This document shows positions 1 through 64,000 of a stretch of DNA of 64,000 nt, piece after piece (position 1 is the stretch's first letter; every line of letters begins with the position of its first letter). The notes beneath the pieces were generated by a model. The model saw nothing but the letters and a program-made list of their open reading frames with translations, did not search any database and was not told the DNA's origin. This DNA comes from Litoreibacter meonggei (GTDB taxonomy: Bacteria > Pseudomonadota > Alphaproteobacteria > Rhodobacterales > Rhodobacteraceae): NCBI RefSeq assembly GCF_003663885.1, contig NZ_RCCE01000001.1:682001-746000 (forward strand), read 5' to 3'. A program made the position numbers and the translations under genes.

Positions 1-3000
1 CCAAGCGCGCCGAAACCTTCAGCATCATGATCCCGCCCCCCAACGTCACCGGCGTCTTGCATATGGGTCACGCCTTCAACAACACGTTGCAGGACATCCT
101 GATCCGTTGGAAACGCATGCAAGGCTACGACACGCTCTGGCAGGCAGGCACCGACCACGCAGGTATAGCGACCCAGATGGTAGTGGAGCGTGAACTGGCC
201 AAAGACGGCAAGAAGCGCACCGACATGACCCGCCCCGAGTTTCTGGAGCATGTCTGGGCGTGGAAAGAACAATCCGGCGGCACCATCCGAGATCAGCTCA
301 AACGCCTCGGCGCGTCGTGTGATTGGTCGCGCGAAGCCTTTACCATGTCCGGCAACTTCCCCGACGCGGTGATCAAAGTCTTCGTCGAGATGTATAACAA
401 AGGCCTGATCTATCGCGGCAAACGCCTCGTCAATTGGGACCCGCATTTCGAGACCGCGATCTCCGATCTGGAGGTCGAGAATATCGAAACCTCCGGCCAT
501 ATGTGGCACTTCAAATACCCGCTGGCGGGCGGCGAAACCTACGAATATGTCGAGAAGGACGAGGACGGAAACGTCACCCTGCGCGAGACCCGCGACTACA
601 TCTCCATCGCCACCACGCGGCCCGAAACCATGCTGGGCGACGGCGCGGTTGCGGTTCATCCAACAGATGAGCGTTATGCGCCAATCGTTGGAAAACTATG
701 CGAAATTCCCGTTGGACCGAAAGAGCATCGCCGCCTGATCCCGATCATCACCGACGAATACCCCGACAAGAATTTCGGCTCCGGCGCGGTGAAAATCACC
801 GGCGCGCATGACTTCAACGACTACCAGGTCGCCAAGCGCGGCGGCATCCCGATGTATAACCTGATGGACACGAAAGGCGCGATGCGATCTGACGGCAAGC
901 CCTACGCTGAGGAAGCCGCCGTGGCGCAAGAGATCGCCAATGGCGAGCGCGAGTTCGGCGAGCGTATGGTCGCCGCAATGAACCTCGTCCCGGACGCCTA
1001 TCGCGGCATGGACCGGTTCGAGGCCCGCAAAGCCGTGGTCGAGGATATCACCAACGAAGGGCTGGCCGTCATGGTCTCCGTCCCCGTGATCGACGAGGAG
1101 GACGGGCAGGAAAGCTCCAAGCTGGTGCCTTACGTCGAAAACAAGCCGATCATGCAACCCTTCGGCGACCGCTCGAAGGTGGTGATCGAGCCGATGCTGA
1201 CCGACCAATGGTTCGTGGAGACCGACAAGATCGTCGGCCCTGCTTTGGATGCGGTGCGCAATGGCGACGTGAAGATCATGCCCGACAGCGGCGAGAAGGT
1301 GTATTTCCACTGGCTGGAAAACATCGAGCCTTGGTGCATTTCACGCCAGCTCTGGTGGGGCCATCAAATCCCCGTCTGGTACGGCTTCGACCTGAATGCC
1401 GCAGGCTTCAAGGACGATGAAGGCGACGGCGATCTGGATTCGGTAGAGATTGGCCGTTTGCTAACCAACGACGCCATCGCCGCCAACCCCGATGTGCATC
1501 ACTGCGCGACAGAATTTGACGGCGTCACCGGACAGTTCGAAAACATTCTGGCAAAGCTGCCGATGCCCCTGAACCACGCGCGCCCGGTCGAGGTCGCCGA
1601 CCGCGCCGAGGCGCTGCACCAGTTCGCGACAGGTCTGGCGGAATATAACGTCACCCAAGACCCGACGAAGCTGGTCTACCCGATCTGGCGCGACGCAGAC
1701 GTGCTGGACACGTGGTTCTCTTCTGGCCTCTGGCCCATCGGAACGCTCGGCTGGCCCGAACAGACGCCGGAACTCGCGAAATATTTCCCGACCTCCACCT
1801 TGGTCACGGGGCAGGACATCCTGTTCTTCTGGGTCGCTCGCATGATGATGATGCAACTTGCGGTTGTGGACCAAATCCCGTTCGACACAGTCTACCTGCA
1901 TGGCCTCGTGCGCGACGCCAAAGGCAAGAAGATGTCGAAATCCACCGGCAATGTGGTCGACCCGCTGGAGATCATCGACGAATACGGCGCCGACGCCCTG
2001 CGCTTCACCAACGCGGCCATGGCGTCGCTCGGCGGCGTGCTGAAAATGGATATGCAACGCATCGCCGGTTACCGCAATTTCGGCACCAAACTGTGGAACG
2101 CCGTGCGCTTCGCCGAAATGAACGAGGCCTACGGCTTGCCCGACACAAAGCCGACGCAAAGCCGACGCCCCGCAGACCTCGAATTTACGGTCAATAAATG
2201 GATCGTGGGAGAGACCGCCAAGGTCCGGATGGAGGTCGATCAGGCGCTTGAAAGCTACCGCTTTAACGACGCCGCGGACGCCCTTTACAAGTTCGTCTGG
2301 GGCAAGGTCTGCGACTGGTATGTGGAGTTCTCAAAGCCGCTTCTGCTCGATGGAACCGACGCCGAAAAGCTTGAGACCCGCGCGACCATGGCATGGGTGC
2401 TGGACCAGTGCATGATCCTTCTGCACCCGATCATGCCCTTCATCACCGAAGAGCTTTGGGGCGAGACCGCCAAGCGCGACAATATGCTTGTCCATCAGGA
2501 TTGGCCCACTTATGGCGCTGAATTAGTTGATAAAAATGCCGACGCGGAAATGAACTGGGTGATCTCACTCATCGACACAGTTCGCTCTGCACGCGGTGAA
2601 ATGCACGTCCCCGCTGGCCTCAAGGTGCCGCTGGTTCAGGTCGATCTCGACCCCGCAGGCCGCACCGCTTTCGCTAATAACGACGCCTTGATCCTCAAGC
2701 TCGCCCGCATCGAAGGCGTCACCGAAGGCCCCGCGCCAAAAGGCTCCGTCACGATCCCCGTGGCGGGCGGCAGCTTCGCGCTGCCCCTGGCGGGCATCAT
2801 CGACGTGGATGAAGAAAAAGCGCGGCTGGAGAAAACTTTAGGTAAACTGGCCAAGGAGTTAGGCGGTTTGCGAGGCCGCCTCAACAACCCCAAATTCGCC
2901 GAAATCGCCCCCGCCGACGTGGTCGAAGAGGCTCGCGAAAACCTTGCTGCGCGCGAGGAAGAAGAGGGCAAATTGAAAACCGCACTCGCAAGGCTGGCTG

Positions 3001-3011
3001 AATTGGGATGA
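1..3011 (+). CDS. valS: Valine--tRNA ligase (5' truncated by window edge)
   Basis: Charges tRNA-Val with valine in the cytoplasm. The reading frame is open to the window edge (codons from base 3), and the residues AETFSI lie upstream of the first ATG at 27, so that ATG is internal and the true start lies outside. Seen: the class I HIGH signature (LHMGHAF) right after the IPPPNVTG motif typical of ValRS, the KMSKS loop ([10 protein letters not shown]) near residue 640 of the visible part, and a large CP1 editing insert between them. The C-terminal about 65 residues form a charged helical arm ([19 protein letters not shown]), the tRNA-binding coiled coil of ValRS. An inverted repeat follows the stop codon and the next gene is convergent. 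The identification is firm. Confidence 0.97.
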
Positions 3012-3021
3012 CGCCCTGTCT

Positions 3022-3094
3022 CCATTTGGTCTCAAATACTCAAACTCCATCGCCTGCAAAAAGCGTCGCGATTTGAGTATTTTTAACCAAATGG
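3022..3094. terminator. Long inverted repeat between convergent valS and crotonase genes
   Basis: Arms CCATTTGGT (3022-3030) and AAATACTCAAA (3034-3044) pair with TTTGAGTATTT (3072-3082) and ACCAAATGG (3086-3094). That makes 20 paired bases with a small internal loop. It lies 10 bases after the valS stop and faces the 3' end of a convergent gene, so it could stop transcription from both sides. The right arm resembles the recurrent TTTGAGTATTTTT-nn-CCAA element seen at other gene ends in this window. Confidence 0.6.
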
Positions 3095-3215
3095 AAACAG
3101 GAATCGTGCTTCACCTAAGGTCCGGTACAGGCTGGAGAGCCGATGGCCGGACCGGATGGAGACCGCCAAGCGCGATCTTCGGAGTGCGGCTGGGGGATAC
3201 CTCAGCCGCCTTTTC

Positions 3216-3986
3216 CTAAGATTTCTTGGACATGCCTCGCATGACAGCGGCCATTTGATCCGGTTTACCGATCAGGGCAGCCTGTTCTACGGATTCAGCC
3301 ATCAGAATGCTGGATGTCGTGCCCGTTTGCGCCCCCGCGATCAGCCGCTTTGCGGCGCGAACGGCGCTTGGGCTTTGCGCGGCGATTTGCTTTGCCAGCT
3401 CCATCGCACGGGCCAGCGGATCCTCGGAGACCTCTGTGACCAGCCCGAAGGCAAGCGCCTGCTCGGCCTCCACAATCTCCGCCGTGTAAGTGAGCCTGCG
3501 CAACACATCATCGCGCAGCACCTGTGGGAACAGCGTCATGCCGCCCATGTCAGGCACCAGCCCCCATTTCATTTCCATGATCGACAGTTTGGTTTCGGGC
3601 CCGGCCACACGAATATCGGCGCCGATGGCCAACTGCATCCCAGCACCAAAACAAACCCCGTGAAGTGCCGCGATGACAGGCACCCCCAGCTTGCGCCACG
3701 CGAGAGAAAATTCCTGAAACCGGTTGGCATCCCCATGGGTGCGGCGGATGATGACCTCGTCCATGTCCTGACCCAAAAGGCTGGAGAGAGACGTGATGTC
3801 GATCCCCGCACAAAACGCGCGCCCCTCTCCCGACAGCACTACGCAATTCACATCCGCACCGCGCAAGTCCTCGGCGGCGGCAAGAACCTCATCCAGCATA
3901 TCCAGAGAAATGGCATTCATCTTCTCAGGGCGGTTTAACGTCACCCTTGCAATGCCGTCGGCAATATCGGTTGTAACCAAGCTCAT
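3216..3986 (-). CDS. Crotonase/enoyl-CoA hydratase family protein
   Basis: 256 aa, the usual length of a single-domain crotonase. It probably hydrates or isomerises an acyl-CoA in the cytoplasm. Seen: the oxyanion-hole segment AFCAGIDITSL near residue 60 and the core segment GVCFGAGMQLAIGADIRVAG near residue 110, followed by MEMKWGLVPDMGG. In classical enoyl-CoA hydratase two Glu residues do the chemistry. Here the first position (GGGCE in the rat enzyme) reads GAGMQ, so a Gln replaces the Glu, and an Asp sits in PDMGG. That suggests an isomerase-like or unusual member rather than a standard hydratase. No strong ribosome binding site is visible. The gene stands alone, convergent with valS. 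Confidence 0.85.
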   Translation of the reverse strand: MSLVTTDIADGIARVTLNRPEKMNAISLDMLDEVLAAAEDLRGADVNCVVLSGEGRAFCAGIDITSLSSLLGQDMDEVIIRRTHGDANRFQEFSLAWRKLGVPVIAALHGVCFGAGMQLAIGADIRVAGPETKLSIMEMKWGLVPDMGGMTLFPQVLRDDVLRRLTYTAEIVEAEQALAFGLVTEVSEDPLARAMELAKQIAAQSPSAVRAAKRLIAGAQTGTTSSILMAESVEQAALIGKPDQMAAVMRGMSKKS

Positions 3987-4025
3987 GGCGCAAAGCGTAG
4001 CGGCAAGGTTTAGCGCAGGCCAGTG

Positions 4026-4190
4026 TTACCTAACGATACGCTCCACCGCACGCATCATGCCGAGCGCCTTGTCATAGACCAACTCCAGAATGACCCGCGG
4101 TTTGCGGGCTTTGATAGCGATCGGAACCGCGCGGCTGGCACTTGTGGCCAGAGTTGCGGCCATGAAGCCGCGGCGTGTGAGGTGTGGCAT
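4026..4190 (-). CDS. 54-aa protein with twin-arginine signal
   Basis: Small ORF starting at the ATG at 4190, preceded by GGACGGAGGG at good spacing. A longer frame starting at 4367 would overlap the divergent aminotransferase gene and is rejected. The N-terminus reads MPHLTRRGFMAATLATSASRA, an R-R-G-F-M twin-arginine motif followed by a short hydrophobic stretch, and the remaining about 33 residues are basic. It looks like a tiny Tat-exported protein or the remnant of a larger one. Function unknown. It is divergent from the aminotransferase gene, 81 bases apart. Confidence 0.5.
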   Translation of the reverse strand: MPHLTRRGFMAATLATSASRAVPIAIKARKPRVILELVYDKALGMMRAVERIVR

Positions 4191-4271
4191 GGATAAACCC
4201 TCCGTCCTTTCTAGATGGGGGTCCGCGCGCCCACTTGCAAGCAACGCCAAAACGCGGTCAAACTCTGACGC

Positions 4272-5375
4272 ATGAATAGACCGCCCCTTACCCCGCTTGC
4301 CGAAAGCCTTCCTGCCTCCGTTCCATTCGTGGGGCCTGAGGCCATAGAGCGGGCGAACGGGACGCATTTCAAAGCCCGCCTTGGTGCGAATGAAAGCGTT
4401 TTTGGCCCGTCACCCAAGGCGATTGCCGCAATGAAGATCGCCGCCTCCGAGGTGTGGCAATATGGCGACCCCGAGAGCTATGACTTGCGCCATGCGCTGG
4501 CGGCGCGTCACAGCGTCGGCCCTGAAAATGTCATGGTCGGCGAAGGCATCGACGCATTGCTGGGCTATCTGGTGCGGCTTTACGTGGGACAAGGAACGGC
4601 TGTCGTGACCTCAGCAGGGGCATACCCGACCTTCAACTACCATGTGGCGGGGTTCGGCGGCGATCTGCATATGGTCCCATACCGCGACGACCACGAAGAC
4701 CCTGACGCATTGCTGGCGAAAGCCCGCGAGACCGGTGCGCGGCTGATCTATTTCGCCAACCCCGACAACCCGATGGGCAGCTGGCATGACGCTGTCGCGG
4801 TGCAACGGATGATCGACGCGGTGCCGGACGACTGCCTGCTGATATTGGACGAAGCCTATATTGAGTTGGCCCCCGAAGGCACTGCGCCAGCGCTCGACAT
4901 GTCCAACCCCAACGTGATCCGCATGCGCACCTTCTCCAAGGGGCACGGCATGGCGGGTTCGCGGGTGGGCTATCCGTTGGGCGAGGCGGAAAACATCAGC
5001 ACCTTCAACAAGATACGCAACCATTTCGGTATGTGCCGGATCAGCCAAGCAGGCGCTTTGGCCGCCTTGCGCGATCAGGGCTACCTGTCCGAAATCTGTG
5101 CCAAGGTGGCCGCGTCCCGTGACCGGATTGCGAAAATCGCGCGTGACAACGGGCTGACGCCCCTGCCCTCGGCCACCAATTTCGTCGCAATTGATTGCGG
5201 CAAGGACGGCGACTACGCCCGCAAGGTGCTCGCCGGATTGCTGGTTCAGGGCCTGTTCGCCAGGATGCCTTTCGTCGCCCCGCAAGACCGCGCCATCCGC
5301 ATCAGTTGCGGCACCGAGCAGGACATGAAACTGCTGGCAGATGCCTTGCCGAAAGCGCTGACCGCCGCCGGATAA
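4272..5375 (+). CDS. PLP-dependent aminotransferase, class I/II (HisC-like fold)
   Basis: 367 aa, type I fold aminotransferase. Seen: the substrate/PLP segment RLGANESVFGPSP near residue 38, the PLP-ring Asp/Tyr segment ILDEAYIEL near 195, and the Schiff-base lysine in RTFSKGHGMAGSRVGY near 223-238. A C-terminal ISCGTEQDM segment fits the substrate carboxylate Arg (RISCG). The organisation resembles histidinol-phosphate aminotransferase, but the local sequence differs from HisC and the gene is not in a his operon, so the substrate is left open. It starts 81 bases from the divergent Tat-signal ORF. Confidence 0.85.
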   Translation: MNRPPLTPLAESLPASVPFVGPEAIERANGTHFKARLGANESVFGPSPKAIAAMKIAASEVWQYGDPESYDLRHALAARHSVGPENVMVGEGIDALLGYLVRLYVGQGTAVVTSAGAYPTFNYHVAGFGGDLHMVPYRDDHEDPDALLAKARETGARLIYFANPDNPMGSWHDAVAVQRMIDAVPDDCLLILDEAYIELAPEGTAPALDMSNPNVIRMRTFSKGHGMAGSRVGYPLGEAENISTFNKIRNHFGMCRISQAGALAALRDQGYLSEICAKVAASRDRIAKIARDNGLTPLPSATNFVAIDCGKDGDYARKVLAGLLVQGLFARMPFVAPQDRAIRISCGTEQDMKLLADALPKALTAAG

Positions 5376-5438
5376 CGCAAACGCGACTGTTCTTTGCCAA
5401 AAGCCGCGCTAGGCTAAGGAAGGAGAAAGGACGCGTCC

Positions 5439-5612
5439 ATGTCACAGCCACCCGGTCGGGTCGAGGATTTCACCAAGCCGTTTCTGGTCATGGCCTATGT
5501 GGTGCTTTTCACAGGGCTGTTCATCTTATGGGCCGCGTTCGGCTACGCGATATCGCTGCTTACCAGCCTGTTTTTGCATGTCCTATTGCAGAAAGTCCCA
5601 AGGCGCGAATAG
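5439..5612 (+). CDS. 57-aa single-pass membrane protein
   Basis: Short ORF with the ribosome binding site AAGGAAGGAG about 10 bases upstream. The protein starts MSQPPGRVEDFTKPFLVMAY and then has one or two strongly hydrophobic segments (residues about 16-50: VVLFTGLFILWAAFGY, ISLLTSLFLHVLL) and a short basic tail (KVPRRE). The stop codon TAG ends at 5612 and the convergent aminotransferase ends at 5613, so the two genes abut without a gap. No family recognised. It is probably a real small inner-membrane protein. Confidence 0.6.
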   Translation: MSQPPGRVEDFTKPFLVMAYVVLFTGLFILWAAFGYAISLLTSLFLHVLLQKVPRRE

Positions 5613-6824
5613 CTACTTCCCTGCGCAAATTCGTGCCGCCGCCGCCAAAGCCCCATCCCCGTGAGGGATGTTCAGCGCCTTCAACCCCGCATCAATCGAG
5701 CCGAGCGTGCCCATCAGCATATGCATGTTCACATGACCCATATGGCCGATGCGGAAGAAACCATCGGACATCGGGTCATCTTCGGTCGCCATGCCAAGGC
5801 CGATGCCCAGCGTGAGGCCAGCCTGTTCAATCAGCCAGTTGCGCAAATCGGTGCCATGTGGCGCACCTATTCGCAGTGACGTCACCGCGTTGCTGCGCGC
5901 TGCAGGGTCGGTGATATTCAGTTCCAGCGGGCCGCCTTCACCCCAAACGTCACATGCCGCCCACAAGGCGCGGGCTAGTGTAGCGTGGCGGGCCAGCACA
6001 TTCTCCAGCCCCTCCTCATGCAAGATCATATCAAGTGCGACGCGCAAGCCGTAAAGGTGGTGGGTCGGTGCGGTGCCGCAGGACATCTGATAATAGCCTT
6101 CGGGATTGGCGCGCGGGTGCCAGTCCCAATAGTCCGAAACCCGCTCCATCTTTTGGCGGACAGCGGCGGCCTTGTCGTTGAAGAACACGAAGCACATACC
6201 GGGCGGCACCATCAGACCCTTTTGGCTTCCGGTCACCACAACATCAATTCCCCACGCACCCATCTGCATGTCGTCGCAGCCCAGGCAGGCGATGCTATCA
6301 ACGATCAGCAGCGCCGGATGGCCTACGGCATCCATGGCCACTCGAATAGCTGCAAGGTCGGACTTGGCAGAGCTGGCGGTGTCGGTTTGCACCACCAGAA
6401 CAGCCTTGATCTCGTGGCTAGCATCCGCGCGCAACGCGTCTTCCACCGCTTGCGGGTCAATCGGTGCGCGGCGACCGAAATCTAACTGCTCCACCACCAG
6501 CCCACGCTTGCGCGCCGTCTCGGCCCAGCCGTTGGAAAACTGCGCCGCCCCCGGCACCAGAACCTTGTCACCAACCGCCAGCACATTGGCCAGCGACGCC
6601 TCCCACGCGGCATGGCCATTGCCGATATACATGGCAACGTGACCATCAGTCTTCGCCACGGCTTTCAGGTCGGGAACCAGTGAATAGGTCATGTCGATCA
6701 ACTCGCCCGTATAGATGTTCGGCGCGGGGCGATGCATGGCTTGCAACACACGCTCCGGCATCACGGAAGGGCCGGGAATGGCCAGCGTATGACGGCCATG
6801 GGACAGGTTGGGGAAATTGGACAT
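5613..6824 (-). CDS. Class V aminotransferase, serine/alanine--glyoxylate type
   Basis: 403 aa. The start is the ATG at 6824 (MSNFPNLSHG); 14 further upstream codons are unlikely. Seen: IPGPSVMPERVLQAM at the N-terminus, typical of the alanine/serine-glyoxylate aminotransferase family, GNGHAAWEASLANVL near residue 65, the PLP Asp segment LIVDSIACLG near 160, and the Schiff-base Lys in VTGSQKGLMVPPG near 190. These enzymes move an amino group from Ser or Ala to glyoxylate and serve glyoxylate detoxification or the serine cycle. No serine-cycle gene is adjacent, so the physiological donor is not settled. Confidence 0.85.
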   Translation of the reverse strand: MSNFPNLSHGRHTLAIPGPSVMPERVLQAMHRPAPNIYTGELIDMTYSLVPDLKAVAKTDGHVAMYIGNGHAAWEASLANVLAVGDKVLVPGAAQFSNGWAETARKRGLVVEQLDFGRRAPIDPQAVEDALRADASHEIKAVLVVQTDTASSAKSDLAAIRVAMDAVGHPALLIVDSIACLGCDDMQMGAWGIDVVVTGSQKGLMVPPGMCFVFFNDKAAAVRQKMERVSDYWDWHPRANPEGYYQMSCGTAPTHHLYGLRVALDMILHEEGLENVLARHATLARALWAACDVWGEGGPLELNITDPAARSNAVTSLRIGAPHGTDLRNWLIEQAGLTLGIGLGMATEDDPMSDGFFRIGHMGHVNMHMLMGTLGSIDAGLKALNIPHGDGALAAAARICAGK

Positions 6825-6918
6825 GAAACGGGCCTTTTGGAAACCAGAGCAACGACTTGAGCCCAAGAGGTAGAGCCGTCCGAAGGGGCCGTCAATTCGC
6901 TATCAGTTATGCGGCGGA

Positions 6919-7605
6919 TCAGCCTTTGTGATAGCGCTTGGACAACTTTTCAGGATCAGCCCCGAAGCTGTAGCGTGTCAGCGTGTCAAAATTGCGCAGG
7001 CTTTGGCGCAGCCAGCCGTTTTTCTCGTACCGATCGGCGCCTGTTGCGGCATGTGTATCCAGCAACCGTATGCGCCCTTTCAGCGCCCGCGCCATAGCCA
7101 CGTCTTCCATCAAGGGCTGGTCAGGGTAGCCGCCGGAATAGTCGTATAACTCACGCGACATCAGCAAGCCTTGGTCGCCGTAAGGCAGGTTCAGCGCAGC
7201 ACTGCGAAGGTTGGCCCATGACGCCACAACGCGAGGGGCCAACCCCTTGGCGCGGAACCGCAACCGGAATGCAGCAGCAAGGTTTGGATGCTCTGCGCGG
7301 TGAACGGCGGCAGCCCCGACCCAATCGCGCGCCAGATGTGTGTCGGCATGTAGGAACAACAACCACTCGCCCTTCGCGGCTTCGGCCCCGCGGCGCAGTT
7401 GCCCGCCACGCCCCTTTGCGCCTTTGACGATCTCTGCCCCAGCTTGCTCGGCGATGCGGATCGTCGCGTCGGTGCTGCCTCCGTCCGACACGATCAAGTC
7501 TCGGATCATACCCCTCTCCAACCCCGGCATCAGGGCGTTCAGGGTCTCCGGCAGTTGGGCCGCCGCATTCAGGGTCGGGATCACGATGGAAAACGGTGCA
7601 GACAT
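6919..7605 (-). CDS. Glycosyltransferase family 2, TIGR04283-like
   Basis: 228 aa from the ATG at 7605 (MSAPFSIVIPTLN); the longer frame to 7758 would overlap ygfZ. Seen: the GT-A nucleotide-binding start SIVIPTLNAAAQLPETLNAL, DLIVSDGGSTDAT near residue 40, the DXD-like LHADT near residue 85, and PYGDQGLLMSRELYDYSGGYPD and PLMEDVAMARAL in the C-terminal half. These are hallmarks of the TIGR04283 subgroup of small cytoplasmic GT2 enzymes. Acceptor unknown. Divergent from ygfZ with 64 bases between the starts. Confidence 0.85.
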   Translation of the reverse strand: MSAPFSIVIPTLNAAAQLPETLNALMPGLERGMIRDLIVSDGGSTDATIRIAEQAGAEIVKGAKGRGGQLRRGAEAAKGEWLLFLHADTHLARDWVGAAAVHRAEHPNLAAAFRLRFRAKGLAPRVVASWANLRSAALNLPYGDQGLLMSRELYDYSGGYPDQPLMEDVAMARALKGRIRLLDTHAATGADRYEKNGWLRQSLRNFDTLTRYSFGADPEKLSKRYHKG

Positions 7606-7669
7606 ATCAGGGCTGTTATACCCACCCCAGCCTCCTATATGACAGAGCAAAGAGAACACGGAGAACCAA

Positions 7670-8425
7670 ATGCCAGACAGCACACGCATGTTGATCGAAG
7701 TAAGCGGCAGCGACCGCGAGGATTTCCTGCAAGGACTGGTCACCAATGATCTGGCCAAGTTGTCGGATGGTATCGTCTATGCGGCATTGCTGACCCCGCA
7801 AGGCAAGTTTCAGGTCGATTTCTTTCTGGTACCGTGGAAGGACGCGATCCTGATCGACGTCGCTGCCGCCTACGGCGAGGCGCTGATGCGGCGGCTGACC
7901 TTCTACAAGCTGCGCGCCGATGTGAAGCTGCAGGAGTTGAAGGTTGATGTGACACGCGGTGTGGGCAACATGCCGGACGGGGCCTATCCCGATCCGCGCC
8001 ACGACGCGCTCGGTTGGCGCGCTTACGGGCCGGGCTTTGCGTTTGTCGATCAAACGGATGTGGATTGGGACGCGATCCGTGTAGCCCATTGCATCCCCGA
8101 GATGGGCATAGAACTGGTCGCCGACGACAGCTTCATTCTGGAAATGGGCTTCGACCGGCTCAACGGCGTCGACTTCCGCAAAGGCTGCTACGTCGGCCAG
8201 GAGGTCACCGCCCGCATGAAGCACAAGACCGCGCTGCGCAAAGGTCTGGCTTTAGTAAATATCGACGGCGAAGCCCCTGTGCGCAGCCCCATCGACGCGA
8301 ACAACAAAGCGGTCGGCACGCTCTACACCCAGTCGGGCGGGCGGGCGATTGCCTACCTCCGCTTCGACCGCGCGACCGAAGGGATGACGGCGGGCGACGC
8401 TCGGGTGGATTACATACGGGAGTGA
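7670..8425 (+). CDS. ygfZ: YgfZ/GcvT-like folate-binding protein for Fe-S cluster proteins
   Basis: 251 aa. YgfZ proteins bind folate and assist assembly or repair of certain Fe-S enzymes such as MiaB. Seen: an N-terminal GcvT-like fold with R-D-F-L-Q-G-L-V-T-N-D near residue 15, and the diagnostic motif KGCYVGQEVTARMKHK near residue 170, including the conserved Cys. Ribosome binding site GGAG lies 8 bases before the ATG. Length and motif agree with the family. Confidence 0.92.
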   Translation: MPDSTRMLIEVSGSDREDFLQGLVTNDLAKLSDGIVYAALLTPQGKFQVDFFLVPWKDAILIDVAAAYGEALMRRLTFYKLRADVKLQELKVDVTRGVGNMPDGAYPDPRHDALGWRAYGPGFAFVDQTDVDWDAIRVAHCIPEMGIELVADDSFILEMGFDRLNGVDFRKGCYVGQEVTARMKHKTALRKGLALVNIDGEAPVRSPIDANNKAVGTLYTQSGGRAIAYLRFDRATEGMTAGDARVDYIRE

Positions 8426-8485
8426 TCTGGCAGACCGCTTGTCACGTGAGTTCACTCCAGGTCGAACTTTTGGAAAAGACCGCTC

Positions 8486-9151
8486 CTACACGGCCCGCCG
8501 TTGACGCCGCAGCCACATGGGCTTGAGTAGCGTCCAAATCAGCATTTCTCCGACGGCAAGGTTGAGCCCCCATGCGGATATCATGATGAAATCCCGCATT
8601 GGCCCGGTGGCTTCCGCACCCGTGATGATGATCCAGAAAATGCCCAAGATGGCCTGTGTCGATGCGCCCTGACCGATCACATAGGCGCGCAGCATAAAAC
8701 TGCTGTGCAGGAAGACGTTACGCGACCTGATTGCGACCACGGCGAAAATGATCAGCGCGATCATCGTGGGGCCTAACACCATTCGAACCCAATAAAGCAG
8801 GTTCCCTTGGAGGTCTTCCGGGAACAGGTAGAAATGCGTCATCCACACCCCCGTCATCGCGGAGAGAAGGCCGGAAACGGCAATGTAGCGGCCCATCACA
8901 CGATGCGCTTTGGGGTGGCGACGTCTGAACTCCGGTAAGAACTGGAGCGCACCACCGATGCAAAACAGAGCGCTGCTAAGAATGTGAACCGAAATGGGTA
9001 TTGGGTTGGACAAGGCCCGCAGATTTTCCGGTGCAATTGCGGGGCCGCCCGAGAGCTCAAGAAGACGTATCAACCCACCAATCACCGGAATGAACGAATA
9101 TACGCAGATCAGGGCGAAGAGGCCCGCCTCACGTCTTGTTTGCGTGTTCAT
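8486..9151 (-). CDS. DUF2306 membrane protein
   Basis: 221 aa with about six hydrophobic segments. Seen: HILSSALFCIGGALQF near residue 55, then PEFRRRHPKAHRVMGRYI, which is the DUF2306 pattern (His near the start of a helix, then HR-x-x-GR-x-Y). This suggests a small polytopic inner-membrane protein. DUF2306 has no settled function, and the His residues could be haem or metal ligands, which is only a guess. The gene stands alone and ends about 60 bases after ygfZ, convergent with it. Confidence 0.75.
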   Translation of the reverse strand: MNTQTRREAGLFALICVYSFIPVIGGLIRLLELSGGPAIAPENLRALSNPIPISVHILSSALFCIGGALQFLPEFRRRHPKAHRVMGRYIAVSGLLSAMTGVWMTHFYLFPEDLQGNLLYWVRMVLGPTMIALIIFAVVAIRSRNVFLHSSFMLRAYVIGQGASTQAILGIFWIIITGAEATGPMRDFIMISAWGLNLAVGEMLIWTLLKPMWLRRQRRAV

Positions 9152-9492
9152 AGGATACCTTTTCGGTAAAGAGCCGGACCGATGGCCCGATTGTTCGCGC
9201 CATCGTTGCGGGTCAACGCGTCAGTAGATGACGTCGTCCCGCGTACAAGTTTGATTCCGTTTGGTATAAGTGGCGTGGACCGAATGCGAAATTGCGCATT
9301 TATTAAGATCGGATATGCATAAATGATCGAGTGAACAAAGACAGCGTTCACATCAAAGGAGCGCTATCCGTCCGCCGGTTCGCGCTCGAATGACACTACA
9401 AAGCAAGTTCGTGTGGCACTGCAACAAAGTCGGCCATTGGGCCGGGCGCTATGCACCCGCCCGATGGTCATGCTCAGTTCGCTAAACGGGAC
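9152..9492. other. 341-base intergenic region, no gene seen
   Basis: No credible ORF or RNA gene. It holds the upstream region of the DUF2306 gene and the downstream region of suhB. The only structure noticed is CGGGCG (9443-9448) pairing with CGCCCG (9458-9463), about 30 bases beyond the suhB stop and without a T-tract, which may be a weak suhB terminator. Confidence 0.5.
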
Positions 9493-10284
9493 TTAGCCCC
9501 GTTCGCGGATTGTCTTGGCAAACGCCGGAAAAATGTCAGGGTTGGCCGCGATCATCTGGCCACCTTCCAGCAGGCTTTGGCCTTCGCGGATCGGCTCGAT
9601 AAAGCCGCCGGATTCTTGGACCAACAGCACACCACCCGCGATATCCCAGATGTTCAGGCCCCGCTCCCAGTAGCCGTCGTAACGGCCAGCAGCGACGTAA
9701 GCCAGATCCAAGGCAGCAGCACCCCAACGGCGTATGCCGGAACATTGCGGAGCCAGACGCGCAAGGTCTTGCAACGCGGCTGGCAGGTATTTGCTGCCAC
9801 CGAACGGGATACCCGTCGCAAACACGCTTTCGATCATCTTGTGACGCCCCGACACGCGCAGGCGCTGCTCGTTCATAAACGCGCCCTCGCCTTTTTCAGC
9901 GACGAACATTTCGTCCTTGGCGGGGTCATACACAACGGCGGAAACGATCTCGCCCTTATGCTCCAACGCAATCGACACCGCAAAATGCGGCATGCCGTGC
10001 AGAAAGTTGGTCGTGCCGTCCAGCGGATCGACGATCCAGCGCCGCGTCGGATCCGTACCCTCGATCGGGTCGCTTTCCTCGCCAACCCAACCATAGGTCG
10101 GGCGCGCATCCATCAGTTGTTCCTTGATGATGGCCTCCGCAGCGGTGTCCGCACGGGACACGAAATCCCCCGCCCCCTTCATCGAGACCTGAAGGTTCTC
10201 GACTTCGCGAAAGTCTTTTACCAGCGACCGGCCAGCCACGCGTGCGGCTTTGATCATTACGTTAAGGTTTGCGCTGCCTTGCAT
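9493..10284 (-). CDS. suhB: Inositol monophosphatase family protein
   Basis: 263 aa, a Mg-dependent phosphatase of the inositol monophosphatase family. All metal-site motifs are visible: GWVGEESDP (GEE, near residue 66), IVDPLDGTTNF (DPxDGTxNF, near residue 84) and LNIWDIAGGVLL (WDxAGG, near residue 210). SuhB in enterobacteria also acts with the Nus factors on rRNA transcription. Whether that holds here cannot be read from sequence. The start at 10284 is 100 bases from the divergent DMT transporter start. Confidence 0.92.
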   Translation of the reverse strand: MQGSANLNVMIKAARVAGRSLVKDFREVENLQVSMKGAGDFVSRADTAAEAIIKEQLMDARPTYGWVGEESDPIEGTDPTRRWIVDPLDGTTNFLHGMPHFAVSIALEHKGEIVSAVVYDPAKDEMFVAEKGEGAFMNEQRLRVSGRHKMIESVFATGIPFGGSKYLPAALQDLARLAPQCSGIRRWGAAALDLAYVAAGRYDGYWERGLNIWDIAGGVLLVQESGGFIEPIREGQSLLEGGQMIAANPDIFPAFAKTIRERG

Positions 10285-10384
10285 GGGTCATCATCCTGTG
10301 GAGAGGTTTGGAGGCGCGTATAGACCCATCCACCGCATAGGGAAAGCCCTTGCAGATGCGACGCATTTGAACGAGCGTCGCGTC

Positions 10385-11296
10385 ATGTCCGCTGACCGTC
10401 CCCTTCTTGGCATCATGCTCATGATCGGCTTTTGCATCCTCGCCCCCATGGGCGATGCGCTGGCGAAGCTGTTGGGCGAAAGTATTCCACTGGGCCAGCT
10501 GCTTCTGACCCGCTTCGGGGTACAAACGGCGGTGCTAATCCCGCTAGCGCTGCTCACAGGCCGCACATTGCTGATGTCAGGCCGCGTGTTGCGGCTCACC
10601 GTGCTGCGCTCGGTGCTCCATATCATCGGCATCGGGGCGATGTTCTCTAGCTTGCGCTTCCTGCCCTTGGCCGACGCGGTCGCTATCGCCTTCGTCATGC
10701 CCTTCATCATGCTGCTGCTGGGCAAATACGTGCTGGACGAAGAAGTCGGCGTGCGCCGTCTTTTGGCATGTGTCGTGGGTTTCATCGGCACGTTGTTCGT
10801 GATCCAGCCCAGCTTCGCCGCCGTCGGCGCCCCTGCCTTGCTCCCTCTGGTGGTCGCCGTAGTTTTCGCCCTGTTCATGCTGGTCACGCGGCAGGTCGCC
10901 AAACATGCCGACCCGATCAGCCTCCAAGCCGTCAGCGGCATCGTCGCCACCATCATTCTTGCCGCCATGTACTTCATCCCCGGCACGGATACGATTGAGC
11001 AATTCCAGCTTGTCATGCCCGAAGGGACCAATGTCTGGTCCATGCTCTTGGCCATCGGCCTGCTTGGCACCTTCGCGCATCTGGTCATGACGTGGAGCCT
11101 GCGCTTCGTACCCTCCGCCACCGTCGCTCCGATCCAGTATCTGGAAATCCCCATCGCCACGATGGTCGGCTTCGCGGTCTTCGGCGACTGGCCCAACGGT
11201 CTCGCGATGCTCGGCATCTGCATCACCATGGCCGCAGGCCTCTACATCCTGATGCGGGAGCGTAACTTGGCCAAACTGGTGCCGCCCGCGGCTTAG
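10385..11296 (+). CDS. DMT superfamily (EamA) transporter
   Basis: 303 aa, ten hydrophobic helices arranged as two EamA repeats (first about 5-140, second about 150-290). The start MSADRPLLGIML at 10385 is preferred because the 45 upstream codons are hydrophilic and overlap the suhB promoter. EamA proteins are usually inner-membrane exporters of amino acids or other metabolites, and the substrate is unknown. The stop TAG overlaps the TAA stop of the convergent metR gene by three bases. Confidence 0.88.
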   Translation: MSADRPLLGIMLMIGFCILAPMGDALAKLLGESIPLGQLLLTRFGVQTAVLIPLALLTGRTLLMSGRVLRLTVLRSVLHIIGIGAMFSSLRFLPLADAVAIAFVMPFIMLLLGKYVLDEEVGVRRLLACVVGFIGTLFVIQPSFAAVGAPALLPLVVAVVFALFMLVTRQVAKHADPISLQAVSGIVATIILAAMYFIPGTDTIEQFQLVMPEGTNVWSMLLAIGLLGTFAHLVMTWSLRFVPSATVAPIQYLEIPIATMVGFAVFGDWPNGLAMLGICITMAAGLYILMRERNLAKLVPPAA

Positions 11297-12210
11297 GCCT
11301 TTTCGGGCTGGCGTTGCAGCTTCAAAGGCTCGGTGCGTGCCAGCCGGATCACATTCGCCATAAACGGCTTCGACGTATCCTCGGTCCGCGTCGCCGCATA
11401 AAGCCGCTTGGTGCGCCCGCCCTTGGTCAAAGGCCGCGTGACGTAATCAGAATTATAGCGCACCTCCCGCACCACCCAATCGGGCAGCACCGCAACGCCA
11501 CGGTTGGACGCGACCAGCAGCAAGATCACCGCCGTCAGTTCCACTTGCCGCATAGCTTTCGGCTCCACCCCCGCTGGGGCGAGCAACTCGGTGAACACGT
11601 CCAGCCGCGTGCGGTCCACGGGATAAGTGATCAGTAACTGGTCGCGAAAGTCCTCTGCCTCGATATACTCTTTCTGCGCCAACGGGTTCTGCGAGGACGC
11701 GACGAACACCGGCTCGTAGTCAAACAACGGGGTGAAATCCACGCCCGGCAGGTCTTCCGGGTCCGAGGATACAACCAAGTCGACCTCTTCCCGCATCAAT
11801 GCCGGCAACCCGTCAAAAGACAGACCGGGGCGGATATCCACATCCACGTCGGGCCAGTTCTTGCGGAAGCCCTCCAGCACCGGAAACAGCCATTCAAAAC
11901 AGGCATGGCACTCAATCGCGATGTGCAGCCGCCCCGTCTTGCCAACCCGAAGCCCTTCGAAATCCGCCTGCATCGCCTCGACCTCCGGCAAGATGCGTTC
12001 CGCCAAGCGCAGCAGCTTCATCCCCGCCGAGGTCAGCTTCATCGGTTTGGCACGGCGGATAAACAGCTCCACCCCCGCCTGATCCTCAAGTCCTTTGATC
12101 TGATGGCTCAGCGCACTTTGGGTGATATTCAGCCGGTCGGCGGCCTTGGCCAGACCGCCCGCCTCGTGAATGGCACGCACGGTACGGAGGTGGCGAAACT
12201 CGATATGCAT
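11293..12210 (-). CDS. metR: LysR-family regulator, MetR-like
   Basis: 305 aa from the ATG at 12210 (MHIEFRHLRTVRAI). The N-terminal winged HTH is clear: GGLAKAADRLNITQSALSHQ around residues 17-36, then LFIRRAKPMKLTSAG. The rest is a periplasmic-binding-protein-like effector domain. The gene is divergent from metF with 88 bases between the starts, the arrangement of MetR in enterobacteria, where homocysteine is the co-inducer. Function as a methionine regulator is inferred from family resemblance and the metF neighbour. Confidence 0.85.
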   Translation of the reverse strand: MHIEFRHLRTVRAIHEAGGLAKAADRLNITQSALSHQIKGLEDQAGVELFIRRAKPMKLTSAGMKLLRLAERILPEVEAMQADFEGLRVGKTGRLHIAIECHACFEWLFPVLEGFRKNWPDVDVDIRPGLSFDGLPALMREEVDLVVSSDPEDLPGVDFTPLFDYEPVFVASSQNPLAQKEYIEAEDFRDQLLITYPVDRTRLDVFTELLAPAGVEPKAMRQVELTAVILLLVASNRGVAVLPDWVVREVRYNSDYVTRPLTKGGRTKRLYAATRTEDTSKPFMANVIRLARTEPLKLQRQPEKA

Positions 12211-12238
12211 ACGATCCTCATAATGATGGTGAAAGTTA

Positions 12239-12251
12239 TGAATTTGTCTCA
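12239..12251. promoter_or_regulatory. Candidate MetR operator between metR and metF
   Basis: TGAATTTGTCTCA matches the published enterobacterial MetR consensus TGAA-N5-TTCA at seven of eight defined positions (C for T). It lies 28 bases upstream of the metR start and 47 bases upstream of the metF start, in the only intergenic space the two divergent genes share. Confidence 0.4.
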
Positions 12252-12298
12252 CATGGCACGGCATGGCACAAGGCATCAACCCCAATAGGATACCCGCC

Positions 12299-13162
12299 AT
12301 GACCCGCCCCAACGTCTCGTTCGAATTCTTCCCGCCTAAATCCGTCGAAGCCAGCTTCCGCCTCTGGGACACCATCCAGACGCTTGCCCCGCTGGACCCG
12401 ACCTTCGTCTCTGTCACCTACGGCGCAAGCGGCACAACGCGCGAGTTGACGCACGAGGCCGTCACCGCCCTGCACAAAGCCACCGACCTGCGCGTCGCGG
12501 CTCACCTGACCTGCGTTGACGCCACCCGCGAGGAAACCCTCGCCATCGCCCGCGATTACATCAAGTCGGGCGTGACCGACATCGTCGCACTGCGTGGTGA
12601 TGCGCCCAAAGGTCAGGACTTTACGGCCACCGATAACGGCTTCGCCTCCTCCATCGAGTTGATCGAGGCGCTGAAAACCGAGACCGACGCCACGATCCGC
12701 GTCGGTGCCTACCCTGACAGCCACCCCGAGGCGGGCTCCATGGACGCCAACATCGCCTACCTGAAGCGCAAATTCGATGCGGGCGCAGATGCGGCGATCA
12801 CCCAGTTCTTCTTCGAGGCGGACACCTTCTTCCGCTTCCGCGATGCCTGCGTAAAAGCAGGCATCGACAAGCCGATCCTGCCGGGCATCTTCCCGATCGA
12901 GGACTGGACCCGCGCCAGCAACTTCGCCAAACGCTGCGGCACGCATGTGCCCGCATGGCTGGAGGAAGCCTTCGCCACCGCCATCCGCGACGACCGCCAC
13001 GACCTGCTGGCGCAATCCGTGGTGACCGAGTTGTGCTCCGACCTTGTCGATGGCGGCGTGGACCACCTGCACTTCTACACCCTGAACCGCCCCGAGCTGA
13101 CCCGCGACATCTGCGCGGCCCTTGGCGTGACCCAGAAAGTGGCTTTGGCGCAAGTGGCATAA
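12299..13162 (+). CDS. metF: 5,10-methylenetetrahydrofolate reductase
   Basis: 287 aa. Reduces methylene-THF to methyl-THF with FAD, feeding methionine synthesis. Seen: the start MTRPNVSFEFFPPKS with the family motif SFEFFPP, FVSVTYGASGTTRELT near residue 40 (substrate/FAD loop), IVALRGDAP near residue 95, and GADAAITQFFFEADTFFRF near residue 160, all conserved MetF segments. The ATG at 12299 is chosen over an upstream in-frame ATG because only this start gives the standard N-terminus. Regulated presumably by the divergent metR. Confidence 0.96.
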   Translation: MTRPNVSFEFFPPKSVEASFRLWDTIQTLAPLDPTFVSVTYGASGTTRELTHEAVTALHKATDLRVAAHLTCVDATREETLAIARDYIKSGVTDIVALRGDAPKGQDFTATDNGFASSIELIEALKTETDATIRVGAYPDSHPEAGSMDANIAYLKRKFDAGADAAITQFFFEADTFFRFRDACVKAGIDKPILPGIFPIEDWTRASNFAKRCGTHVPAWLEEAFATAIRDDRHDLLAQSVVTELCSDLVDGGVDHLHFYTLNRPELTRDICAALGVTQKVALAQVA

Positions 13163-13180
13163 CCCTGCCGGTTGCACCGC

Positions 13181-13231
13181 GCGGGCCTGTCTCTTACCGT
13201 CTCCCCGACACTCCCAAGAAGACAGGCCCGC
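13181..13231 (+). repeat. 12-bp perfect inverted repeat directly before the thioesterase start
   Basis: GCGGGCCTGTCT (13181-13192) and AGACAGGCCCGC (13220-13231) are exact reverse complements with 27 bases between. The right arm ends five bases before the ATG at 13236 and covers the place where a ribosome binding site would be. There is no T-tract after it. Confidence 0.6.
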
Positions 13232-13235
13232 CCAG

Positions 13236-13724
13236 ATGCCCGAACAATTCTTTCCAAAAAGCCCGGACCAGCTCCCGACCCGCGAGACGATCTTGTCCAT
13301 GTCCGGCTTGGATTTCATGGAAAGGGTACTGAATGGCGAGCTGCCAATGGCACCAATCGCCACGGGGCTAAACTACCGATTGCACAGTGTGAAACTCGAC
13401 GAGGTCGTCTTTCGCGGCGCTCCCAAGTTTGACCACATGAACCCCAGTGGAACTGTCCACGGCGGCTGGTACGGCACCCTGCTCGACAGCGCGATGGCCT
13501 GCGCGGTGATGACCCGCGTCGCAAAGGGGTCAGTCTATACGACGTTGGAATATAAGGTAAATATCATCCGCCCGATCCCGTCCGGCATGATGGTGGATTG
13601 CATCGGCACGGTCGAGCACGCAGGCCGGTCCACAGGCGTCGCCATAGGTAAAATCATCGGCGTGGACGACGGCAAACTCTACGCCACAGGCTCCACGACT
13701 TGCATCATCATGACGCCAAAATAG
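13236..13724 (+). CDS. PaaI-family thioesterase
   Basis: 162 aa, hotdog fold. Seen: the central motif FDHMNPSGTVHGGWYGTLLDSAMACAV around residues 66-92, where the H-G-G helix start and the following Asp are the PaaI catalytic signature, and SVYTTLEYKVNIIRPI, the usual beta strands after it. It probably hydrolyses an acyl-CoA in the cytoplasm, with unknown physiological substrate. No Shine-Dalgarno sequence is free upstream because the region lies in an inverted repeat. It is followed by a strong symmetrical terminator. Confidence 0.85.
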   Translation: MPEQFFPKSPDQLPTRETILSMSGLDFMERVLNGELPMAPIATGLNYRLHSVKLDEVVFRGAPKFDHMNPSGTVHGGWYGTLLDSAMACAVMTRVAKGSVYTTLEYKVNIIRPIPSGMMVDCIGTVEHAGRSTGVAIGKIIGVDDGKLYATGSTTCIIMTPK

Positions 13725-13742
13725 AACAGAAAGCGTCGCAAA

Positions 13743-13774
13743 TACCCCGCCAAAGACGCTGCTTTGGCGGGGTA
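13743..13774. terminator. Bidirectional hairpin terminator
   Basis: Perfect 13-bp stem TACCCCGCCAAAG / CTTTGGCGGGGTA with a six-base loop. It sits between the thioesterase (+) and the fasciclin gene (-), so it can serve both. Short A/T stretches flank the stem. Confidence 0.75.
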
Positions 13775-13789
13775 CGATCTTAGCAAAAA

Positions 13790-14299
13790 TTAGTGGCAAG
13801 CCGGACGTTTGCCCGGCAACAACACCTTATCAATCACATGGATCACACCATTATCGGCCTTGATGTTGGCAATCACCACATTCGCCGTGTCTCCCGTGCC
13901 ATCCGCGATGGACACACCACCGGAACCTTTGGTGATACACAAACGCTGGGACGCCAGAATGGGTTTGAAGTAGTTGGAGCCGTTTGGAATTTTCTCGGCC
14001 GTCAAGTTGCGGTCATCCACATGGTAAAGCAGCACGTCGGTCAACTGGGCTTTGTTTTCGGGCTTGAGCAGCGTCTCGACAGTACCTGCGGGCAGCGCGG
14101 CGAATGCATCATTCACCGGGGCAAAGACGGTAAATGGACCGGGGCCTGACAGTGTTTCAGCCAACCCGGCGGCACCGACAGCAGCCACCAAGGTCGAGAA
14201 CCGCTCGTCGCCCGAAGCGATCTCCACAATGTTTTCGGCGGACGCGCTCCCTGCGGCCATGGTCGTCACGATGGTCAAAGTCTTGAGGATATTTTTCAT
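13790..14299 (-). CDS. Secreted fasciclin-domain protein
   Basis: 169 aa from the ATG at 14299. A signal peptide is clear (MKNILKTLTIVTTMAAGSASA, cleavage after ASA). One fasciclin (FAS1) domain follows, with GPFTVFAPVNDAFAALPAGTVETLL near residue 55 (H1 motif), LLYHV near 90, and NGVIHVIDKVLLP at the end (H2 motif). Such proteins are exported adhesion-type proteins of the periplasm or surface. The C-terminus carries a single Cys (PACH). The gene stands alone and ends at the shared terminator. Confidence 0.88.
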   Translation of the reverse strand: MKNILKTLTIVTTMAAGSASAENIVEIASGDERFSTLVAAVGAAGLAETLSGPGPFTVFAPVNDAFAALPAGTVETLLKPENKAQLTDVLLYHVDDRNLTAEKIPNGSNYFKPILASQRLCITKGSGGVSIADGTGDTANVVIANIKADNGVIHVIDKVLLPGKRPACH

Positions 14300-14555
14300 T
14301 GATCTTGTTTCCCTTTTTGCAATCACGCTTTTGGCATGTGTAAGGGAATACGCTTGGCCGTTGATTGGGATCACCAGATCACGGCCCTGTTATATGTCGT
14401 GACCAAGATGTTAGGCAGATTTGCGCATCACGTGTTCGTCAATACGCCTGTTAATTTACGAAGCACCACGTATCTGTAAGGCGTACTCCACTGCACAGCA
14501 GGGAGGCAGACAGGGCCGCGCGCGGCTTGCCAAATGTGGCCCTGTCCGCAACCTT

Positions 14556-15245
14556 CTACATCACTTCGGTTTTGTCGCTATCGAGAAGGGCGGCTATCGG
14601 GTCGGGCAAAACCAACCCCTTCCGAACCTCGGCATCAAGCTCCAGTTCCATATCCTGTATCGCCCCCAAGCGCGCGGCGACGTCGTCGATCTTGGCAAAG
14701 GGAACAACCACGACGCCGTCACGGTCCGCCACGATCATGTCTCCGGTCTCGACCGGCTGTCCGCCCACCATGACCCGCGTACCAACCTGCCCCGGCCCCG
14801 TGCCAAAAGGCGAACCCGGATTGAGCCCGGTACACCAGCACGGCAGTCCCACCTCCAAAATCCCGTCATAGTCGCGCATCGGCCCATCGGTCACGAAGGC
14901 CACAGCCCCCGCGTTCTTCGCCATGCCCGCAACGCGGTCCCCCGCAGCGGCACAGCCCTGCCAGCCTTGCGCGGAGCCGATCAGCACGTCGCCGGCCTTG
15001 AGGTATCGCAGGCATCCCAAGGTCGCCAATATATCCGACGGCCTGTTCTCCGCCGTCAACGCCGGGCCGGCCACTTGGACATTACTGGTGTCCAGCGGCG
15101 AAATATCAACGCACATCGCGCCCACCCCGAACATCGCATCCACCACGAACCCGGTAGGCACGCCTTGAAACGCAGCGACTTGTTCAACCGATGGCCTGCG
15201 CCCCACATCCGGCCCGATCCGTAGAGATTTGGGTTCTTCGATCAT
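14556..15245 (-). CDS. RraA family protein (HMG/CHA aldolase-like)
   Basis: 229 aa. The RraA fold includes the RNase E inhibitor and class II aldolases for 4-hydroxy-4-methyl-2-oxoglutarate. Seen: GDVLIGSAQG near residue 90, GAVAFVTDGPMRDYDGI near 115 with the D-x4-R-D substrate/metal pair of the aldolases, and ADRDGVVVVPF near 190. The D and R residues support an aldolase rather than a pure RNase regulator. Good ribosome binding site GAGGAG. It begins 44 bases after argF and may be co-transcribed with argD-argF. Confidence 0.8.
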   Translation of the reverse strand: MIEEPKSLRIGPDVGRRPSVEQVAAFQGVPTGFVVDAMFGVGAMCVDISPLDTSNVQVAGPALTAENRPSDILATLGCLRYLKAGDVLIGSAQGWQGCAAAGDRVAGMAKNAGAVAFVTDGPMRDYDGILEVGLPCWCTGLNPGSPFGTGPGQVGTRVMVGGQPVETGDMIVADRDGVVVVPFAKIDDVAARLGAIQDMELELDAEVRKGLVLPDPIAALLDSDKTEVM

Positions 15246-15289
15246 GGTGCACTCCTCTCAAAGGCGTAACTTTGACGCATCGGCTCCGA

Positions 15290-16195
15290 TCAGCTTTCCA
15301 GACACCACCGCATCACGGCCTTTTGCGCGTGCAGGCGGTTTTCAGCCTCGTCAAAGATCACCGAGTTTGGTCCGTCCATAACTTCGGACGTTGCTTCATC
15401 ATCGCGGTGCGCTGGCAGGCAATGCATGAACAAGGCGTCTGGCTTGGCGTGGTCCATCAACTCCTTGTTGACCTGATAGCCGCGCAGCTGGTTGTGCCGC
15501 CGCTCCCGCGCCGATTGCGGATCATGCATGGAAACCCACGTATCGGTGACCACCAAATCCGCCCCCTCAACAGCCGTCTGCGGGTTGCGTTCGATGGAAT
15601 ACAAGCCATCCAGCGACGCCTCCGGGTCCAACGGCGGTGGGCCGGAGAACACCAGATCGAACTCGAACTGCTTGGCCGCATGGGCGAAGCTGGCGAACAC
15701 ATTGTTCCCGTCACCGGCCCACACGACCTTCTTGCCTTTGATCGGCCCGTTAAGCTCCTCAAATGTCAGGATATCGGCCATGATCTGGCACGGATGCGTG
15801 CGGTCCGTCAGCCCGTTGATCACCGGCACGGTGGCGTATTCGGCCATCTCCAGCAGCGTGTCTTCCTCAAAGGTCCGCATCATGATCAGATCGACATAGC
15901 GCGACAGCACGCGGGCGGTGTCGGCAATCGTCTCGCCATGGCCCAACTGCATATCGGAGCCGGACAGCACCATCGTCTGCCCCCCCATCTGCCGCACGCC
16001 CACGTCGAACGACACCCGCGTCCGCGTCGACGGTTTCTCGAAGATCAGCGCGACCATGTGGTCTTTCAGCGGCAGCTCGTCATCCAAAGCCCCCTTGGGG
16101 CGGCCCGCGCGGGATTTCTTCACCGAAAGCGCGGTGTCGATGATCTGCCGCAGGTCGGCAGGGTCGGTTTTGTGGATGTCCAGAAAATGCTTCAT
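15290..16195 (-). CDS. argF: Ornithine carbamoyltransferase
   Basis: 301 aa. Converts ornithine and carbamoyl phosphate to citrulline in arginine synthesis. Seen: the carbamoyl-phosphate loop [13 protein letters not shown] near residue 53, [15 protein letters not shown] near residue 130, the ornithine segment GDGNNVFAS near 155, VTDTWVSM near 225, and [12 protein letters not shown] near 268. The start codon overlaps the argD stop by 4 bases, so translation is coupled to argD. Confidence 0.96.
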
Positions 16196-17370
16196 GCCGC
16201 GCCCTCCAAGGCTGTCGCCGCCCTATCCAACCGCGCCACGGCCTCCTTGATTTCGTCGTCAGAGATGGTCATCGCGGGCAACAACCGGATCACATTGTCG
16301 CCGCCCGGAACAGTCAGCAGGTGCTCAGCATAACCAGCCTGCACCACATCCGTGTTCGCCACCACGCACTTGACCCCGATCATCAGACCAGCCCCACGCA
16401 CCAGCTCGAAAATCGTCGGGTGAGACGCCACCAGCCCCTCAAGGCTCTGACGCAACAGGCCAGATTTGCGCGATACGTCCTCCAAGAACGCGTGATCCGC
16501 GACAATATCCATCACCGCACAGCCCACAGCACAGGCCAATGGGTTCCCCCCATAGGTCGAGCCATGGGTGCCAGCCGTCATCCCGCTCGCAGCATCTTCA
16601 GTGGCCAGACACGCGCCCAGCGGGAAGCCGTTGCCGATGCCCTTGGCCACCGCCATGATATCGGGCGTGATACCAGACCACTCATGCGCGAACAGCTTGC
16701 CCGTCCGGCCCATACCACATTGAATTTCATCGAAAATCAGCAGCGCGCCCGTGCTGTCGCACATATCGCGCAGACCTTTCAGGCAGGCATCCGGCAGCGG
16801 AATAATCCCGCCCTCGCCCTGCACCGGCTCCACGATCACCGCTGCAATCGTGTCGTCCAACGCCTCTTGCAACGCATCGTGGTCGCCCGCGGTCAGGTTG
16901 ATGAACCCCGGCAACAAAGGGCCAAACCCCTTGGTCAGCTTCTCAGATCCCGCCGCCGAGATCGTCGCCAAGGTCCGCCCGTGGAAGGAGCCCGTAAAGG
17001 TGATGATATTCACCCGCTCCGGCTGGCCTTTGTCATACCAGTATTTCCGCGCCATCTTGATCGCGCACTCCATCGCCTCCGCACCGGAGTTGGTGAAGAA
17101 CATGGTATCCGCAAACGTCGCCTCGCGCAGCTTATCTGCCAACTCCTCTTGATGCGGGATGTGATACAGGTTCGACGTATGCCACAGCTTCGCCGCCTGA
17201 TCTTGCACCACCTTCACCAAGGTCGGGTGCGCATGGCCCAAGCCCGTCACCGCGATGCCGCCGGCCATGTCCAGATATCGGGTGCCATCGCGATCTATAA
17301 GCCAGCTTCCTTCGCCAGTCTCAAAGCTCATTTTCGCCCGTGAATAGGTCGGCAGTACGGCAGGTATCAT
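16192..17370 (-). CDS. argD: Acetylornithine transaminase
   Basis: 392 aa, class III PLP aminotransferase. Seen: [18 protein letters not shown] near residue 32, [17 protein letters not shown] near 95, [14 protein letters not shown] near 185, [15 protein letters not shown] near 218 (PLP Asp), and the Schiff-base Lys in [17 protein letters not shown] near 250. First gene of an argD-argF pair with a 4-base overlap, the usual arrangement in Alphaproteobacteria. Upstream lie about 165 bases of probable promoter. Confidence 0.95.
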
Positions 17371-17512
17371 CGCGTGGGTATCCTTTACGCAGAGGAAATC
17401 CAGATATTGAGGATGTTCCGGAGCAAGTCAATTTGAATGAGGGTAGAGAGGTGCGCCATGCGCACGGATGATCGGACGCTAGATTAGCGTCGGCGTCGCA
17501 GCGAAATGATAT

Positions 17513-17538
17513 GTGCGGTCTTGATCATGGGACCGCAC
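17513..17538 (-). terminator. Hairpin abutting the stop of the 17539-17673 frame
   Basis: GTGCGGTC (17513-17520) pairs perfectly with GACCGCAC (17531-17538) around a 10-base loop. The stem begins directly at the stop codon of the minus-strand frame. No long T-run follows (ATATCATTTC). Confidence 0.5.
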
Positions 17539-17673
17539 CTAAGCCCCGCCGCGCACGCTGTCCAGATTTTTCTCATGCCCCGCCAAATACCACTCCGCCG
17601 GATTCTCGACACACAGCATGTAGAGGTCAGCTATGCGGACATTGCTGCCGTCCAAGACAGAAGGTTTCTGCAT
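17539..17673 (-). pseudogene. Possible gene remnant, 44 codons from ATG (open frame for about 58 codons)
   Basis: Minus-strand frame that reads like protein: an ATG at 17673 gives MQKPSVLDGSNVRIADLYML, then CVENPAEWYLAGHEKNLDSV and RGGA-stop. The frame stays open upstream of that ATG for about 14 further codons (VTYSSIYGPT) before a stop. The composition is normal for a protein, a hairpin abuts the stop codon, and no good ribosome binding site is present. This suggests the surviving 3' end of a gene cut off when the AT-rich DUF4375-like gene arrived. It could instead be a genuine short gene. Family not recognised. Confidence 0.35.
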
Positions 17674-17734
17674 TGTTGGCCCGTAGATAGACGAGTACGT
17701 TACTTGCAACGCATCTTATAATTTGGAGAGATTG

Positions 17735-18340
17735 ATGGCGGTACTGAAAGTTGACTCGAACACAAGGCTTAAACGTAAATCGGGTGAGCCAATCAGCTAT
17801 CAGATTCATGACTACTTTGAAGATTACTTCCCTAGACCAATCGAACAGCATGTCCGTGAGTTGAATCAGACTTTTCCATTGGCGACCCTTAGATCGCAAG
17901 TCGCTGCTGGAAACATGACGGAGGGTCAATGGCTTCTATATACAACCGTTTGTTTCAGTGGACAGGTTTTGAATGGTGGCGCAGAACAGTTTTTCTCCAA
18001 TTGTCCGGGCCTTATACGTGATGCTGAGACCGTGCTTAAGGATTGGGCTCCAGCAGAGTTCTTGGCCTCTTACAAGACCGCGGCATCACCATTGCTCGAC
18101 GTGATAGAGACACATGCCGAATTGTCTCCCATCGCTCAAGGGGGCGATCTAGGCGATTTCTGGAAAGCGTTAGAGACAGCAGATGAGTTGATTGACTCCG
18201 TTGCTGTTGAAGAGATCGACACTTCTGCTTACGCTAAAAACAGGAATGAGGATGCGAATAACTGGTTCACTGAGCTAGAAACAAAAGTGTTAGATTTTGT
18301 GGAGAAAAATCCTGAGCAATTCAAGCATTTAAGCAACTAA
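17735..18340 (+). CDS. DUF4375/DMP19-like protein
   Basis: 201 aa from the ATG just after GGAGAG. The central segment VLNGGAEQFFSNCPGLIRDA (about residues 77-96) fits the DUF4375 pattern N-G-G-x-x-Q-F-F-x-N. That family includes Neisseria DMP19, an acidic protein shown to mimic DNA and bind a repressor. This protein is also acidic in its C-terminal third (many Glu/Asp in residues 140-195). Codon use is clearly AT-richer than in argD or gcrA, which suggests transfer. It sits alone between core genes. The family call is moderate, and a DNA-mimic role is only a possibility. Confidence 0.55.
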   Translation: MAVLKVDSNTRLKRKSGEPISYQIHDYFEDYFPRPIEQHVRELNQTFPLATLRSQVAAGNMTEGQWLLYTTVCFSGQVLNGGAEQFFSNCPGLIRDAETVLKDWAPAEFLASYKTAASPLLDVIETHAELSPIAQGGDLGDFWKALETADELIDSVAVEEIDTSAYAKNRNEDANNWFTELETKVLDFVEKNPEQFKHLSN

Positions 18341-18572
18341 AGATCCGCAACCCAAATATATCTGCTCTGGGCTCAAACCGTCATTCCCCGCACGAAACTC
18401 GAAGACCTTTGTTGGTTCATTTGTCAGCCTGAAGGCCCAACTATCTGACTCCCTCAACATCCCTCCAGCCCGCATCGCGCCCCTTTCGCACCGCCCCCGC
18501 AAGACGCGGACTGATCCAAACTTGTATCCCGACGCATTGGCCTCTAAATTAGGGGCAACTGGAAAAGAACAC

Positions 18573-18599
18573 ACCGCCCCCGCAATTCTGTAGGGCGGT
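18573..18599 (+). promoter_or_regulatory. gcrA: Hairpin in the gcrA leader
   Basis: ACCGCCC (18573-18579) pairs with GGGCGGT (18593-18599) around a 13-base loop, followed by TTGTCGTTT. The hairpin ends 25 bases before the gcrA ATG. It could be a terminator from upstream transcription or an attenuator of gcrA. A GANTC site (GACTC, 18447-18451) lies further upstream. Confidence 0.4.
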
Positions 18600-18624
18600 T
18601 TGTCGTTTGAAGAGGCTACACCGC

Positions 18625-19197
18625 ATGTCATGGACCGATGATCGCGTCGAAGTGTTGAAAAAGATGTGGGGCGAGGGAAAATCCGCCTCGCAGATCGCCA
18701 AGGAATTGGGCGGCGTGACCCGCAATGCGGTGATCGGCAAGGTGCACCGTTTGGGCCTGTCCAACCGCTCCGGCGGCGCAAGCCCGGCCAAAGCTGCCTC
18801 CACACCCAAGGCAAAGCCCGCAGCCAAGCCCAAGCCCAAGCCGGCCGAGAAACCCAAGGCAGCAGCCGAAACCGAGGCAAAACCGGCCGCTCCGGTCAAT
18901 CGCCCTCTTGGCCGCCCCAAGCTGATCGTGACCGCGGGCCAGCCCCTACCGCCACAGCCTTCCGCCAACGAAATCAGCCCCGAGGCGCTGGCCTCCGTGC
19001 GCGAAGTCGAAAAAAAGGCCAAGAAACTGTCCGTCATGGAGTTGACCGAGCGGACCTGCAAATGGCCCGTAGGCGACCCCGCGACCGAGGATTTCTGGTT
19101 CTGCGGCCTGCCAGCCCAACAAGGCAAACCCTATTGCGAGGCCCATGTCGGCGTCGCGTTCCAGCCCATGTCCGCCCGCCGCGACCGTCGCCGGTAG
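18625..19197 (+). CDS. gcrA: GcrA cell cycle regulator
   Basis: 190 aa. GcrA binds sigma-70 and activates promoters carrying CcrM-methylated GANTC sites in Alphaproteobacteria. Seen: the N-terminal HTH MSWTDDRVEVLKKMWGEGKS, SQIAKELGG and RNAVIGKVHRLGLS (residues 1-50); a low-complexity Ala/Lys/Pro linker (about 55-100, AKPKPKPAEKPKAAAE); and the conserved C-terminus TCKWPVGDP, FWFCGLP, GKPYCEAH (sigma-interacting domain with paired Cys). The ATG at 18625 gives the canonical N-terminus. A strong intrinsic terminator follows. Confidence 0.95.
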   Translation: MSWTDDRVEVLKKMWGEGKSASQIAKELGGVTRNAVIGKVHRLGLSNRSGGASPAKAASTPKAKPAAKPKPKPAEKPKAAAETEAKPAAPVNRPLGRPKLIVTAGQPLPPQPSANEISPEALASVREVEKKAKKLSVMELTERTCKWPVGDPATEDFWFCGLPAQQGKPYCEAHVGVAFQPMSARRDRRR

Positions 19198-19227
19198 CGT
19201 CACGCAAGCTTGTCAAATGAAACAAAG

Positions 19228-19260
19228 CGCCATACCCTTTCGGGTGTGGCGTTTTTTTTC
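19228..19260 (+). terminator. Rho-independent terminator of gcrA
   Basis: Stem CGCCATACCC / GGGTGTGGCG (10 pairs, one G-U) with a four-base loop, followed by eight T residues. It lies 30 bases after the gcrA stop. Confidence 0.9.
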
Positions 19261-19293
19261 TGCCTAATTGATTAAAAAATTTATAGGTGCTCC

Positions 19294-20043
19294 ATGGGCA
19301 ACGAACGGGTTTCCATACTGTGGAAAGAAGTAGGTGGCATTCGCTACTCGATGCTGCAAAGCCCTACATCATCGGCCTATGTTCCGGGTGAGGACATCAA
19401 GTTTTTTGGCGAACACAACTACAACCCCAAAGGCCCCACAGGCGCGGATTCCACTAAAAAGTTCGGAAAACTGCCACGCGGCAAACGCGTATCTGGAAAA
19501 ATCGCTCCGATGAGGAATCCATTCGCCAAACCCGCAGTGCCACATACAAGCGCCCAGCGTCGGGTTGGCGTTGGCCAAGGCGCAACGTCTGCCGCAGCCG
19601 AGGTCGGCTTAATGGCGATATCGCGCCATCATTTGAACTCCATAAACGACAAGCTTTGGAGAACCCTGCAGAATATGTCGGACGAGATCGTTGCTGGCAT
19701 CAAAATGCACGGTGGCGTGCTGATCGTCGGGCGCGTCTCGATGATGCCAACACCAAATCCAGAAACCAACATGCGCCAAACATTCTTCTATGATGCCTAT
19801 ATAAAGGATGGTGCCAAAACGATTGACGAGCTCTACACCCCCGAGGTCCAGTCCAACGCCGCCCCCAGCTTTGTGGGGCCGCAACCTTGGGACGGGTTGC
19901 TGAAGTCGAAAAGCGCGTCAGCGAGTGCCCGCGAATACAAGTACCCGTCCCCAAAGCCTTGGGTCGCCCCCGCGGGCTACATGGTGCTCGGAGAATACCT
20001 TGTCTTTGCCACATCGGTCACCAATAAGTGGCGCAGGAAGTAG
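19294..20043 (+). CDS. Orphan 249-aa protein of unknown function
   Basis: No signal peptide and no membrane segment. The N-terminal 90 residues are rich in Gly, Pro and Lys (GEHNYNPKGPTGADSTKKF, GKLPRGKRVSGKIAPMRNPF) and look disordered. The middle has a folded-looking part, AAEVGLMAISRHHLNSINDKLW, followed by MHGGVLIVGRVSMMPTP and TFFYDAYIKDGAKTIDELY. The C-terminus is Ser/Ala/Pro rich and ends in KWRRK. The gene lies between a terminator and the convergent asmA. No family recognised. The length and codon use support a real gene, possibly acquired. Confidence 0.55.
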   Translation: MGNERVSILWKEVGGIRYSMLQSPTSSAYVPGEDIKFFGEHNYNPKGPTGADSTKKFGKLPRGKRVSGKIAPMRNPFAKPAVPHTSAQRRVGVGQGATSAAAEVGLMAISRHHLNSINDKLWRTLQNMSDEIVAGIKMHGGVLIVGRVSMMPTPNPETNMRQTFFYDAYIKDGAKTIDELYTPEVQSNAAPSFVGPQPWDGLLKSKSASASAREYKYPSPKPWVAPAGYMVLGEYLVFATSVTNKWRRK

Positions 20044-20049
20044 CGGGCG

Positions 20050-22047
20050 CTAGTTCCCCCCCAGCAATCCCCGCAACGCGTCTTTCGCCTTGTTCTCAAG
20101 CCCTTGCTTCAACGCATCCTCGACGCTTTGGCCCTCGGTGCGCTCCACTCCCAGCTCGTCCTGTAGCTTGGCGGCAGCCTTGGCCTTCAGCTCTTCTTCT
20201 TTGACTTTCGCCTTGGCCCGAAGCTCTTCTTCCTTTGCCTTGGCTTGCGCTTTCAATTTCTCTTTCTGCGCTTCAAGTTCGGTATCAATCAGCGCTTTCA
20301 GGTCAGGGCGGAAGCGGATGTCACTCCAAGGCCCCTCGATGATCACCGGCACGCGGATGCCGTCTTTCAAACGTCCCGCCAAAGCCACCGGGACAAGCCG
20401 GTACTCAATCGTCTGCCCCCCCAGATCGACCACCCCGTTGCCCGTCGCCGTCAACAGCTCCGCCGCGAAATTCAGGTCCGAGTTGCTCAGCACCCCGCCC
20501 TCGATCGTGAAGCTGGCGGTAATATCATCAAACACCGTCTTGGAGCCTTCGCCCCGATAGGACGCATCAAGGTTCTTGATCATCCCCGCAATATCCAGCC
20601 CCAGCAACTCCCCGCTGCCAACATCCATGCGGCCAGAGCCTTTCAGCCCATTCATGATCTCGTTCATCGTGTCACCGACGCCCAGAAATTTCAGCGACAT
20701 GGAGGCGTCCCCTACCAGCCGGTCAAAGCCCGCGAAATCCGTCAGCAGCTTTTGCATCGCCACGCTGGACGCTTTCAGGTCGCCCCCAACCGACAAGCCG
20801 CCACGCCCGTTTACCACGAACTGGCCCGCTACCGCCCCGTCGAACACGCCCACATTGGTCAAATCAAGTACCAGCCGCGACTGGTTCAGCGTGCCTTTCA
20901 TGTCCGTCCCCGCCAGTTGCAGCGACCCCAGATCAATCGCGTCCGCCTTCAGCGAGAACTCCCCGTTCACGCCCGACAGGCCCGACACATCAAGCCGCGC
21001 GTCGGACCAGCCGCCCGCACCGGCGTTGGCAGCGCCATCGCCCTCGGACGTATCCGTACTCATCGCCGAGAAATCCAAACTCCCCGCCACCAGCCGCGCG
21101 GTCACATAGGGCGTGTCTTTCAGCGCCACATCCAGCGCGCCGGTCAGTTGGTTCTGGTCAAGATCAATCGTCGCGCCGCGCAAAAACACCTGATTGTCCG
21201 CCGTCAGCGTCAGGTCACCCGTCACTTTGACTTTTTGCCCCAACCCCTCGGGAATACGCGGTGCCACTTGATCCATCAGCGCAAACAGCGCCACCTGATC
21301 GCCCACCGCCCCCGTCACAGCGCCCTTGGCCTGCATAGGGTCCAGTCCGGCATTGCCCTTGAACGTCACCGTGTTCCCGCCTGCGCTTGCGGTCAGGTCC
21401 ACGCCCTGCACGCCGCCGTCCAGTAACTGTTGCACGCCATTAACCACGCCCGCGAGCTTCACCGGTTGGCCTTTATACAGCGCCGACAACTCCACACGTC
21501 CGGCCCCCTTCAGGTCCACCAATTTCACCGTCGCATCCAGTGCGGTCAGCGCGTAAGACTGCCCCGCCTGCGCGTCGACAAACTCGACCGAGCCATTGGT
21601 GATCTGCGCCAAAGGCAGCGACACATCCGCCGAGCCGCCTCCATCCTCGCCGCCGCCCAACTCGCTCACGAAATCCCAATTGGCTTTGCCGTCTTTAGAC
21701 TTCTCCAACCGGATCACCGGCGACTGGATGTCGAACGCCTCAACGACGATATCGCCGCCCAGCAACGCCGAGAACCCCACACCCATCTCCATCGACGCCG
21801 CTTCCAGCATCGGCCCCTTGCCCGACCACTCCGCGTTGGAGATCGCCACGTCCTCCAGCTTCACCCCCAAGCGCGGGAATATCTGCGGCGACACATCCCC
21901 CGCAATGCTGAGCGCGCGGCCCGTGTTCTTCTCGAACTGCCCTTCCGCAAACCGCGCGATCTTGGCCGTGGGGATCAAAAACAACCCCGCCACGGCGAGC
22001 ACCACAAGGGTGATCAACGTAATCGCAATCCGGATAATCCAACGCAT
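20050..22047 (-). CDS. AsmA family protein
   Basis: 665 aa, anchored in the inner membrane by one N-terminal helix (residues about 5-25, IAITLITLVVLAVAGLFL) with the rest periplasmic. AsmA proteins belong to the bridge-like lipid-transfer group and affect outer-membrane lipid homeostasis. Seen: the AsmA N-terminal domain with IARFAEGQFEKNTGRAL, GDVSPQIFPRLGVKLEDVAI and AEWSGKGPMLEAASMEMGVG; and the AsmA C-terminal domain around 400-590 with LGLDIAGMIKNLDAS. The last 75 residues are a charged Lys/Glu/Ala coiled coil (repeats of KAKEEELRAKAKVKEEELKA), longer than usual. Convergent with the orphan gene, 6 bases apart. Confidence 0.9.
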   Translation of the reverse strand: MRWIIRIAITLITLVVLAVAGLFLIPTAKIARFAEGQFEKNTGRALSIAGDVSPQIFPRLGVKLEDVAISNAEWSGKGPMLEAASMEMGVGFSALLGGDIVVEAFDIQSPVIRLEKSKDGKANWDFVSELGGGEDGGGSADVSLPLAQITNGSVEFVDAQAGQSYALTALDATVKLVDLKGAGRVELSALYKGQPVKLAGVVNGVQQLLDGGVQGVDLTASAGGNTVTFKGNAGLDPMQAKGAVTGAVGDQVALFALMDQVAPRIPEGLGQKVKVTGDLTLTADNQVFLRGATIDLDQNQLTGALDVALKDTPYVTARLVAGSLDFSAMSTDTSEGDGAANAGAGGWSDARLDVSGLSGVNGEFSLKADAIDLGSLQLAGTDMKGTLNQSRLVLDLTNVGVFDGAVAGQFVVNGRGGLSVGGDLKASSVAMQKLLTDFAGFDRLVGDASMSLKFLGVGDTMNEIMNGLKGSGRMDVGSGELLGLDIAGMIKNLDASYRGEGSKTVFDDITASFTIEGGVLSNSDLNFAAELLTATGNGVVDLGGQTIEYRLVPVALAGRLKDGIRVPVIIEGPWSDIRFRPDLKALIDTELEAQKEKLKAQAKAKEEELRAKAKVKEEELKAKAAAKLQDELGVERTEGQSVEDALKQGLENKAKDALRGLLGGN

Positions 22048-22110
22048 GGGGCCTGCTCCTCTTATGGGCTTTCCCCCAAGGTAAGACGTCCCCCGCCAAG
22101 CTACAACGGT

Positions 22111-22998
22111 TTAGCGCAGCCCCGCCTGACGCGATTTCCGCAAAGCCTGTATGTCGACGGCCACCGTCTCCTGAGGAGGCGATACCTCACGCGGCTGCGG
22201 AGAGCTTTCGTCGTTCTTTACTAGCGCCACTGCCGAAGCCGTCCAGACCCAAGAATGAAGCCATAACAAACCAGCACTCGCTGCTATTCCTCTCAAAATA
22301 GTATCGAGATCAATGTTAGGAACGGTTTGAAATAAGACAATTGATATGACCGAAAGAAAGAGAGGCACAATCGCAAGGAAAAACGTGAACATGTTGAAGA
22401 AAAACTGAAGGAAAAACACCACGGCGAAGATGCAAAACAGCGGGACAAAACTGCGTCCAAACCCGCTGAAAAAGCCGACACTCGTTGCTCCTTGACCCGC
22501 AGCACGTGCAGCATTGGCGAGCGGTACGGCCATGACCACATAGACAATCGTATACATCACCAAAGACACAATCGCTTTCGCGCTAAAAGCCTGAAACGCA
22601 AATAAAAACTGAAGCGACTCTTCCGCGCTCTTAAAACTGCGAAGCGATATGGCGTCGCCAAGCGACCAATCCGCGTAGACCACAGCGACAATGTTAGACA
22701 GCAAAAGCACTCCACCTTTGGCGACAAGGATGAATACGCCGTACAAAACAGAGTATAGAGCCAGAATGTCATATCCCGTGCGGCGGTGATCACCCATGAG
22801 AGAAAGGGCCGTGCGAATGCCAAACAGGCTGATGAAGGTCGCCGTGATTGGTCCGCTCAAGTAATCTGCATATCCAGCTGTGGCGAAGCTTAGCAAGCCC
22901 CACACAATGGACGACGCGATCACGATGGCAAAGAGTGGAAGGATCATGCGCCCTAAGACGCCAAACGAAAGAGTGAATGATTTAATAATAAGTCCCAT
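22111..22998 (-). CDS. Polytopic membrane protein, unknown function
   Basis: 295 aa with six to eight hydrophobic segments (for example MILPLFAIVIASSIVWGLL, VSLVMYTIVYVVMAVPLA, FFLQFFFNMFTFFLAIVPLF) and a hydrophilic, Pro-rich C-terminal tail (SSPQPREVSPPQE, residues about 265-295). Very Phe-rich. AT-richer than the neighbouring asmA. Family not recognised. It may form a pair with the small membrane protein at 23314, which is divergent from it across 315 bases. Confidence 0.65.
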   Translation of the reverse strand: MGLIIKSFTLSFGVLGRMILPLFAIVIASSIVWGLLSFATAGYADYLSGPITATFISLFGIRTALSLMGDHRRTGYDILALYSVLYGVFILVAKGGVLLLSNIVAVVYADWSLGDAISLRSFKSAEESLQFLFAFQAFSAKAIVSLVMYTIVYVVMAVPLANAARAAGQGATSVGFFSGFGRSFVPLFCIFAVVFFLQFFFNMFTFFLAIVPLFLSVISIVLFQTVPNIDLDTILRGIAASAGLLWLHSWVWTASAVALVKNDESSPQPREVSPPQETVAVDIQALRKSRQAGLR

Positions 22999-23313
22999 AA
23001 CACGCGGCCTAGGGCCGCTGAAGCCTCCTTTTCAAGCAGAATGAAGATTGGGTAAGTAGTACTGACTAATTATGCTGAAATTATGACAGCGGATCATGAA
23101 AAATTTAAAATTGCTGAAAATATGCCCGCCTTCAATTTCAGAGGTTCATGACCTTTGCATAATATATGCGATAGCTAAGTGCTGAACAAACTAGAGTAAC
23201 CAAGAAAAGGCATTTCACTTTTCATCGAGGCGCCTGTCTCTTAGTCAGCCTCCGTTTGGTTTATTGTCTTTTGTATGAATAGTTGCTTTTGTTTCGCCAC
23301 AATAAAATTTTAA
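22999..23313. other. 315-base AT-rich intergenic region
   Basis: No ORF with a ribosome binding site and no RNA gene recognised. A GCGGCC-TAG-GGCCGC type palindrome at 23004-23018 lies just upstream of the gene starting at 22998, in its likely 5' leader. The rest is AT-rich and unlike the surrounding genome, consistent with acquired DNA. Confidence 0.45.
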
Positions 23314-23685
23314 ATGATATCCATGGTTACTCTCATCATTGCCGCCATAATCCTGCTCCCATTTTATGCTGGGTTAAGCGCAGCTCTCATATCTACTGTT
23401 AGATCTCGTTTCATCTACGGTATCGCCATCATGATGGTATCCGGCGCTATTGCCACACCACTTTGGCTATTTGCGCAGAGCGTTACCAGCTCCGGCGGAT
23501 TCATTCTTGTTTTCCCCCTCCTCTTCCTCGCTTTGGTTTTTCTCATAGGACTGGGCCAGTTTGTCGGGAATCTGGCAAAACTACTGCCCGCAGATAGCTT
23601 AGGGCACCGCATATTTGTTGCAGCGGCATTTGTTTTACCCGCTGCGTTGATAAGTTGGGGTATTTACGTTTCTAATACCGCATAA
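23314..23685 (+). CDS. Small four-helix membrane protein, unknown function
   Basis: 123 aa, almost entirely four hydrophobic helices (about 5-27 LIIAAIILLPFYAGLSAAL, 34-54, 63-85 FILVFPLLFLALVFLIGLG, 100-120). No charged catalytic residues stand out. No convincing ribosome binding site precedes either ATG (23314 or 23323), so the exact start is uncertain. It lies between an AT-rich spacer and rimO. Function unknown. Confidence 0.55.
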   Translation: MISMVTLIIAAIILLPFYAGLSAALISTVRSRFIYGIAIMMVSGAIATPLWLFAQSVTSSGGFILVFPLLFLALVFLIGLGQFVGNLAKLLPADSLGHRIFVAAAFVLPAALISWGIYVSNTA

Positions 23686-23759
23686 CGATTAAGACTAACG
23701 CAATTCGATAGAAATCCTCCCACTTCCCCCCACCTCCAGTCCGTCGTATACGCCCCCTC

Positions 23760-25139
23760 ATGGCCCAGAACCCCCCAAACCTCCGCCCCGACCTTGCGCC
23801 GAAGCTCCAGCTGCGCGAACCCACCCGCGACGACCAGCCGAAAATCGGCATGGTCTCCCTCGGCTGCCCCAAGGCGCTGGTGGATAGTGAGCGCATCCTC
23901 ACAAGACTCCGCGCCGAAGGCTACGCCATCTCCCCCGACTACGCGGGCGCGGAGGCGGTGATCGTCAACACCTGCGGCTTCCTCGACAGCGCCAAGGCGG
24001 AATCCCTCGACGCCATCGGCGAGGCCCTGCAGGAAAACGGCAAGGTCATCGTCACCGGCTGCCTAGGTGCCGAGCCCGACTATATCCGCGAGCACCACCC
24101 CGCCATCCTCGCCGTCACCGGCCCGCACCAGTACGAGCAGGTCCTCGACGCCGTCCACACCGCCGTGCCGCCCTCCCCCGATCCCTTCATCGACCTGCTG
24201 CCCGCCACCGGCGTCACCCTCACGCCGCGCCACTACAGCTACCTCAAAATCTCCGAGGGCTGTAACCACAAGTGCAAGTTCTGCATCATCCCCGACATGC
24301 GCGGCCGCCTCGCCTCCCGCCCGCAAAAGGCGGTGATCCGCGAGGCCGAAAAGCTGGTGGAGGCCGGCGTCAAGGAACTGCTCGTCATCTCCCAGGACAC
24401 CTCCGCCTATGGCACCGACTGGGCCGACCGCCCGTCCAAGGCCCCGATCCTCGACCTTGCCCGCGAGCTGGGCCAACTAGGCGCGCAAAAGGACCTGTGG
24501 GTCCGGCTGCACTACGTCTACCCCTACCCCCATGTGCGCGAGCTGATCCCGCTGATGGCCGATCCCGCGAACGCGATCCTCCCCTATCTCGACATCCCGT
24601 TCCAGCACGCCCATCCCGACACGCTCAAACGCATGGCCCGCCCCGCCGCCGCGTCCCGCACGCTGGACGAGATCCGCGCATGGCGCACCGACTGCCCCGA
24701 CATCACGCTGCGCTCCACCTTCATCGTCGGCTACCCCGGCGAGACGGAGGCCGAGTTCCAGCACCTCCTCGACTGGCTGGACGAGGCGCAACTGGACCGC
24801 GTCGGCTGCTTCCAATACGAAAACGTCGACGGCGCCCGCTCCAACGCTCTGCCCGACCATGTGGCGGCCGAGGTCAAACAAGACCGCTGGGACCGCTTCA
24901 TGGAAAAGGCCCAAGCCATATCCGAGGCCAAACTCGCCGCAAAAGTCGGCACCACTATTCAGGTGATCGTGGACGAGGTGGAGGACGACGGAGCCACATG
25001 CCGCACCACGTCAGATGCGCCCGAGATCGACGGGAACCTGTTCATCGACGAAGGGTTCGAGGGGTTGAAGGCTGGAGATATGGTTGACGTTCTGGTGGAT
25101 GAGGCTGGGGAGTATGATTTGTGGGGGACGTTGGCTTGA
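23760..25139 (+). CDS. rimO: Ribosomal protein S12 (Asp-89) methylthiotransferase
   Basis: 459 aa, radical SAM enzyme that methylthiolates an Asp of ribosomal protein S12. Seen: the N-terminal UPF0004 domain with [20 protein letters not shown] and TGCLGA (three Cys for the auxiliary cluster), the radical SAM motif [14 protein letters not shown] (CxxxCxxC) near residue 165, and a C-terminal TRAM domain with VDEVEDD and GDMVDVLVD. The protein begins with about 25 extra residues before [13 protein letters not shown]. Very GC-rich coding (third positions nearly all G/C), in sharp contrast to the next gene. The stop TGA overlaps the TTG start proposed for the KAP gene. Confidence 0.95.
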
Positions 25140-26485
25140 GCGAGTCAGATCAAAACAGTATTTCTAAAAGTACCTTTTCTAAGAATGACGTATTGGGACG
25201 CTCCGAATTCGCTAAGCGCCTAACCGATCTAGTAGATAATGCAGAGCAACCTTTGGTACTTGCCCTTGACGGCAATTGGGGAAGTGGCAAAACCACCTTC
25301 CTACACATGTGGAAAAACGCACACGAAACCGATTTTGAGGGGGTTTCAAAACTAGTTTTTTTTGATGCATTCGAACACGACTTTCTGGATGATCCACTAA
25401 CCAGTTTGGTCTACCGCATAATTGACCAACGGAAAGGTTACGGAAAAAGTTCGTCTCTTACGAAATTGAAGACTGCAACCAAGGCCATAGTGAAGCCTGT
25501 CGCTAGGATTGGCTTAGCTATCGCTAGTTATGGCGCAACTGAGCTTGCAGGTGCCGCAGTCGACGAGGCCATCAAGGCTACCGCTAAAGAAGTGGATAAT
25601 AAAATTGGCTCGCTATGGGAAGGTAACGAAACAAAAATAAAAGCGATGGAGACATTCAAAGAAGCTCTAAGCGAACTTGTATCAGGAAAAGATGGCGAAG
25701 AACCCAAATTAACGATAATTATTGACGAACTTGATCGATGTAGACCTGATTATGCTCTGTTATTGCTTGAACATATCAAGCACTTTTTCGATCAACCACG
25801 GATACACTTCATTCTTGGCGTCAATCTTTCAATGCTTGAGAATGCTGTTACTGCACGATACGGCGCAGGCATTGACGCTACTCAGTACTTAAAGAAATTT
25901 ATCAATGTCACTAGCAACATTGAGTCAAGTAACTATCAGCGGCATGAGAAAAACTCCAATCCCAAAAAATACCTTGAGAAATGCTGTGAGAAATACGATA
26001 TCCCCTCTGATATCAAAGAGCTGACCTCAAGACGTATAGGCGAGCTAACTCGAGAAAAGTACGTAAGCTTGCGCGATATCGATCAGCTCTGTTTTGCACT
26101 TAGCTTACTACCATCAAATATCTCGGACATGTACCATGGGTATCAAGAAATTTCCGTAACAAGTATAATTGCGAGACAGTTCGCTCCGCCAATCTATAAG
26201 AAAATACTGGCTGGTACCGTGACAGTAACCGACATAGGGGTTTTGTATGGATACTGCGATCAAAACACCGAATTCAATCGCCCAACAGTGGACAGCGCAT
26301 CCCCGAAATACAACCACCAAAAAATGTTGATCTGGTCGCTATGGACGCGATTAACGCAGTTCCCATGTGATGAAAAAACGTTAGATCAAACACGGAATGC
26401 TTTTGGAGGTTTCACTTCAGATGTCTACGAAGATACTTTGAGAAACTTTGCACAAGACTCAGTAGAAACTTGGCATTTAGTTTAG
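25136..26485 (+). CDS. KAP-family P-loop NTPase
   Basis: 449 aa from TTG at 25136 (GGGGGA 8 bases upstream; TTGA overlaps the rimO stop). A GTG at 25121 is an alternative start. Seen: Walker [12 protein letters not shown] near residue 45-55, and the KAP-type Walker [21 protein letters not shown] near 195-214, followed by [14 protein letters not shown]. The KAP family includes plasmid PifA (phage exclusion) and many membrane-linked or defence-associated bacterial ATPases. A weakly hydrophobic Ala-rich stretch (residues about 118-148) sits where KAP proteins often carry membrane helices, but it is too polar to call a TM segment. Clearly AT-rich with many AAA, TTA and ATA codons, hence probably acquired. 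The partner or effector is not visible. Confidence 0.85.
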
Positions 26486-26605
26486 TTGTCGTATTGAAGG
26501 GTTCTTCGCCAAACATTTCATCTCAATGTCTTGCATTACTCACCACGCTTCCATTCCGCTCCCAACGCCGTAAGCTGACTTCACCCCACAAAGGAGCACC
26601 CCAAC

Positions 26606-26845
26606 ATGCCACCCCCAACCATCACCCAAAAAGCCCCCTTCCCCGTCGAGGTCGAGGCTGGCAAATCCTATTTCTGGTGCGCCTGCGGCCAGTCCGCCAA
26701 GCAGCCGTTTTGTGACGGCTCGCACAAAGGCTCCGAGTTCACTCCGGTGAAATTCGAAGCCACGGAAACCAAAAAAGTCTTCTTCTGCGGCTGCAAACAC
26801 TCCGCCACCCCCGTCACCTGCGACGGCACCCACAACAAGCTGTAG
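26606..26845 (+). CDS. CDGSH iron-sulfur protein (two motifs)
   Basis: 79 aa. Two CDGSH-type 2Fe-2S motifs are complete: CACGQSAKQPFCDGSH (residues about 31-46) and CGCKHSATPVTCDGTH (about 61-76), each with three Cys and one His as cluster ligands. The tandem arrangement matches short MitoNEET-related bacterial proteins. It probably acts as a soluble cytoplasmic Fe-S or redox protein. Ribosome binding site AAAGGAG lies 9 bases before the ATG. A hairpin begins directly after the stop. Confidence 0.9.
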   Translation: MPPPTITQKAPFPVEVEAGKSYFWCACGQSAKQPFCDGSHKGSEFTPVKFEATETKKVFFCGCKHSATPVTCDGTHNKL

Positions 26846-26863
26846 GGCGGGGTTCACCCCGCC
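26846..26863. terminator. GC-rich hairpin after the CDGSH gene
   Basis: GGCGGGGT-TC-ACCCCGCC starts on the base after the stop codon. It has 8 pairs and almost no loop, so the real loop is probably four bases. A near copy lies at 27281. Confidence 0.55.
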
Positions 26864-26982
26864 ACCCCCGCCGAACTCACACACCGAACTCCAATTTCGT
26901 GCTACACTCCCCCGTGTCCCGCGCCTTCATGCTCGCGGGGCATACGTCTCTAATGTTCATTTGCATGACAAAGGAAGACACC

Positions 26983-27273
26983 ATGTATGCACGTATTACC
27001 CCGTACAAAATGAAGCCCGGCTCGCAGGCCGCCGCGACCAAGGTCATGAATGCCCTCAAGGACAAGATCATGGCGCTGGAAGGCCAGCACAGTTTTCTGA
27101 ATGTGTCCAATGACACCGACGGCACCGGCTATGTGATCTCCACCACCGACAACGCGGAAAGCAGCCCCGAGACGCTCGAGAAGATCAAAGCTCTCTGGGG
27201 CGCGTTCTCGGAGTATCTGGTGGAGCAGCCCACGACCCACACCTATGACGTCGTGGCCGACTGGCGCGTATAA
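26983..27273 (+). CDS. ABM-like dimeric alpha-beta barrel protein
   Basis: 96 aa from the ATG at 26983 (AAGGAAG upstream). It begins MYARITPYKMKPGSQAAATK and shows the beta-alpha-beta-alpha pattern of antibiotic-biosynthesis-monooxygenase-like domains, with GQHSFLNVSNDTDGTGYVIS and a final VVADWRV strand. Members of this fold are small dimeric enzymes or stress proteins. No catalytic residue is clear, and the specific role is unknown. Confidence 0.6.
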   Translation: MYARITPYKMKPGSQAAATKVMNALKDKIMALEGQHSFLNVSNDTDGTGYVISTTDNAESSPETLEKIKALWGAFSEYLVEQPTTHTYDVVADWRV

Positions 27274-27280
27274 CATTTAG

Positions 27281-27299
27281 GGCGGGGGTCACCCCCGCC
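27281..27299. terminator. GC-rich hairpin after the ABM-like gene
   Basis: GGCGGGGG-TCA-CCCCCGCC lies 7 bases after the stop. It is nearly identical to the hairpin at 26846 including the flanking TAGGGCGGGG, about 435 bases away, so these are two copies of one element. Confidence 0.6.
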
Positions 27300-27395
27300 A
27301 CACCCTCAAACCTTAACGCCGCCGAACACTCCGAAATCCTGCCCGACGCATAGCCGACACTGTGCAGACGCTTTGCCGACCCCTCGCGCGGTGCG

Positions 27396-27752
27396 TTAAC
27401 CCTTCCGCGCGTCCAAATACATCCGCACGCAATCCTGCACCCGACGGAACCGGTCCCCGCCCAATTTGACCCCGCCAAACCAGCGCGTAACCACGACGAC
27501 CTCGCCCGTGACCTCTTCGCGCTCCAGCATCCGCAGGATCACCATCCCCGCCCCCGCCTCGCCATCATCGTTCTTCACCGGCGTGCCGTCAGGCAGGATC
27601 ACCGCCCACGTATTATGCGTGGCCTTGGCGTATTTCTTGTTGCGCTTCAGCGTCTTAACAAACCCCGCCGCGTCTTCTCGCGTGGTCACAGGGCCACCCG
27701 ACACAGCGTATTTGGACCCACGATCTGTCAGGATATTTTCAAGCTGGATCAC
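27396..27752 (-). CDS. YigZ/IMPACT (UPF0029) family protein
   Basis: 118 aa. The start is GTG at 27752, whose GTGA overlaps the dgkA stop; a TTG at 27779 is less likely. Seen: ATHNTWAVILPDG near residue 50, the acidic NDDGEAGAG segment near 67, and VVVVTRWFGGVKLGGDRF near 90, the hallmark RxFGGxxLG of the family. Bacterial YigZ normally has a second C-terminal domain (about 200 aa in total), so this is the short form with the N-terminal domain only. The IMPACT homologue modulates translation control in eukaryotes, and the bacterial role is not settled. Confidence 0.8.
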   Translation of the reverse strand: MIQLENILTDRGSKYAVSGGPVTTREDAAGFVKTLKRNKKYAKATHNTWAVILPDGTPVKNDDGEAGAGMVILRMLEREEVTGEVVVVTRWFGGVKLGGDRFRRVQDCVRMYLDARKG

Positions 27753-28117
27753 AGCAACCCATAGATCAGGATTACCCAAGCCAGTCCCGCCGCAATCGCG
27801 GCGAATGCCACCCCCGCGCTGGCTGCATCCTTGGCGTATTTCCCCAAAGCGTCATGCGCCATGCCAGAGCGGTCTACCGCCGCCTCCACGCCAGTGTTCA
27901 GCGCCTCCGCAGCCAGTAAAACAAGGCCAAGCGCCACAATCAGCGCCCGCCCCTCGACACTCAACGGCAACCAGAATGCCAGCCCTACGGAGCAAATGTT
28001 GACGGTAAACCAGAACCGAAAACTCGGCTCCTCCCGCCAGATTGCAACGACGCCCTCCCACGACCAGAGGCAGCGGTTCAGCAAGCGCCGCCACTCGCGC
28101 GGGACAAAGCTGCTCAA
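27749..28117 (-). CDS. dgkA: Diacylglycerol kinase
   Basis: 122 aa with three membrane helices, the normal DgkA length. It recycles diacylglycerol to phosphatidic acid in the inner membrane. Seen: REEPSFRFWFTVNI near residue 30, and LLAAEALNTGVEAAVDRSG near 68-86, where the Glu, Asn and Glu residues match the DgkA active-site motif (E-x-x-N-T-x-x-E), then KYAKDAASAGVAF. It starts inside the end of the M48 gene (ATGA overlap) and its stop overlaps the start of yigZ. Confidence 0.9.
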   Translation of the reverse strand: MSSFVPREWRRLLNRCLWSWEGVVAIWREEPSFRFWFTVNICSVGLAFWLPLSVEGRALIVALGLVLLAAEALNTGVEAAVDRSGMAHDALGKYAKDAASAGVAFAAIAAGLAWVILIYGLL

Positions 28118-28830
28118 AGCTGGGAATTCACCTTGCGCACCGTCTCGATGCGGCTCGCGTTGGGCGGATGCGTCCCAAGGAACCGGTCGCCCGGATCAGG
28201 GATGCGGGTAAAGAATTCGGCCCCACGCACAGGGTTGTACCCTGCCCGCTTGGCGATCACCGTGCCCAAGGCGTCAGCCTCCAGCTCGTTGTTTTTAGAG
28301 TAGGCCCGCGCGCCCACAGTGCCACCCAGTTGCTGGCCCGCGTTCACATCAAGGCCGACGGACGCCGCGATAATGCCACCAATAATAGCCCCGCCAATGG
28401 CGGTCTGCTGCTGCTTGGCAAGGTGCTTGGAAATGTGGTGCGCCGCTTCATGGCCCATAACAAAGGCGATTTCGTCACGGTTGCGCGCATCCGCGATCAG
28501 CGCGATGGTAAAGCCCAAAATAGGGCGGCCGGATTTGTCGAGCGTTTGGAAAGCGTTGGGAGGTTGATTGGTCCGCTCGTCCACCACGATCTTGAAATCG
28601 CAGTTCAAGTCAGGAGCACGCGCCCGACACTGGCTCTCCGCGACGGGCTCAACCTGACGGACCACCGCTTTGAAGTTTGCAACCGCCGTGCGCGATGACA
28701 CTTTCGGGGGTGACGCCTTTTTAGCAGTGGCCGTTGGCGCGGGTGCTGGCTGGGACGCAGGCGTGTCAGCAGTCTCGACCGTACACGCCCCCAAAGCGGT
28801 GGCGGCAATAAATGATAGCATTAAGCGCAT
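28114..28830 (-). CDS. M48-family lipoprotein metalloprotease
   Basis: 238 aa. Lipoprotein signal MRLMLSFIAATALGAC with Cys at residue 16 (lipobox LGAC), then a Pro/Ala/Thr-rich linker (about 20-45). The zinc protease core is GHEAAHHISKHLAK (HExxH) near residue 128 and NELEADALGTVIA near residue 190, the third zinc ligand. It resembles Oma1/LoiP-type envelope proteases but lacks transmembrane helices. First gene of a three-gene run (protease-dgkA-yigZ), each joined by a 4-base overlap. Confidence 0.88.
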   Translation of the reverse strand: MRLMLSFIAATALGACTVETADTPASQPAPAPTATAKKASPPKVSSRTAVANFKAVVRQVEPVAESQCRARAPDLNCDFKIVVDERTNQPPNAFQTLDKSGRPILGFTIALIADARNRDEIAFVMGHEAAHHISKHLAKQQQTAIGGAIIGGIIAASVGLDVNAGQQLGGTVGARAYSKNNELEADALGTVIAKRAGYNPVRGAEFFTRIPDPGDRFLGTHPPNASRIETVRKVNSQL

Positions 28831-28961
28831 CGATAACCCTCTTCACGTTTTTCCTGAATGTACCCCCCCAGCTCTGCCGCGCCAAGCCCAGAGATCAGCA
28901 TTTGCAATTTTGCGCCGTCCCACCCTACGGTGAGCTCAGACCAAACCTTGCCGGAGGCCCA

Positions 28962-29198
28962 ATGTTCACCATCGAGCACGAGTTCGACGCCACCCTGATC
29001 ACGCTCATAGATGAAGGCGAGCATCACTTGCAGGGAGACGTATCGATCAACGCCTTTGACGATTGCATAACAGTGGAGCAACTCGACCCGCACACGGACC
29101 GCATTCAGAAACTGACGTTTTCGCTGCAACAGCTCCGCGATCTGGCTGCGGCCTTGGATTTACCGGAAGGAAGTTATCGCTTGGAGGGTAAGCCATGA
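28962..29198 (+). CDS. 78-aa hypothetical protein coupled to the deacetylase
   Basis: Starts at 28962 after GGAGG. Sequence segments MFTIEHEFDATLITLIDEG, DVSINAFDDCITVEQ and LTFSLQQLRDLAAALDLPEG suggest a small beta/alpha protein without signal or membrane segment. It is acidic and has one Cys. Its end overlaps the start of the deacetylase gene by 4 bases (ATGA), so the two are probably made together. No family recognised. Confidence 0.65.
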   Translation: MFTIEHEFDATLITLIDEGEHHLQGDVSINAFDDCITVEQLDPHTDRIQKLTFSLQQLRDLAAALDLPEGSYRLEGKP

Positions 29199-30301
29199 CC
29201 AAAACCGGCTTTTTCTGGGACGAGAAATGCTTCTGGCACGCGGGCGGCGACTTTGCGTTCACCGTGCCAATTGGCGGATTGGTTCAACCCTTGGCGGCAG
29301 GTGGATTGCCTGAAAACCCTGAAACCAAGCGACGGTTGAAAAACCTGCTCGACGTCACGGGGCTTACCCAAGAGCTTCACTCCCGCTCCGTCGCGAACGC
29401 GTCTTGGGACGACTTGCTGCGTGTTCATCCAGAAACATTCCTGCGCAAGTTCAAAGAAAAGTCCGACGCAGGTGGTGGCAGCATGGGGTTGCGCACACCA
29501 TTTGCCCAAGGCGGGTTCGAGATTGCAACGCTGTCGGCGGGCCTCGCCAAAGGCGCGTTATTCTCGGTCCTGCAAGGCGACATGACCAACTCTTACGCCC
29601 TGTCCCGTCCACCGGGCCACCACTGCCTGCCGGACTTCCCCAACGGCTTTTGCCTGCTGGCCAATATCGCCATCGCCGTCGAGGCCGCCTTAGAGCACCG
29701 TTTGACGGACCGCGTCGCGGTCATCGACTGGGATGTGCATCACGGCAACGGGACCGAGGCGATTTTCTATGACCGCGACGACGTGTTGACGATCTCGCTG
29801 CATCAGGAACGCAACTACCCCATGGACACGGGCGATGCGGAAGATCGCGGCGTGGGTGCAGGTGACGGCTACAACATGAACATACCTCTGCCCCCTGGCG
29901 GCGGACACGCGCTATATCTGGAGGCCATGGAACGCCTTGTGCTACCTGCGCTCACCGATTTTCGACCCGACGTAATTATTGTCGCCTGCGGCTATGACGC
30001 TGCGGCCATCGACCCGTTGTCACGCATGATGGCCACCGCCGAGACCTTCCGCACCCTAACCGAAATGACGATGGAAGCCGCATCAGACCTGTGCGACGAC
30101 AGGCTCGTGCTCGTCCATGAGGGCGGATATTCCGAAGTCTACGTCCCGTTCTGTGGCCACAACGTGCTGCAACAATTGTCAGGCAGCTCGATCACCGCCG
30201 AAGATCCGCTTGGCGAGACCTTCGCGCTGCGCCAACCGTCCGAGCGGCTTGTCCGTATGCACAGCGAATTCATCACCGAACTGGAAAGTTTTTTCTCCTA
30301 A
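29195..30301 (+). CDS. Histone-deacetylase-like (acetylpolyamine/class II) family protein
   Basis: 368 aa, the usual length. Zinc-dependent amidohydrolase of the HDAC/acetylpolyamine amidohydrolase superfamily. Seen: RPPGHHCLPDFPNGFCLLAN near residue 130 (paired His), VIDWDVHHGNGTEAIFY near 175 (zinc Asp and His), SLHQERNYPMDTGDAEDRG near 203 and VACGYDAAAIDPLSR near 260 (second zinc Asp and active-site Tyr region). In bacteria these often remove acetyl groups from polyamines or small amides. The substrate is unknown. Translation appears coupled to the upstream 78-aa gene. Confidence 0.9.
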   Translation: MTKTGFFWDEKCFWHAGGDFAFTVPIGGLVQPLAAGGLPENPETKRRLKNLLDVTGLTQELHSRSVANASWDDLLRVHPETFLRKFKEKSDAGGGSMGLRTPFAQGGFEIATLSAGLAKGALFSVLQGDMTNSYALSRPPGHHCLPDFPNGFCLLANIAIAVEAALEHRLTDRVAVIDWDVHHGNGTEAIFYDRDDVLTISLHQERNYPMDTGDAEDRGVGAGDGYNMNIPLPPGGGHALYLEAMERLVLPALTDFRPDVIIVACGYDAAAIDPLSRMMATAETFRTLTEMTMEAASDLCDDRLVLVHEGGYSEVYVPFCGHNVLQQLSGSSITAEDPLGETFALRQPSERLVRMHSEFITELESFFS

Positions 30302-30440
30302 AACCTCACTTTGACGCTCTGGTTCAAATCGTTGCGGCTGCCGTTCAAGGCAAACGTCGCCGCGATCGCTATCTTCAAATCATCAACAGCGGGCCGAACA
30401 TTCCCCACCGCGATGTAAACCGAAGAAAAGGACCCTAGAC

Positions 30441-30740
30441 ATGAAACTGATCACCCTCACAGCCGCTCTCGCCCTCGCCGCTGCACCTGTTCTTGCAGAA
30501 ACGCCTGCCGAAAAATTTGGCGCACAGCGCGCGGGCCAAAACGCATCTGAAGCGGCTCAAACAATCGCCGTTAAGAAACTGTCCGGCGACGATATCGACA
30601 ACCAGATCGTGATCGCAGCCCCTGCACAAACGACCCGCAACTCGCAAGGTCACTTGCAGCTTGCCAAGAACATGGGCGTATCCCCTGACGCCTACACAAA
30701 CGCTGAACTGGCTAAGATGTTCATCGGCGCATACGACTGA
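30441..30740 (+). CDS. Small secreted protein, unknown function
   Basis: 99 aa with an obvious signal peptide (MKLITLTAALALAAAPVLA, cleavage before ETPAEKFG). The mature part, about 80 residues, is hydrophilic and acidic and has no Cys. It ends QLAKNMGVSPDAYTNAELAK MFIGAYD. Ribosome binding site AAAAGGA. It lies alone before a strong hairpin. No family recognised. Confidence 0.75.
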   Translation: MKLITLTAALALAAAPVLAETPAEKFGAQRAGQNASEAAQTIAVKKLSGDDIDNQIVIAAPAQTTRNSQGHLQLAKNMGVSPDAYTNAELAKMFIGAYD

Positions 30741-30784
30741 TCACCTTCCCCAGCACTACGCGAGTAGTACACGGTCAGTCGAAA

Positions 30785-30816
30785 AAACCCCGGTTGGTTC
30801 ACATCAACCGGGGTTT
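30785..30816. terminator. Bidirectional hairpin terminator
   Basis: AAACCCCGGTTG (30785-30796) and CAACCGGGGTTT (30805-30816) pair perfectly over 12 bp, flanked by A- and T-rich bases. It lies between the secreted-protein gene (+) and the AraC gene (-), which end on either side. Confidence 0.85.
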
Positions 30817-30818
30817 AT

Positions 30819-31715
30819 TTATGCGTGCACTTGATCGGCGCGAAACTGGCTGGGGGAGACACCCAGATGCTGTTTGAAACTGCGCGACAGATGCGCCTGA
30901 TCGGCAAAGCCGCACTGCGCCGCGATTTGGGCCAGCGACTGCACACCTTCCCCCAACAAGCGGCTCGCGACCTCAAGGCGGACTTGCGTCACAAAGCGCA
31001 TCGGAGTCTCACCGACCGTCGCTTTGAATTTACGCGAGAACGCAGCCTCGCTCATTCCCAGTTCCGAGGCCAGTTGCGCCGGATTTATCTTCTCCGCCAG
31101 ATGGTCCTCAACAAAGGTGACCACCTGCGCGTATTGCTCCGGACCAAAGCGCTGGTCAAATGCCGCGTCGGTGTGGTCTTTTTTGCAGTAGCGTTTGACC
31201 ATCAGCACAAGAAACATCCGCGCCAAGGCGTCGAACACAACGCTGGAACCCAGCTCGTCAGCCTCCAAAGTATCCTTCATGCGCTCGGCGGCATGTCTGA
31301 CGTCAGCGTCATGGAAAAAGATCGTATTTTCAAAACGATGCCCGTTCGGAACAACTTTCAGCTCGGTTTGCACAAACCGCCGCATCACGGTCGGGTTCAC
31401 ATGGATTATGATCACCTTCGCAGGGTCAAGCCATTGCCAGGCGGTCAACGATCCAGCCAGTGCCACAGCAATATGACCCGCCTCCATGGTGAAGCGTTCA
31501 GTACGCCCGTCACGGTCCGCGATGACCCGAATGGGCGTGTCCTGCACGGAAATGATCAGACTGTTATGCGCATGCACCTGCGGGGGCAGCGAGCCCGGTT
31601 CGTCTTCGCGATATTCAAAGCGCAGGAGCCCATCAAGACTGGAATGCGCAAGCAGTGCTGGCGTCTTTGTTTCCAGCTCGGGATTTAGCCAAAATCGCTC
31701 GGTTTGCTTGCCCAT
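30819..31715 (-). CDS. AraC family transcriptional regulator
   Basis: 298 aa. The N-terminal 130 residues look like a cupin effector domain (PQVHAHNSLIISVQDTPIRV, FTMEAGHIAVAL). The C-terminal AraC DNA-binding domain has both HTHs: NPAQLASELGMSEAAFSRKF near residue 215 and SLAQIAAQCGFADQAHLSRSF near 265, followed by GVSPSQFR. It could act on nearby promoters, but no target is evident. Ends at the shared terminator. Confidence 0.9.
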   Translation of the reverse strand: MGKQTERFWLNPELETKTPALLAHSSLDGLLRFEYREDEPGSLPPQVHAHNSLIISVQDTPIRVIADRDGRTERFTMEAGHIAVALAGSLTAWQWLDPAKVIIIHVNPTVMRRFVQTELKVVPNGHRFENTIFFHDADVRHAAERMKDTLEADELGSSVVFDALARMFLVLMVKRYCKKDHTDAAFDQRFGPEQYAQVVTFVEDHLAEKINPAQLASELGMSEAAFSRKFKATVGETPMRFVTQVRLEVASRLLGEGVQSLAQIAAQCGFADQAHLSRSFKQHLGVSPSQFRADQVHA

Positions 31716-31830
31716 CTAAAGTCCCTCGGTTCAAAATTGAACTATTCGGTTTAGATATGGATGGCCAACCTCAGGGTCAAGAGAGGGAGTTTCAAAAACA
31801 AGTGAACGCCGGAAATTGACCCCCTGTACG

Positions 31831-32220
31831 TTACGTGTCGCGCTGGACCGGCCCGCCCTGCGCTTCCCATGTGGAAAACCCCTCGCGCAGATGCGCCGCC
31901 TCGAACCCCATGTCGTTCAGTGTCGCCACCGTCAGCGCAGACCGCCAGCCGGATGCACAGTGGAACACGAATTTCTTGTCCTGCGCGAAGACCTCTTTGA
32001 AATAAGGGCTGTCAGGGTCCACCCAAAACTCCGCCATGCCGCGCGGGCAGTGAAAGCTGCCCGGCACGTAGCCGCTGCGTTGCCGCTCCCGCACGTCGCG
32101 CAAATCCACGATCACCACGTTAGGGTCGTCCACCATGGCAATCGCGTCCACGGTCTCGACTTCTTCGATCCGCGCCCGTGCGCGCTCCACCATCTGCGCT
32201 GCCGTTACCTTCAAAGCCAT
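31831..32220 (-). CDS. Rhodanese-like sulfurtransferase
   Basis: 129 aa single rhodanese domain from the ATG at 32220 (GGAGGAC upstream). Seen: VVIVDLRDVRERQRSGYVPGS near residue 40 (CH2A motif) and the active-site loop FHCASGWRSALT near residue 85, where Cys carries the persulfide. Last gene of the DUF2061-desaturase-EamA-rhodanese run, 13 bases after the transporter. Confidence 0.88.
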   Translation of the reverse strand: MALKVTAAQMVERARARIEEVETVDAIAMVDDPNVVIVDLRDVRERQRSGYVPGSFHCPRGMAEFWVDPDSPYFKEVFAQDKKFVFHCASGWRSALTVATLNDMGFEAAHLREGFSTWEAQGGPVQRDT

Positions 32221-32233
32221 GTCCCGTCCTCCG

Positions 32234-33124
32234 CTATAGTGCCGCAACCAGCACCAGAATGCTGACCACGATCAACGCAATCCCCGCCAGCTCCTTGGGC
32301 GTGCTGCGCTCCTTGAAGATGAAGTAGGACGCCAGAAAGGTGAACACCAATTCCACCTGCCCCACTGCTTTCACATAGGCTGCGTTTTGCAACGCAAACG
32401 CCACGAACCACCCGAAAGAGCCACACATCGACGTCACACCGACCAGCGACGACACCCGCCACGAGGCAACGACGCGTCCGATTTCGCCCTTGTCGCGCCA
32501 GGCCAGCCACGCGGCCATAATCAACGTCTGGAACGCCGTGGCCACGGCCAGACTAACGCCTGCCCGCACAATCACATCGGGGCTGTCGATCTGCAACGCG
32601 GCCCCGCGATAGCCCACGGCAGAGACCCCGAACAACAGCCCCGAGCCCAGTCCGAACCCTGCCGCCTTGTTGAAAAACCGCGCGCCGCCCTTTGGCGGGT
32701 CGGATAGCAACACAACGCCCGCGAACCCGATGGCGATGGCGACCACGCCAAGGGGCGACACGCCCTCGCCCAGCACCACCAGCCCCAACAGCGCGGTCAG
32801 CACGACTTCGGTTTTCTTGAACACGATGCCCACGGCAAAGTTGCGCTCTGCAAACAGCGCCACGACGCAGGCGGTCGCAAGAATTTGCCCGATCCCGCCG
32901 GACAACGCATAGGCCCAGAACTTCCCGCTCAAACCCGGAAACGGTGCATCCGTCACGCTCATATACGCCCAGATGCCAAGCGCCACCAACGGGCTGGAAT
33001 ACAGAAACCTAGAGAACGTCGCACCACCAGTCGACAGCTTCGTCGCCTTAAGGTGCTTTTGCAGCATGAACCGCAGGTTTTGCATGAAGGCCGCAAACAC
33101 CGAGACGTATATCCACAGGGCCAT
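32234..33124 (-). CDS. EamA/DMT family transporter
   Basis: 296 aa, about ten membrane helices in two EamA halves (first about 1-135, second about 150-290). Seen: ALSGGIGQILATACVVALFAE and FTFLASYFIFKERSTPKELAG, typical EamA ends. It probably exports or imports a small metabolite. Lies between a desaturase gene (30 bases upstream) and a rhodanese gene (13 bases downstream), likely in one operon. Substrate unknown. Confidence 0.85.
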   Translation of the reverse strand: MALWIYVSVFAAFMQNLRFMLQKHLKATKLSTGGATFSRFLYSSPLVALGIWAYMSVTDAPFPGLSGKFWAYALSGGIGQILATACVVALFAERNFAVGIVFKKTEVVLTALLGLVVLGEGVSPLGVVAIAIGFAGVVLLSDPPKGGARFFNKAAGFGLGSGLLFGVSAVGYRGAALQIDSPDVIVRAGVSLAVATAFQTLIMAAWLAWRDKGEIGRVVASWRVSSLVGVTSMCGSFGWFVAFALQNAAYVKAVGQVELVFTFLASYFIFKERSTPKELAGIALIVVSILVLVAAL

Positions 33125-33154
33125 AAGTCTCTCCAGTTGCGACGTATGGCGTGT

Positions 33155-34066
33155 CTACGCGGGCGGCGTGCGGTCGTCCAGCGCGCGATGCATCAAAGGG
33201 TGCTCGACAGGGTCCTTGGCCCGCACCAGATGCCGCGCGAAGATCGTGCCGTAGGAGGGATAGATATAGCTGTCATTGCACGCCAGAAACCGATCCTTCC
33301 CACTACGGTACAGCGCGGGCAAATCATACCACGGTACCTGCGGATGCATATGGTGAACCGCGTGCAGGTTATTGTTCAGGAATAAAAACGCCAATGGTCC
33401 GCGATCCTCGACAATCACCGTGCGCGCGCGGCTCTGCTCATGCGCGCGGTGCTCCAGAAAGGTGCGGATTTTCAGCAGCGACACGCCCAGATAAGCCGCA
33501 ATCAAATACGCCCACGGCGGTATCGGCGACTGAAGCACCAGCCAGATCACCGGCACCGCAGTGACCACATGCGCCAGCCAGCTCATCGCGATCCGACGGC
33601 TCGGCGTCTTCATGTCAGCGCGCATAAACGCCCATTGTCCGACCGCAGGCCCGATCAGCATGCGTCCTGCCAATGTGTTGTTGGCGCGGTAAAGCAATTT
33701 TGCCCACTCAGGCAACGCTGCCCAGTCCCGACCGGCCAGAAAGTTGCTTTCGGGGTCGTCGTAAGGGTCTGTTAGATTGGCATCGCGGTGATGCGCCAGA
33801 TGGGTATCGCGAAAGCGACCATAGGGGATCAACAGGTTCAAAGACGGCCTTACCATCAGTTCATTCAGCCACTGCCAACGCAGCGGGTGACCGTGCAAAA
33901 CCTCGTGCTGCAACGACGACTGCTGCGCGATCGCCAGCGCCGTGAAGATCACAGCCAGCGGCATCGACCAAGCTGACATCCAGAACACCGCCCCGCCCCA
34001 AACGGCATAGGTTACCGCCATCACAGCAAGTGTCCGCCATTCGACGGTATTATTGCGGTCAGACAT
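33155..34066 (-). CDS. Membrane fatty acid desaturase
   Basis: 303 aa, integral-membrane di-iron desaturase. Three histidine boxes are visible: HEVLHGH (residues 54-60), HLAHH (89-93) and HAVHH (about 235-239), with hydrophobic helices between. It introduces a double bond in an acyl chain or acts on a related hydrophobic substrate. Its start overlaps the end of the DUF2061 gene by 8 bases, so the two are translationally linked. A role in membrane fluidity is likely but inferred. Confidence 0.88.
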   Translation of the reverse strand: MSDRNNTVEWRTLAVMAVTYAVWGGAVFWMSAWSMPLAVIFTALAIAQQSSLQHEVLHGHPLRWQWLNELMVRPSLNLLIPYGRFRDTHLAHHRDANLTDPYDDPESNFLAGRDWAALPEWAKLLYRANNTLAGRMLIGPAVGQWAFMRADMKTPSRRIAMSWLAHVVTAVPVIWLVLQSPIPPWAYLIAAYLGVSLLKIRTFLEHRAHEQSRARTVIVEDRGPLAFLFLNNNLHAVHHMHPQVPWYDLPALYRSGKDRFLACNDSYIYPSYGTIFARHLVRAKDPVEHPLMHRALDDRTPPA

Positions 34067-34280
34067 CTTGGTGATTTACCCTGAGCACACCCCATGAGAC
34101 GCGTGCCCAAACCCGCTCGTAAATCATATAGTTGACCAGCCCCAGAATCGAGTTCGCCAACGCCATTCCACTGCCCAATGCCATTGATCCGGTCGAGACA
34201 TACCCGACCACAATCATCATCAGGAATCCCATGAGTGTCCAAAGCACGGCTTTCACCAAACTGCGCGTCTTACTTTCCAT
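34059..34280 (-). CDS. DUF2061 membrane protein
   Basis: 73 aa from the ATG at 34280 (GGAGAAGGTGC upstream); a longer frame to 34361 is unlikely. Two membrane helices with the DUF2061 pattern: ESKTRSLVKAVLWTLMGFLM at the start and ALANSILGLVNYMIYERVWA in the second half. Function unknown for the family. First gene of the desaturase operon, divergent from an XRE regulator 100 bases away. Confidence 0.75.
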   Translation of the reverse strand: MESKTRSLVKAVLWTLMGFLMMIVVGYVSTGSMALGSGMALANSILGLVNYMIYERVWARVSWGVLRVNHQDV

Positions 34281-34380
34281 AAAGCACCTTCTCCTTACAC
34301 CGGAGGTAACGCGGTAAGGGGCCGGTAGACCATTCTGTGGATAGTTCACATTTTCCAGCAATGGTGATACAAATCATCAA

Positions 34381-35247
34381 ATGATAGATATTATGGACAA
34401 ACGTGACCGTGCAGAGCTGTTTCGCGCGCGAGTTGCCAGTGCGATGGACACCAGTCACATCACCCAAAGTGCACTCGCACGGGCCATCGGTGTGGACCGC
34501 TCAACCGTATCTCAACTGCTCAAGGCCGAAACCGCCCGCCTGCCAAACGCCCAAGTCGTTGGTGAGTGCGCACGCGTTTTGGGGGTCTCTGCGGACTGGT
34601 TACTGGGACTGACCGATCGGCCCGAACTGGCCGCTGATCTCATGGCCTCGGCGCTCACCTTCACCGAAGCGCCCCGCGCCTTGGTCGACGAACAGATCTT
34701 CAATTGGCACCGCGAGGCGGAAGGATACAAAATCCGGCACGTCCCCGCAGGTCTGCCTGACATGCTCAAGACCCGCGAGTTGCTGGAATGGGAATATTCG
34801 CCGCATCTGGGTCGGACCACCGAACAAGCCATCGGCGCATCCGAAGATCGGTTGGAATGGATGCGCAGCGCAGGATCGGACTACGAGATCGCCGTGCCGC
34901 TGCACGAGCTTCACGCCATGGCCAAAGGGCATGGATATTACGAAGGTCTGCCGTCTCAAATCCGCCACGCTCAACTCACCCGTTTGCTGGAACTCCACGA
35001 CCAGCTTTATCCGACCCTCCGGCTGCATGCCTTCGACGCGCGCAAGCTCTATTCTGCTCCGGTGACAATTTTCGGGCCGAAGCTGGCGGTGATCTATCTG
35101 GGGCGCAACTACCTTGCGTTTCGCGACCGCGAGCGGGTGCAGGCCATCACCTTGCACTTCGACGGGCTGGTGCGCGAAGCAGAGCTGTCGTCGCGGGATA
35201 TGCCGGAGTTGTTGGAAAAATTCGTTAACTCAATAGATAAAAAATAA
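34381..35247 (+). CDS. XRE-family helix-turn-helix regulator
   Basis: 288 aa. N-terminal XRE domain: TQSALARAIGVDRSTVSQLL near residues 28-47. It continues with AQVVGECARVLGVSADWLLG, the usual end of such HTH domains. The remaining about 200 residues form an unassigned effector domain. The first ATG at 34381 and one at 34393 are both possible and neither has a good ribosome binding site. Divergent from the desaturase operon, which may be its target. Followed by three palindromes in an AT-rich stretch. Confidence 0.82.
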   Translation: MIDIMDKRDRAELFRARVASAMDTSHITQSALARAIGVDRSTVSQLLKAETARLPNAQVVGECARVLGVSADWLLGLTDRPELAADLMASALTFTEAPRALVDEQIFNWHREAEGYKIRHVPAGLPDMLKTRELLEWEYSPHLGRTTEQAIGASEDRLEWMRSAGSDYEIAVPLHELHAMAKGHGYYEGLPSQIRHAQLTRLLELHDQLYPTLRLHAFDARKLYSAPVTIFGPKLAVIYLGRNYLAFRDRERVQAITLHFDGLVREAELSSRDMPELLEKFVNSIDKK

Positions 35248-35335
35248 TCTATAATAGATTGAAATAAATCAATTATTTCAATTATAAAATCTTAAAAAAT
35301 CCTAACAAACTCTGAACGGTTCCCCGAGGGGAACC
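35246..35335. terminator. Cluster of three palindromes between convergent genes
   Basis: AATCTA-TAA-TAGATT (35246-35260), TTGAAATAA-ATCAA-TTATTTCAA (35259-35281) and GGTTCCCC-GA-GGGGAACC (35318-35335). The first overlaps the XRE stop codon. The last lies 7 bases from the convergent SDR stop and is a candidate terminator for the carnitine operon. Confidence 0.6.
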
Positions 35336-35342
35336 TCCGCAC

Positions 35343-36089
35343 CTACAGCTTCGGGTCCGGATTTTCCGTGTGTCCATCCACCGCAATGACCTGCCCCGAC
35401 ACAAGCCGCGCGGCGTCGGAGCCGAGGAATACCGCCATGTTCGCCACGTCCCGCGCCTCGACAAAGGACCGCATGGAGGTGCCCTTGGCGTAGCCTTCAT
35501 AAACCTCGTCGCGGGTCATGCCTTTGGCCGCCGCTTCGCGCCCCAAAACACCCTCCATCCGTGGCCCTTCGACCGCCCCCGGACAGATCGCGTTGGCGCG
35601 GATACCGTGCGGGCCCAACTCCATCGCCAAGGTTTTCATCAACCCGATGATCCCCCACTTCGCCGCCGAATACGGCGCGCGATTGGGATAGCCGTAAATG
35701 CCTGCGGTGGAGGAGGTCAGCACCATCGCGCCAGAGCCTTGCCGCTTCATCATTGGCGCCGCAAATTTCGCCGCCAGAAACGCGCCTTCGAGGTTCACCG
35801 AAACGCAAGCTTTCCACTCCTCCAGCGCCACGTCTTCAACTGCCGCCGTCGGCCCCGCGATACCCGCGTTGGCACAGAGCACATCGACCCCGCCCCAAGT
35901 GGTTTCGACCTCTTGGAATAGGGCCGCCATGGCGTTCTCACTGCTGGCGTCCACGGTACTGGAGCGCCAATTATCAGGCACCGCGCTGACGTCCAGATCC
36001 GTCACCCAGACCTCTGCCCCGGCTGAGGCAAACGCCTGCCCCATAGCAAATCCGATGCCCGAGCCGCCTGCGGTGATCAGAACCCTCAC
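35343..36089 (-). CDS. SDR family oxidoreductase of the carnitine operon
   Basis: 248 aa classical short-chain dehydrogenase. Seen: the nucleotide-binding start ITAGGSGIGFAMGQAFA, CANAGIAG near residue 75, Ser in LTSSTAGIYGYP near 125, and the catalytic YxxxK as YSAAKWG near 150, then AMELGPHGIRANAICPGAV. The start ATG overlaps the lcdH stop by 4 bases. Possible roles in this pathway are a 3-hydroxybutyrate dehydrogenase for the acetoacetate formed, or a dehydrogenase for the D-carnitine enantiomer. Sequence alone does not decide. Confidence 0.85.
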   Translation of the reverse strand: MRVLITAGGSGIGFAMGQAFASAGAEVWVTDLDVSAVPDNWRSSTVDASSENAMAALFQEVETTWGGVDVLCANAGIAGPTAAVEDVALEEWKACVSVNLEGAFLAAKFAAPMMKRQGSGAMVLTSSTAGIYGYPNRAPYSAAKWGIIGLMKTLAMELGPHGIRANAICPGAVEGPRMEGVLGREAAAKGMTRDEVYEGYAKGTSMRSFVEARDVANMAVFLGSDAARLVSGQVIAVDGHTENPDPKL

Positions 36090-37528
36090 CGTTTACCGAC
36101 CCCAGCGCCCGCACCCTCTGGCTCGGGCAGGGACGCATGGGCCGCCGCGATCTCGCCCAGCTTTGCGGCGATGGTGGCGGACGGCTCGGATGCACGGCGG
36201 GTCTCTAGCGAGACGTGGATCAGCATATGCTCCCCCGTCGCCAGCAGCCGGCCGCCTTCATACATGCGGTGGAACAAATGCATCTTCTTGCCCTGCCCCA
36301 GTAGCACCTGCGTCTCGACGCGGATAACGGCACCAGCATGGACCTCGTCCAAGTGGCGTATATGGGTCTCGGCGGTGAAATAACTGCCGCCCGACGCGAT
36401 GTACTCCGCGTCGCAGCCGACCATTTCCATGAAGCGGTCGGTGGCATCGCCGAAGGCTTGCAAATACCGCGCCTCGTTCATGTGGCCGTTGTAATCGGTC
36501 CAATCCAACGGCACCGCGCGTTGCACGGTGACGATGGGCAGCGCGCTGTCCTCAAGTTGCGGTTTGGCGGCCTGCGCACGGTTCAGCACTGCGCCTGCGC
36601 CATAGTCCTGCGCCTTCAGCGCACGCAGCATCGCCACAAGGTTGGTGTCGCGGATACGCTCCAACTCGCGGATCGAGTGCATGCCGGATTGCGCATCCGA
36701 CTGGCTGGCGATCTGGTCGACCAGCTCGTCCGTCAGCTCCGGCACATCCATCAGCTTGGTCCATGGCCACGAGAGGCAGGGGCCGAACTGCTCGATAAAG
36801 TGCTTCATTCCCGCCTCGCCGCCCGCGATGCGGTAGGTTTCGAACAGGCCCATCTGCGCCCAGCGCAGGCCAAAGCCCATGCGGATGGCCTCGTCGATTT
36901 CCTCGGTGGTGGCGATGCCATCTTTGATGAGCCACAACGCCTCGCGCCAGACGGCTTCAAGAAAGCGGTCGGCGATATGGGCGTCGATTTCTTTGCGGAC
37001 ATGCAGCGGGAAGCACCCGATAGAGGTCAAAATGTCCTTGGCCTTTTGCACCATAGCGGCATCGTTCGCAGGGCTTGGCACCAGCTCGATCAGCGGCAAC
37101 AGGTAGACGGGGTTGAACGGGTGCGTCACCACGATCTGCGCAGGGCGCGCAGCACCTTCCTGCAACTCGGACGGCTTGAAGCCGGAGGTCGACGAGCCGA
37201 TGATCGCCTCCTCGCGGCACGCGGCCTGCACTTGGGCGAAGACTTTGTGCTTGATCTCCAACCGCTCCGGCACGCTTTCCTGTATCCAGTCGGCGGGGCC
37301 GACGGCCTCGGCCAGATCGGCGTGGAAGCTCAGAGCGCCCTCGACGGGCATGGCGGTGTCCGACAGACCGGGCAGCGAGCGCCGCGCGTTGCCCAGCACT
37401 TCGTTAATCTTGCGTTCAGATTCTGGATCGGGGTCGAACACCCGCACGTCCCAGCCCATGAGCAGGAACCGCGCGGCCCAGCCGCCACCGATGACACCTC
37501 CGCCAAGAATTGCTGCTGTTTGGGTCAT
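36086..37528 (-). CDS. lcdH: L-carnitine 3-dehydrogenase fused to a betainyl-CoA thioesterase domain
   Basis: 480 aa, two domains. Residues 1-320 are a 3-hydroxyacyl-CoA-dehydrogenase-type NAD enzyme: GGGVIGGGWAARFLLMGWDV at the start, SSTSGFKPSEL, THPFNPVYLLPLIELV near 140, and EIDEAIRMGFGLRWAQMG near 230. Residues about 333-465 are a hotdog thioesterase of the 4HBT type: VPLDWTDYNGHMNEARYLQA with the catalytic Asp. Natural fusions of this kind are known from carnitine-degrading bacteria; the first domain makes 3-dehydrocarnitine and the second releases glycine betaine from betainyl-CoA. Overlaps both neighbours by 4 bases. Confidence 0.92.
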   Translation of the reverse strand: MTQTAAILGGGVIGGGWAARFLLMGWDVRVFDPDPESERKINEVLGNARRSLPGLSDTAMPVEGALSFHADLAEAVGPADWIQESVPERLEIKHKVFAQVQAACREEAIIGSSTSGFKPSELQEGAARPAQIVVTHPFNPVYLLPLIELVPSPANDAAMVQKAKDILTSIGCFPLHVRKEIDAHIADRFLEAVWREALWLIKDGIATTEEIDEAIRMGFGLRWAQMGLFETYRIAGGEAGMKHFIEQFGPCLSWPWTKLMDVPELTDELVDQIASQSDAQSGMHSIRELERIRDTNLVAMLRALKAQDYGAGAVLNRAQAAKPQLEDSALPIVTVQRAVPLDWTDYNGHMNEARYLQAFGDATDRFMEMVGCDAEYIASGGSYFTAETHIRHLDEVHAGAVIRVETQVLLGQGKKMHLFHRMYEGGRLLATGEHMLIHVSLETRRASEPSATIAAKLGEIAAAHASLPEPEGAGAGVGKR

Positions 37529-38058
37529 GGGGACACCTTTCTGAGTTTGGTGACGTCATAGCCGTTGAAGGCCAGAATTTCGCGGGCCGCCTTCAGGCGG
37601 TCGGAGCGTAGATTCGCGGTGCGGTTAATGATCATCCCGAAGCGCCCCGACGGCGTGCCGAGCACCGCCGTTCGATGGTCCTCGTCCACCCAGATCACCC
37701 AGATCGGATCGACAGCATCATAGGGGGTGGCGTAGGTGAGCCGCCCAAATGCGCCGATCTTGAGGGTCGGCCAAGGCGATAGCTCTACGGTCGCATCCAG
37801 TGGTGACGGGTTGGCGCGGGCTACGTAGACATAGCCGGCCGGTGCGGGTTGGAACGACAGACGGCTGGTAGTTACCTCGCGCGGAGTCTGCTCGAAGCTC
37901 TCGATCACCCGCCAGTCACCGGCGAAGCGCTCGGCGTCAAACCGCGTGGACGAGGTGATGGCGACGCGCTGGTCGCGGTAGCCGTCTGGCACAAATTGAG
38001 GCTTCGGGGTGCAAGCGGCAAGCGCCATTAACCCCGCGCAGGCGAGCGCACGTATCAC
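37525..38058 (-). CDS. Lipocalin-like outer-membrane lipoprotein in the carnitine operon
   Basis: 177 aa. The start is GTG at 38058, whose GTGA overlaps the BKACE stop; a longer frame to 38298 would lie inside BKACE. Lipoprotein signal IRALACAGLMALAACTPK, lipobox LAAC, followed by a basic-polar stretch. Lipocalin features: FAGDWRVIESFEQTPREVTT near residue 52 (GxW motif) and WVIWVDEDHRTAVLGTP near 125. The fold suggests a periplasmic or outer-membrane carrier of a small ligand. Its position between two catabolic enzymes is unusual and hints at ligand handling for the pathway. Confidence 0.82.
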   Translation of the reverse strand: MIRALACAGLMALAACTPKPQFVPDGYRDQRVAITSSTRFDAERFAGDWRVIESFEQTPREVTTSRLSFQPAPAGYVYVARANPSPLDATVELSPWPTLKIGAFGRLTYATPYDAVDPIWVIWVDEDHRTAVLGTPSGRFGMIINRTANLRSDRLKAAREILAFNGYDVTKLRKVSP

Positions 38059-38960
38059 GCAGGCGCCCGCTTCACCAACCCCAGCTTTTCGCGCACAGCT
38101 TCCGGTCCGATCACCTTCGCACCCAAGCGTTCGGTGATCTCTACCGCGCGGGCGACCAGTGCTTCGTTGGTGGCCAGCACGCCGCGATCCAGCATCAGGT
38201 TGTCCTCCAACCCAACACGCACGTTGCCACCTGCAAGGATGCTTGCGGCAGCCAGCGGCATCTGGTTGCGCCCCAACCCGAAGGCCGAAAACGTCCAATC
38301 GTCCGGCACGTTGTTGACCATCGCCATGAAGGTGTTCAGATCATCCGGCGCGCCCCACGGGACGCCCATGCACAGCTGCACCAAAGCCGGTGAGTCCAGC
38401 ACGCCATCCTTCACCAACTGCTTGGCATACCACAAATGGCCTGTATCAAACGCCTCAATCTCGGGCTTCACACCAAGCTCCGTCATCATCCGACCCATGG
38501 CGGTCAGCATGCCGGGGGTGTTGGTCATGACGTAGTCGGCCTCGGCGAAGTTCATTGTGCCACAGTCGAGCGTGCAAATCTCCGGCAAGCACTCGGCCAC
38601 ATGGGCCACGCGTTCCTCGGCGCTGACCATGTCAGTGCCGGCTTGCGTCGGCAGCGGGCTTGGGGAACCAAAGACGATATCGCCCCCCATCCCTGCGGTC
38701 AGGTTCAGCACTACATCCACCTCGGCATCTCGGATGCGGTCGGTCACCTCGCGGTAGAGCTTCAGATCGCGCGACGGCGCGCCCGTCTCAGGGTCGCGCA
38801 CATGGCAATGCACCACCGCCGCCCCCGCCTTGGCCGCCGCAATCGCACTATCGGCGATCTGCTGGGGCGAACGCGGCACATGCGGGCTTTTGTCCTGCGT
38901 CGCGCCGGAGCCCGTCACAGCACAGGTGATAAACACCTCACGGTTCATTTCTAGCGGCAT
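38055..38960 (-). CDS. BKACE/DUF849 beta-keto acid cleavage enzyme (3-dehydrocarnitine:acetyl-CoA type)
   Basis: 301 aa TIM-barrel enzyme of the BKACE family (DUF849). These enzymes combine a beta-keto acid with acetyl-CoA to form acetoacetate and a new CoA ester. Seen: ITCAVTGSGATQDKSPHVP at the start, AGAAVVHCHVRDPETGAPSR near 47 (zinc His pair), EIEAFDTGHLW near 165, and GGNVRVGLEDNLML near 245. The neighbour lcdH points to 3-dehydrocarnitine as substrate, giving betainyl-CoA. Ribosome binding site AGGGAG lies upstream of the ATG at 38960. First gene of the operon. Confidence 0.9.
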   Translation of the reverse strand: MPLEMNREVFITCAVTGSGATQDKSPHVPRSPQQIADSAIAAAKAGAAVVHCHVRDPETGAPSRDLKLYREVTDRIRDAEVDVVLNLTAGMGGDIVFGSPSPLPTQAGTDMVSAEERVAHVAECLPEICTLDCGTMNFAEADYVMTNTPGMLTAMGRMMTELGVKPEIEAFDTGHLWYAKQLVKDGVLDSPALVQLCMGVPWGAPDDLNTFMAMVNNVPDDWTFSAFGLGRNQMPLAAASILAGGNVRVGLEDNLMLDRGVLATNEALVARAVEITERLGAKVIGPEAVREKLGLVKRAPA

Positions 38961-39048
38961 GGTGTTCTCCCTTTTGGTGCAGCGGACGTTATGTTGGTGG
39001 CGTTTGGCAACCCTGTTTACGCGCGGATATAGCCTGAATACGTCATAG

Positions 39049-39070
39049 TTTCATCTTGGTAAAAATATTC
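39049..39070. repeat. Copy of the Roseobacter-type 3'-end element
   Basis: Contains CATCTTGGTAAAAATATTC, one base different from the copy at 41623-41644. It lies 24 bases beyond the stop of the aldo/keto reductase gene. Confidence 0.6.
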
Positions 39071-39094
39071 CCGCCGGAGGCACCCTGCACTCGC

Positions 39095-40135
39095 CTAATA
39101 CGGCATCGGGTTGGATTTGTGCGCCGCATCTATCTCAGCCATGACCTGCTCGCCCAGAATCAGATCCTTGCCCGCCAGCACATGCTCAAGCTGATCCATC
39201 GTCGTCGCGCCAAAAATCGGGATCACGGGAAACGGGCGCTGGCAACACCACGCCAGTGACATGTGAACCGGATCCAACCCGTGCTTTGCCGCGATTTCCA
39301 GATACACCTGCGCCACGTCCAACACGCGGTCCGATGCACGCCCGCCCATCTTGTCGTTGATCGACATGCGCGATCCTTCGGGGATTTTACCGCCTTGGTA
39401 TTTGCCCGTCAGGAACCCTGCCGCCAAGGGCGAGAATGCCAGCAGCGAGATGTCCTCGTTATGACCCAGTTCGGCCAGATCGGTGTCATAGAGACGGCAC
39501 AGCGGCGAGTATTCGTTCTGGATGCTTTCCACCCTTGGCGCACCCATGCGCTCGGCGATTTGCAGCCACATCATCGTGCCCCACGCGCTTTCATTGCTCA
39601 GGCCGAAATGGCGAATTTTGCCTTCAGCGACCAGTGCTTGAAGCGCGCCAAGCACATCCTCCATATGGGCCACCGTGGCGGCACGATCCTGACCCGACGG
39701 GTCGTAGGACCAGTTCTGGCGAAACATGTAGCTGCCGCGATTGGGCCAATGCAGCTGGTAGAGGTCGATCACATCGGTTTGCAAGCGCTTCAGCGAGCCT
39801 TCAACAGCCTCGCGAATGCTCTTGGAGGAAATCTCCTCCCCGTCGCGAATATAATTCCCCGCACCCGCCACCTTGGTCGCCAAAAACACATCATTGCGAC
39901 GCCCTGACTTGGCAAACCAATTGCCGATAATCTCCTCGGTGCGGCCTGCGCCCTCCTTGGTCATCGGGTTCACCGGATAGGCCTCGGCGGTGTCGATGAA
40001 GTTGATGCCAGCTTCAAGGCTGGCATCAATCTGCGCATGTGCGTCGACCTCCGACGTCTGGGTGCCCCATGTCATGGAGCCAAGGCAAAGCTGCGACACC
40101 ATCAGGTCGGTGCGGCCAAGGCGAACTGTTTTCAT
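39095..40135 (-). CDS. Aldo/keto reductase, Tas-like
   Basis: 346 aa, NADPH-dependent aldo/keto reductase of the longer Tas/Mgr type. Seen: LCLGSMTWGTQTSEVDAHAQ near residue 16, FIDTAEAYP near 46 (catalytic Asp and Tyr), LATKVAGAG near 84 (Lys), DLYQLHWPNRGSY near 124 (His), and GKIRHFGLSNESAWG near 170. The substrate is unknown. It ends just after a 3'-end repeat element and starts 261 bases from the MFS gene. Confidence 0.88.
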   Translation of the reverse strand: MKTVRLGRTDLMVSQLCLGSMTWGTQTSEVDAHAQIDASLEAGINFIDTAEAYPVNPMTKEGAGRTEEIIGNWFAKSGRRNDVFLATKVAGAGNYIRDGEEISSKSIREAVEGSLKRLQTDVIDLYQLHWPNRGSYMFRQNWSYDPSGQDRAATVAHMEDVLGALQALVAEGKIRHFGLSNESAWGTMMWLQIAERMGAPRVESIQNEYSPLCRLYDTDLAELGHNEDISLLAFSPLAAGFLTGKYQGGKIPEGSRMSINDKMGGRASDRVLDVAQVYLEIAAKHGLDPVHMSLAWCCQRPFPVIPIFGATTMDQLEHVLAGKDLILGEQVMAEIDAAHKSNPMPY

Positions 40136-40396
40136 TGCGGAAATCTCTCGGTTTTGCTGCGCGAGAGACTAACGGCATGGCTGATAAGGGCAACCGGAAA
40201 ACCCGAAGCGACGCTCAGGCGAGACTATAACAGGCAAGGTTCACAAAACGCCCTGTTGACGCCTAGTGATCGATGCATTTCCAAATTTCCTACGCAAACC
40301 CGGCCATTTTTCCCGCAAGCGACACGGATATGACGCGAAACCACTTGCAGCCCCCAAGCAAGGAGGCGAGCGTGGGGCAATCCAAAAGGCTACCCC

Positions 40397-41620
40397 ATGC
40401 GCCTCATGATATCTTTCGCGGCCCTTTTCCTGTCGGTCGTGCTATTGCAACTTTCCTCCGGCGGGGTCGGTCCGCTGGACGCGCTATCGGGGCTGACGCT
40501 GGATTTCACCAAATCCGAGGTCGGCCTGCTCGGCTCGGCGCATTTCTTTGGCTTCTTCATTGGCTGCTGGTGGGCGCCACGAGCCATGGGATCCGTCGGA
40601 CACTCCCGCGCGTTCGCCGCCTTTACCGCAACAGGGGCCATCGGCTTGCTGGCGCATATGCTGATCGTCAATCCCTACGCATGGGCGCTGATGCGGATTG
40701 CATCGGGGCTGTGTGTGGCAGGCTGCTACACGGTGATCGAGGCGTGGCTGCAATCCAAAGTCACCAACGAAACCCGTGGCCGAGCGATGGGCACCTACCG
40801 CTCGGTAGATATGGGGGCGTCCTTGGTCGCGCAGCTGATGATCGGCGTGTTGGAACCCGCTTCCTACGTCTCCTACAACCTGCTGGCGTTGTTGTGTTGC
40901 GCATCCATTTTGCCGCTGACCCTGACGACAGCCCGTCCCCCCGAAACCCCGTCGGCTCCGCGCCTGCGCCCGATGCTGGCCATTGCACGATCCCCCCTTG
41001 CCGTCGCGGGCGTTATGGTTGCGGGCCTCAACAGTGCGGCGTTTCGAATGGTCGGACCTGTATATGGTCAAGAAGTCGGCCTGCGCCCGGACCAGATCGG
41101 TATCTTTCTGGCTGCTTTCGTCGCGGGTGGTGCCTTGGCGCAAATTCCATCTGGCTGGGTTGCCGACAAATATGATCGCCGCTGGGTCCTGATTTCGCTG
41201 TCGGTCGCGGCCATCATCTCGAGCGCTTTCACGGTCTTCTCCGCAACAGGCGGTACGACAATGGTCCTGCTGGGCGCGGCAGTATTCGGTTTCACCACTT
41301 TCCCGATCTATTCCGTCGCCGCCGCTCACGCCCATGACTTCGCCTCGTCAGAAGAGCGGGTGGAGCTGTCGGCAGCCTTGATGTTCTTCTACGCGGTCGG
41401 CGCAATCGCCTCACCGCTGGGGGCATCAAAACTGATGGAGGCGTTCGGCCCCACCGCCCTTTTTATCCTGATGGCTGTTGGACATGCGGTCCTTGTCATC
41501 TTTGGCCTAAGCCGGATGCGCATCCGCGCCACGCCGACCAAACGCACCTCTTATGTCAACGCGCCGCGTACCTCCTTCACCATCGGGCGGCTCCTGAAAC
41601 GACACAGGGACCGCAAATAG
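40397..41620 (+). CDS. MFS transporter (YcaD-like)
   Basis: 407 aa with 12 predicted membrane helices. Seen: the loop between helices 2 and 3 (GSVGHSRAFAAFT), TRGRAMGTYRS near residue 135, and QIPSGWVADKYDRRWVLISL near 255, the second-half version of the MFS G-x3-D-R motif. It resembles the YcaD group of drug/metabolite exporters. The C-terminal tail is basic (TIGRLLKRHRDRK). A 3'-end repeat element begins 3 bases after the stop. Confidence 0.88.
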   Translation: MRLMISFAALFLSVVLLQLSSGGVGPLDALSGLTLDFTKSEVGLLGSAHFFGFFIGCWWAPRAMGSVGHSRAFAAFTATGAIGLLAHMLIVNPYAWALMRIASGLCVAGCYTVIEAWLQSKVTNETRGRAMGTYRSVDMGASLVAQLMIGVLEPASYVSYNLLALLCCASILPLTLTTARPPETPSAPRLRPMLAIARSPLAVAGVMVAGLNSAAFRMVGPVYGQEVGLRPDQIGIFLAAFVAGGALAQIPSGWVADKYDRRWVLISLSVAAIISSAFTVFSATGGTTMVLLGAAVFGFTTFPIYSVAAAHAHDFASSEERVELSAALMFFYAVGAIASPLGASKLMEAFGPTALFILMAVGHAVLVIFGLSRMRIRATPTKRTSYVNAPRTSFTIGRLLKRHRDRK

Positions 41621-41622
41621 AC

Positions 41623-41644
41623 TTTCATCTTGGCAAAAATATTC
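41623..41644. repeat. Copy of the Roseobacter-type 3'-end element
   Basis: Contains CATCTTGGCAAAAATATTC and starts 3 bases after the MFS stop codon, so it is part of the mRNA 3' end. It differs by one base from the copy at 39049. Confidence 0.6.
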
Positions 41645-41712
41645 AAAATCCGTCACTGGCAGGCAGCACAGGCTTAGGCTAAACCAACCCAACACCGGCC
41701 AAGGACGACCAA

Positions 41713-43431
41713 ATGACCCGTATCCTCATCACCTCTGCCATTCCGTATATCAACGGGATCAAGCATCTCGGGAACCTTGTGGGCTCGCAACTGCCTGCCG
41801 ACCTCTACGCCCGCTACAATCGCGCACGCGGGGCCGAGGTCATGTTCATTTGCGCAACCGACGAGCACGGCACTCCGGCCGAGCTGGCCGCCGCGAAAGC
41901 AGGCAAACCCGTCGCGGAGTTCTGCGCCGAAATGTATGAGGTTCAGGCGGACATCGCCAATCGTTTCGGGTTGTCCTTTGACCACTTTGGCCGCTCCTCC
42001 AGCCCCCAGAACCGCAAGCTGACACAGCACTTTGCGGGGCGCCTGAAAGCCGAAGGCTATATCGAGGAAGTGTCTGAGAAGCAGGTCTATTCTAACGCCG
42101 ATGGCCGCTTTCTTCCCGACCGCTATATCGAGGGCACCTGCCCCAATTGCGGCTATGACAGCGCCCGCGGCGACCAATGCGAAAACTGCACCAAGCAGCT
42201 GGACCCGACCGATCTGATCGAGCCGCGTTCTGCCATTTCTGGCTCCACCGATCTGGAAGTGCGCGAGACCAAGCATCTTTATTTGCGCCAGTCAAAGCTG
42301 AAGGATCAGCTGGACGCCTGGATCAATTCCAAAACCGATTGGCCCGTGCTGACCACATCCATCGCCAAGAAATGGCTGCATGACGGCGACGGGCTGCGCG
42401 ATCGCGGGATCACCCGCGATTTGAATTGGGGCGTGCCAGTTAAGGATGGCGAGAAAGACTGGCCCGGCATGGAAGGCAAGGTCTTCTATGTCTGGTTCGA
42501 CGCACCCATTGAATACATCGCCGCGACCAAGGAATGGGCTGACGCGCGTGGTTTAGACGACGGCGCGTGGGAAAGCTGGTGGCGCACCGACAAGGGCGCA
42601 GATGACGTGCGCTATGTGCAATTCATGGGCAAGGACAACGTACCGTTCCACACGCTGAGCTTCCCCGCCACGATCATGGGCTCCGGCGAGCCATGGAAGC
42701 TGGTCGATTACATCAAATCGTTCAACTATCTGAACTATGACGGCGGCCAGTTCTCGACCTCGAAGGGGCGCGGCGTGTTCATGGATCAGGCCCTGGACAT
42801 CCTACCCGCCGATTACTGGCGCTGGTGGTTGCTGTCCCATGCGCCGGAGACGTCAGACTCTGAATTTACATGGGAGAACTTCCAAGCGTCGGTCAACAAA
42901 GACCTCGCCGATGTGCTGGGCAATTTCGTGTCCCGCGTTACCAAGTTCTGCAACTCCAAATTCAGTCCTGCGGTGCCGGAAGGTGGCGCATACGGCGAAC
43001 GTGAACAAGCTTTGATCGCCGACCTCACCACCAAAATCCGTGCCTACGAAGGCCACATGGCTGCGATGGATGTGCGCAAATCAGCGGCAGAGCTGCGCTC
43101 CATCTGGGTGGCGGGCAACGAGTACCTGCAAGAGGTCGCCCCTTGGTCGACCTTCAAAGAGAACCCCGAACAAGCAGCCGCGCAAATCCGGCTGGCGCTG
43201 AACCTGATCCGCGTCTACGCGGTGTTGTCCGCGCCGTTTATCCCGACCGCCTCGGCGCAAATACTATCGGGCATGAACACGCTGGACATGAGTTGGCCCG
43301 ATGACATCGAAGCGGCCCTTGGCGCGTTGCCTGTAGGCCATGAGTTCACCGTGCCGGAGGTCCTGTTTGCCAAGATCACCGACGATCAACGCGAAGAATG
43401 GGCAGAGAAATTTTCAGGTGTGCGCGACTAG
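41713..43431 (+). CDS. metG: Methionine--tRNA ligase
   Basis: 572 aa, cytoplasmic class I tRNA synthetase. Seen: [20 protein letters not shown] near residue 8 with the HIGH-type HLGN, a zinc ribbon [17 protein letters not shown] near 140, [10 protein letters not shown] near 260, and the KMSKS-type loop [16 protein letters not shown] near 345. There is no C-terminal tRNA-binding domain after about residue 560. The stop TAG overlaps the convergent YqaA stop within CTAG. Confidence 0.96.
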
Positions 43432-43856
43432 ACCCAAGCGAGCGTTACCATGGCCAACACAAGGTAGCGCCCGAGTTTTGCGACTGTGACTAGAAATAGA
43501 AACGGGCCAATAGGCTCGCGCAAGACGCCTGCAACAACAGTCAGCGGATCCCCGATGATGGGCAGCCAGCTTCCCAGCAAGGACCAGCGACCATAGCGGC
43601 GATACCACCCCTCGGCCCGCACAAGCTGCTGCTCCGACACGGGGAACCAGCGCCTGTCGCGGAACCGGAGCAGGTAGCGGCCAAGCGCCCAGTTGATGAC
43701 GGCGCCCAACACATTGCCGACGGTTGCCACCAGCAGGAGGGCGACCACGGGATATTGTTGGGTCGTGAGCAGCCCCACCAACACGGCCTCGGATTGCATG
43801 GGCAGGATTGTTGCCGCGATCAGTGCTGACGCGAACAGACCGAAGTAGGCGATCAC
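43428..43856 (-). CDS. YqaA-family membrane protein
   Basis: 142 aa, four membrane helices, SNARE-associated-Golgi/DedA-related YqaA type. Seen: [16 protein letters not shown] near residue 17, [19 protein letters not shown] near 45 (the glycine-rich DedA-like helix), and [20 protein letters not shown] near 95. It probably acts in membrane lipid homeostasis, though this subfamily is not well studied. Its start overlaps the AbrB-type gene end by 4 bases. Confidence 0.88.
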
Positions 43857-44899
43857 CTGTTGTCCCCTGCCCGTGCCGCCAAAATCGGGATAAGCACGCT
43901 GAGGACCAGCAACCGGCCCACATGGCAGGCCGCCACGAAGCCCGGATTGGCCCCCAGAACCGCACCCATAACGATCATCGTCTCAAGCCCCCCAGGCGCG
44001 AAGGCGACCAGAACATGGGGCAGCGGCATGTCCAAAAGCATCGACACAGGCACCGCGAAGCCAAGTGCAAGCACGGTGGTCAGCGCGGTAATCGCCACCC
44101 CGCCGCCCGCATATCGAAACAACGTCGCGGGGCTGGTGCCGCCAAAGCGTGAGCCGATAAGAGTGCCCATCAGAACAAGGCAGGCCATGGTAATCTTCGG
44201 CTCCAGAATTCCGGGCGACAGGTCGGACAGATGCCCCGCTGACGACACCAGCATCGCACCAATCAGCAGCGGTGCAGGCACGCGCAGCCGCTCCAGCACC
44301 CATCCGGTAATGAGCGACAGGACCACCAATATTGCGACATAGGCAACGCCCAAAACCTCGCCATTCGGGATAAGGCCTTGCGACATATCCAGCCCCATAA
44401 GTGCCGCGAGTGCCGGAACGGTCAGCGTCAGCAGCAACACCCGCACGGATTGCGCGACGGTTACGCGTGTTAGATTGACGCCATAAGTTTCGCCCAAGGC
44501 AATCACGAAGCTGAGGTGACCGGGGGCTGAGGCCAGAACCGCGCTGCGTTGATCGAAACCGAACCCCTTCACCAACAAGGCCCGACACAGGACCATGGCC
44601 AACACGAGCATGATCGCCAGTGCCACGAAAGCGAGTGGCCAGCGCAGCATCGCGGCGGCGGCCTCTGCGTTCACACCAGCGCCAATTCCGATGCCAATGA
44701 ACAAGAACGCAATGTCGCGCAGCATGGGTGCGACCTCCAAACGAAGCCCGAACAACGACAACACCGAGACCAGCACCGCAGGCCCTGTCAGCATATAAAG
44801 CGGAAGACTCACCCAATAGCCCAGCAGGGCACCAGCCGCGCCAACTGCGAGCGAAAGGAGCGACAGCCCAAGGGCGGGGAATGTTGGCGGCGTTAGCAT
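43853..44899 (-). CDS. AbrB-type membrane protein (PF05145 duplication)
   Basis: 348 aa with about ten membrane helices in two similar halves. Seen: LPLYMLTGPAVLVSVLSLFG near residue 32, ASAPGHLSFVIALGETYGVN near 125, and the repeat counterpart VAFAPGGLETMIVMGAVLGA near 305, where the P-G-x-L/G pair recurs. Often annotated as AbrB-family regulator or ammonia monooxygenase, but neither function fits a polytopic protein; transport or stress roles are more likely. Upstream of yqaA in the same operon. Confidence 0.82.
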   Translation of the reverse strand: MLTPPTFPALGLSLLSLAVGAAGALLGYWVSLPLYMLTGPAVLVSVLSLFGLRLEVAPMLRDIAFLFIGIGIGAGVNAEAAAAMLRWPLAFVALAIMLVLAMVLCRALLVKGFGFDQRSAVLASAPGHLSFVIALGETYGVNLTRVTVAQSVRVLLLTLTVPALAALMGLDMSQGLIPNGEVLGVAYVAILVVLSLITGWVLERLRVPAPLLIGAMLVSSAGHLSDLSPGILEPKITMACLVLMGTLIGSRFGGTSPATLFRYAGGGVAITALTTVLALGFAVPVSMLLDMPLPHVLVAFAPGGLETMIVMGAVLGANPGFVAACHVGRLLVLSVLIPILAARAGDNR

Positions 44900-45034
44900 G
44901 GGCTACGGCTATCACCCCGCCGCGCGGATGTGGAGAGGTGCCAGCCTGCTGGAACGCAGCTTTTGCACGGCGTGTTAACGAAAACCTTACCACCTGCCCC
45001 TTGACCTGAGCCGCAGCAGGCGCACCATTCACGC

Positions 45035-45595
45035 ATGCGTATTTTATGTCTTCTGCCGCTTATTTTGCCGCTGACCGCCTTCGCGGACTGCCCGCCGTCG
45101 CCTGAGCGCAGTGTGCGCCACGCCGAGCTAATGGAATTGGTCGCGGAAGCGCCAAACGAGATGGTCGCGCGCGGCTATACAAATGAACTGTGGGGAATTT
45201 GGGCCACCGCGCCTGATGAAACCGCGCAAGAGATACTTGATCGCGGCATGAACCAGCGGGCGTCGTACAACTTTGCCGGCGCGTTGAAGGATTTCGACAC
45301 CTTGATTGCCTACTGTCCAGATTACGCGGAGGGCTATAACCAACGGGCTTTCGTGAATTTCATCCGTCAGGACTATAAAACTGCGTTGGCAGACCTGAAT
45401 CGCGCCGTTGAACTAACGCCAGACCACATTGGCGCGATCGTCGGGCGGGCGTTAGCGCTCATTGAACTCGGGCAGGTGCGTGAAGGGCAAATCGCGTTGC
45501 GGAGGGCATTGCTGTTGAATCCTTGGTTGCCCGAACGAAACCGTGTCACGCCGCTGCCGGAAACAGAAGAAAACGACGTTGAGACTGACCTTTGA
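45035..45595 (+). CDS. Periplasmic TPR protein
   Basis: 186 aa. Signal peptide [17 protein letters not shown], then tetratricopeptide repeats around residues 78-165 (for example [20 protein letters not shown] followed by [20 protein letters not shown]). It probably scaffolds protein contacts in the periplasm. Stands alone before tRNA-Leu. Confidence 0.82.
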
Positions 45596-45641
45596 TCTTT
45601 AAGCCCTCGCGGCACGCCGTTATGGTCTCGCCACCCCCCGT

Positions 45642-45727
45642 GCCCGCGTGGTGGAATGGTAGACACATGAGACTTAAAATCTTTGGGCCGCAAGGCCGTG
45701 CCGGTTCGAGTCCGGCCGCGGGTACCA
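45642..45727 (+). tRNA. tRNA-Leu(TAA)
   Basis: 86 bases including an encoded CCA. The acceptor arm GCCCGCG pairs with CGCGGGT (one G-U), the anticodon loop is ACTTAAAAT with anticodon TAA, a long variable arm follows (TGGGCCGCAAGGCCGTG), and the T arm has GGTTCGAGTCC. The long variable arm and A discriminator fit tRNA-Leu. Confidence 0.95.
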
Positions 45728-45754
45728 CCCAATCCCAGATGCAAAATGCGCACG

Positions 45755-45782
45755 AAAAAAACGCGCCCCTGATGGGACGCGC
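45755..45782 (-). terminator. Intrinsic terminator of the DUF6280-like gene
   Basis: On the minus strand: CGCGTCCC-ATCA-GGGGCGCG (8 pairs, one G-U), followed by seven T residues. It lies 26 bases after the stop codon at 45808. Confidence 0.8.
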
Positions 45783-45807
45783 TTCAAAATTTGGTTCGGA
45801 TCAAACT

Positions 45808-46122
45808 TTATGCAGCTTCGGCTTGGCTCCGGCGTTCGCTCTCTTCGCGAGACAGGGCAACGGATGTCCGCACACCATTGCCAACAAAAGCCATTAGCCC
45901 GGACACAACCCGCTCGTTGGGGTCGATGCCTGCGCAGCTCAGAACTTCGCGGCCATCACGAGAGCGCGCCCAGCGGGCGATCTGCTCGGGGCCATTCCCG
46001 TATTTTTTGTCATCTGCAATCGCATCGTCGAGTGCAGCCAAGACCACGGCGGCAAAAAGTTTGCGTGCGCGTTGACCTTGTTCAAAGTTGAAAGCGTTGC
46101 CATCAACGAAATCAGCAGCCAT
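45808..46122 (-). CDS. DUF6280-like conserved Rhodobacterales protein
   Basis: 104 aa from the ATG at 46122 (AAAGGAAA upstream); a longer frame to 46245 lacks a ribosome binding site. Seen: [60 protein letters not shown] and [10 protein letters not shown]. It is a helical, soluble protein with no known function that I recall as widespread in the order. Assignment to DUF6280 is from memory. A clear intrinsic terminator follows. Confidence 0.7.
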
Positions 46123-46338
46123 TTCGTTTCCTTTGTTTTTGCTCTTGTATCTTCGGGCGTGAAGACGGTTGTGACAGAAACTATCCGATTCGTCATTGCG
46201 TTCTGGGAATACCACCCATGCGCCTGACGCATAACTCGACGTCATGCTTAACCGTATTTAGTCTCCTTGCCTCTGTATAACTCCCCAGATATAGGTTTGT
46301 TCCGACATCTATCAACCTTTTGCCAAGGAATTGACACA

Positions 46339-46902
46339 ATGCCCAAAATTAACGGAAATGAAATCCGCGGTGGCAATGTATTGGAGCACAATGGTGGCCT
46401 TTGGGTCGCGGTGAAAGTGGACCATGTAAAGCCCGGCAAAGGCGGTGCTTTTGCCCAAGTCGAGATGAAAAACTTGCGTAACGGGTCAAAATTGAACGAA
46501 CGATTCCGCAGCGCCGACAAAGTTGAGCGCGTTCGTCTTGAGCAAAAAGACCAGCAGTTTTTGTATGAAACCGACGGCATGCTGACCTTCATGGACACTG
46601 AAACTTACGAGCAAATCGAGTTGCCAGCTGACCTGCTGGGCGACCGCCGTCCCTTCCTGCAGGACGGTATGATTGCGGTGGTCGAGTTCCATGAAGCCGA
46701 AGCTTTGAACGCATCTCTGCCCCAGAAAGTCACCTGCAAAGTCGTCGAGACCGAGCCGGCAATCAAAGGTCAAACCGCCTCCAAAAGCTTCAAACCAGCT
46801 GTTCTGGATAATGGCGTGCGCCTGATGATCCCGCCGTTTGTAGGCGTTGACGAAGACATCATCGTCGACACAGAGTCGATGGAATATTCCGAACGCGCTT
46901 AA
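46339..46902 (+). CDS. efp: Elongation factor P
   Basis: 187 aa. Relieves ribosome stalling at polyproline stretches. Seen: [20 protein letters not shown] at the start, the acceptor-stem loop [17 protein letters not shown] near residue 32 with the Lys of PGKGG that is beta-lysylated in E. coli, and a C-terminal OB-fold segment ([20 protein letters not shown]). The ATG at 46339 is chosen for the canonical N-terminus, with AAGGAA upstream. No modification gene (EpmA/B) is nearby. Confidence 0.95.
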
Positions 46903-46906
46903 GGGC

Positions 46907-47764
46907 TTAGACGGCGATCCAGCGATCCGACAACACATCCGGATTGGCCAACTTAGGATCGTTAAACCATTTCGCAGGCCCGACCACACGCGCGTCCGGC
47001 CTGCGATCCAGCCAACCGCCCCACCACGAGAAGGTGGAGTTGGCGATAACGTGATCCGAGCAGCATGACATAAGCCGCAAGTCCTCGTAGTGCTTGTTAG
47101 GGCCGTTATGGCCGACGGCGGTCATGTCATAGGGCAGTTTCAAGTTGTCACGCACCCAATCCGGATCATCGGAAAATACAAAAACCTTGAGGTCATCTTG
47201 TCCCTCGGACAGCCGCTCCAGCGCGCGCAGGTAGTAGGCCTCGTCACATGTGGCATAGGTAGAGTTGGATTTTGGCGACCCCAGATAATCCCCACGACGC
47301 ATGTGCAGCGAAACGGTGTGGCCCGCGCTGGCAATGCGATCGGCGTATTCAGCGTTTTGGGTATCGGGGGGGGTGATGATCCGCAATTCGTCCTCCAGCT
47401 GATCAAGCACGTCCGCGAAATAGCGTTCGGACTGGAAGTACCCGTGCAGATAGGTGCCATCAGGGGCGTACGCGATGCGGTCCTGATATCTTAGGCCCTT
47501 TTCACGCATGAATTTCGGACTGTTCCCGAAAGCCCGCCATATGGCGTAGTTGAAGGGGCTGTCCTTGGCAGGCGGCAGCTCAGACGGCTCCGCAATGCGG
47601 GCACTGATGTTGAAATGATCTAACGCAAACGCCCAATGCGACCCCGGAGGAGCGAGCCTAGCGTCAAGCAAAAGCTCGGTCCCCTGCCGCAGAGATACCG
47701 CTCGAGCGGCGGCATATTGGAACAGCTGGTTACCCAAGCCTCCGAAAATTCTGCTGTAGATCAT
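46907..47764 (-). CDS. Alpha-1,2-fucosyltransferase family (GT11)
   Basis: 285 aa from the ATG at 47764; the longer frame adds 48 residues without support. Seen: the N-terminal motif GGLGNQLFQYAAARA, SLHMRRGDYLG near residue 150, VFVFSDDPDWV near 200, and NSTFSWWGGWLDRR near 245, all diagnostic of GT11 enzymes that move fucose from GDP-fucose. The product would be a surface glycan. Divergent from the FkbM gene, 91 bases apart. Confidence 0.92.
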   Translation of the reverse strand: MIYSRIFGGLGNQLFQYAAARAVSLRQGTELLLDARLAPPGSHWAFALDHFNISARIAEPSELPPAKDSPFNYAIWRAFGNSPKFMREKGLRYQDRIAYAPDGTYLHGYFQSERYFADVLDQLEDELRIITPPDTQNAEYADRIASAGHTVSLHMRRGDYLGSPKSNSTYATCDEAYYLRALERLSEGQDDLKVFVFSDDPDWVRDNLKLPYDMTAVGHNGPNKHYEDLRLMSCCSDHVIANSTFSWWGGWLDRRPDARVVGPAKWFNDPKLANPDVLSDRWIAV

Positions 47765-47855
47765 ATCCCGCCCTCTTTTTCTGCAAGGCTTGCCCTGCCC
47801 GACTGCGTTTGTCATAGCTATGCGACCCATTAGCCCAAATGCGAACGGACCTGAA

Positions 47856-48509
47856 ATGCGAATTTCCCTCAAGCACTGGCTTCGCCTGCGCCGCGACCCC
47901 TGGCGCAAAGTGTTCTATGATGCCTACCGTCAATGGAAACGCGACAAGATGGAAGCCAAACGCTACATATTCGAGGGCTTGAACGGCGACAGTGTCGTGT
48001 TCGACGTTGGTGGGTTCGAAGGAAACTGGGCGCAGGACATCCACGACCGTTACGGATCGACGGTCCATGTGTTCGAGCCGCATCCGACATTCGCGGCAGC
48101 ACTTGTTAAGCGGTTTGAAGGCAATCCCAAGTTTATTGTCCACGCCTTCGCGTTGGGCAGTGAAGCCGGACAGTTGCATTTGTCCGACGACGGGGATGCG
48201 TCCTCGGCGGTGAATGATGTTGCTGGCGCCGTGTCAGGCGAAGTTCGTGCGGTGGCGGAGTTTATGAAGACGTTCGAGCCCGACCAGATTGATTTAATGA
48301 AGATCAACATCGAAGGCGGCGAGTATGATTTGCTACCCGCGCTAGCGGCCTCTGGCGACCTTGGTCGTTTCGGTATCGTTCAAGTGCAGTTCCATCAGTT
48401 CCGCGAAAGCGACGGCGCACTTCGTGATAGCGTCCGCGCTGACTTGGCAAAAACTCATGCAGAGGCGTGGTGCTATCCTTTTGTGTGGGAAGAGTGGCAC
48501 CGCACTTAA
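47856..48509 (+). CDS. FkbM-family methyltransferase
   Basis: 217 aa from the ATG at 47856 (an upstream ATG at 47820 is possible). Rossmann methyltransferase: VVFDVGGFEGNWAQD near residue 48 (SAM motif I), VHVFEPHPTFAAAL near 73, and the FkbM end motif LMKINIEGGEYDLLPAL near 148. It probably O-methylates a sugar. It lies between GT11 and GT10 fucosyltransferase genes and ends within TTAA shared with the GT10 stop. Confidence 0.85.
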   Translation: MRISLKHWLRLRRDPWRKVFYDAYRQWKRDKMEAKRYIFEGLNGDSVVFDVGGFEGNWAQDIHDRYGSTVHVFEPHPTFAAALVKRFEGNPKFIVHAFALGSEAGQLHLSDDGDASSAVNDVAGAVSGEVRAVAEFMKTFEPDQIDLMKINIEGGEYDLLPALAASGDLGRFGIVQVQFHQFRESDGALRDSVRADLAKTHAEAWCYPFVWEEWHRT

Positions 48510-49381
48510 TTGTAATGACAGGGCTGGCCGCTTTGGACTGTTAACGCGGCACGGTGCAGGTAGTCGGCATAGAATTTTGCGCGCTCGGCGTTCTCCTTGA
48601 TTGCGGCGCTTCTAGCGGCATAGTCTTCGTCGCTAACACGACTTAAGGCGTCGCGGATTTCGAGCTCGGAATTACAGATTACCATGCCCTTGGGGTTGAA
48701 ATAAGCGTCGATGTTGGGACAGCCCCAATAGATCGGCACAGTTTCACACAAGGCCGCATCGACCATTTTCTCGGTGAAATAATCCGCCTCGCGAATGTTT
48801 TCGATGACAACGGAGTATCGGTAAGGGGCGAGGCCGTCTTGCTTGCGCTCGAACGGCTTATACCCGCGCCCCATAACATCGACATTCAATCCCTCTTCGC
48901 GCACATGATCTACGATCTGGTGGCGGAGCTTGTGACTGTCAAGATTACGTTTGGCCGACGCGATCAGCGAGGTCATTTGGGTCTTGTCGACCACGATGCC
49001 GTCGATATCCTCGATGAAGGTGAAGCCGAACACATAGTGCAGAGCATTCGGGGCCGCCGACAAGAGGTCTTCGTTTTTGGTCAGGATATGCTGAAACCGC
49101 CAACGCATCCGGCGCGCATTCTTCAGGTGGTGATCATGTACGATATCGGGTTCCACGATCATAACCGACACCCTCGCCCTCACGCCAACCCACGGAAGAT
49201 AGAACATCGGTTTGCGCGGAAACGTGATCAGATGATCATCCGGCCCCAGATCAGCAACCGTACCCTGCAATAAGCGATCGGGGCGTCCAAGCGGCCAGGC
49301 CAGATTGTCCAAGGACATTTTGGCGATGCCCCAAGTCGGCCAGCGGCCATAGGGAACCACAGCGTATGCAGAACTGGTCAT
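48506..49381 (-). CDS. GT10 fucosyltransferase (alpha-1,3/4 type)
   Basis: 291 aa. The GT10 C-terminal donor domain is clear: YRYSVVIENIREADYFTEKM near residue 185, followed by VDAALCETVPIYWGCPNIDA and YFNPKGMV. This matches the alpha-1,3-fucosyltransferase motif (S-V-I-E-N...Y-x-T-E-K, W-G-x-P). The N-terminal acceptor domain is about 130 residues. There is no membrane helix, so the enzyme is probably cytoplasmic, as in Helicobacter. The ATGA start overlaps the rhomboid stop. Confidence 0.88.
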   Translation of the reverse strand: MTSSAYAVVPYGRWPTWGIAKMSLDNLAWPLGRPDRLLQGTVADLGPDDHLITFPRKPMFYLPWVGVRARVSVMIVEPDIVHDHHLKNARRMRWRFQHILTKNEDLLSAAPNALHYVFGFTFIEDIDGIVVDKTQMTSLIASAKRNLDSHKLRHQIVDHVREEGLNVDVMGRGYKPFERKQDGLAPYRYSVVIENIREADYFTEKMVDAALCETVPIYWGCPNIDAYFNPKGMVICNSELEIRDALSRVSDEDYAARSAAIKENAERAKFYADYLHRAALTVQSGQPCHYN

Positions 49382-50118
49382 TTGCGTCGCTTCACAACTG
49401 GAATACTGGAGCTATATGTGGCCTCCGGATGTGGCGGATGACCATCGGTTTCCTGCCAATACCCAGCCCCACCGCGCTTCAACCAGAGCGGCAGGCACAA
49501 CAGCAACCCAATCAGGAAGCCACCCGCGTGCGCCCAGTAGGCGACACCCACGCCGTCGCCGCCCAAATTTACGACACCGTTAAAAAGCTGTAAAGCAAAC
49601 CAAACGCCGAGCATGACCCAAGCGGGCACGGTAAATATCTTGAAGAAGATCACGAAGATCACAACAATATCGACGCGCGCGCGCGGAAACAGGAGAAGAT
49701 AGCCGCCCATGATCCCAGCGATGGCCCCTGACGCGCCTACGACAGGAACCTGGCTGCTCGGGTCCGCCAACAGCTGCCCGATATCAGCACCGATACCCGC
49801 AGCAAGGTAGAAAATCGCAAAGCCGATATGGCCCATCTGATCTTCTAGGTTGTCCCCGAAAATCCACAAGAACAGCATGTTACCCGCAAGGTGCATCAGC
49901 CCGCCATGCAAAAACATGGACGTCACCAACGTATAGGTTTTCGCACCCGAGCTAACCTCAATCGGTTGCATCCCCCATGTCTGAAAGAAGGAACCCAAGA
50001 CAGGCTCATCGCTAAACAAGGGCCAATAGCTCGCGAAAATCACCACGTTTAACGCGATCAGCGTATAGGTCACATAAGGCGTGCGCTCAGACGGGTTATG
50101 GTCACGAATTGGAAACAT
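49378..50118 (-). CDS. Rhomboid family intramembrane serine protease
   Basis: 246 aa from the ATG at 50118 (MFPIRDHNPSERTPYVTY). Six membrane helices, with MFLHGGLMHLAGNMLFLWIF near residue 90 (conserved His and Asn), the catalytic GASGAIAG near residue 147, and VAYWAHAGGFLIGL near 205 (catalytic His). Cleaves within membranes. It sits between putA (31 bases) and the GT10 gene (4-base overlap). Its substrate is unknown. Confidence 0.9.
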   Translation of the reverse strand: MFPIRDHNPSERTPYVTYTLIALNVVIFASYWPLFSDEPVLGSFFQTWGMQPIEVSSGAKTYTLVTSMFLHGGLMHLAGNMLFLWIFGDNLEDQMGHIGFAIFYLAAGIGADIGQLLADPSSQVPVVGASGAIAGIMGGYLLLFPRARVDIVVIFVIFFKIFTVPAWVMLGVWFALQLFNGVVNLGGDGVGVAYWAHAGGFLIGLLLCLPLWLKRGGAGYWQETDGHPPHPEATYSSSIPVVKRRK

Positions 50119-50149
50119 GCCGCGACGCTGACGGATTGGGCGATGAGGG

Positions 50150-53100
50150 TCAAGCGCCCACCTCCGCCAACAACGCCGCGTTACCGCCTGACGCCGTCGT
50201 GTCGATACACACATGCCGCTCAGCGAGCGTATCGCAGGGGCGTGGGGCCTCGGTGATCAGCTGCAATATCGGGCCGTCTCGGCTTGCCAAATCCCGCCGG
50301 ATACGGCGGGCTGTATCAGCATCGCCGAACCAGAGCACACCGGAGATGTCGGGGGTAGTTGCGACCTCCTCGATCATGCCCTGCCGCGCTGTGCCACCTG
50401 CCGCTTGCACCGCTTTGATCTGGGCGGAGTGGTCGGGGCCAAGGCACAGGAATGGCGCACGGGGTTGCGTAGACAGGCGGTTGGTCTCACCGGTTGGTCC
50501 GGGCATCTCCTGAACATCAGCGGGCACAGGCGCGCCACTGCTTTGGGTGAATTTGGTCAGATAAAGCGGACCGCCTGCCTTGGGGCCTGTACCAGACAAG
50601 CCTTCGCCGCCAAACGGTTGCGAGCCTACAACCGCACCGATCTGGTTTCGGTTCACGTAGACGTTGCCCGCATGAACGCGGTCGACCACTGACTGCACGC
50701 GGTCATCAATGCGCGAGTGAAGACCAAAGGTCAGCCCGTACCCCGTCGCGTTGATCTGGTCGATTACGTCGTCCAACTGATGCGACTTGAAGGTCGCCAC
50801 ATGCAGTACCGGACCGAAGATTTCCTCCTCCATCTGCGCGATGCCATCGACCCGTAGCAAAGTGGGTGCGATGAACGTTCCTTCGGATGGGGCCTGCACT
50901 TCGTGCAACACCCTGCCCTCAGCGCGCGCGGTATCTATATAGGCGGCGATTTTGCCGCGCGCGGCGGCGTCGATGATTGGTCCGACATCGGTGCTGACAT
51001 CCCAAGGATCACCTACTCTCAGCGCGTCCATTGCACCCCGCAGCATCTCGACCAGCCCATCCGCCACGTCTTCTTGAATATAAACGCAGCGCAAGGCGGA
51101 ACAACGCTGCCCCGCCGATTGAAACGCCGACGCAATAACGTCGCGCGTGACCTGCTCCGGCAGTGCGGTGCTGTCGACAATCATGGCGTTCAGCCCACCC
51201 GTCTCGGCAATAAGCGGTGCGGTCGCATTGCCGCTCTCTGCAAGACTTTGATGGATGCGCATGGCTGTCGCAGTAGACCCTGTAAAGCAAACCCCATCGA
51301 CCAATGGCTGCGCGGTCAAAGCCGCACCTACTTCACCACCTCCCGGAAGAAGTTGCAGTGCCGCTTTCGGCACGCCGGCTTCATGCAGCAACGACGTCGC
51401 AAAATGCGCGATCAAGGGCGTCTGCTCAGCTGGCTTTGCCAATACGGCGTTGCCCGCGGCCAGCGCAGCCGCAATCTGCCCCGTGAAAATAGCCAATGGG
51501 AAATTCCACGGCGAGATACACACGAACCGGCCTCGCGCGTCACCTTTCAGCGCTGCGGCTTCGCCTGCGTAGAAGCGTAAGAAGTCCACGGCTTCACGCA
51601 TTTCACCGATACAATCGGGCATGGTTTTGCCTGCTTCACGCGCCAAAAGCGCAAAGATGCGACCCATATTTGCCTCGTAAAGGTCTGCGGCTTTGAGCAA
51701 CACTTGGGCACGCGTGGACGCCGAAGCGCCCCATGGCTTAGCCGCGATCACGGCCTCCGCGGCGTCATCGCCCGACGCCAACTGAACGGTGCCTACGCAA
51801 TCTTGGGGGGCAAAAGGCGATATCACGCTAGTCTGCCCTGCCCCCGACCTCGCACCAACGGTGAGTGGCCCGGCGTCGGATTGCGCCAACTTGAAGTCGT
51901 TGCGCGCACCGTCAATCGCGTCCATGTCGCGCGGGTCAGTCCAGTCCCAGCCTTGGGAATTCGTCCGGCCCGGGAAAATGTCCACCGGCAACGTCACGGC
52001 AGGGAAGCTCAAGCCTTCAAGTTCCGAAAACGGATCAGAGGCGACATCTGAGGCGGGGACGGCTTCGTCTACGATCTGGTTCACGAATGAACTATTCGCG
52101 CCATTCTCTAACAACCTGCGCACCAGATAGGCCAGCAAATCGCGATGCGCTCCGACAGGGGCGTAAATCCGGCAACGGGTTTTTTCATTACGCAAAACGA
52201 TGTCGTGTAGCCGCTCCCCCATGCCATGAAGGCGCTGGAACTCGAACGCGTCGCGGTCGTCGGCCATATCGAGGATAGCAGCCACTGTGTGAGCATTGTG
52301 GGTGGCGAATTGCGGATAAATTCGATCCGTGAGGCTCAGAAGTTTGCGGGCGTTAGCGATGTAGGAAACGTCGGTGGCCTGTTTATGGGTGAAAACTGGA
52401 AACCCATTCAAGCCCATGACCTGCGCGCGTTTGATTTCCGTGTCCCAGTATGCACCTTTCACAAGGCGCACCATGATGCGCCGGTCCAACCGCGTAGCGA
52501 GTGCATAGAGCCAATCGATCACATAGCTAGCGCGTGGGCCGTAAGCCTGGACCACAATCCCAAAGCCGTCCCATCCAGCCAGCGCCTCATCCGACAACGC
52601 GGCCTCGATCACATCCAATGACAGATCCAGACGATCAGCTTCCTCGGCGTCAATATTCAGGCCAACACCACCCTTTGCCGCCAGCCGGCACAGCGTTGTC
52701 AGACGCGGCAACAGCACGCCCATCACCCCGTCTTTTTGCGGCGCCTCGTAGCGCGGATAGAGCGCCGACAACTTTACGGAAATACCGGGGTTGGAGCGGA
52801 TGTCGCCCTGCGTGGCCGCCTTAGCAATGGCCTCGATAGCGTTGTGATAGGCGTCAAAGTAGCCCAGAGCATCCCCGTCGGTCCGCGCCGCCTCACCAAG
52901 CATGTCGTAGGAGTAAGTATAGCCAACAGCCTGCTGCGCTTCGGCACGGGTCATGGCTTTCGCAATGGTTTCCCCCAGCACAAACTGACGGCCCATTTCC
53001 TTCATAGCACGTGCAACGGCGGTACGGATAACAGGCTCGCCCAACCGCTTGACCATGCCGTGGATTTGCCCAGCAATGCCGCGGGACTCGTCTTCAAGAA

Positions 53101-53497
53101 CCTTGCCGGTCAGCATCAGCGCCCATGTCGAAGCGTTCACCAATGATGACGCGGAATGGCCCAAGTGACGGCCCCAGTCCGACGGCGCGATCTTGTCTTC
53201 GATCAGCGCGTCCATGGTGTCGGCATCGGGCACCCGCAGTAACGCTTCGGCAAGACACATGAGAGCCACGCCCTCATCGGTCGACAGGCCGTATTCCGCG
53301 AGAAACACCTCCATCAAGCCCGGCTTGGCAGAACTGCGAATTTGCTCGACCAGCTTGGTTCCTGCAGCGGCGATGCGATCGCGGTCGGCACCAGAGAGAT
53401 TGGCCGTTGCGATCAATTGATCCAGTACGTCACGCTCATTAGGAAGCATATGTGCACGCATCTCGCGGCGCAGGTCTGTGGCAGTTGCATGGGTCAT
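50150..53497 (-). CDS. putA: Bifunctional proline dehydrogenase / glutamate-semialdehyde dehydrogenase
   Basis: 1115 aa. Oxidises proline to glutamate. Order: an N-terminal helical region (1-130), PRODH barrel (about 150-470, with SVKLSALYPRYE, LNIDAEEADRLDLSL and RLVKGAYWDTEIKRAQ), ALDH domain (about 530-1000, with ISPWNFPLAIFTGQ, GFVCFTGSTATAMRI-like loop as VCFTGSTATA, and catalytic Cys in SAGQRCSALRC), and a short C-terminal domain. No ribbon-helix-helix DNA-binding domain at the N-terminus, so it is not self-regulating; a divergent PutR-type gene fills that role. Ribosome binding site AGAGGAC. Confidence 0.96.
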   Translation of the reverse strand: MTHATATDLRREMRAHMLPNERDVLDQLIATANLSGADRDRIAAAGTKLVEQIRSSAKPGLMEVFLAEYGLSTDEGVALMCLAEALLRVPDADTMDALIEDKIAPSDWGRHLGHSASSLVNASTWALMLTGKVLEDESRGIAGQIHGMVKRLGEPVIRTAVARAMKEMGRQFVLGETIAKAMTRAEAQQAVGYTYSYDMLGEAARTDGDALGYFDAYHNAIEAIAKAATQGDIRSNPGISVKLSALYPRYEAPQKDGVMGVLLPRLTTLCRLAAKGGVGLNIDAEEADRLDLSLDVIEAALSDEALAGWDGFGIVVQAYGPRASYVIDWLYALATRLDRRIMVRLVKGAYWDTEIKRAQVMGLNGFPVFTHKQATDVSYIANARKLLSLTDRIYPQFATHNAHTVAAILDMADDRDAFEFQRLHGMGERLHDIVLRNEKTRCRIYAPVGAHRDLLAYLVRRLLENGANSSFVNQIVDEAVPASDVASDPFSELEGLSFPAVTLPVDIFPGRTNSQGWDWTDPRDMDAIDGARNDFKLAQSDAGPLTVGARSGAGQTSVISPFAPQDCVGTVQLASGDDAAEAVIAAKPWGASASTRAQVLLKAADLYEANMGRIFALLAREAGKTMPDCIGEMREAVDFLRFYAGEAAALKGDARGRFVCISPWNFPLAIFTGQIAAALAAGNAVLAKPAEQTPLIAHFATSLLHEAGVPKAALQLLPGGGEVGAALTAQPLVDGVCFTGSTATAMRIHQSLAESGNATAPLIAETGGLNAMIVDSTALPEQVTRDVIASAFQSAGQRCSALRCVYIQEDVADGLVEMLRGAMDALRVGDPWDVSTDVGPIIDAAARGKIAAYIDTARAEGRVLHEVQAPSEGTFIAPTLLRVDGIAQMEEEIFGPVLHVATFKSHQLDDVIDQINATGYGLTFGLHSRIDDRVQSVVDRVHAGNVYVNRNQIGAVVGSQPFGGEGLSGTGPKAGGPLYLTKFTQSSGAPVPADVQEMPGPTGETNRLSTQPRAPFLCLGPDHSAQIKAVQAAGGTARQGMIEEVATTPDISGVLWFGDADTARRIRRDLASRDGPILQLITEAPRPCDTLAERHVCIDTTASGGNAALLAEVGA

Positions 53498-53560
53498 AGC
53501 GGAGTCCTCTCAGCGGGATATTTAGCCAGCTTACACCCACTATTGCAAAGATGAGTCCCG

Positions 53561-53577
53561 TCGTTCAAATTTAACGA
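53561..53577. promoter_or_regulatory. Candidate PutR operator between putA and putR
   Basis: TCGTTCAAATTTAACGA is an imperfect palindrome (7 of 8 half-site positions symmetric about the centre). It lies in the 117-base divergent promoter region, 38 bases from the putR start. Confidence 0.4.
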
Positions 53578-53614
53578 AGATTCTTTCCCGTAGATTCGAG
53601 AAAACGCAGGCATA

Positions 53615-54070
53615 ATGACCGATGAACTAGACACCTACGACACAGCTATATTGAAAGCCGTCTCTGCCAATGGACGGATCACTGTGACGGACCTTGCGGA
53701 GCGGATAAACCTGTCCAAGTCTCCGACCCAGACCCGGCTGCGCAGGTTGGAGAAAGCTGGATACATTCGCGGCTACACCGCTCAATTGAATCCGGTCAAA
53801 CTTGGATTGGCCCATATCGCTTTTGTCGAAGTCAAACTTGACGACACCCGTGAAAATGCGTTGAAAAGCTTTAACGAGGCCGTGCTATTGGTGCCAGAGA
53901 TCGAACAGTGCCATATGATCGCGGGCAAGTTCGACTATCTTCTCAAGGTGCGCACCTCGGATATGCAGACCTACCGGAAAATTCTGGGCGAGCGTGTAAG
54001 CGCGCTGCCCCACGTCGCCCACACGTCAACCCACGTGGTTATGGAAGCGGTGAAGGAAGAGGCAATCTAA
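53615..54070 (+). CDS. putR: Lrp/AsnC family regulator, PutR-like
   Basis: 151 aa. HTH ITVTDLAERINLSKSPTQTR near residues 22-41, and a RAM/AsnC ligand domain with HIAFVEVKLDDTRENALKSF. PutR in Rhodobacter capsulatus is a proline-responsive activator of putA, and the divergent position here supports the same role. No DNA-binding test is possible from sequence. Confidence 0.88.
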   Translation: MTDELDTYDTAILKAVSANGRITVTDLAERINLSKSPTQTRLRRLEKAGYIRGYTAQLNPVKLGLAHIAFVEVKLDDTRENALKSFNEAVLLVPEIEQCHMIAGKFDYLLKVRTSDMQTYRKILGERVSALPHVAHTSTHVVMEAVKEEAI

Positions 54071-54132
54071 GCGCCCTTTACTTCCCCGCCCTTTCGCGGC
54101 ACCTCGGTTAAGCGGGTGAACGGAGAAATCAT

Positions 54133-55599
54133 GTGACCAAGGCAATCATGATACAGGGTGCTGGCTCAAATGTGGGCAAGTCCATGATCGTGGCCGGGCT
54201 TTGCCGCGTTTTCGCGCGGCGCGGCCTGACGGTCCGTCCCTTTAAGCCTCAAAATATGTCCAACAATGCCGCAGTAACGTCAGATGGTGGTGAAATCGGG
54301 CGCGCGCAAGCCTTGCAGGCCCTTGCCTGCGGTACCGCCGCGCATACCGATATGAATCCCGTCCTGTTGAAACCAGAAAGCGATGTTGGCGCACAGGTGA
54401 TCGTCCAGGGCAAACGGTTCGCCACGCTAAAAGCGCGCGACTATGCCAAGGCGAAACCCGAACTGCTCTCGAAAACCCTAGAGAGTTTTCATCGCCTTGC
54501 CAAAACCGCCGAGCTGATTGTCATCGAAGGGGCCGGGAGCCCCGCCGAAATAAATCTGCGCAGCGGCGACATTGCCAATATGGGATTTGCCGAGGCCGCC
54601 GCCATCCCCGTAATCTTGGTGGGCGACATCGACCGGGGCGGTGTTATCGCACAGATCGTTGGCACTCATTGCGTGTTGCCTGACTGTGACCGAGATCGCA
54701 TTAAAGCTTTCATGATCAACAAGTTCAGAGGCGATGTCAGCTTGTTTGACGACGGCATGACCGAGATAACCGATCGCACTGACTGGACACCACTTGGTGT
54801 CCTGCCATGGTTTGCTGATGCATGGCAACTTCCGGCGGAGGACGTGATGGACATCACATCAACCAGCCGCAGCGGTGACGTCTTGAAGGTTGTCGTACCC
54901 AAGCTGTCCCGCATCGCAAATTTCGACGATCTTGACCCGCTGGCAATAGAGCCCGGTGTTTCAGTCGAGATAATAGAACCCGGTCGCCCCCTGCCCTCTG
55001 ATGCAGATTTGGTTCTGATCCCCGGATCGAAATCCACCATCGGTGATTTAGCATTTTTTCGCGCTCAAGGTTGGGACGTCGACTTATATGGCCATGTCCG
55101 GCGTGGCGGGCATGTTTTGGGGATTTGTGGCGGCTATCAAATGCTTGGCCACACAATTTCTGATCCTGATGGCATCGAGGGTGCGAAAGGCTCCGTGCAG
55201 GGGCTGGGATTACTGAACGTCGAAACCACCATGGCGCCAAAGAAACATCTGGCCGATGTGAAAGGTGTACATCTGAAATCCGGCGCGGCTGTTACCGGTT
55301 ACGAAATCCACATCGGCACCACCGATGGCCCCGATACGGAAAGTGCTTGGTTGCAGATCGACGGAAAGGTAGCCGGGGCCGCGTCCAACAATGGGAAGAT
55401 TCAGGGTTGCTACATTCATGGATTGTTTACGTCCGACGACTTCAGGCGGACCTACTTGGAACAGCTGGGCGGCACATCACAAATCAGCGACTACGGCGCA
55501 TCTGTTGATGCGGCATTGGACGCTTTGGCCGACCATTTGGAAGTACATTTGGATATAGAAAAGATCTTCGACTTAGCCGAAGACGTCAAAAACAGCTAA
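54133..55599 (+). CDS. cobQ: Cobyric acid synthase
   Basis: 488 aa. Amidates cobyrinic acid a,c-diamide at four positions in cobalamin synthesis. Starts with GTG at 54133 (GGAG upstream; the ATG two bases earlier is out of frame and stops at once). Seen: MIQGAGSNVGKSMIVAGLCR (P-loop), PFKPQNMSNNAAVTSDGGEI, IEGAGSPAEINL near residue 135, the LIPGSKSTIGDLAF segment near 298 and GHVLGICGGYQMLG near 330 (glutaminase Cys). No other cobalamin gene is nearby. Confidence 0.96.
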   Translation: MTKAIMIQGAGSNVGKSMIVAGLCRVFARRGLTVRPFKPQNMSNNAAVTSDGGEIGRAQALQALACGTAAHTDMNPVLLKPESDVGAQVIVQGKRFATLKARDYAKAKPELLSKTLESFHRLAKTAELIVIEGAGSPAEINLRSGDIANMGFAEAAAIPVILVGDIDRGGVIAQIVGTHCVLPDCDRDRIKAFMINKFRGDVSLFDDGMTEITDRTDWTPLGVLPWFADAWQLPAEDVMDITSTSRSGDVLKVVVPKLSRIANFDDLDPLAIEPGVSVEIIEPGRPLPSDADLVLIPGSKSTIGDLAFFRAQGWDVDLYGHVRRGGHVLGICGGYQMLGHTISDPDGIEGAKGSVQGLGLLNVETTMAPKKHLADVKGVHLKSGAAVTGYEIHIGTTDGPDTESAWLQIDGKVAGAASNNGKIQGCYIHGLFTSDDFRRTYLEQLGGTSQISDYGASVDAALDALADHLEVHLDIEKIFDLAEDVKNS

Positions 55600-55602
55600 A
55601 CG

Positions 55603-56562
55603 CTATTCAAATTCGCGGGTTAGCAAAGCACGATGAATTTCGCGGCGGACCAGTTTGCGGACGTTGCGGGTAATCCGCTCTCCCAATTCACCTGTAAGTT
55701 CCTGACGCACAATCTCGGCGACGAGGTCACGTAATACGGCCTCATCAATCACGCTATCATCGAAATCAGCGAGACTGGCGTTCGGCGTGTCATGATCACC
55801 GTCGCCGTCAATGACCGACGCGGCAGCTGCAGAAGCAAAAACAGATTCGTCTATCAAAGACGCATCATCTGTCGGGTCAGCGTCATTCGTAACGCGCCAC
55901 TCATCGCTTGCCTCGTCTGCGTCGGTCTCACGAGATTTCTGTTCAGAGCCAGCAATATCCGTAGTTTCAGCTTTTACAGTCTCAGCAACGGTGCCTTCGC
56001 TCGCGCGCTCGTCAGATGACATCTCAGAAGTCTTAGCCGCATCTTCAATCAACTTATCAACAGGGTTGCCTTGCTCCGGCTCAACCTCATCAACGAGTTC
56101 CGGCTCCCAGGTGTTGTTGGCATCCGAAAACCCGGCGGCAGCGGGTTCTGTTCGGCGGCTGTGTCGGATGAAATCAATTACTGGCGTAGGCTCAGGCTGA
56201 ACGTCATCTTCGTAATAGTCGTCATTCGCCAACGAAGACCAGTCCGCATGATGCGCAGCGGGTTCCTTAGAGCCGTCCCTCTCAGACTGGGTATCGTCTG
56301 TCAGGGTTTGACGGAAATTCGTCATGTCAGCATGACGGAACTCGGGCACCGAATCCTCAGAAAGGGTTTTCACCCGAAGGGCAGATGTAAGAATCAGCGC
56401 ATCTACTGGTTTCGCAGCTTCCTGCTCCACGTCGGAAGGTACCTCTGATGACACCTCAGGCGCTTTAGTTTCTTGGCGATCGTCTGGCTTGGTGTCCGAC
56501 ACTAGCCTGCGAATGGACGACAGGACATCTTCCACGTCTACGTTGGTCCCCGGATCAGACAT
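55603..56562 (-). CDS. PopZ-like polar organising protein candidate
   Basis: 319 aa. N-terminal amphipathic helix NVDVEDVLSSIRRLVSDTKP closely resembles the PopZ N-terminal motif (E-E-I-L-A-S-I-R-R-I-I). A very acidic, low-complexity linker follows (residues about 30-265, rich in Asp, Glu, Ala, Ser). The C-terminus, VLRDLVAEIVRQELTGELGE then RITRNVRKLVRREIHRALLT, has the pattern of the PopZ oligomerisation helices. Its place beside tolC and pcm matches the popZ neighbourhood I recall from other Alphaproteobacteria. If correct it scaffolds a cell pole. Convergent with cobQ with 3 bases between the stops. Confidence 0.65.
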   Translation of the reverse strand: MSDPGTNVDVEDVLSSIRRLVSDTKPDDRQETKAPEVSSEVPSDVEQEAAKPVDALILTSALRVKTLSEDSVPEFRHADMTNFRQTLTDDTQSERDGSKEPAAHHADWSSLANDDYYEDDVQPEPTPVIDFIRHSRRTEPAAAGFSDANNTWEPELVDEVEPEQGNPVDKLIEDAAKTSEMSSDERASEGTVAETVKAETTDIAGSEQKSRETDADEASDEWRVTNDADPTDDASLIDESVFASAAAASVIDGDGDHDTPNASLADFDDSVIDEAVLRDLVAEIVRQELTGELGERITRNVRKLVRREIHRALLTREFE

Positions 56563-56633
56563 TTGCTCAGCCTCTACACTTTTGACGTAAGATACCCGTC
56601 ACGTGTCGGCCTGACAACCGATCGTTAGACTCT

Positions 56634-57995
56634 TCAGTTCTTTTGGTAACGTTTCAAAATGCGGTCCAGCTTCTTGCCTGCCTTGGAACTTGGTACTGGG
56701 GCGTTCTTGACCGCATTATAGTACTCGGCAGGATCGTAGCGCTTCACATTAAGCTTGAGGTTGTCCGCAGTTAGCAACCCCATAGAAGCCAACAGGCCGT
56801 AAGCCGCTGAATAAACCTGTGTTTCCGACACGACACGCGTCGTGCGTGCATCAAACAAGGCCTGCTCGGCGTCCAGAACGTCCAATGTCGTCCTAGCTCC
56901 GAGTTTTGCCTCTTCGCGCACACCGTCAAACGCAATCTGTGCTGCACGAATCTGGCGATCAGCCGACGTTACTTGAGCGTTCGCCACCGCAAGCCGTGAC
57001 CACGCGTTGGCAACATTTTGATCCAGTACAATAGCTGTCTGGTTCAATGCTGCTTTCGAACCATGTACTGCCGCCAAGGATTTTCGCACCAACGCGGACA
57101 GTTGCCCGCCTTGGTAGATTGGCACGTTCATCTCCAAGCCGATGCTGGAGGTATTGTTATTCACCGACGAATGCGAAAGCCCACTGTTAAACGTAATCCG
57201 AGGGCGCGTCCCTGCCTTGGCCGCCGCATAGTTCAGTTCATTCGCCTTGATCAGGTGTTGCACTTGTTCGATCAACGGACTGACCTGCTTGGCCGTCGCT
57301 TTCGCGGCGTTCAAGGACTTAGGCAGTTTCGGCAGTCTCGAGATGCCCTTCAGGCCAGAGGGCGCGCGCCCAACTGAGACTGTATACAATTCCTGCGTGA
57401 TCTGGAGATTGCCTTGCGATTCGACCAATGCACCCCGTGCCTGCGCTAGCCTTGCTTCAGCCTGCGCCACATCCGTGCGGGTTACCTCCCCGACTTCGAA
57501 CCTATCACGGGCCGCGCGCAATTCTTGAGTGATCAAGCGAAGGTTGCTTTCACGCAGCTGAACCACGCGCTGGTCCCGCAGAACTTGCACGTAGGCATTC
57601 ACAGCATCCAGCAACACCACCTGCTCTTGCTGACTAAGCTCGGCACGAACCGCTAGGACCGTTTCCTTGGCAGACTCGACCGCAAGCTGGGTACGCCCAG
57701 CGTCCCAGAGCAGCAGCTCCAGCGTCAGCGCGATCGTCGAGGATAGATTGTCCCTCGCGGCGGTGGGATTGCTTAAAGTGATTGTCGAGCGGGCGTTGAT
57801 ATTTGGCAGCAATCCCGACAAGGCAATTGCAACGTCCTCATCTTCGGCACGCAACGTGGCGCGGCTCTGTTCCAGCAAGTTCGAATTATCGTATGCCGCC
57901 GTCAACGCGCCCGCGAGCGTTTCCGCCGAGGCCTGAACAGGAGACAAACTCAAAGTTATCCCAAAGAATACACTGCTCAGAAAACGTTGTTTCAT
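56634..57995 (-). CDS. tolC: TolC family outer membrane channel
   Basis: 453 aa. Signal peptide MKQRFLSSVFFGITLSLSPVQASA. Two outer-membrane-factor repeats of long helices: ALTAAYDNSNLLEQSRATLR near residue 30, QAEARLAQARGALVESQGNL near 185, and the second half with LDVLDAEQALFDARTTRV near 375. Exit duct for type I secretion or efflux pumps. AGGTAGG ribosome binding site. Part of pcm-tolC-popZ-like, read in that order. Confidence 0.92.
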   Translation of the reverse strand: MKQRFLSSVFFGITLSLSPVQASAETLAGALTAAYDNSNLLEQSRATLRAEDEDVAIALSGLLPNINARSTITLSNPTAARDNLSSTIALTLELLLWDAGRTQLAVESAKETVLAVRAELSQQEQVVLLDAVNAYVQVLRDQRVVQLRESNLRLITQELRAARDRFEVGEVTRTDVAQAEARLAQARGALVESQGNLQITQELYTVSVGRAPSGLKGISRLPKLPKSLNAAKATAKQVSPLIEQVQHLIKANELNYAAAKAGTRPRITFNSGLSHSSVNNNTSSIGLEMNVPIYQGGQLSALVRKSLAAVHGSKAALNQTAIVLDQNVANAWSRLAVANAQVTSADRQIRAAQIAFDGVREEAKLGARTTLDVLDAEQALFDARTTRVVSETQVYSAAYGLLASMGLLTADNLKLNVKRYDPAEYYNAVKNAPVPSSKAGKKLDRILKRYQKN

Positions 57996-58071
57996 GCGAA
58001 CCTACCTGTATGCCCAAAACCCGCGAGTTTGACCTCACGGAGACGGGCCATGCAGACCCTTAAGTCGTCTA

Positions 58072-58725
58072 TTAAAGCGCGAACACGGCCTCGGAGGTAA
58101 AGCCCGGAAGGACCGGTGCACCCGCGTTAAACGAAAGAGTCCAGCTCACTTTATCGCCAATCTTACGGCCCAAGCGCGCCTCGCCGAGTTTACTCTGGCC
58201 GAAGATCGCAAGAATGCGTCCCCCTTCCTTGAGCTGCCCCAGCACCTCGTCTGGGATTTGGGATACGGCTCCCTCAATGCAAATGGCATCATAAGGACCA
58301 TGTTTAGCAGCTCCCTTGGCCAGTGGCGCGGAAATCACAACCGCATTGTCGATCCCTTGCTCTGCCAAGGCCGCTTCTGCGTCGCGCGCCAAATCTTCGT
58401 CCTCTTCGACCGCGACAACCGCATCCGCCATATGCGCTAAAACGGCTGATGAATACCCAAGCCCACAGCCGATATCGAGCACGACATCGCTGCGTTGAAT
58501 ATCTAGAGCATCAAGCATTTTCGCAAATGTGCGTGGTTCAAGAACAACGCGTCCACCACCGAGGTCGATATTTCCCCCGGCATATGCGACGTTCCGCTTG
58601 CTTTCGGGCACAAACGCCTCTCGGCGTACCGTTAGCATGGCGTCGATAATCGGGAACTTGGTGACATCAGAGGGCCGCACTTGCGTGTCGACCATCATTG
58701 TTCGGTTTGTAGCGTTGTCGAGCAT
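58072..58725 (-). CDS. Protein-L-isoaspartate O-methyltransferase family
   Basis: 217 aa. Seen: MMVDTQVRPSDVTKFPIID at the start (the alphaproteobacterial variant), VVLDIGCGLGYSSAVLA near residue 78 (SAM motif I), VVAVEEDEDLARDAEAAL near 98 and YDAICIEGAVSQIPDEVLGQ near 145. The classical Pcm substrate motif is less clear, so it may have a different target. The 76 bases to the tolC start hold no gene. Confidence 0.82.
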   Translation of the reverse strand: MLDNATNRTMMVDTQVRPSDVTKFPIIDAMLTVRREAFVPESKRNVAYAGGNIDLGGGRVVLEPRTFAKMLDALDIQRSDVVLDIGCGLGYSSAVLAHMADAVVAVEEDEDLARDAEAALAEQGIDNAVVISAPLAKGAAKHGPYDAICIEGAVSQIPDEVLGQLKEGGRILAIFGQSKLGEARLGRKIGDKVSWTLSFNAGAPVLPGFTSEAVFAL

Positions 58726-58975
58726 ACTAAACTCATTAGTCTAGTTTCAGTTAAAGCTGGTTTGACACAGATCGACGGATGCGGCAACGCCGAAGTAATC
58801 CAAGCAGCGGTTGGTACCGGAAATTTGAGCATTTTCCTCATGGAAGCGGCAGACGCACAGCCCATTTTCGTTCTTTCACCATCCACGATATCGGTAGTGC
58901 GCAAAAGGACAGCGGCTCAACTGTAGGCTCTTGCGCGACCCATAAGCTTGGTCTAGAGAGCCGGAACACCAGTAA

Positions 58976-59049
58976 GGCGAGTTGGCGGAGTGGTTACGCA
59001 GCGGATTGCAAATCCGTGTACAGGAGTTCGATTCTCCTACTCGCCTCCA
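58976..59049 (+). tRNA. tRNA-Cys(GCA)
   Basis: 74 bases with encoded CCA. Acceptor GGCGAGT / ACTCGCC, D arm GGCGGAGTGGTTACGC, anticodon arm GCGGA-TTGCAAA-TCCGT with anticodon GCA, T arm AGGAGTTCGATTCTCCT, discriminator T. All arms pair. Confidence 0.95.
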
Positions 59050-59133
59050 AGTGTTTTCACCGGTAGCCGCTCGGGAAAACTGTCGTAAGTTCGCCACCCC
59101 CGTGCTTCGTTAGGTGGGGTCGTGAATATCGCC

Positions 59134-59412
59134 TTAAGTCCAGTACGGCACATCGCCACCGGGAAGCAGTTGACGCGCGATCATCGGTTGGCGGTAGTCT
59201 AGAGAATTGGCGTCACAAAACTCCGAAACCCAACTGTCGTCCATAAGCATAAAGTCCAAAACGGACCCCAAGAATGCCGGATCAGATGCTTGCGCACGCA
59301 CTATCTCCAATGACGACCCGGTCGCGCCCAGAAACACGCCCATAAGGTCGTCCGAAGCCGCAATCCAGCCCAGCGCAGATAGGGCGATCTCTTCGGCATT
59401 CTGCGGGGTCAT
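59134..59412 (-). CDS. DUF3572 family protein
   Basis: 92 aa. Seen: NAEEIALSALGWIAASDDLM near the start, LGATGSSLEIVRAQASDPAF, LGSVLDFMLMDDSWVSEFCD, the pattern of DUF3572 (alphaproteobacterial small helical proteins of unknown function). Ribosome binding site GGAG. Divergent from the PleD-like gene across 96 bases that hold a CtrA-like sequence. Confidence 0.82.
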   Translation of the reverse strand: MTPQNAEEIALSALGWIAASDDLMGVFLGATGSSLEIVRAQASDPAFLGSVLDFMLMDDSWVSEFCDANSLDYRQPMIARQLLPGGDVPYWT

Positions 59413-59429
59413 CTCAGCGCTCCAACATA

Positions 59430-59444
59430 GTAAATATTTCTTAA
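59430..59444. promoter_or_regulatory. CtrA-like binding site
   Basis: GTAA-ATATTTC-TTAA matches the CtrA consensus TTAA-N7-TTAA in seven of eight positions. It lies in the shared upstream region of DUF3572 and the PleD-like gene, 65 bases before the latter's start. Confidence 0.35.
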
Positions 59445-59508
59445 CTCTTGGCAGAACACACTAATGGCGATCAAGAGGCGATTCCCGCTTTCAGGAGAAG
59501 ACCCAAAG

Positions 59509-60918
59509 ATGGCTGGCCGCATACTCATAGTCGACCCGGTTCCAACAAATCGTATGGTCTTGAAAGTCAAACTGTCATTGGCTCACTACGATGTCAGCCT
59601 CGCTGATGGCGTTCAGCAGGCGCGTGCGATGGCTAACGCGCGTGTGTTCGATGTCGTATTGGCATCGTCTGTGCTAGTAGATCGCTCCGCCGATTGCGTG
59701 CTTAAATGGATGCGCACGGCACGCACCACCAAAGGAATGGCGACTACATTTATCGTCATGCGAGACCAACCCAACTCCACGGCAGCCTGTAAACTTTTAA
59801 GGAAATGCCTGCTGGCTGGCGCAGATGACGTTTTGAACCGGCCATTCGCTGAAGATGTTTTGCTCGCGCGCATACAAAATCTGATGAGAGACAACGCCGC
59901 TAATCAGGAACTGCACTCGCCCGCTATCCAGCACGGGTTATCAATAGATGAACTGAAGGCGCCGCCGCCGCCCGCCAATGTTGCGATCGCACTTGTCGGT
60001 ACTGGCACCCCTTCGCAACCTGTAACCGAGTTTATCACGAATTTTCATAAACCCGCGCGAGGCAAGCCAGGTGCCTTGAACGTCGAACACGTCCCTTTAT
60101 CCTTGCTCACGCAACCAGACGCCGCGCCCAATGAGCCAAATGTTGTTTTGCTTGTCGCTGAAACCGGTGCGGCTGAGCGTGCGCTCTCCATCATGTCGCA
60201 AATGCGTTCACATGCGCGCACCAAGGACGTCCGCGTGATCGTGATCCAAAAGAACCCCGGAACCTCACAGCTTGCGCGCGCGTTCGAGCTTGGCGCACAT
60301 GATGCGGTCCCATTGGATATACCGCCGCTTGATTTAGTCGCCCGTATCAACAGTCAGGCACAAATTCACCGAAGCATTTGCAAAAGAAAGCGCGTTGTTC
60401 GTGATAGTCTACTACAAGCGATCACTGACCCGTTAACGGGGCTCTACAACCGTCGATACGCAGCCAGTCGCCTGATCGAAATGCAGCGGGACTGCCTTGC
60501 CACAGGTAAAAATTTCGCGATCCTCGCCTTTGACGTTGATCACTTTAAGGGCGTGAATGATCGCTACGGTCACGCGATGGGTGATGCGGTTCTCACGACG
60601 CTTGCCCAGACGCTGCGCAAGAACCTGCGCGACGGTGATCTAATTTGTCGGACAGGAGGGGAGGAATTTTTGGTCGCATTGCCGCACACCAACGAAGCTC
60701 GCGCTAGGACCACTGCAAACCGGTTGCGCAGGGCAGTCGGCGCCTTGGACATTGCTGTGAAAAACAGCCCTACCCCCTTGCGGGTCACTGTGAGCGTTGG
60801 GCTATCCATTCAGAACGGGCACGTGCCAATTCAGGAAATGATGGAACAAGCGGACCGTGCACTTTACCGAGCCAAAGCCTGCGGCCGAAATCTGGTTGCG
60901 ATTGCCGCCGCCGCCTAG
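59509..60918 (+). CDS. pleD: PleD-like diguanylate cyclase with degenerate receivers
   Basis: 469 aa from the ATG at 59509 (AGGAG upstream). Order: receiver-like domain (1-120), second receiver-like domain (about 155-295), GGDEF domain (about 310-465). The cyclase looks active: DPLTGLYNRRY, FDVDHFKGVND and GGEEF, with an intact inhibitory RxxD (RDGD) five residues upstream. The first receiver starts ILIVDPVPTN (the second acidic residue of the DD pair is Pro), has Ser at the phosphoacceptor position (FDVVLASSVLVD), and Arg for the conserved Lys (NRPF). It therefore should not be phosphorylated in the usual way. Confidence 0.9.
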   Translation: MAGRILIVDPVPTNRMVLKVKLSLAHYDVSLADGVQQARAMANARVFDVVLASSVLVDRSADCVLKWMRTARTTKGMATTFIVMRDQPNSTAACKLLRKCLLAGADDVLNRPFAEDVLLARIQNLMRDNAANQELHSPAIQHGLSIDELKAPPPPANVAIALVGTGTPSQPVTEFITNFHKPARGKPGALNVEHVPLSLLTQPDAAPNEPNVVLLVAETGAAERALSIMSQMRSHARTKDVRVIVIQKNPGTSQLARAFELGAHDAVPLDIPPLDLVARINSQAQIHRSICKRKRVVRDSLLQAITDPLTGLYNRRYAASRLIEMQRDCLATGKNFAILAFDVDHFKGVNDRYGHAMGDAVLTTLAQTLRKNLRDGDLICRTGGEEFLVALPHTNEARARTTANRLRRAVGALDIAVKNSPTPLRVTVSVGLSIQNGHVPIQEMMEQADRALYRAKACGRNLVAIAAAA

Positions 60919-60942
60919 CTCAAGCGCAAAGCCACAATCCCG

Positions 60943-61452
60943 TTAATCGCGATCATGCTTGCGCCGCCGCCCCCCATGATCGAGCAACTCCTGCAACCGA
61001 TTGGCGTATTCAATGCGCTGTTCAGTGGTCATCGACGCGATTTGCTCGACCAACGCGTTTTGCATCATGTCCGAGCGCCCCTTTATCAAACCTTGCTGGC
61101 GCTGCAACACCCCTGCGAACGCGTCCTTGTCGAAAGGCGTTTGCTTCAGAAACTCTGACGCTTCGAGTGCAAACTCGCCCAATTCAGCCCGAATTTCCCG
61201 CCCCTGATCATTGCGTCCTTCGCGCAAACGTTGACTGATTGCGCGACGGTCAGGTCTGTCCAGCGCGCGACCATAAATACCAATCGCAGCAATATCCCCG
61301 CCTCGGTTGCCAAAGCTTTTCCGATCTCGGTCGCCATGCATCCCTGCACCGACTACGGCCCCGAGGACCAACAGGTTAATCGCAACAGAGATCGCCAAGG
61401 CGACCTTCACCCTTCGCGGAGCGCGCGGAATTGTTTTGTCCATATCCATCAC
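60943..61452 (-). CDS. Periplasmic Spy/CpxP-like sensor protein
   Basis: 169 aa. One N-terminal membrane helix (VKVALAISVAINLLVLGAVV, residues about 15-35), the rest periplasmic. Long helical stretch with LKQTPFDKDAFAGVLQRQQG and MTTEQRIEYANRLQELLDHG, like the LTxxQ motif of Spy/CpxP heavy-metal sensors. C-terminus is very basic and His-containing (HGGRRRKHDRD). Last gene of the ECF operon, its start overlapping the upstream stop by 4 bases. Confidence 0.75.
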   Translation of the reverse strand: MMDMDKTIPRAPRRVKVALAISVAINLLVLGAVVGAGMHGDRDRKSFGNRGGDIAAIGIYGRALDRPDRRAISQRLREGRNDQGREIRAELGEFALEASEFLKQTPFDKDAFAGVLQRQQGLIKGRSDMMQNALVEQIASMTTEQRIEYANRLQELLDHGGRRRKHDRD

Positions 61453-61838
61453 CCTTCCTCAATCCAATAGAGATCACCAAGTAGCGCGTGGCTCATGACG
61501 CCTTCGGCCTCGACGGTTATTTCAGTGTCAGTGCTGCCCCAACTGGTTGCGAAGTCCGGATTCACGAATCCCAAATAGATGCCCGTGCAGGCAGATGCGA
61601 CCAACCCGCCCATCGCGGGAAGGCCGCCGATATCGTCGAAGAATTGCGCCCACCATGAAATGCGCGGAGTCCGAGCTATGCCAGCTTTGCGCCCGAAACC
61701 CTCCTGCGTCTGCTTCGCATCCTCTGCCACCCGCGCGAGCAAACTGGCCGAAGGCATCGGAGCCTCGTCACGCGCTTGCGCAAAGAGGGCATCCAGTTCC
61801 GCACCCGTATCAGGGGTCATGTTCAGTTTATCGGTCAT
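61449..61838 (-). CDS. Putative anti-sigma factor, one membrane helix
   Basis: 129 aa. Cytoplasmic N-terminus (MTDKLNMTPDTGAELDALFA, residues 1-75) and one membrane helix around residue 82-98 (GGLVASACTGIYLGF), then about 30 residues outside. It lies directly after the sigma gene with 4-base overlaps on both sides, the position of anti-sigma factors. No zinc motif HxxxCxxC is present, so it is not a ZAS anti-sigma. The role is inferred from context. Confidence 0.6.
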   Translation of the reverse strand: MTDKLNMTPDTGAELDALFAQARDEAPMPSASLLARVAEDAKQTQEGFGRKAGIARTPRISWWAQFFDDIGGLPAMGGLVASACTGIYLGFVNPDFATSWGSTDTEITVEAEGVMSHALLGDLYWIEEG

Positions 61839-62416
61839 GACGACAACTCTTCCTTTTGAGAGGCCAGCAGCTTTGCCAGCATCCTTTTCCCGCGGGCCGT
61901 CAAACTTTCGACGGCCTCGACGCTTATGTCCATTATCCGTGCTATGTCGGGATTCGACTGCCCCTCTATGTGTCTCAGAATCACAGCTTGCCGCTGTCGA
62001 TCCGGCAACTCGGCGAGTGCAGCATCAAGTGCCGCCATCCGGTCCGTTTGGATCAACCGCGTTTCGGCCGAAGGTGCGGGGTCCGCAGGCTCGGCCATAT
62101 CTTCCAATCCGACACTGACCCGCTGACGTTTGCGCAATCGATCAATGCATAGATTGTTCACCACGCGATATAGCCAAGTCGCGGGCTTTGCCTCACCGGG
62201 TCTCCAGTCTGGGGCCACACGCCACAGGCGTAGCATCGCTTCTTGAACAACGTCCTCGGCCTCCGCCAGATCTCCCAACATGCGACGCGCAAAGCTAAGT
62301 GCGTGTGGGGAAAGACGCAGGGTCAACGTCTCGGCTGCCGTGCGGTCGCCATTGGCAAACAGTACGATCAATGCGTCATCGTCGAGGTGATCCGATTGGT
62401 CCAGAGCCATACCCAT
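61835..62416 (-). CDS. ECF sigma factor
   Basis: 193 aa (191 if started at 62410). Region 2: LSPHALSFARRMLGDLAEAE, DVVQEAMLRLWR and WLYRVVNNLCIDRLRKRQR around residues 32-105. Region 4: LDAALAELPDRQRQAVILRH and NPDIARIMDISVEAVESLTA around 130-180. Complete sigma2-sigma4 architecture without an extra domain. Heads a tightly overlapping operon with a putative anti-sigma factor and a Spy-like protein, and is preceded by an EF-hand gene 62 bases upstream. Confidence 0.92.
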   Translation of the reverse strand: MGMALDQSDHLDDDALIVLFANGDRTAAETLTLRLSPHALSFARRMLGDLAEAEDVVQEAMLRLWRVAPDWRPGEAKPATWLYRVVNNLCIDRLRKRQRVSVGLEDMAEPADPAPSAETRLIQTDRMAALDAALAELPDRQRQAVILRHIEGQSNPDIARIMDISVEAVESLTARGKRMLAKLLASQKEELSS

Positions 62417-62447
62417 CCTGCGTGTTCATACCCCAATTCGGGTAACG

Positions 62448-62469
62448 GGGCGACCTTCTCAGGCCGCCC
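62448..62469 (-). terminator. Hairpin between the EF-hand and sigma genes
   Basis: GGGCG-A-CC-TTCTCA-GG-C-CGCCC: seven pairs with one mismatch in the 62-base gap. No T-run, so it might reduce rather than end read-through. Confidence 0.4.
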
Positions 62470-62478
62470 ACGCCCGCG

Positions 62479-62970
62479 TCAGTCCTGATGCTTGCGATCA
62501 CCGTGGCGTTTGCCGTGGTGTTTTTTGCCCATCTCTTCGAACTCTGCCTTGGAAACAGCCCCGTCGCCGTCTTTATCCATGCGCGAGAAACCGTGGCCTT
62601 TGCGCTTGCCGCCCGCATCGGCCAGCTCTTCCTGGCTCAGGACACCATTATCATCGGCATCCAGATGATCCATCATCCGGTCCAAACGACGCTCCATGCG
62701 GCTTTCCTTGCCTGATTTCATTTGCGCTTCAAGCTCAGAGCGTGACAGCGAGCCATCACCGTCGGCGTCAGCCATAGCGAAATGAGCGGCTCGGTGTGCC
62801 CGCATTTCCGCTTCCGTGACGCTGCCGTTGCCGTCGGCGTCCAGTTCCTCAAACGTGACCCGCGGACCGTGCCCACCTTTGGCGTGCGCGATCATTGGGG
62901 TCAGCGCCAACGCAAGGCCAACGCTGGCCAGAGCCAGTTTCGTTTTCAGATTACCTGCCAATATTGCCAT
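62479..62970 (-). CDS. Secreted protein with four EF-hands
   Basis: 163 aa from the ATG at 62970 (GGAG upstream). Signal peptide LALASVGLALALTPMIAHA, then four calcium-binding loops: DADGNGSVTEAE, DADGDGSLSRSE, DADDNGVLSQEE and DKDGDGAVSKAE. C-terminus is Lys/His rich (KKHHGKRHGDRKHQD), which could also bind metal ions. It probably binds calcium in the periplasm or outside. It may be a target or upstream partner of the ECF system. Confidence 0.88.
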   Translation of the reverse strand: MAILAGNLKTKLALASVGLALALTPMIAHAKGGHGPRVTFEELDADGNGSVTEAEMRAHRAAHFAMADADGDGSLSRSELEAQMKSGKESRMERRLDRMMDHLDADDNGVLSQEELADAGGKRKGHGFSRMDKDGDGAVSKAEFEEMGKKHHGKRHGDRKHQD

Positions 62971-63162
62971 TCTAAATCTCCGTTTATGGTTCATTCACCG
63001 ACCCAACTTGGCCGCCGATATGCACCTTTAACGAACCAAGATGCCCACTCCGTCGCTCGTTGCTAAAAAAAAATCGCAATATCGCCCCCCGAGACATCCT
63101 GTCACCCTGCATTCACACCTGACCGCGAATAGAGTATCCCTTTACGATAACGGTACTTGATA

Positions 63163-63558
63163 ATGGCGAGTGATACTTTGGCTGAAGAAATCGAACGTGA
63201 GTTGAAACCTGCATTGCTGCGTGGATGGCGTCGCCGGTGCCCCTCCTGTGGTCAGGGGCCCCTGTTTTCAAGCTATCTAAAGGTGCGTGACGAATGCGCG
63301 GTTTGCCATGAACACATGAGCCACCACCGTGCCGATGATGGTCCAGCTTATCTTACGATCCTGATCGTAGGACACGTGATGGCGCCGCTGTTGTTGTGGA
63401 CCTTTTTCGAGTTCGAGCCGGATCCATTGGTTGTAGCGACCATATTTACAATTGGCTGCGTGGCCTTATCGCTATATTTGCTGCCCCGCCTGAAAGGCGC
63501 AGTTGTGGCCTTGCAATGGGCCAAACGGATGCACGGATTTGGCGGGCGAACAGCATAA
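63163..63558 (+). CDS. DUF983 membrane protein
   Basis: 131 aa from ATG at 63163. Zinc-ribbon-like start RRCPSCGQGPLF ... DECAVCHEHM (two CxxC) followed by HHRADDGPAYLTILIVGHVM, the DUF983 signature, and two membrane helices. Function unknown. Followed after 54 bases by a NUDIX gene, an arrangement common in the order. Confidence 0.85.
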   Translation: MASDTLAEEIERELKPALLRGWRRRCPSCGQGPLFSSYLKVRDECAVCHEHMSHHRADDGPAYLTILIVGHVMAPLLLWTFFEFEPDPLVVATIFTIGCVALSLYLLPRLKGAVVALQWAKRMHGFGGRTA

Positions 63559-63612
63559 TCCTTACAAGCGAATAGAGTTGAAGCCACCCGGCACTCGGGC
63601 CAGAGTGCAATC

Positions 63613-64000
63613 ATGACAGATGTTCCAATAAGAGACGCCGCAAGCGTCGTGCTTTTGCGCGACGCCGACAGCGCGCCGAAAGTGCTTATGGGGCAGCGTG
63701 GCAAGAACGCTGCCTTCATGCCCAACAAATACGTGTTTCCGGGTGGTGCAGTCGATCCGGAGGATGCCCAAGCCGTTTTACCCGGCACGCCTTCGGTAAA
63801 ATGCCTGTCGCGCCTCGGTGATATCGGCCCTGCATTGCTGGCAGCGGCTTTGCGCGAAACCTGGGAAGAAACTGGTCTTACCTTGCGCAAATGCGAGGGC
63901 CTACTCTATTTTTTCCGCGCAATTACCCCACCCGGTCGCCCGCGCCGGTTTGACGCCAGATTTTTTCTGGCAGATGCAAACACCATGTCCGACACTGATC
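63613..64000 (+). CDS. NUDIX hydrolase (3' truncated by window edge)
   Basis: 129 residues visible. Seen: KYVFPGGAVDPEDAQ near residue 38 and AALRETWEETGLTLR near 78, the two halves of the NUDIX box G-x5-E-x7-R-E-x2-E-E-x-G with an insertion between, the form found in large CoA- or nucleotide-type NUDIX proteins. Hydrolyses a nucleoside diphosphate linked to another group; exact substrate unknown. The gene continues beyond the window. Confidence 0.85.
   Translation, partial: MTDVPIRDAASVVLLRDADSAPKVLMGQRGKNAAFMPNKYVFPGGAVDPEDAQAVLPGTPSVKCLSRLGDIGPALLAAALRETWEETGLTLRKCEGLLYFFRAITPPGRPRRFDARFFLADANTMSDTD

Follow-up and report, generated by a model that had tools for sequence, protein, structure and literature searches.

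The popZ-like gene and its neighbours

The window is the whole stretch of DNA that was analysed, 64,000 nucleotides of the Litoreibacter meonggei genome. It holds an open reading frame of 319 amino acids, termed gene X here, flanked by genes of recognisable families. The features discussed below are as follows, in window coordinates.

3..3011, plus strand: valS, with its 5' end beyond the window (PF00133 and PF10458)
54133..55599, plus strand: cobQ-like gene, convergent to X and 3 bases apart from it (PF07685, E 9.1e-55)
55603..56562, minus strand: popZ-like gene X, 319 aa, ATG-start open reading frame
55609..55743, minus strand: predicted C-terminal helical domain of oligomerisation type, X residues 274-318 (hhalign to canonical PopZ; AlphaFold2)
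55744..56490, minus strand: acidic, predicted disordered linker, X residues 25-273 (composition; no predicted helix of 4 or more residues inside)
56101..56109, minus strand: WEP of the family mid-linker motif, X residues 152-154 (WEP[DE] counts against shuffles)
56371..56397, minus strand: short linear motif LILTSALRV, X residues 56-64 (L.LT counts against shuffles)
56494..56544, minus strand: predicted N-terminal helix, X residues 7-23, holding EDVLSSIRRLVSD (AlphaFold2; N-terminal profile match; PopZ_fam match)
56634..57995, minus strand: tolC-like outer membrane efflux gene, OEP family (PF02321, E 2.9e-51; conserved neighbour)
58072..58725, minus strand: pcm-like gene, PCMT family (PF01135, E 7e-33; conserved neighbour)

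X stands beside tolC and pcm, as the initial annotation had noted; both lie directly upstream on the same strand, with a gap of 71 bases between tolC and X. The valS gene, which that annotation placed about 52 kb away, sits at the start of the window, approximately 52.6 kb from X. The closest named-species relatives of X are from L. ascidiaceicola (88%, over a C-terminal stretch) and L. albidus (83%), in a comparison from which records of the same genome may have been excluded.

PopZ is a cell-pole organiser in many alphaproteobacteria and serves as a model polar organiser and condensate. The predicted layout of X is that of PopZ, with an N-terminal helix, a long acidic disordered linker and two C-terminal helices. 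An AlphaFold2 monomer model places helices at residues 7-23, 274-290 and 292-318 and no further helix of 4 or more residues; its overall confidence is low (mean pLDDT 55.7, pTM 0.22), with values of 84-93 in the C-terminal ten-residue blocks. The PopZ-type N-terminal helix and the helical C-terminus proposed in the initial annotation both reappear in this model. The former contains EDVLSSIRRLVSD at residues 11-23, which is kept across the family and where canonical PopZ rows read EEILASIRRIISE. The linker had been described as strongly acidic and about 230 residues long. Its acidity holds (26% acidic residues, net charge -0.18 per residue, 6% proline), while its length is 249 residues with the bounds that we set ourselves at residues 25 and 273.

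Relationship of gene X to PopZ

Among Pfam models X matches DUF2497 alone (PF10691; 15.7 bits, E 0.022, residues 273-312), below the gathering score of 27, and among NCBIfam models it matches PopZ_fam alone (NF052660; 23.5 bits, E 1.1e-4, residues 11-105 on profile positions 5-94), below the cut-off of 125. By curated cut-offs, X is not a member of either family. Such weak single-sequence scores are what an unrelated acidic low-complexity protein might give if its helical ends resembled PopZ by chance or convergence, a reading that we consider very improbable in light of the comparisons below.

The C-terminal profile of the X family aligns with that of canonical PopZ over 42 columns without a gap (hhalign probability 93.9, E 1.6e-7). 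The input comprised the 75 C-terminal residues of X and of 52 other family members, set against the 100 C-terminal residues of 38 of the 40 canonical proteins, two being too short as delimited. The family rows omit eight of 60 Rhodobacteraceae loci, namely the canonical L132, L133 and L134 and the odd L143, L146, L148, L150 and L151. The real alignment scores 41.3; none of 200 shuffles of the 48 C-terminal columns reaches this value (best 21.0), and the reversed profile scores 12.5. Cyclic rotations of the domain columns score up to 42.0, level with the real profile, but this control is uninformative because rotations keep most of the block contiguous.

At the N-terminus, the family and canonical profiles match with a probability of 97.7 and an E-value of 1.4e-12, which is inflated because the rows (47 of 53 family, 37 of 40 canonical) were selected with a motif pattern. 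PopZ_fam provides a fairer, unselected test and matches 30 of 41 family members at E<=0.01; DUF2497 matches 32 of 41 at E<=0.05, and one clear X family member, G022, exceeds the DUF2497 cut-off at 27.6 bits. Similarity is thus present at both ends, each of which is conserved across the family, and the profile match exceeds the shuffle control. Canonical PopZ and X also have a third element in common, an L-x-L-T motif found in 43 of 48 X-family linkers (shuffle maximum 7) and 26 of 37 canonical linkers (shuffle maximum 4), in forms such as LVLTPALRV in the X family and DDVLELTEVV in canonical PopZ. The elements that X shares with PopZ are therefore the N-terminal EDVLSSIRRLVSE/EEILASIRRIISE helix, which is of the client-binding type at the level of sequence, the L-x-L-T motif, the acidic disordered linker and the gapless C-terminal helix pair. 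Chance resemblance was rejected on the shuffles, the reversed profile and synteny.

A rebuilt C-terminal domain and a longer linker

The C-terminal domain differs from its canonical counterpart at the very core, where WLDxNLP of canonical PopZ is replaced by GxLGERITRN in the X family. Over a 36-residue stretch of the domain, tryptophan is present in 39 of 39 canonical proteins and in none of 53 X-family proteins, and proline in 39 of 39 and 5 of 53, respectively; the canonical core with both residues (LKEWLDxNLP) is absent from the X family. The net charge of the same 36 residues averages -1.9 in canonical PopZ (-5 to +1, n=39) and +3.8 in the X family (+2 to +6, n=53). These 53 main rows omit odd and weak loci. 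A further 25 weaker loci of the new type have charges of -4 to +6 over the last 50 residues, a different measure from the 36-residue charge, and contain one tryptophan (in G118), so the charge flip belongs to the main group rather than to every member. The PopZ oligomerisation domain is called highly conserved across alphaproteobacteria in a passage of PMC9512792, and the X family is an exception.

Since the tryptophan is lost and the proline mostly lost, assembly may differ or be lost. This raises the alternative that X, although a descendant of popZ, has given up pole organisation and become an adaptor with another task, for example at the envelope together with the adjacent tolC and pcm products. 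We regard this as unlikely. A domain that lacks an invariant tryptophan and reverses its charge sign in the 53 main rows speaks for such a shift, while the N-terminal helix, still highly conserved, speaks against it.

X-family linkers have a median length of 263 residues (112-413, n=48 of 53) compared with 146 in canonical proteins (92-246, n=37 of 40). The initial annotation had called the linker of X far longer than usual, which is correct relative to other orders; within the Rhodobacteraceae its length is ordinary. Acidity is equal in the two groups at 25%, and proline amounts to 10% in the X family versus 16.5% in canonical PopZ; for Caulobacterales, PMC9512792 contains two different figures for proline, 23% and 29%. 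A compensation between linker length and charge, reported for PopZ in the same source, is not seen in the X family, where length and acidic fraction are uncorrelated (rho -0.01). The rebuilt C-terminal domain, together with the longer linker, would cause standard models to miss X.

The middle of the linker carries WEP[DE] in 26 of 48 X-family sequences (shuffle maximum 3) and in 0 of 37 canonical sequences. This stretch often ends in WEPDG and is a candidate new interaction motif (window 56101-56109).

Conservation of gene place

We compared gene order around 40 canonical loci, which are high scorers on long contigs among 223 genomes rather than a random sample, and 80 Rhodobacteraceae loci (60 plus 20 mostly weak ones; three carry canonical PopZ). 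Upstream of canonical popZ, pcm is present in 40 of 40 loci and tolC is the immediate neighbour in 35; valS follows no more than 2.1 kb downstream in 34. This agrees with the neighbourhood described in the initial annotation. The pcm-tolC order is shared by the Rhodobacteraceae loci, with tolC directly upstream in 76 and pcm in 78; valS is within 2.1 kb in 7, and a convergent cobQ is present in 32. In 20 named genomes taken from a separate set of 80, pcm precedes X in all 20 and tolC in 19, the exception being Salipiger pallidus. X therefore stands after pcm and tolC as canonical popZ does, while valS has mostly moved away from it. That tolC and pcm also adjoin canonical popZ weakens the case for an envelope adaptor drawn from these neighbours.

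The Rhodobacteraceae genes still linked to valS include two canonical ones (G008 and G017) and five with the new-type domain (G004, G014, G015, G083 and G101). These five new-type loci join the X and canonical families by position. In the window, the pcm-tolC-popZ-valS arrangement is represented by pcm and tolC beside X, and valS is close by in the five new-type relatives. The same gene place, with its valS-linked loci, argues against an unrelated protein.

Distribution across genomes

Of 289 alphaproteobacterial genomes sampled from the whole class, at least four of them Rhodobacteraceae, 223 have a DUF2497 match above the cut-off, compared with only 4 of 149 Rhodobacteraceae. The X protein as a single query finds relatives in 124 of these 149 genomes, and an X-family profile (50 rows, last 60 residues) matches in 132. 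The four Rhodobacteraceae above the DUF2497 cut-off comprise three with canonical PopZ (G008, G017 and G054) and G022, whose match is X itself. G017 and G054 have no X match; the X-profile match in G008 (18.3 bits, with its stop at another place) is probably due to chance. The 149 genomes thus divide into 131 with X, 3 with canonical PopZ and 15 with neither, and none convincingly contains both. X and canonical PopZ are complementary in distribution, a pattern that also argues against an unrelated protein.

The same pattern bears on whether X could be a paralog, with a standard popZ elsewhere in these genomes. In the genome of the window (99.97% complete, 16 contigs), a DUF2497 search at E<=10 recovered X as the sole DUF2497-like place; a second, standard popZ, which would have contradicted the initial annotation, was not found. 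None of five named genomes, including Rhodobacter capsulatus SP108, has DUF2497 above cut-off, and X of SP108 is 508 aa long. Given also that none of the three canonical genomes has a convincing X, we consider a paralog extremely improbable.

We located tolC in 12 of the 15 genomes with neither type. Directly behind it, five genomes (G094, G045, G001, G090 and G033; loci L404, L405, L407, L410 and L411) have short PopZ-like open reading frames of 107-197 aa, which by eye look like PopZ remnants with the C-terminus cut or altered. In G033 (L411), the short frame is followed by a valS-like start. Nothing behind tolC in the other seven genomes was recognised as PopZ-like. The short frames suggest repeated erosion of the gene, and X is dispensable in some lineages, given that neither type was found in 15 of 149 genomes and that the 12 of these with tolC show remnants or nothing recognisable behind it. 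Erosion or absence in some lineages is consistent with a shifted function, as is a passage of PMC8116508 that describes polar growth or a strictly dimorphic life style as missing from some Rhodobacterales.

Similarity at both ends, gene place and distribution thus all support the initial proposal that X is a divergent PopZ counterpart, curated cut-offs notwithstanding. X is almost certainly the Rhodobacteraceae ortholog of popZ. By descent and place it would be a PopZ that the curated cut-offs do not count as one.

Two passages in the literature take a different view, with many Rhodobacterales described as being without a conspicuous PopZ (PMC5182065) and R. sphaeroides taken as a host without PopZ (in the magnetospirillum PopZ paper, PMC6414705). 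No Rhodobacterales PopZ is reported in the accessible portions of the mostly open-access journal literature on PopZ or DUF2497 in Rhodobacterales, Rhodobacter, Roseobacter and Paracoccus. A hidden ortholog in most Rhodobacteraceae would revise this reading of PopZ absence.

Order of events in the TolC and Pcm tree

A rough tree of TolC and Pcm was built for 116 genomes and rooted on one outgroup genome. New-type genomes G004, G083 and G101 (group support 0.20) branch first, followed by the canonical pair G008 and G017 (0.99), G015 and finally all others. Support is 0.56 for the Rhodobacteraceae node and 0.99 for the node of all but G004, G083 and G101. The new-type domain therefore lies on both sides of the canonical pair, contrary to what one rebuilding event would predict. 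Two rebuildings of the domain, transfer or reversion on one side, or an error in the tree would each account for this. The topology contradicts a linear order of the changes, an idea that had been considered and was dropped.

ZitP, a likely partner

The genome of the window encodes a ZitP-type zinc ribbon protein (L272; G000:C6, 1501-2325, plus strand). As in the C. crescentus PopZ-ZitP module, the ribbon keeps C5, C8, C28, C31, R24 and W35. It differs at position 27, a PopZ-binding position, which is glutamine here and in most Rhodobacteraceae ribbons. According to Berge et al. 2016 (PMC5182065), R. sphaeroides ZitP has Q27 and is poorly localised by Caulobacter PopZ, while its Q27R variant is robustly polar.

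We collected 71 Rhodobacteraceae ribbons (30 loci, 40 hand-chosen down the match list, and that of the window's genome). Position 27 is Q in 62 of them, R in 7 and E in 2; since one of the arginines (L289) belongs to another protein, the count is Q in 62 of 70. R24 is retained in 69 of 71 and W35 in 70 of 71, the zinc cysteines being part of the search pattern. This retention of ZitP argues against a PopZ descendant that has left the pole, and the ribbon encoded in the genome of the window counts in favour of reading X as a PopZ. In the 30 best-scoring ZitP loci elsewhere in the class, position 27 is R or K in 29, and the thirtieth was read at the wrong place. R27 therefore does not depend on a recognisable PopZ, as some of these genomes, such as G155 and G164, lack a DUF2497 match.

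The X-family profile reaches 60 bits or more in 51 of 62 Q27 genomes and in none of the 8 that have R or E at this position (Fisher 8e-6, computed from hand-copied scores and without correction for shared ancestry). Among Rhodobacteraceae, R27 is present in G017 and G054, which have canonical PopZ, in G004, G083 and G101, which have the new-type domain with valS near, and in G122, which has neither. In the tree, R27 is found basally and Q27 in the other branches.

These patterns raise the possibility that the Rhodobacteraceae have an orthogonal, co-diverged PopZ-ZitP module, with a rebuilt domain on one side and an R to Q change at position 27 of ZitP on the other. The new-type domain occurs with R27 (G004, G083 and G101) and, with valS still nearby, with Q27 (G015), and R27 also accompanies canonical PopZ (G017 and G054); on this reading the change in the domain would have preceded that in ZitP, and may have happened repeatedly. 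We hold this idea only tentatively; a simple one-way order finds no backing in the tree, which lowered our estimate from somewhat under even to doubtful. If it is true, the failure of R. sphaeroides ZitP with Caulobacter PopZ reflects a changed partner and not a new function. Charge complementarity between ZitP and PopZ was also considered and rejected, since last-50-residue charges overlap between R27 genomes (G004, -2; G083, 0; G101, -1) and a Q27 genome (G015, -4).

A putative polar hub

Taken as a whole, the reading of X as a popZ ortholog in the ancestral gene place, with a rebuilt domain and a longer linker, is very probable. A polar-hub function, which is read from sequence features, we consider probable. 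In such a hub, the C-terminal helices would assemble X into clusters, as its anatomy suggests. The acidic linker would prevent tight packing of these clusters, and client proteins would be recruited through the N-terminal helix, with ZitP as the likely membrane partner. In Caulobacter PopZ, the ParA and ParB sites lie within the first 26 residues, as stated in a passage of PMC5182065. The X family would represent a natural experiment in which a condensate scaffold was rebuilt while its gene context was kept, and it would make the polarity of Roseobacter and Rhodobacter relatives directly testable.

Two observations concern individual loci. The canonical PopZ C-termini of L133 (G008) and L134 (G017) stand on frames of 869 and 628 aa as delimited, far above the other canonical proteins. 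The records L235 and L236, one titled Roseobacter and the other Flavobacteriia, give the same match on contigs alike in number and length, and the Flavobacteriia title appears to be wrong.
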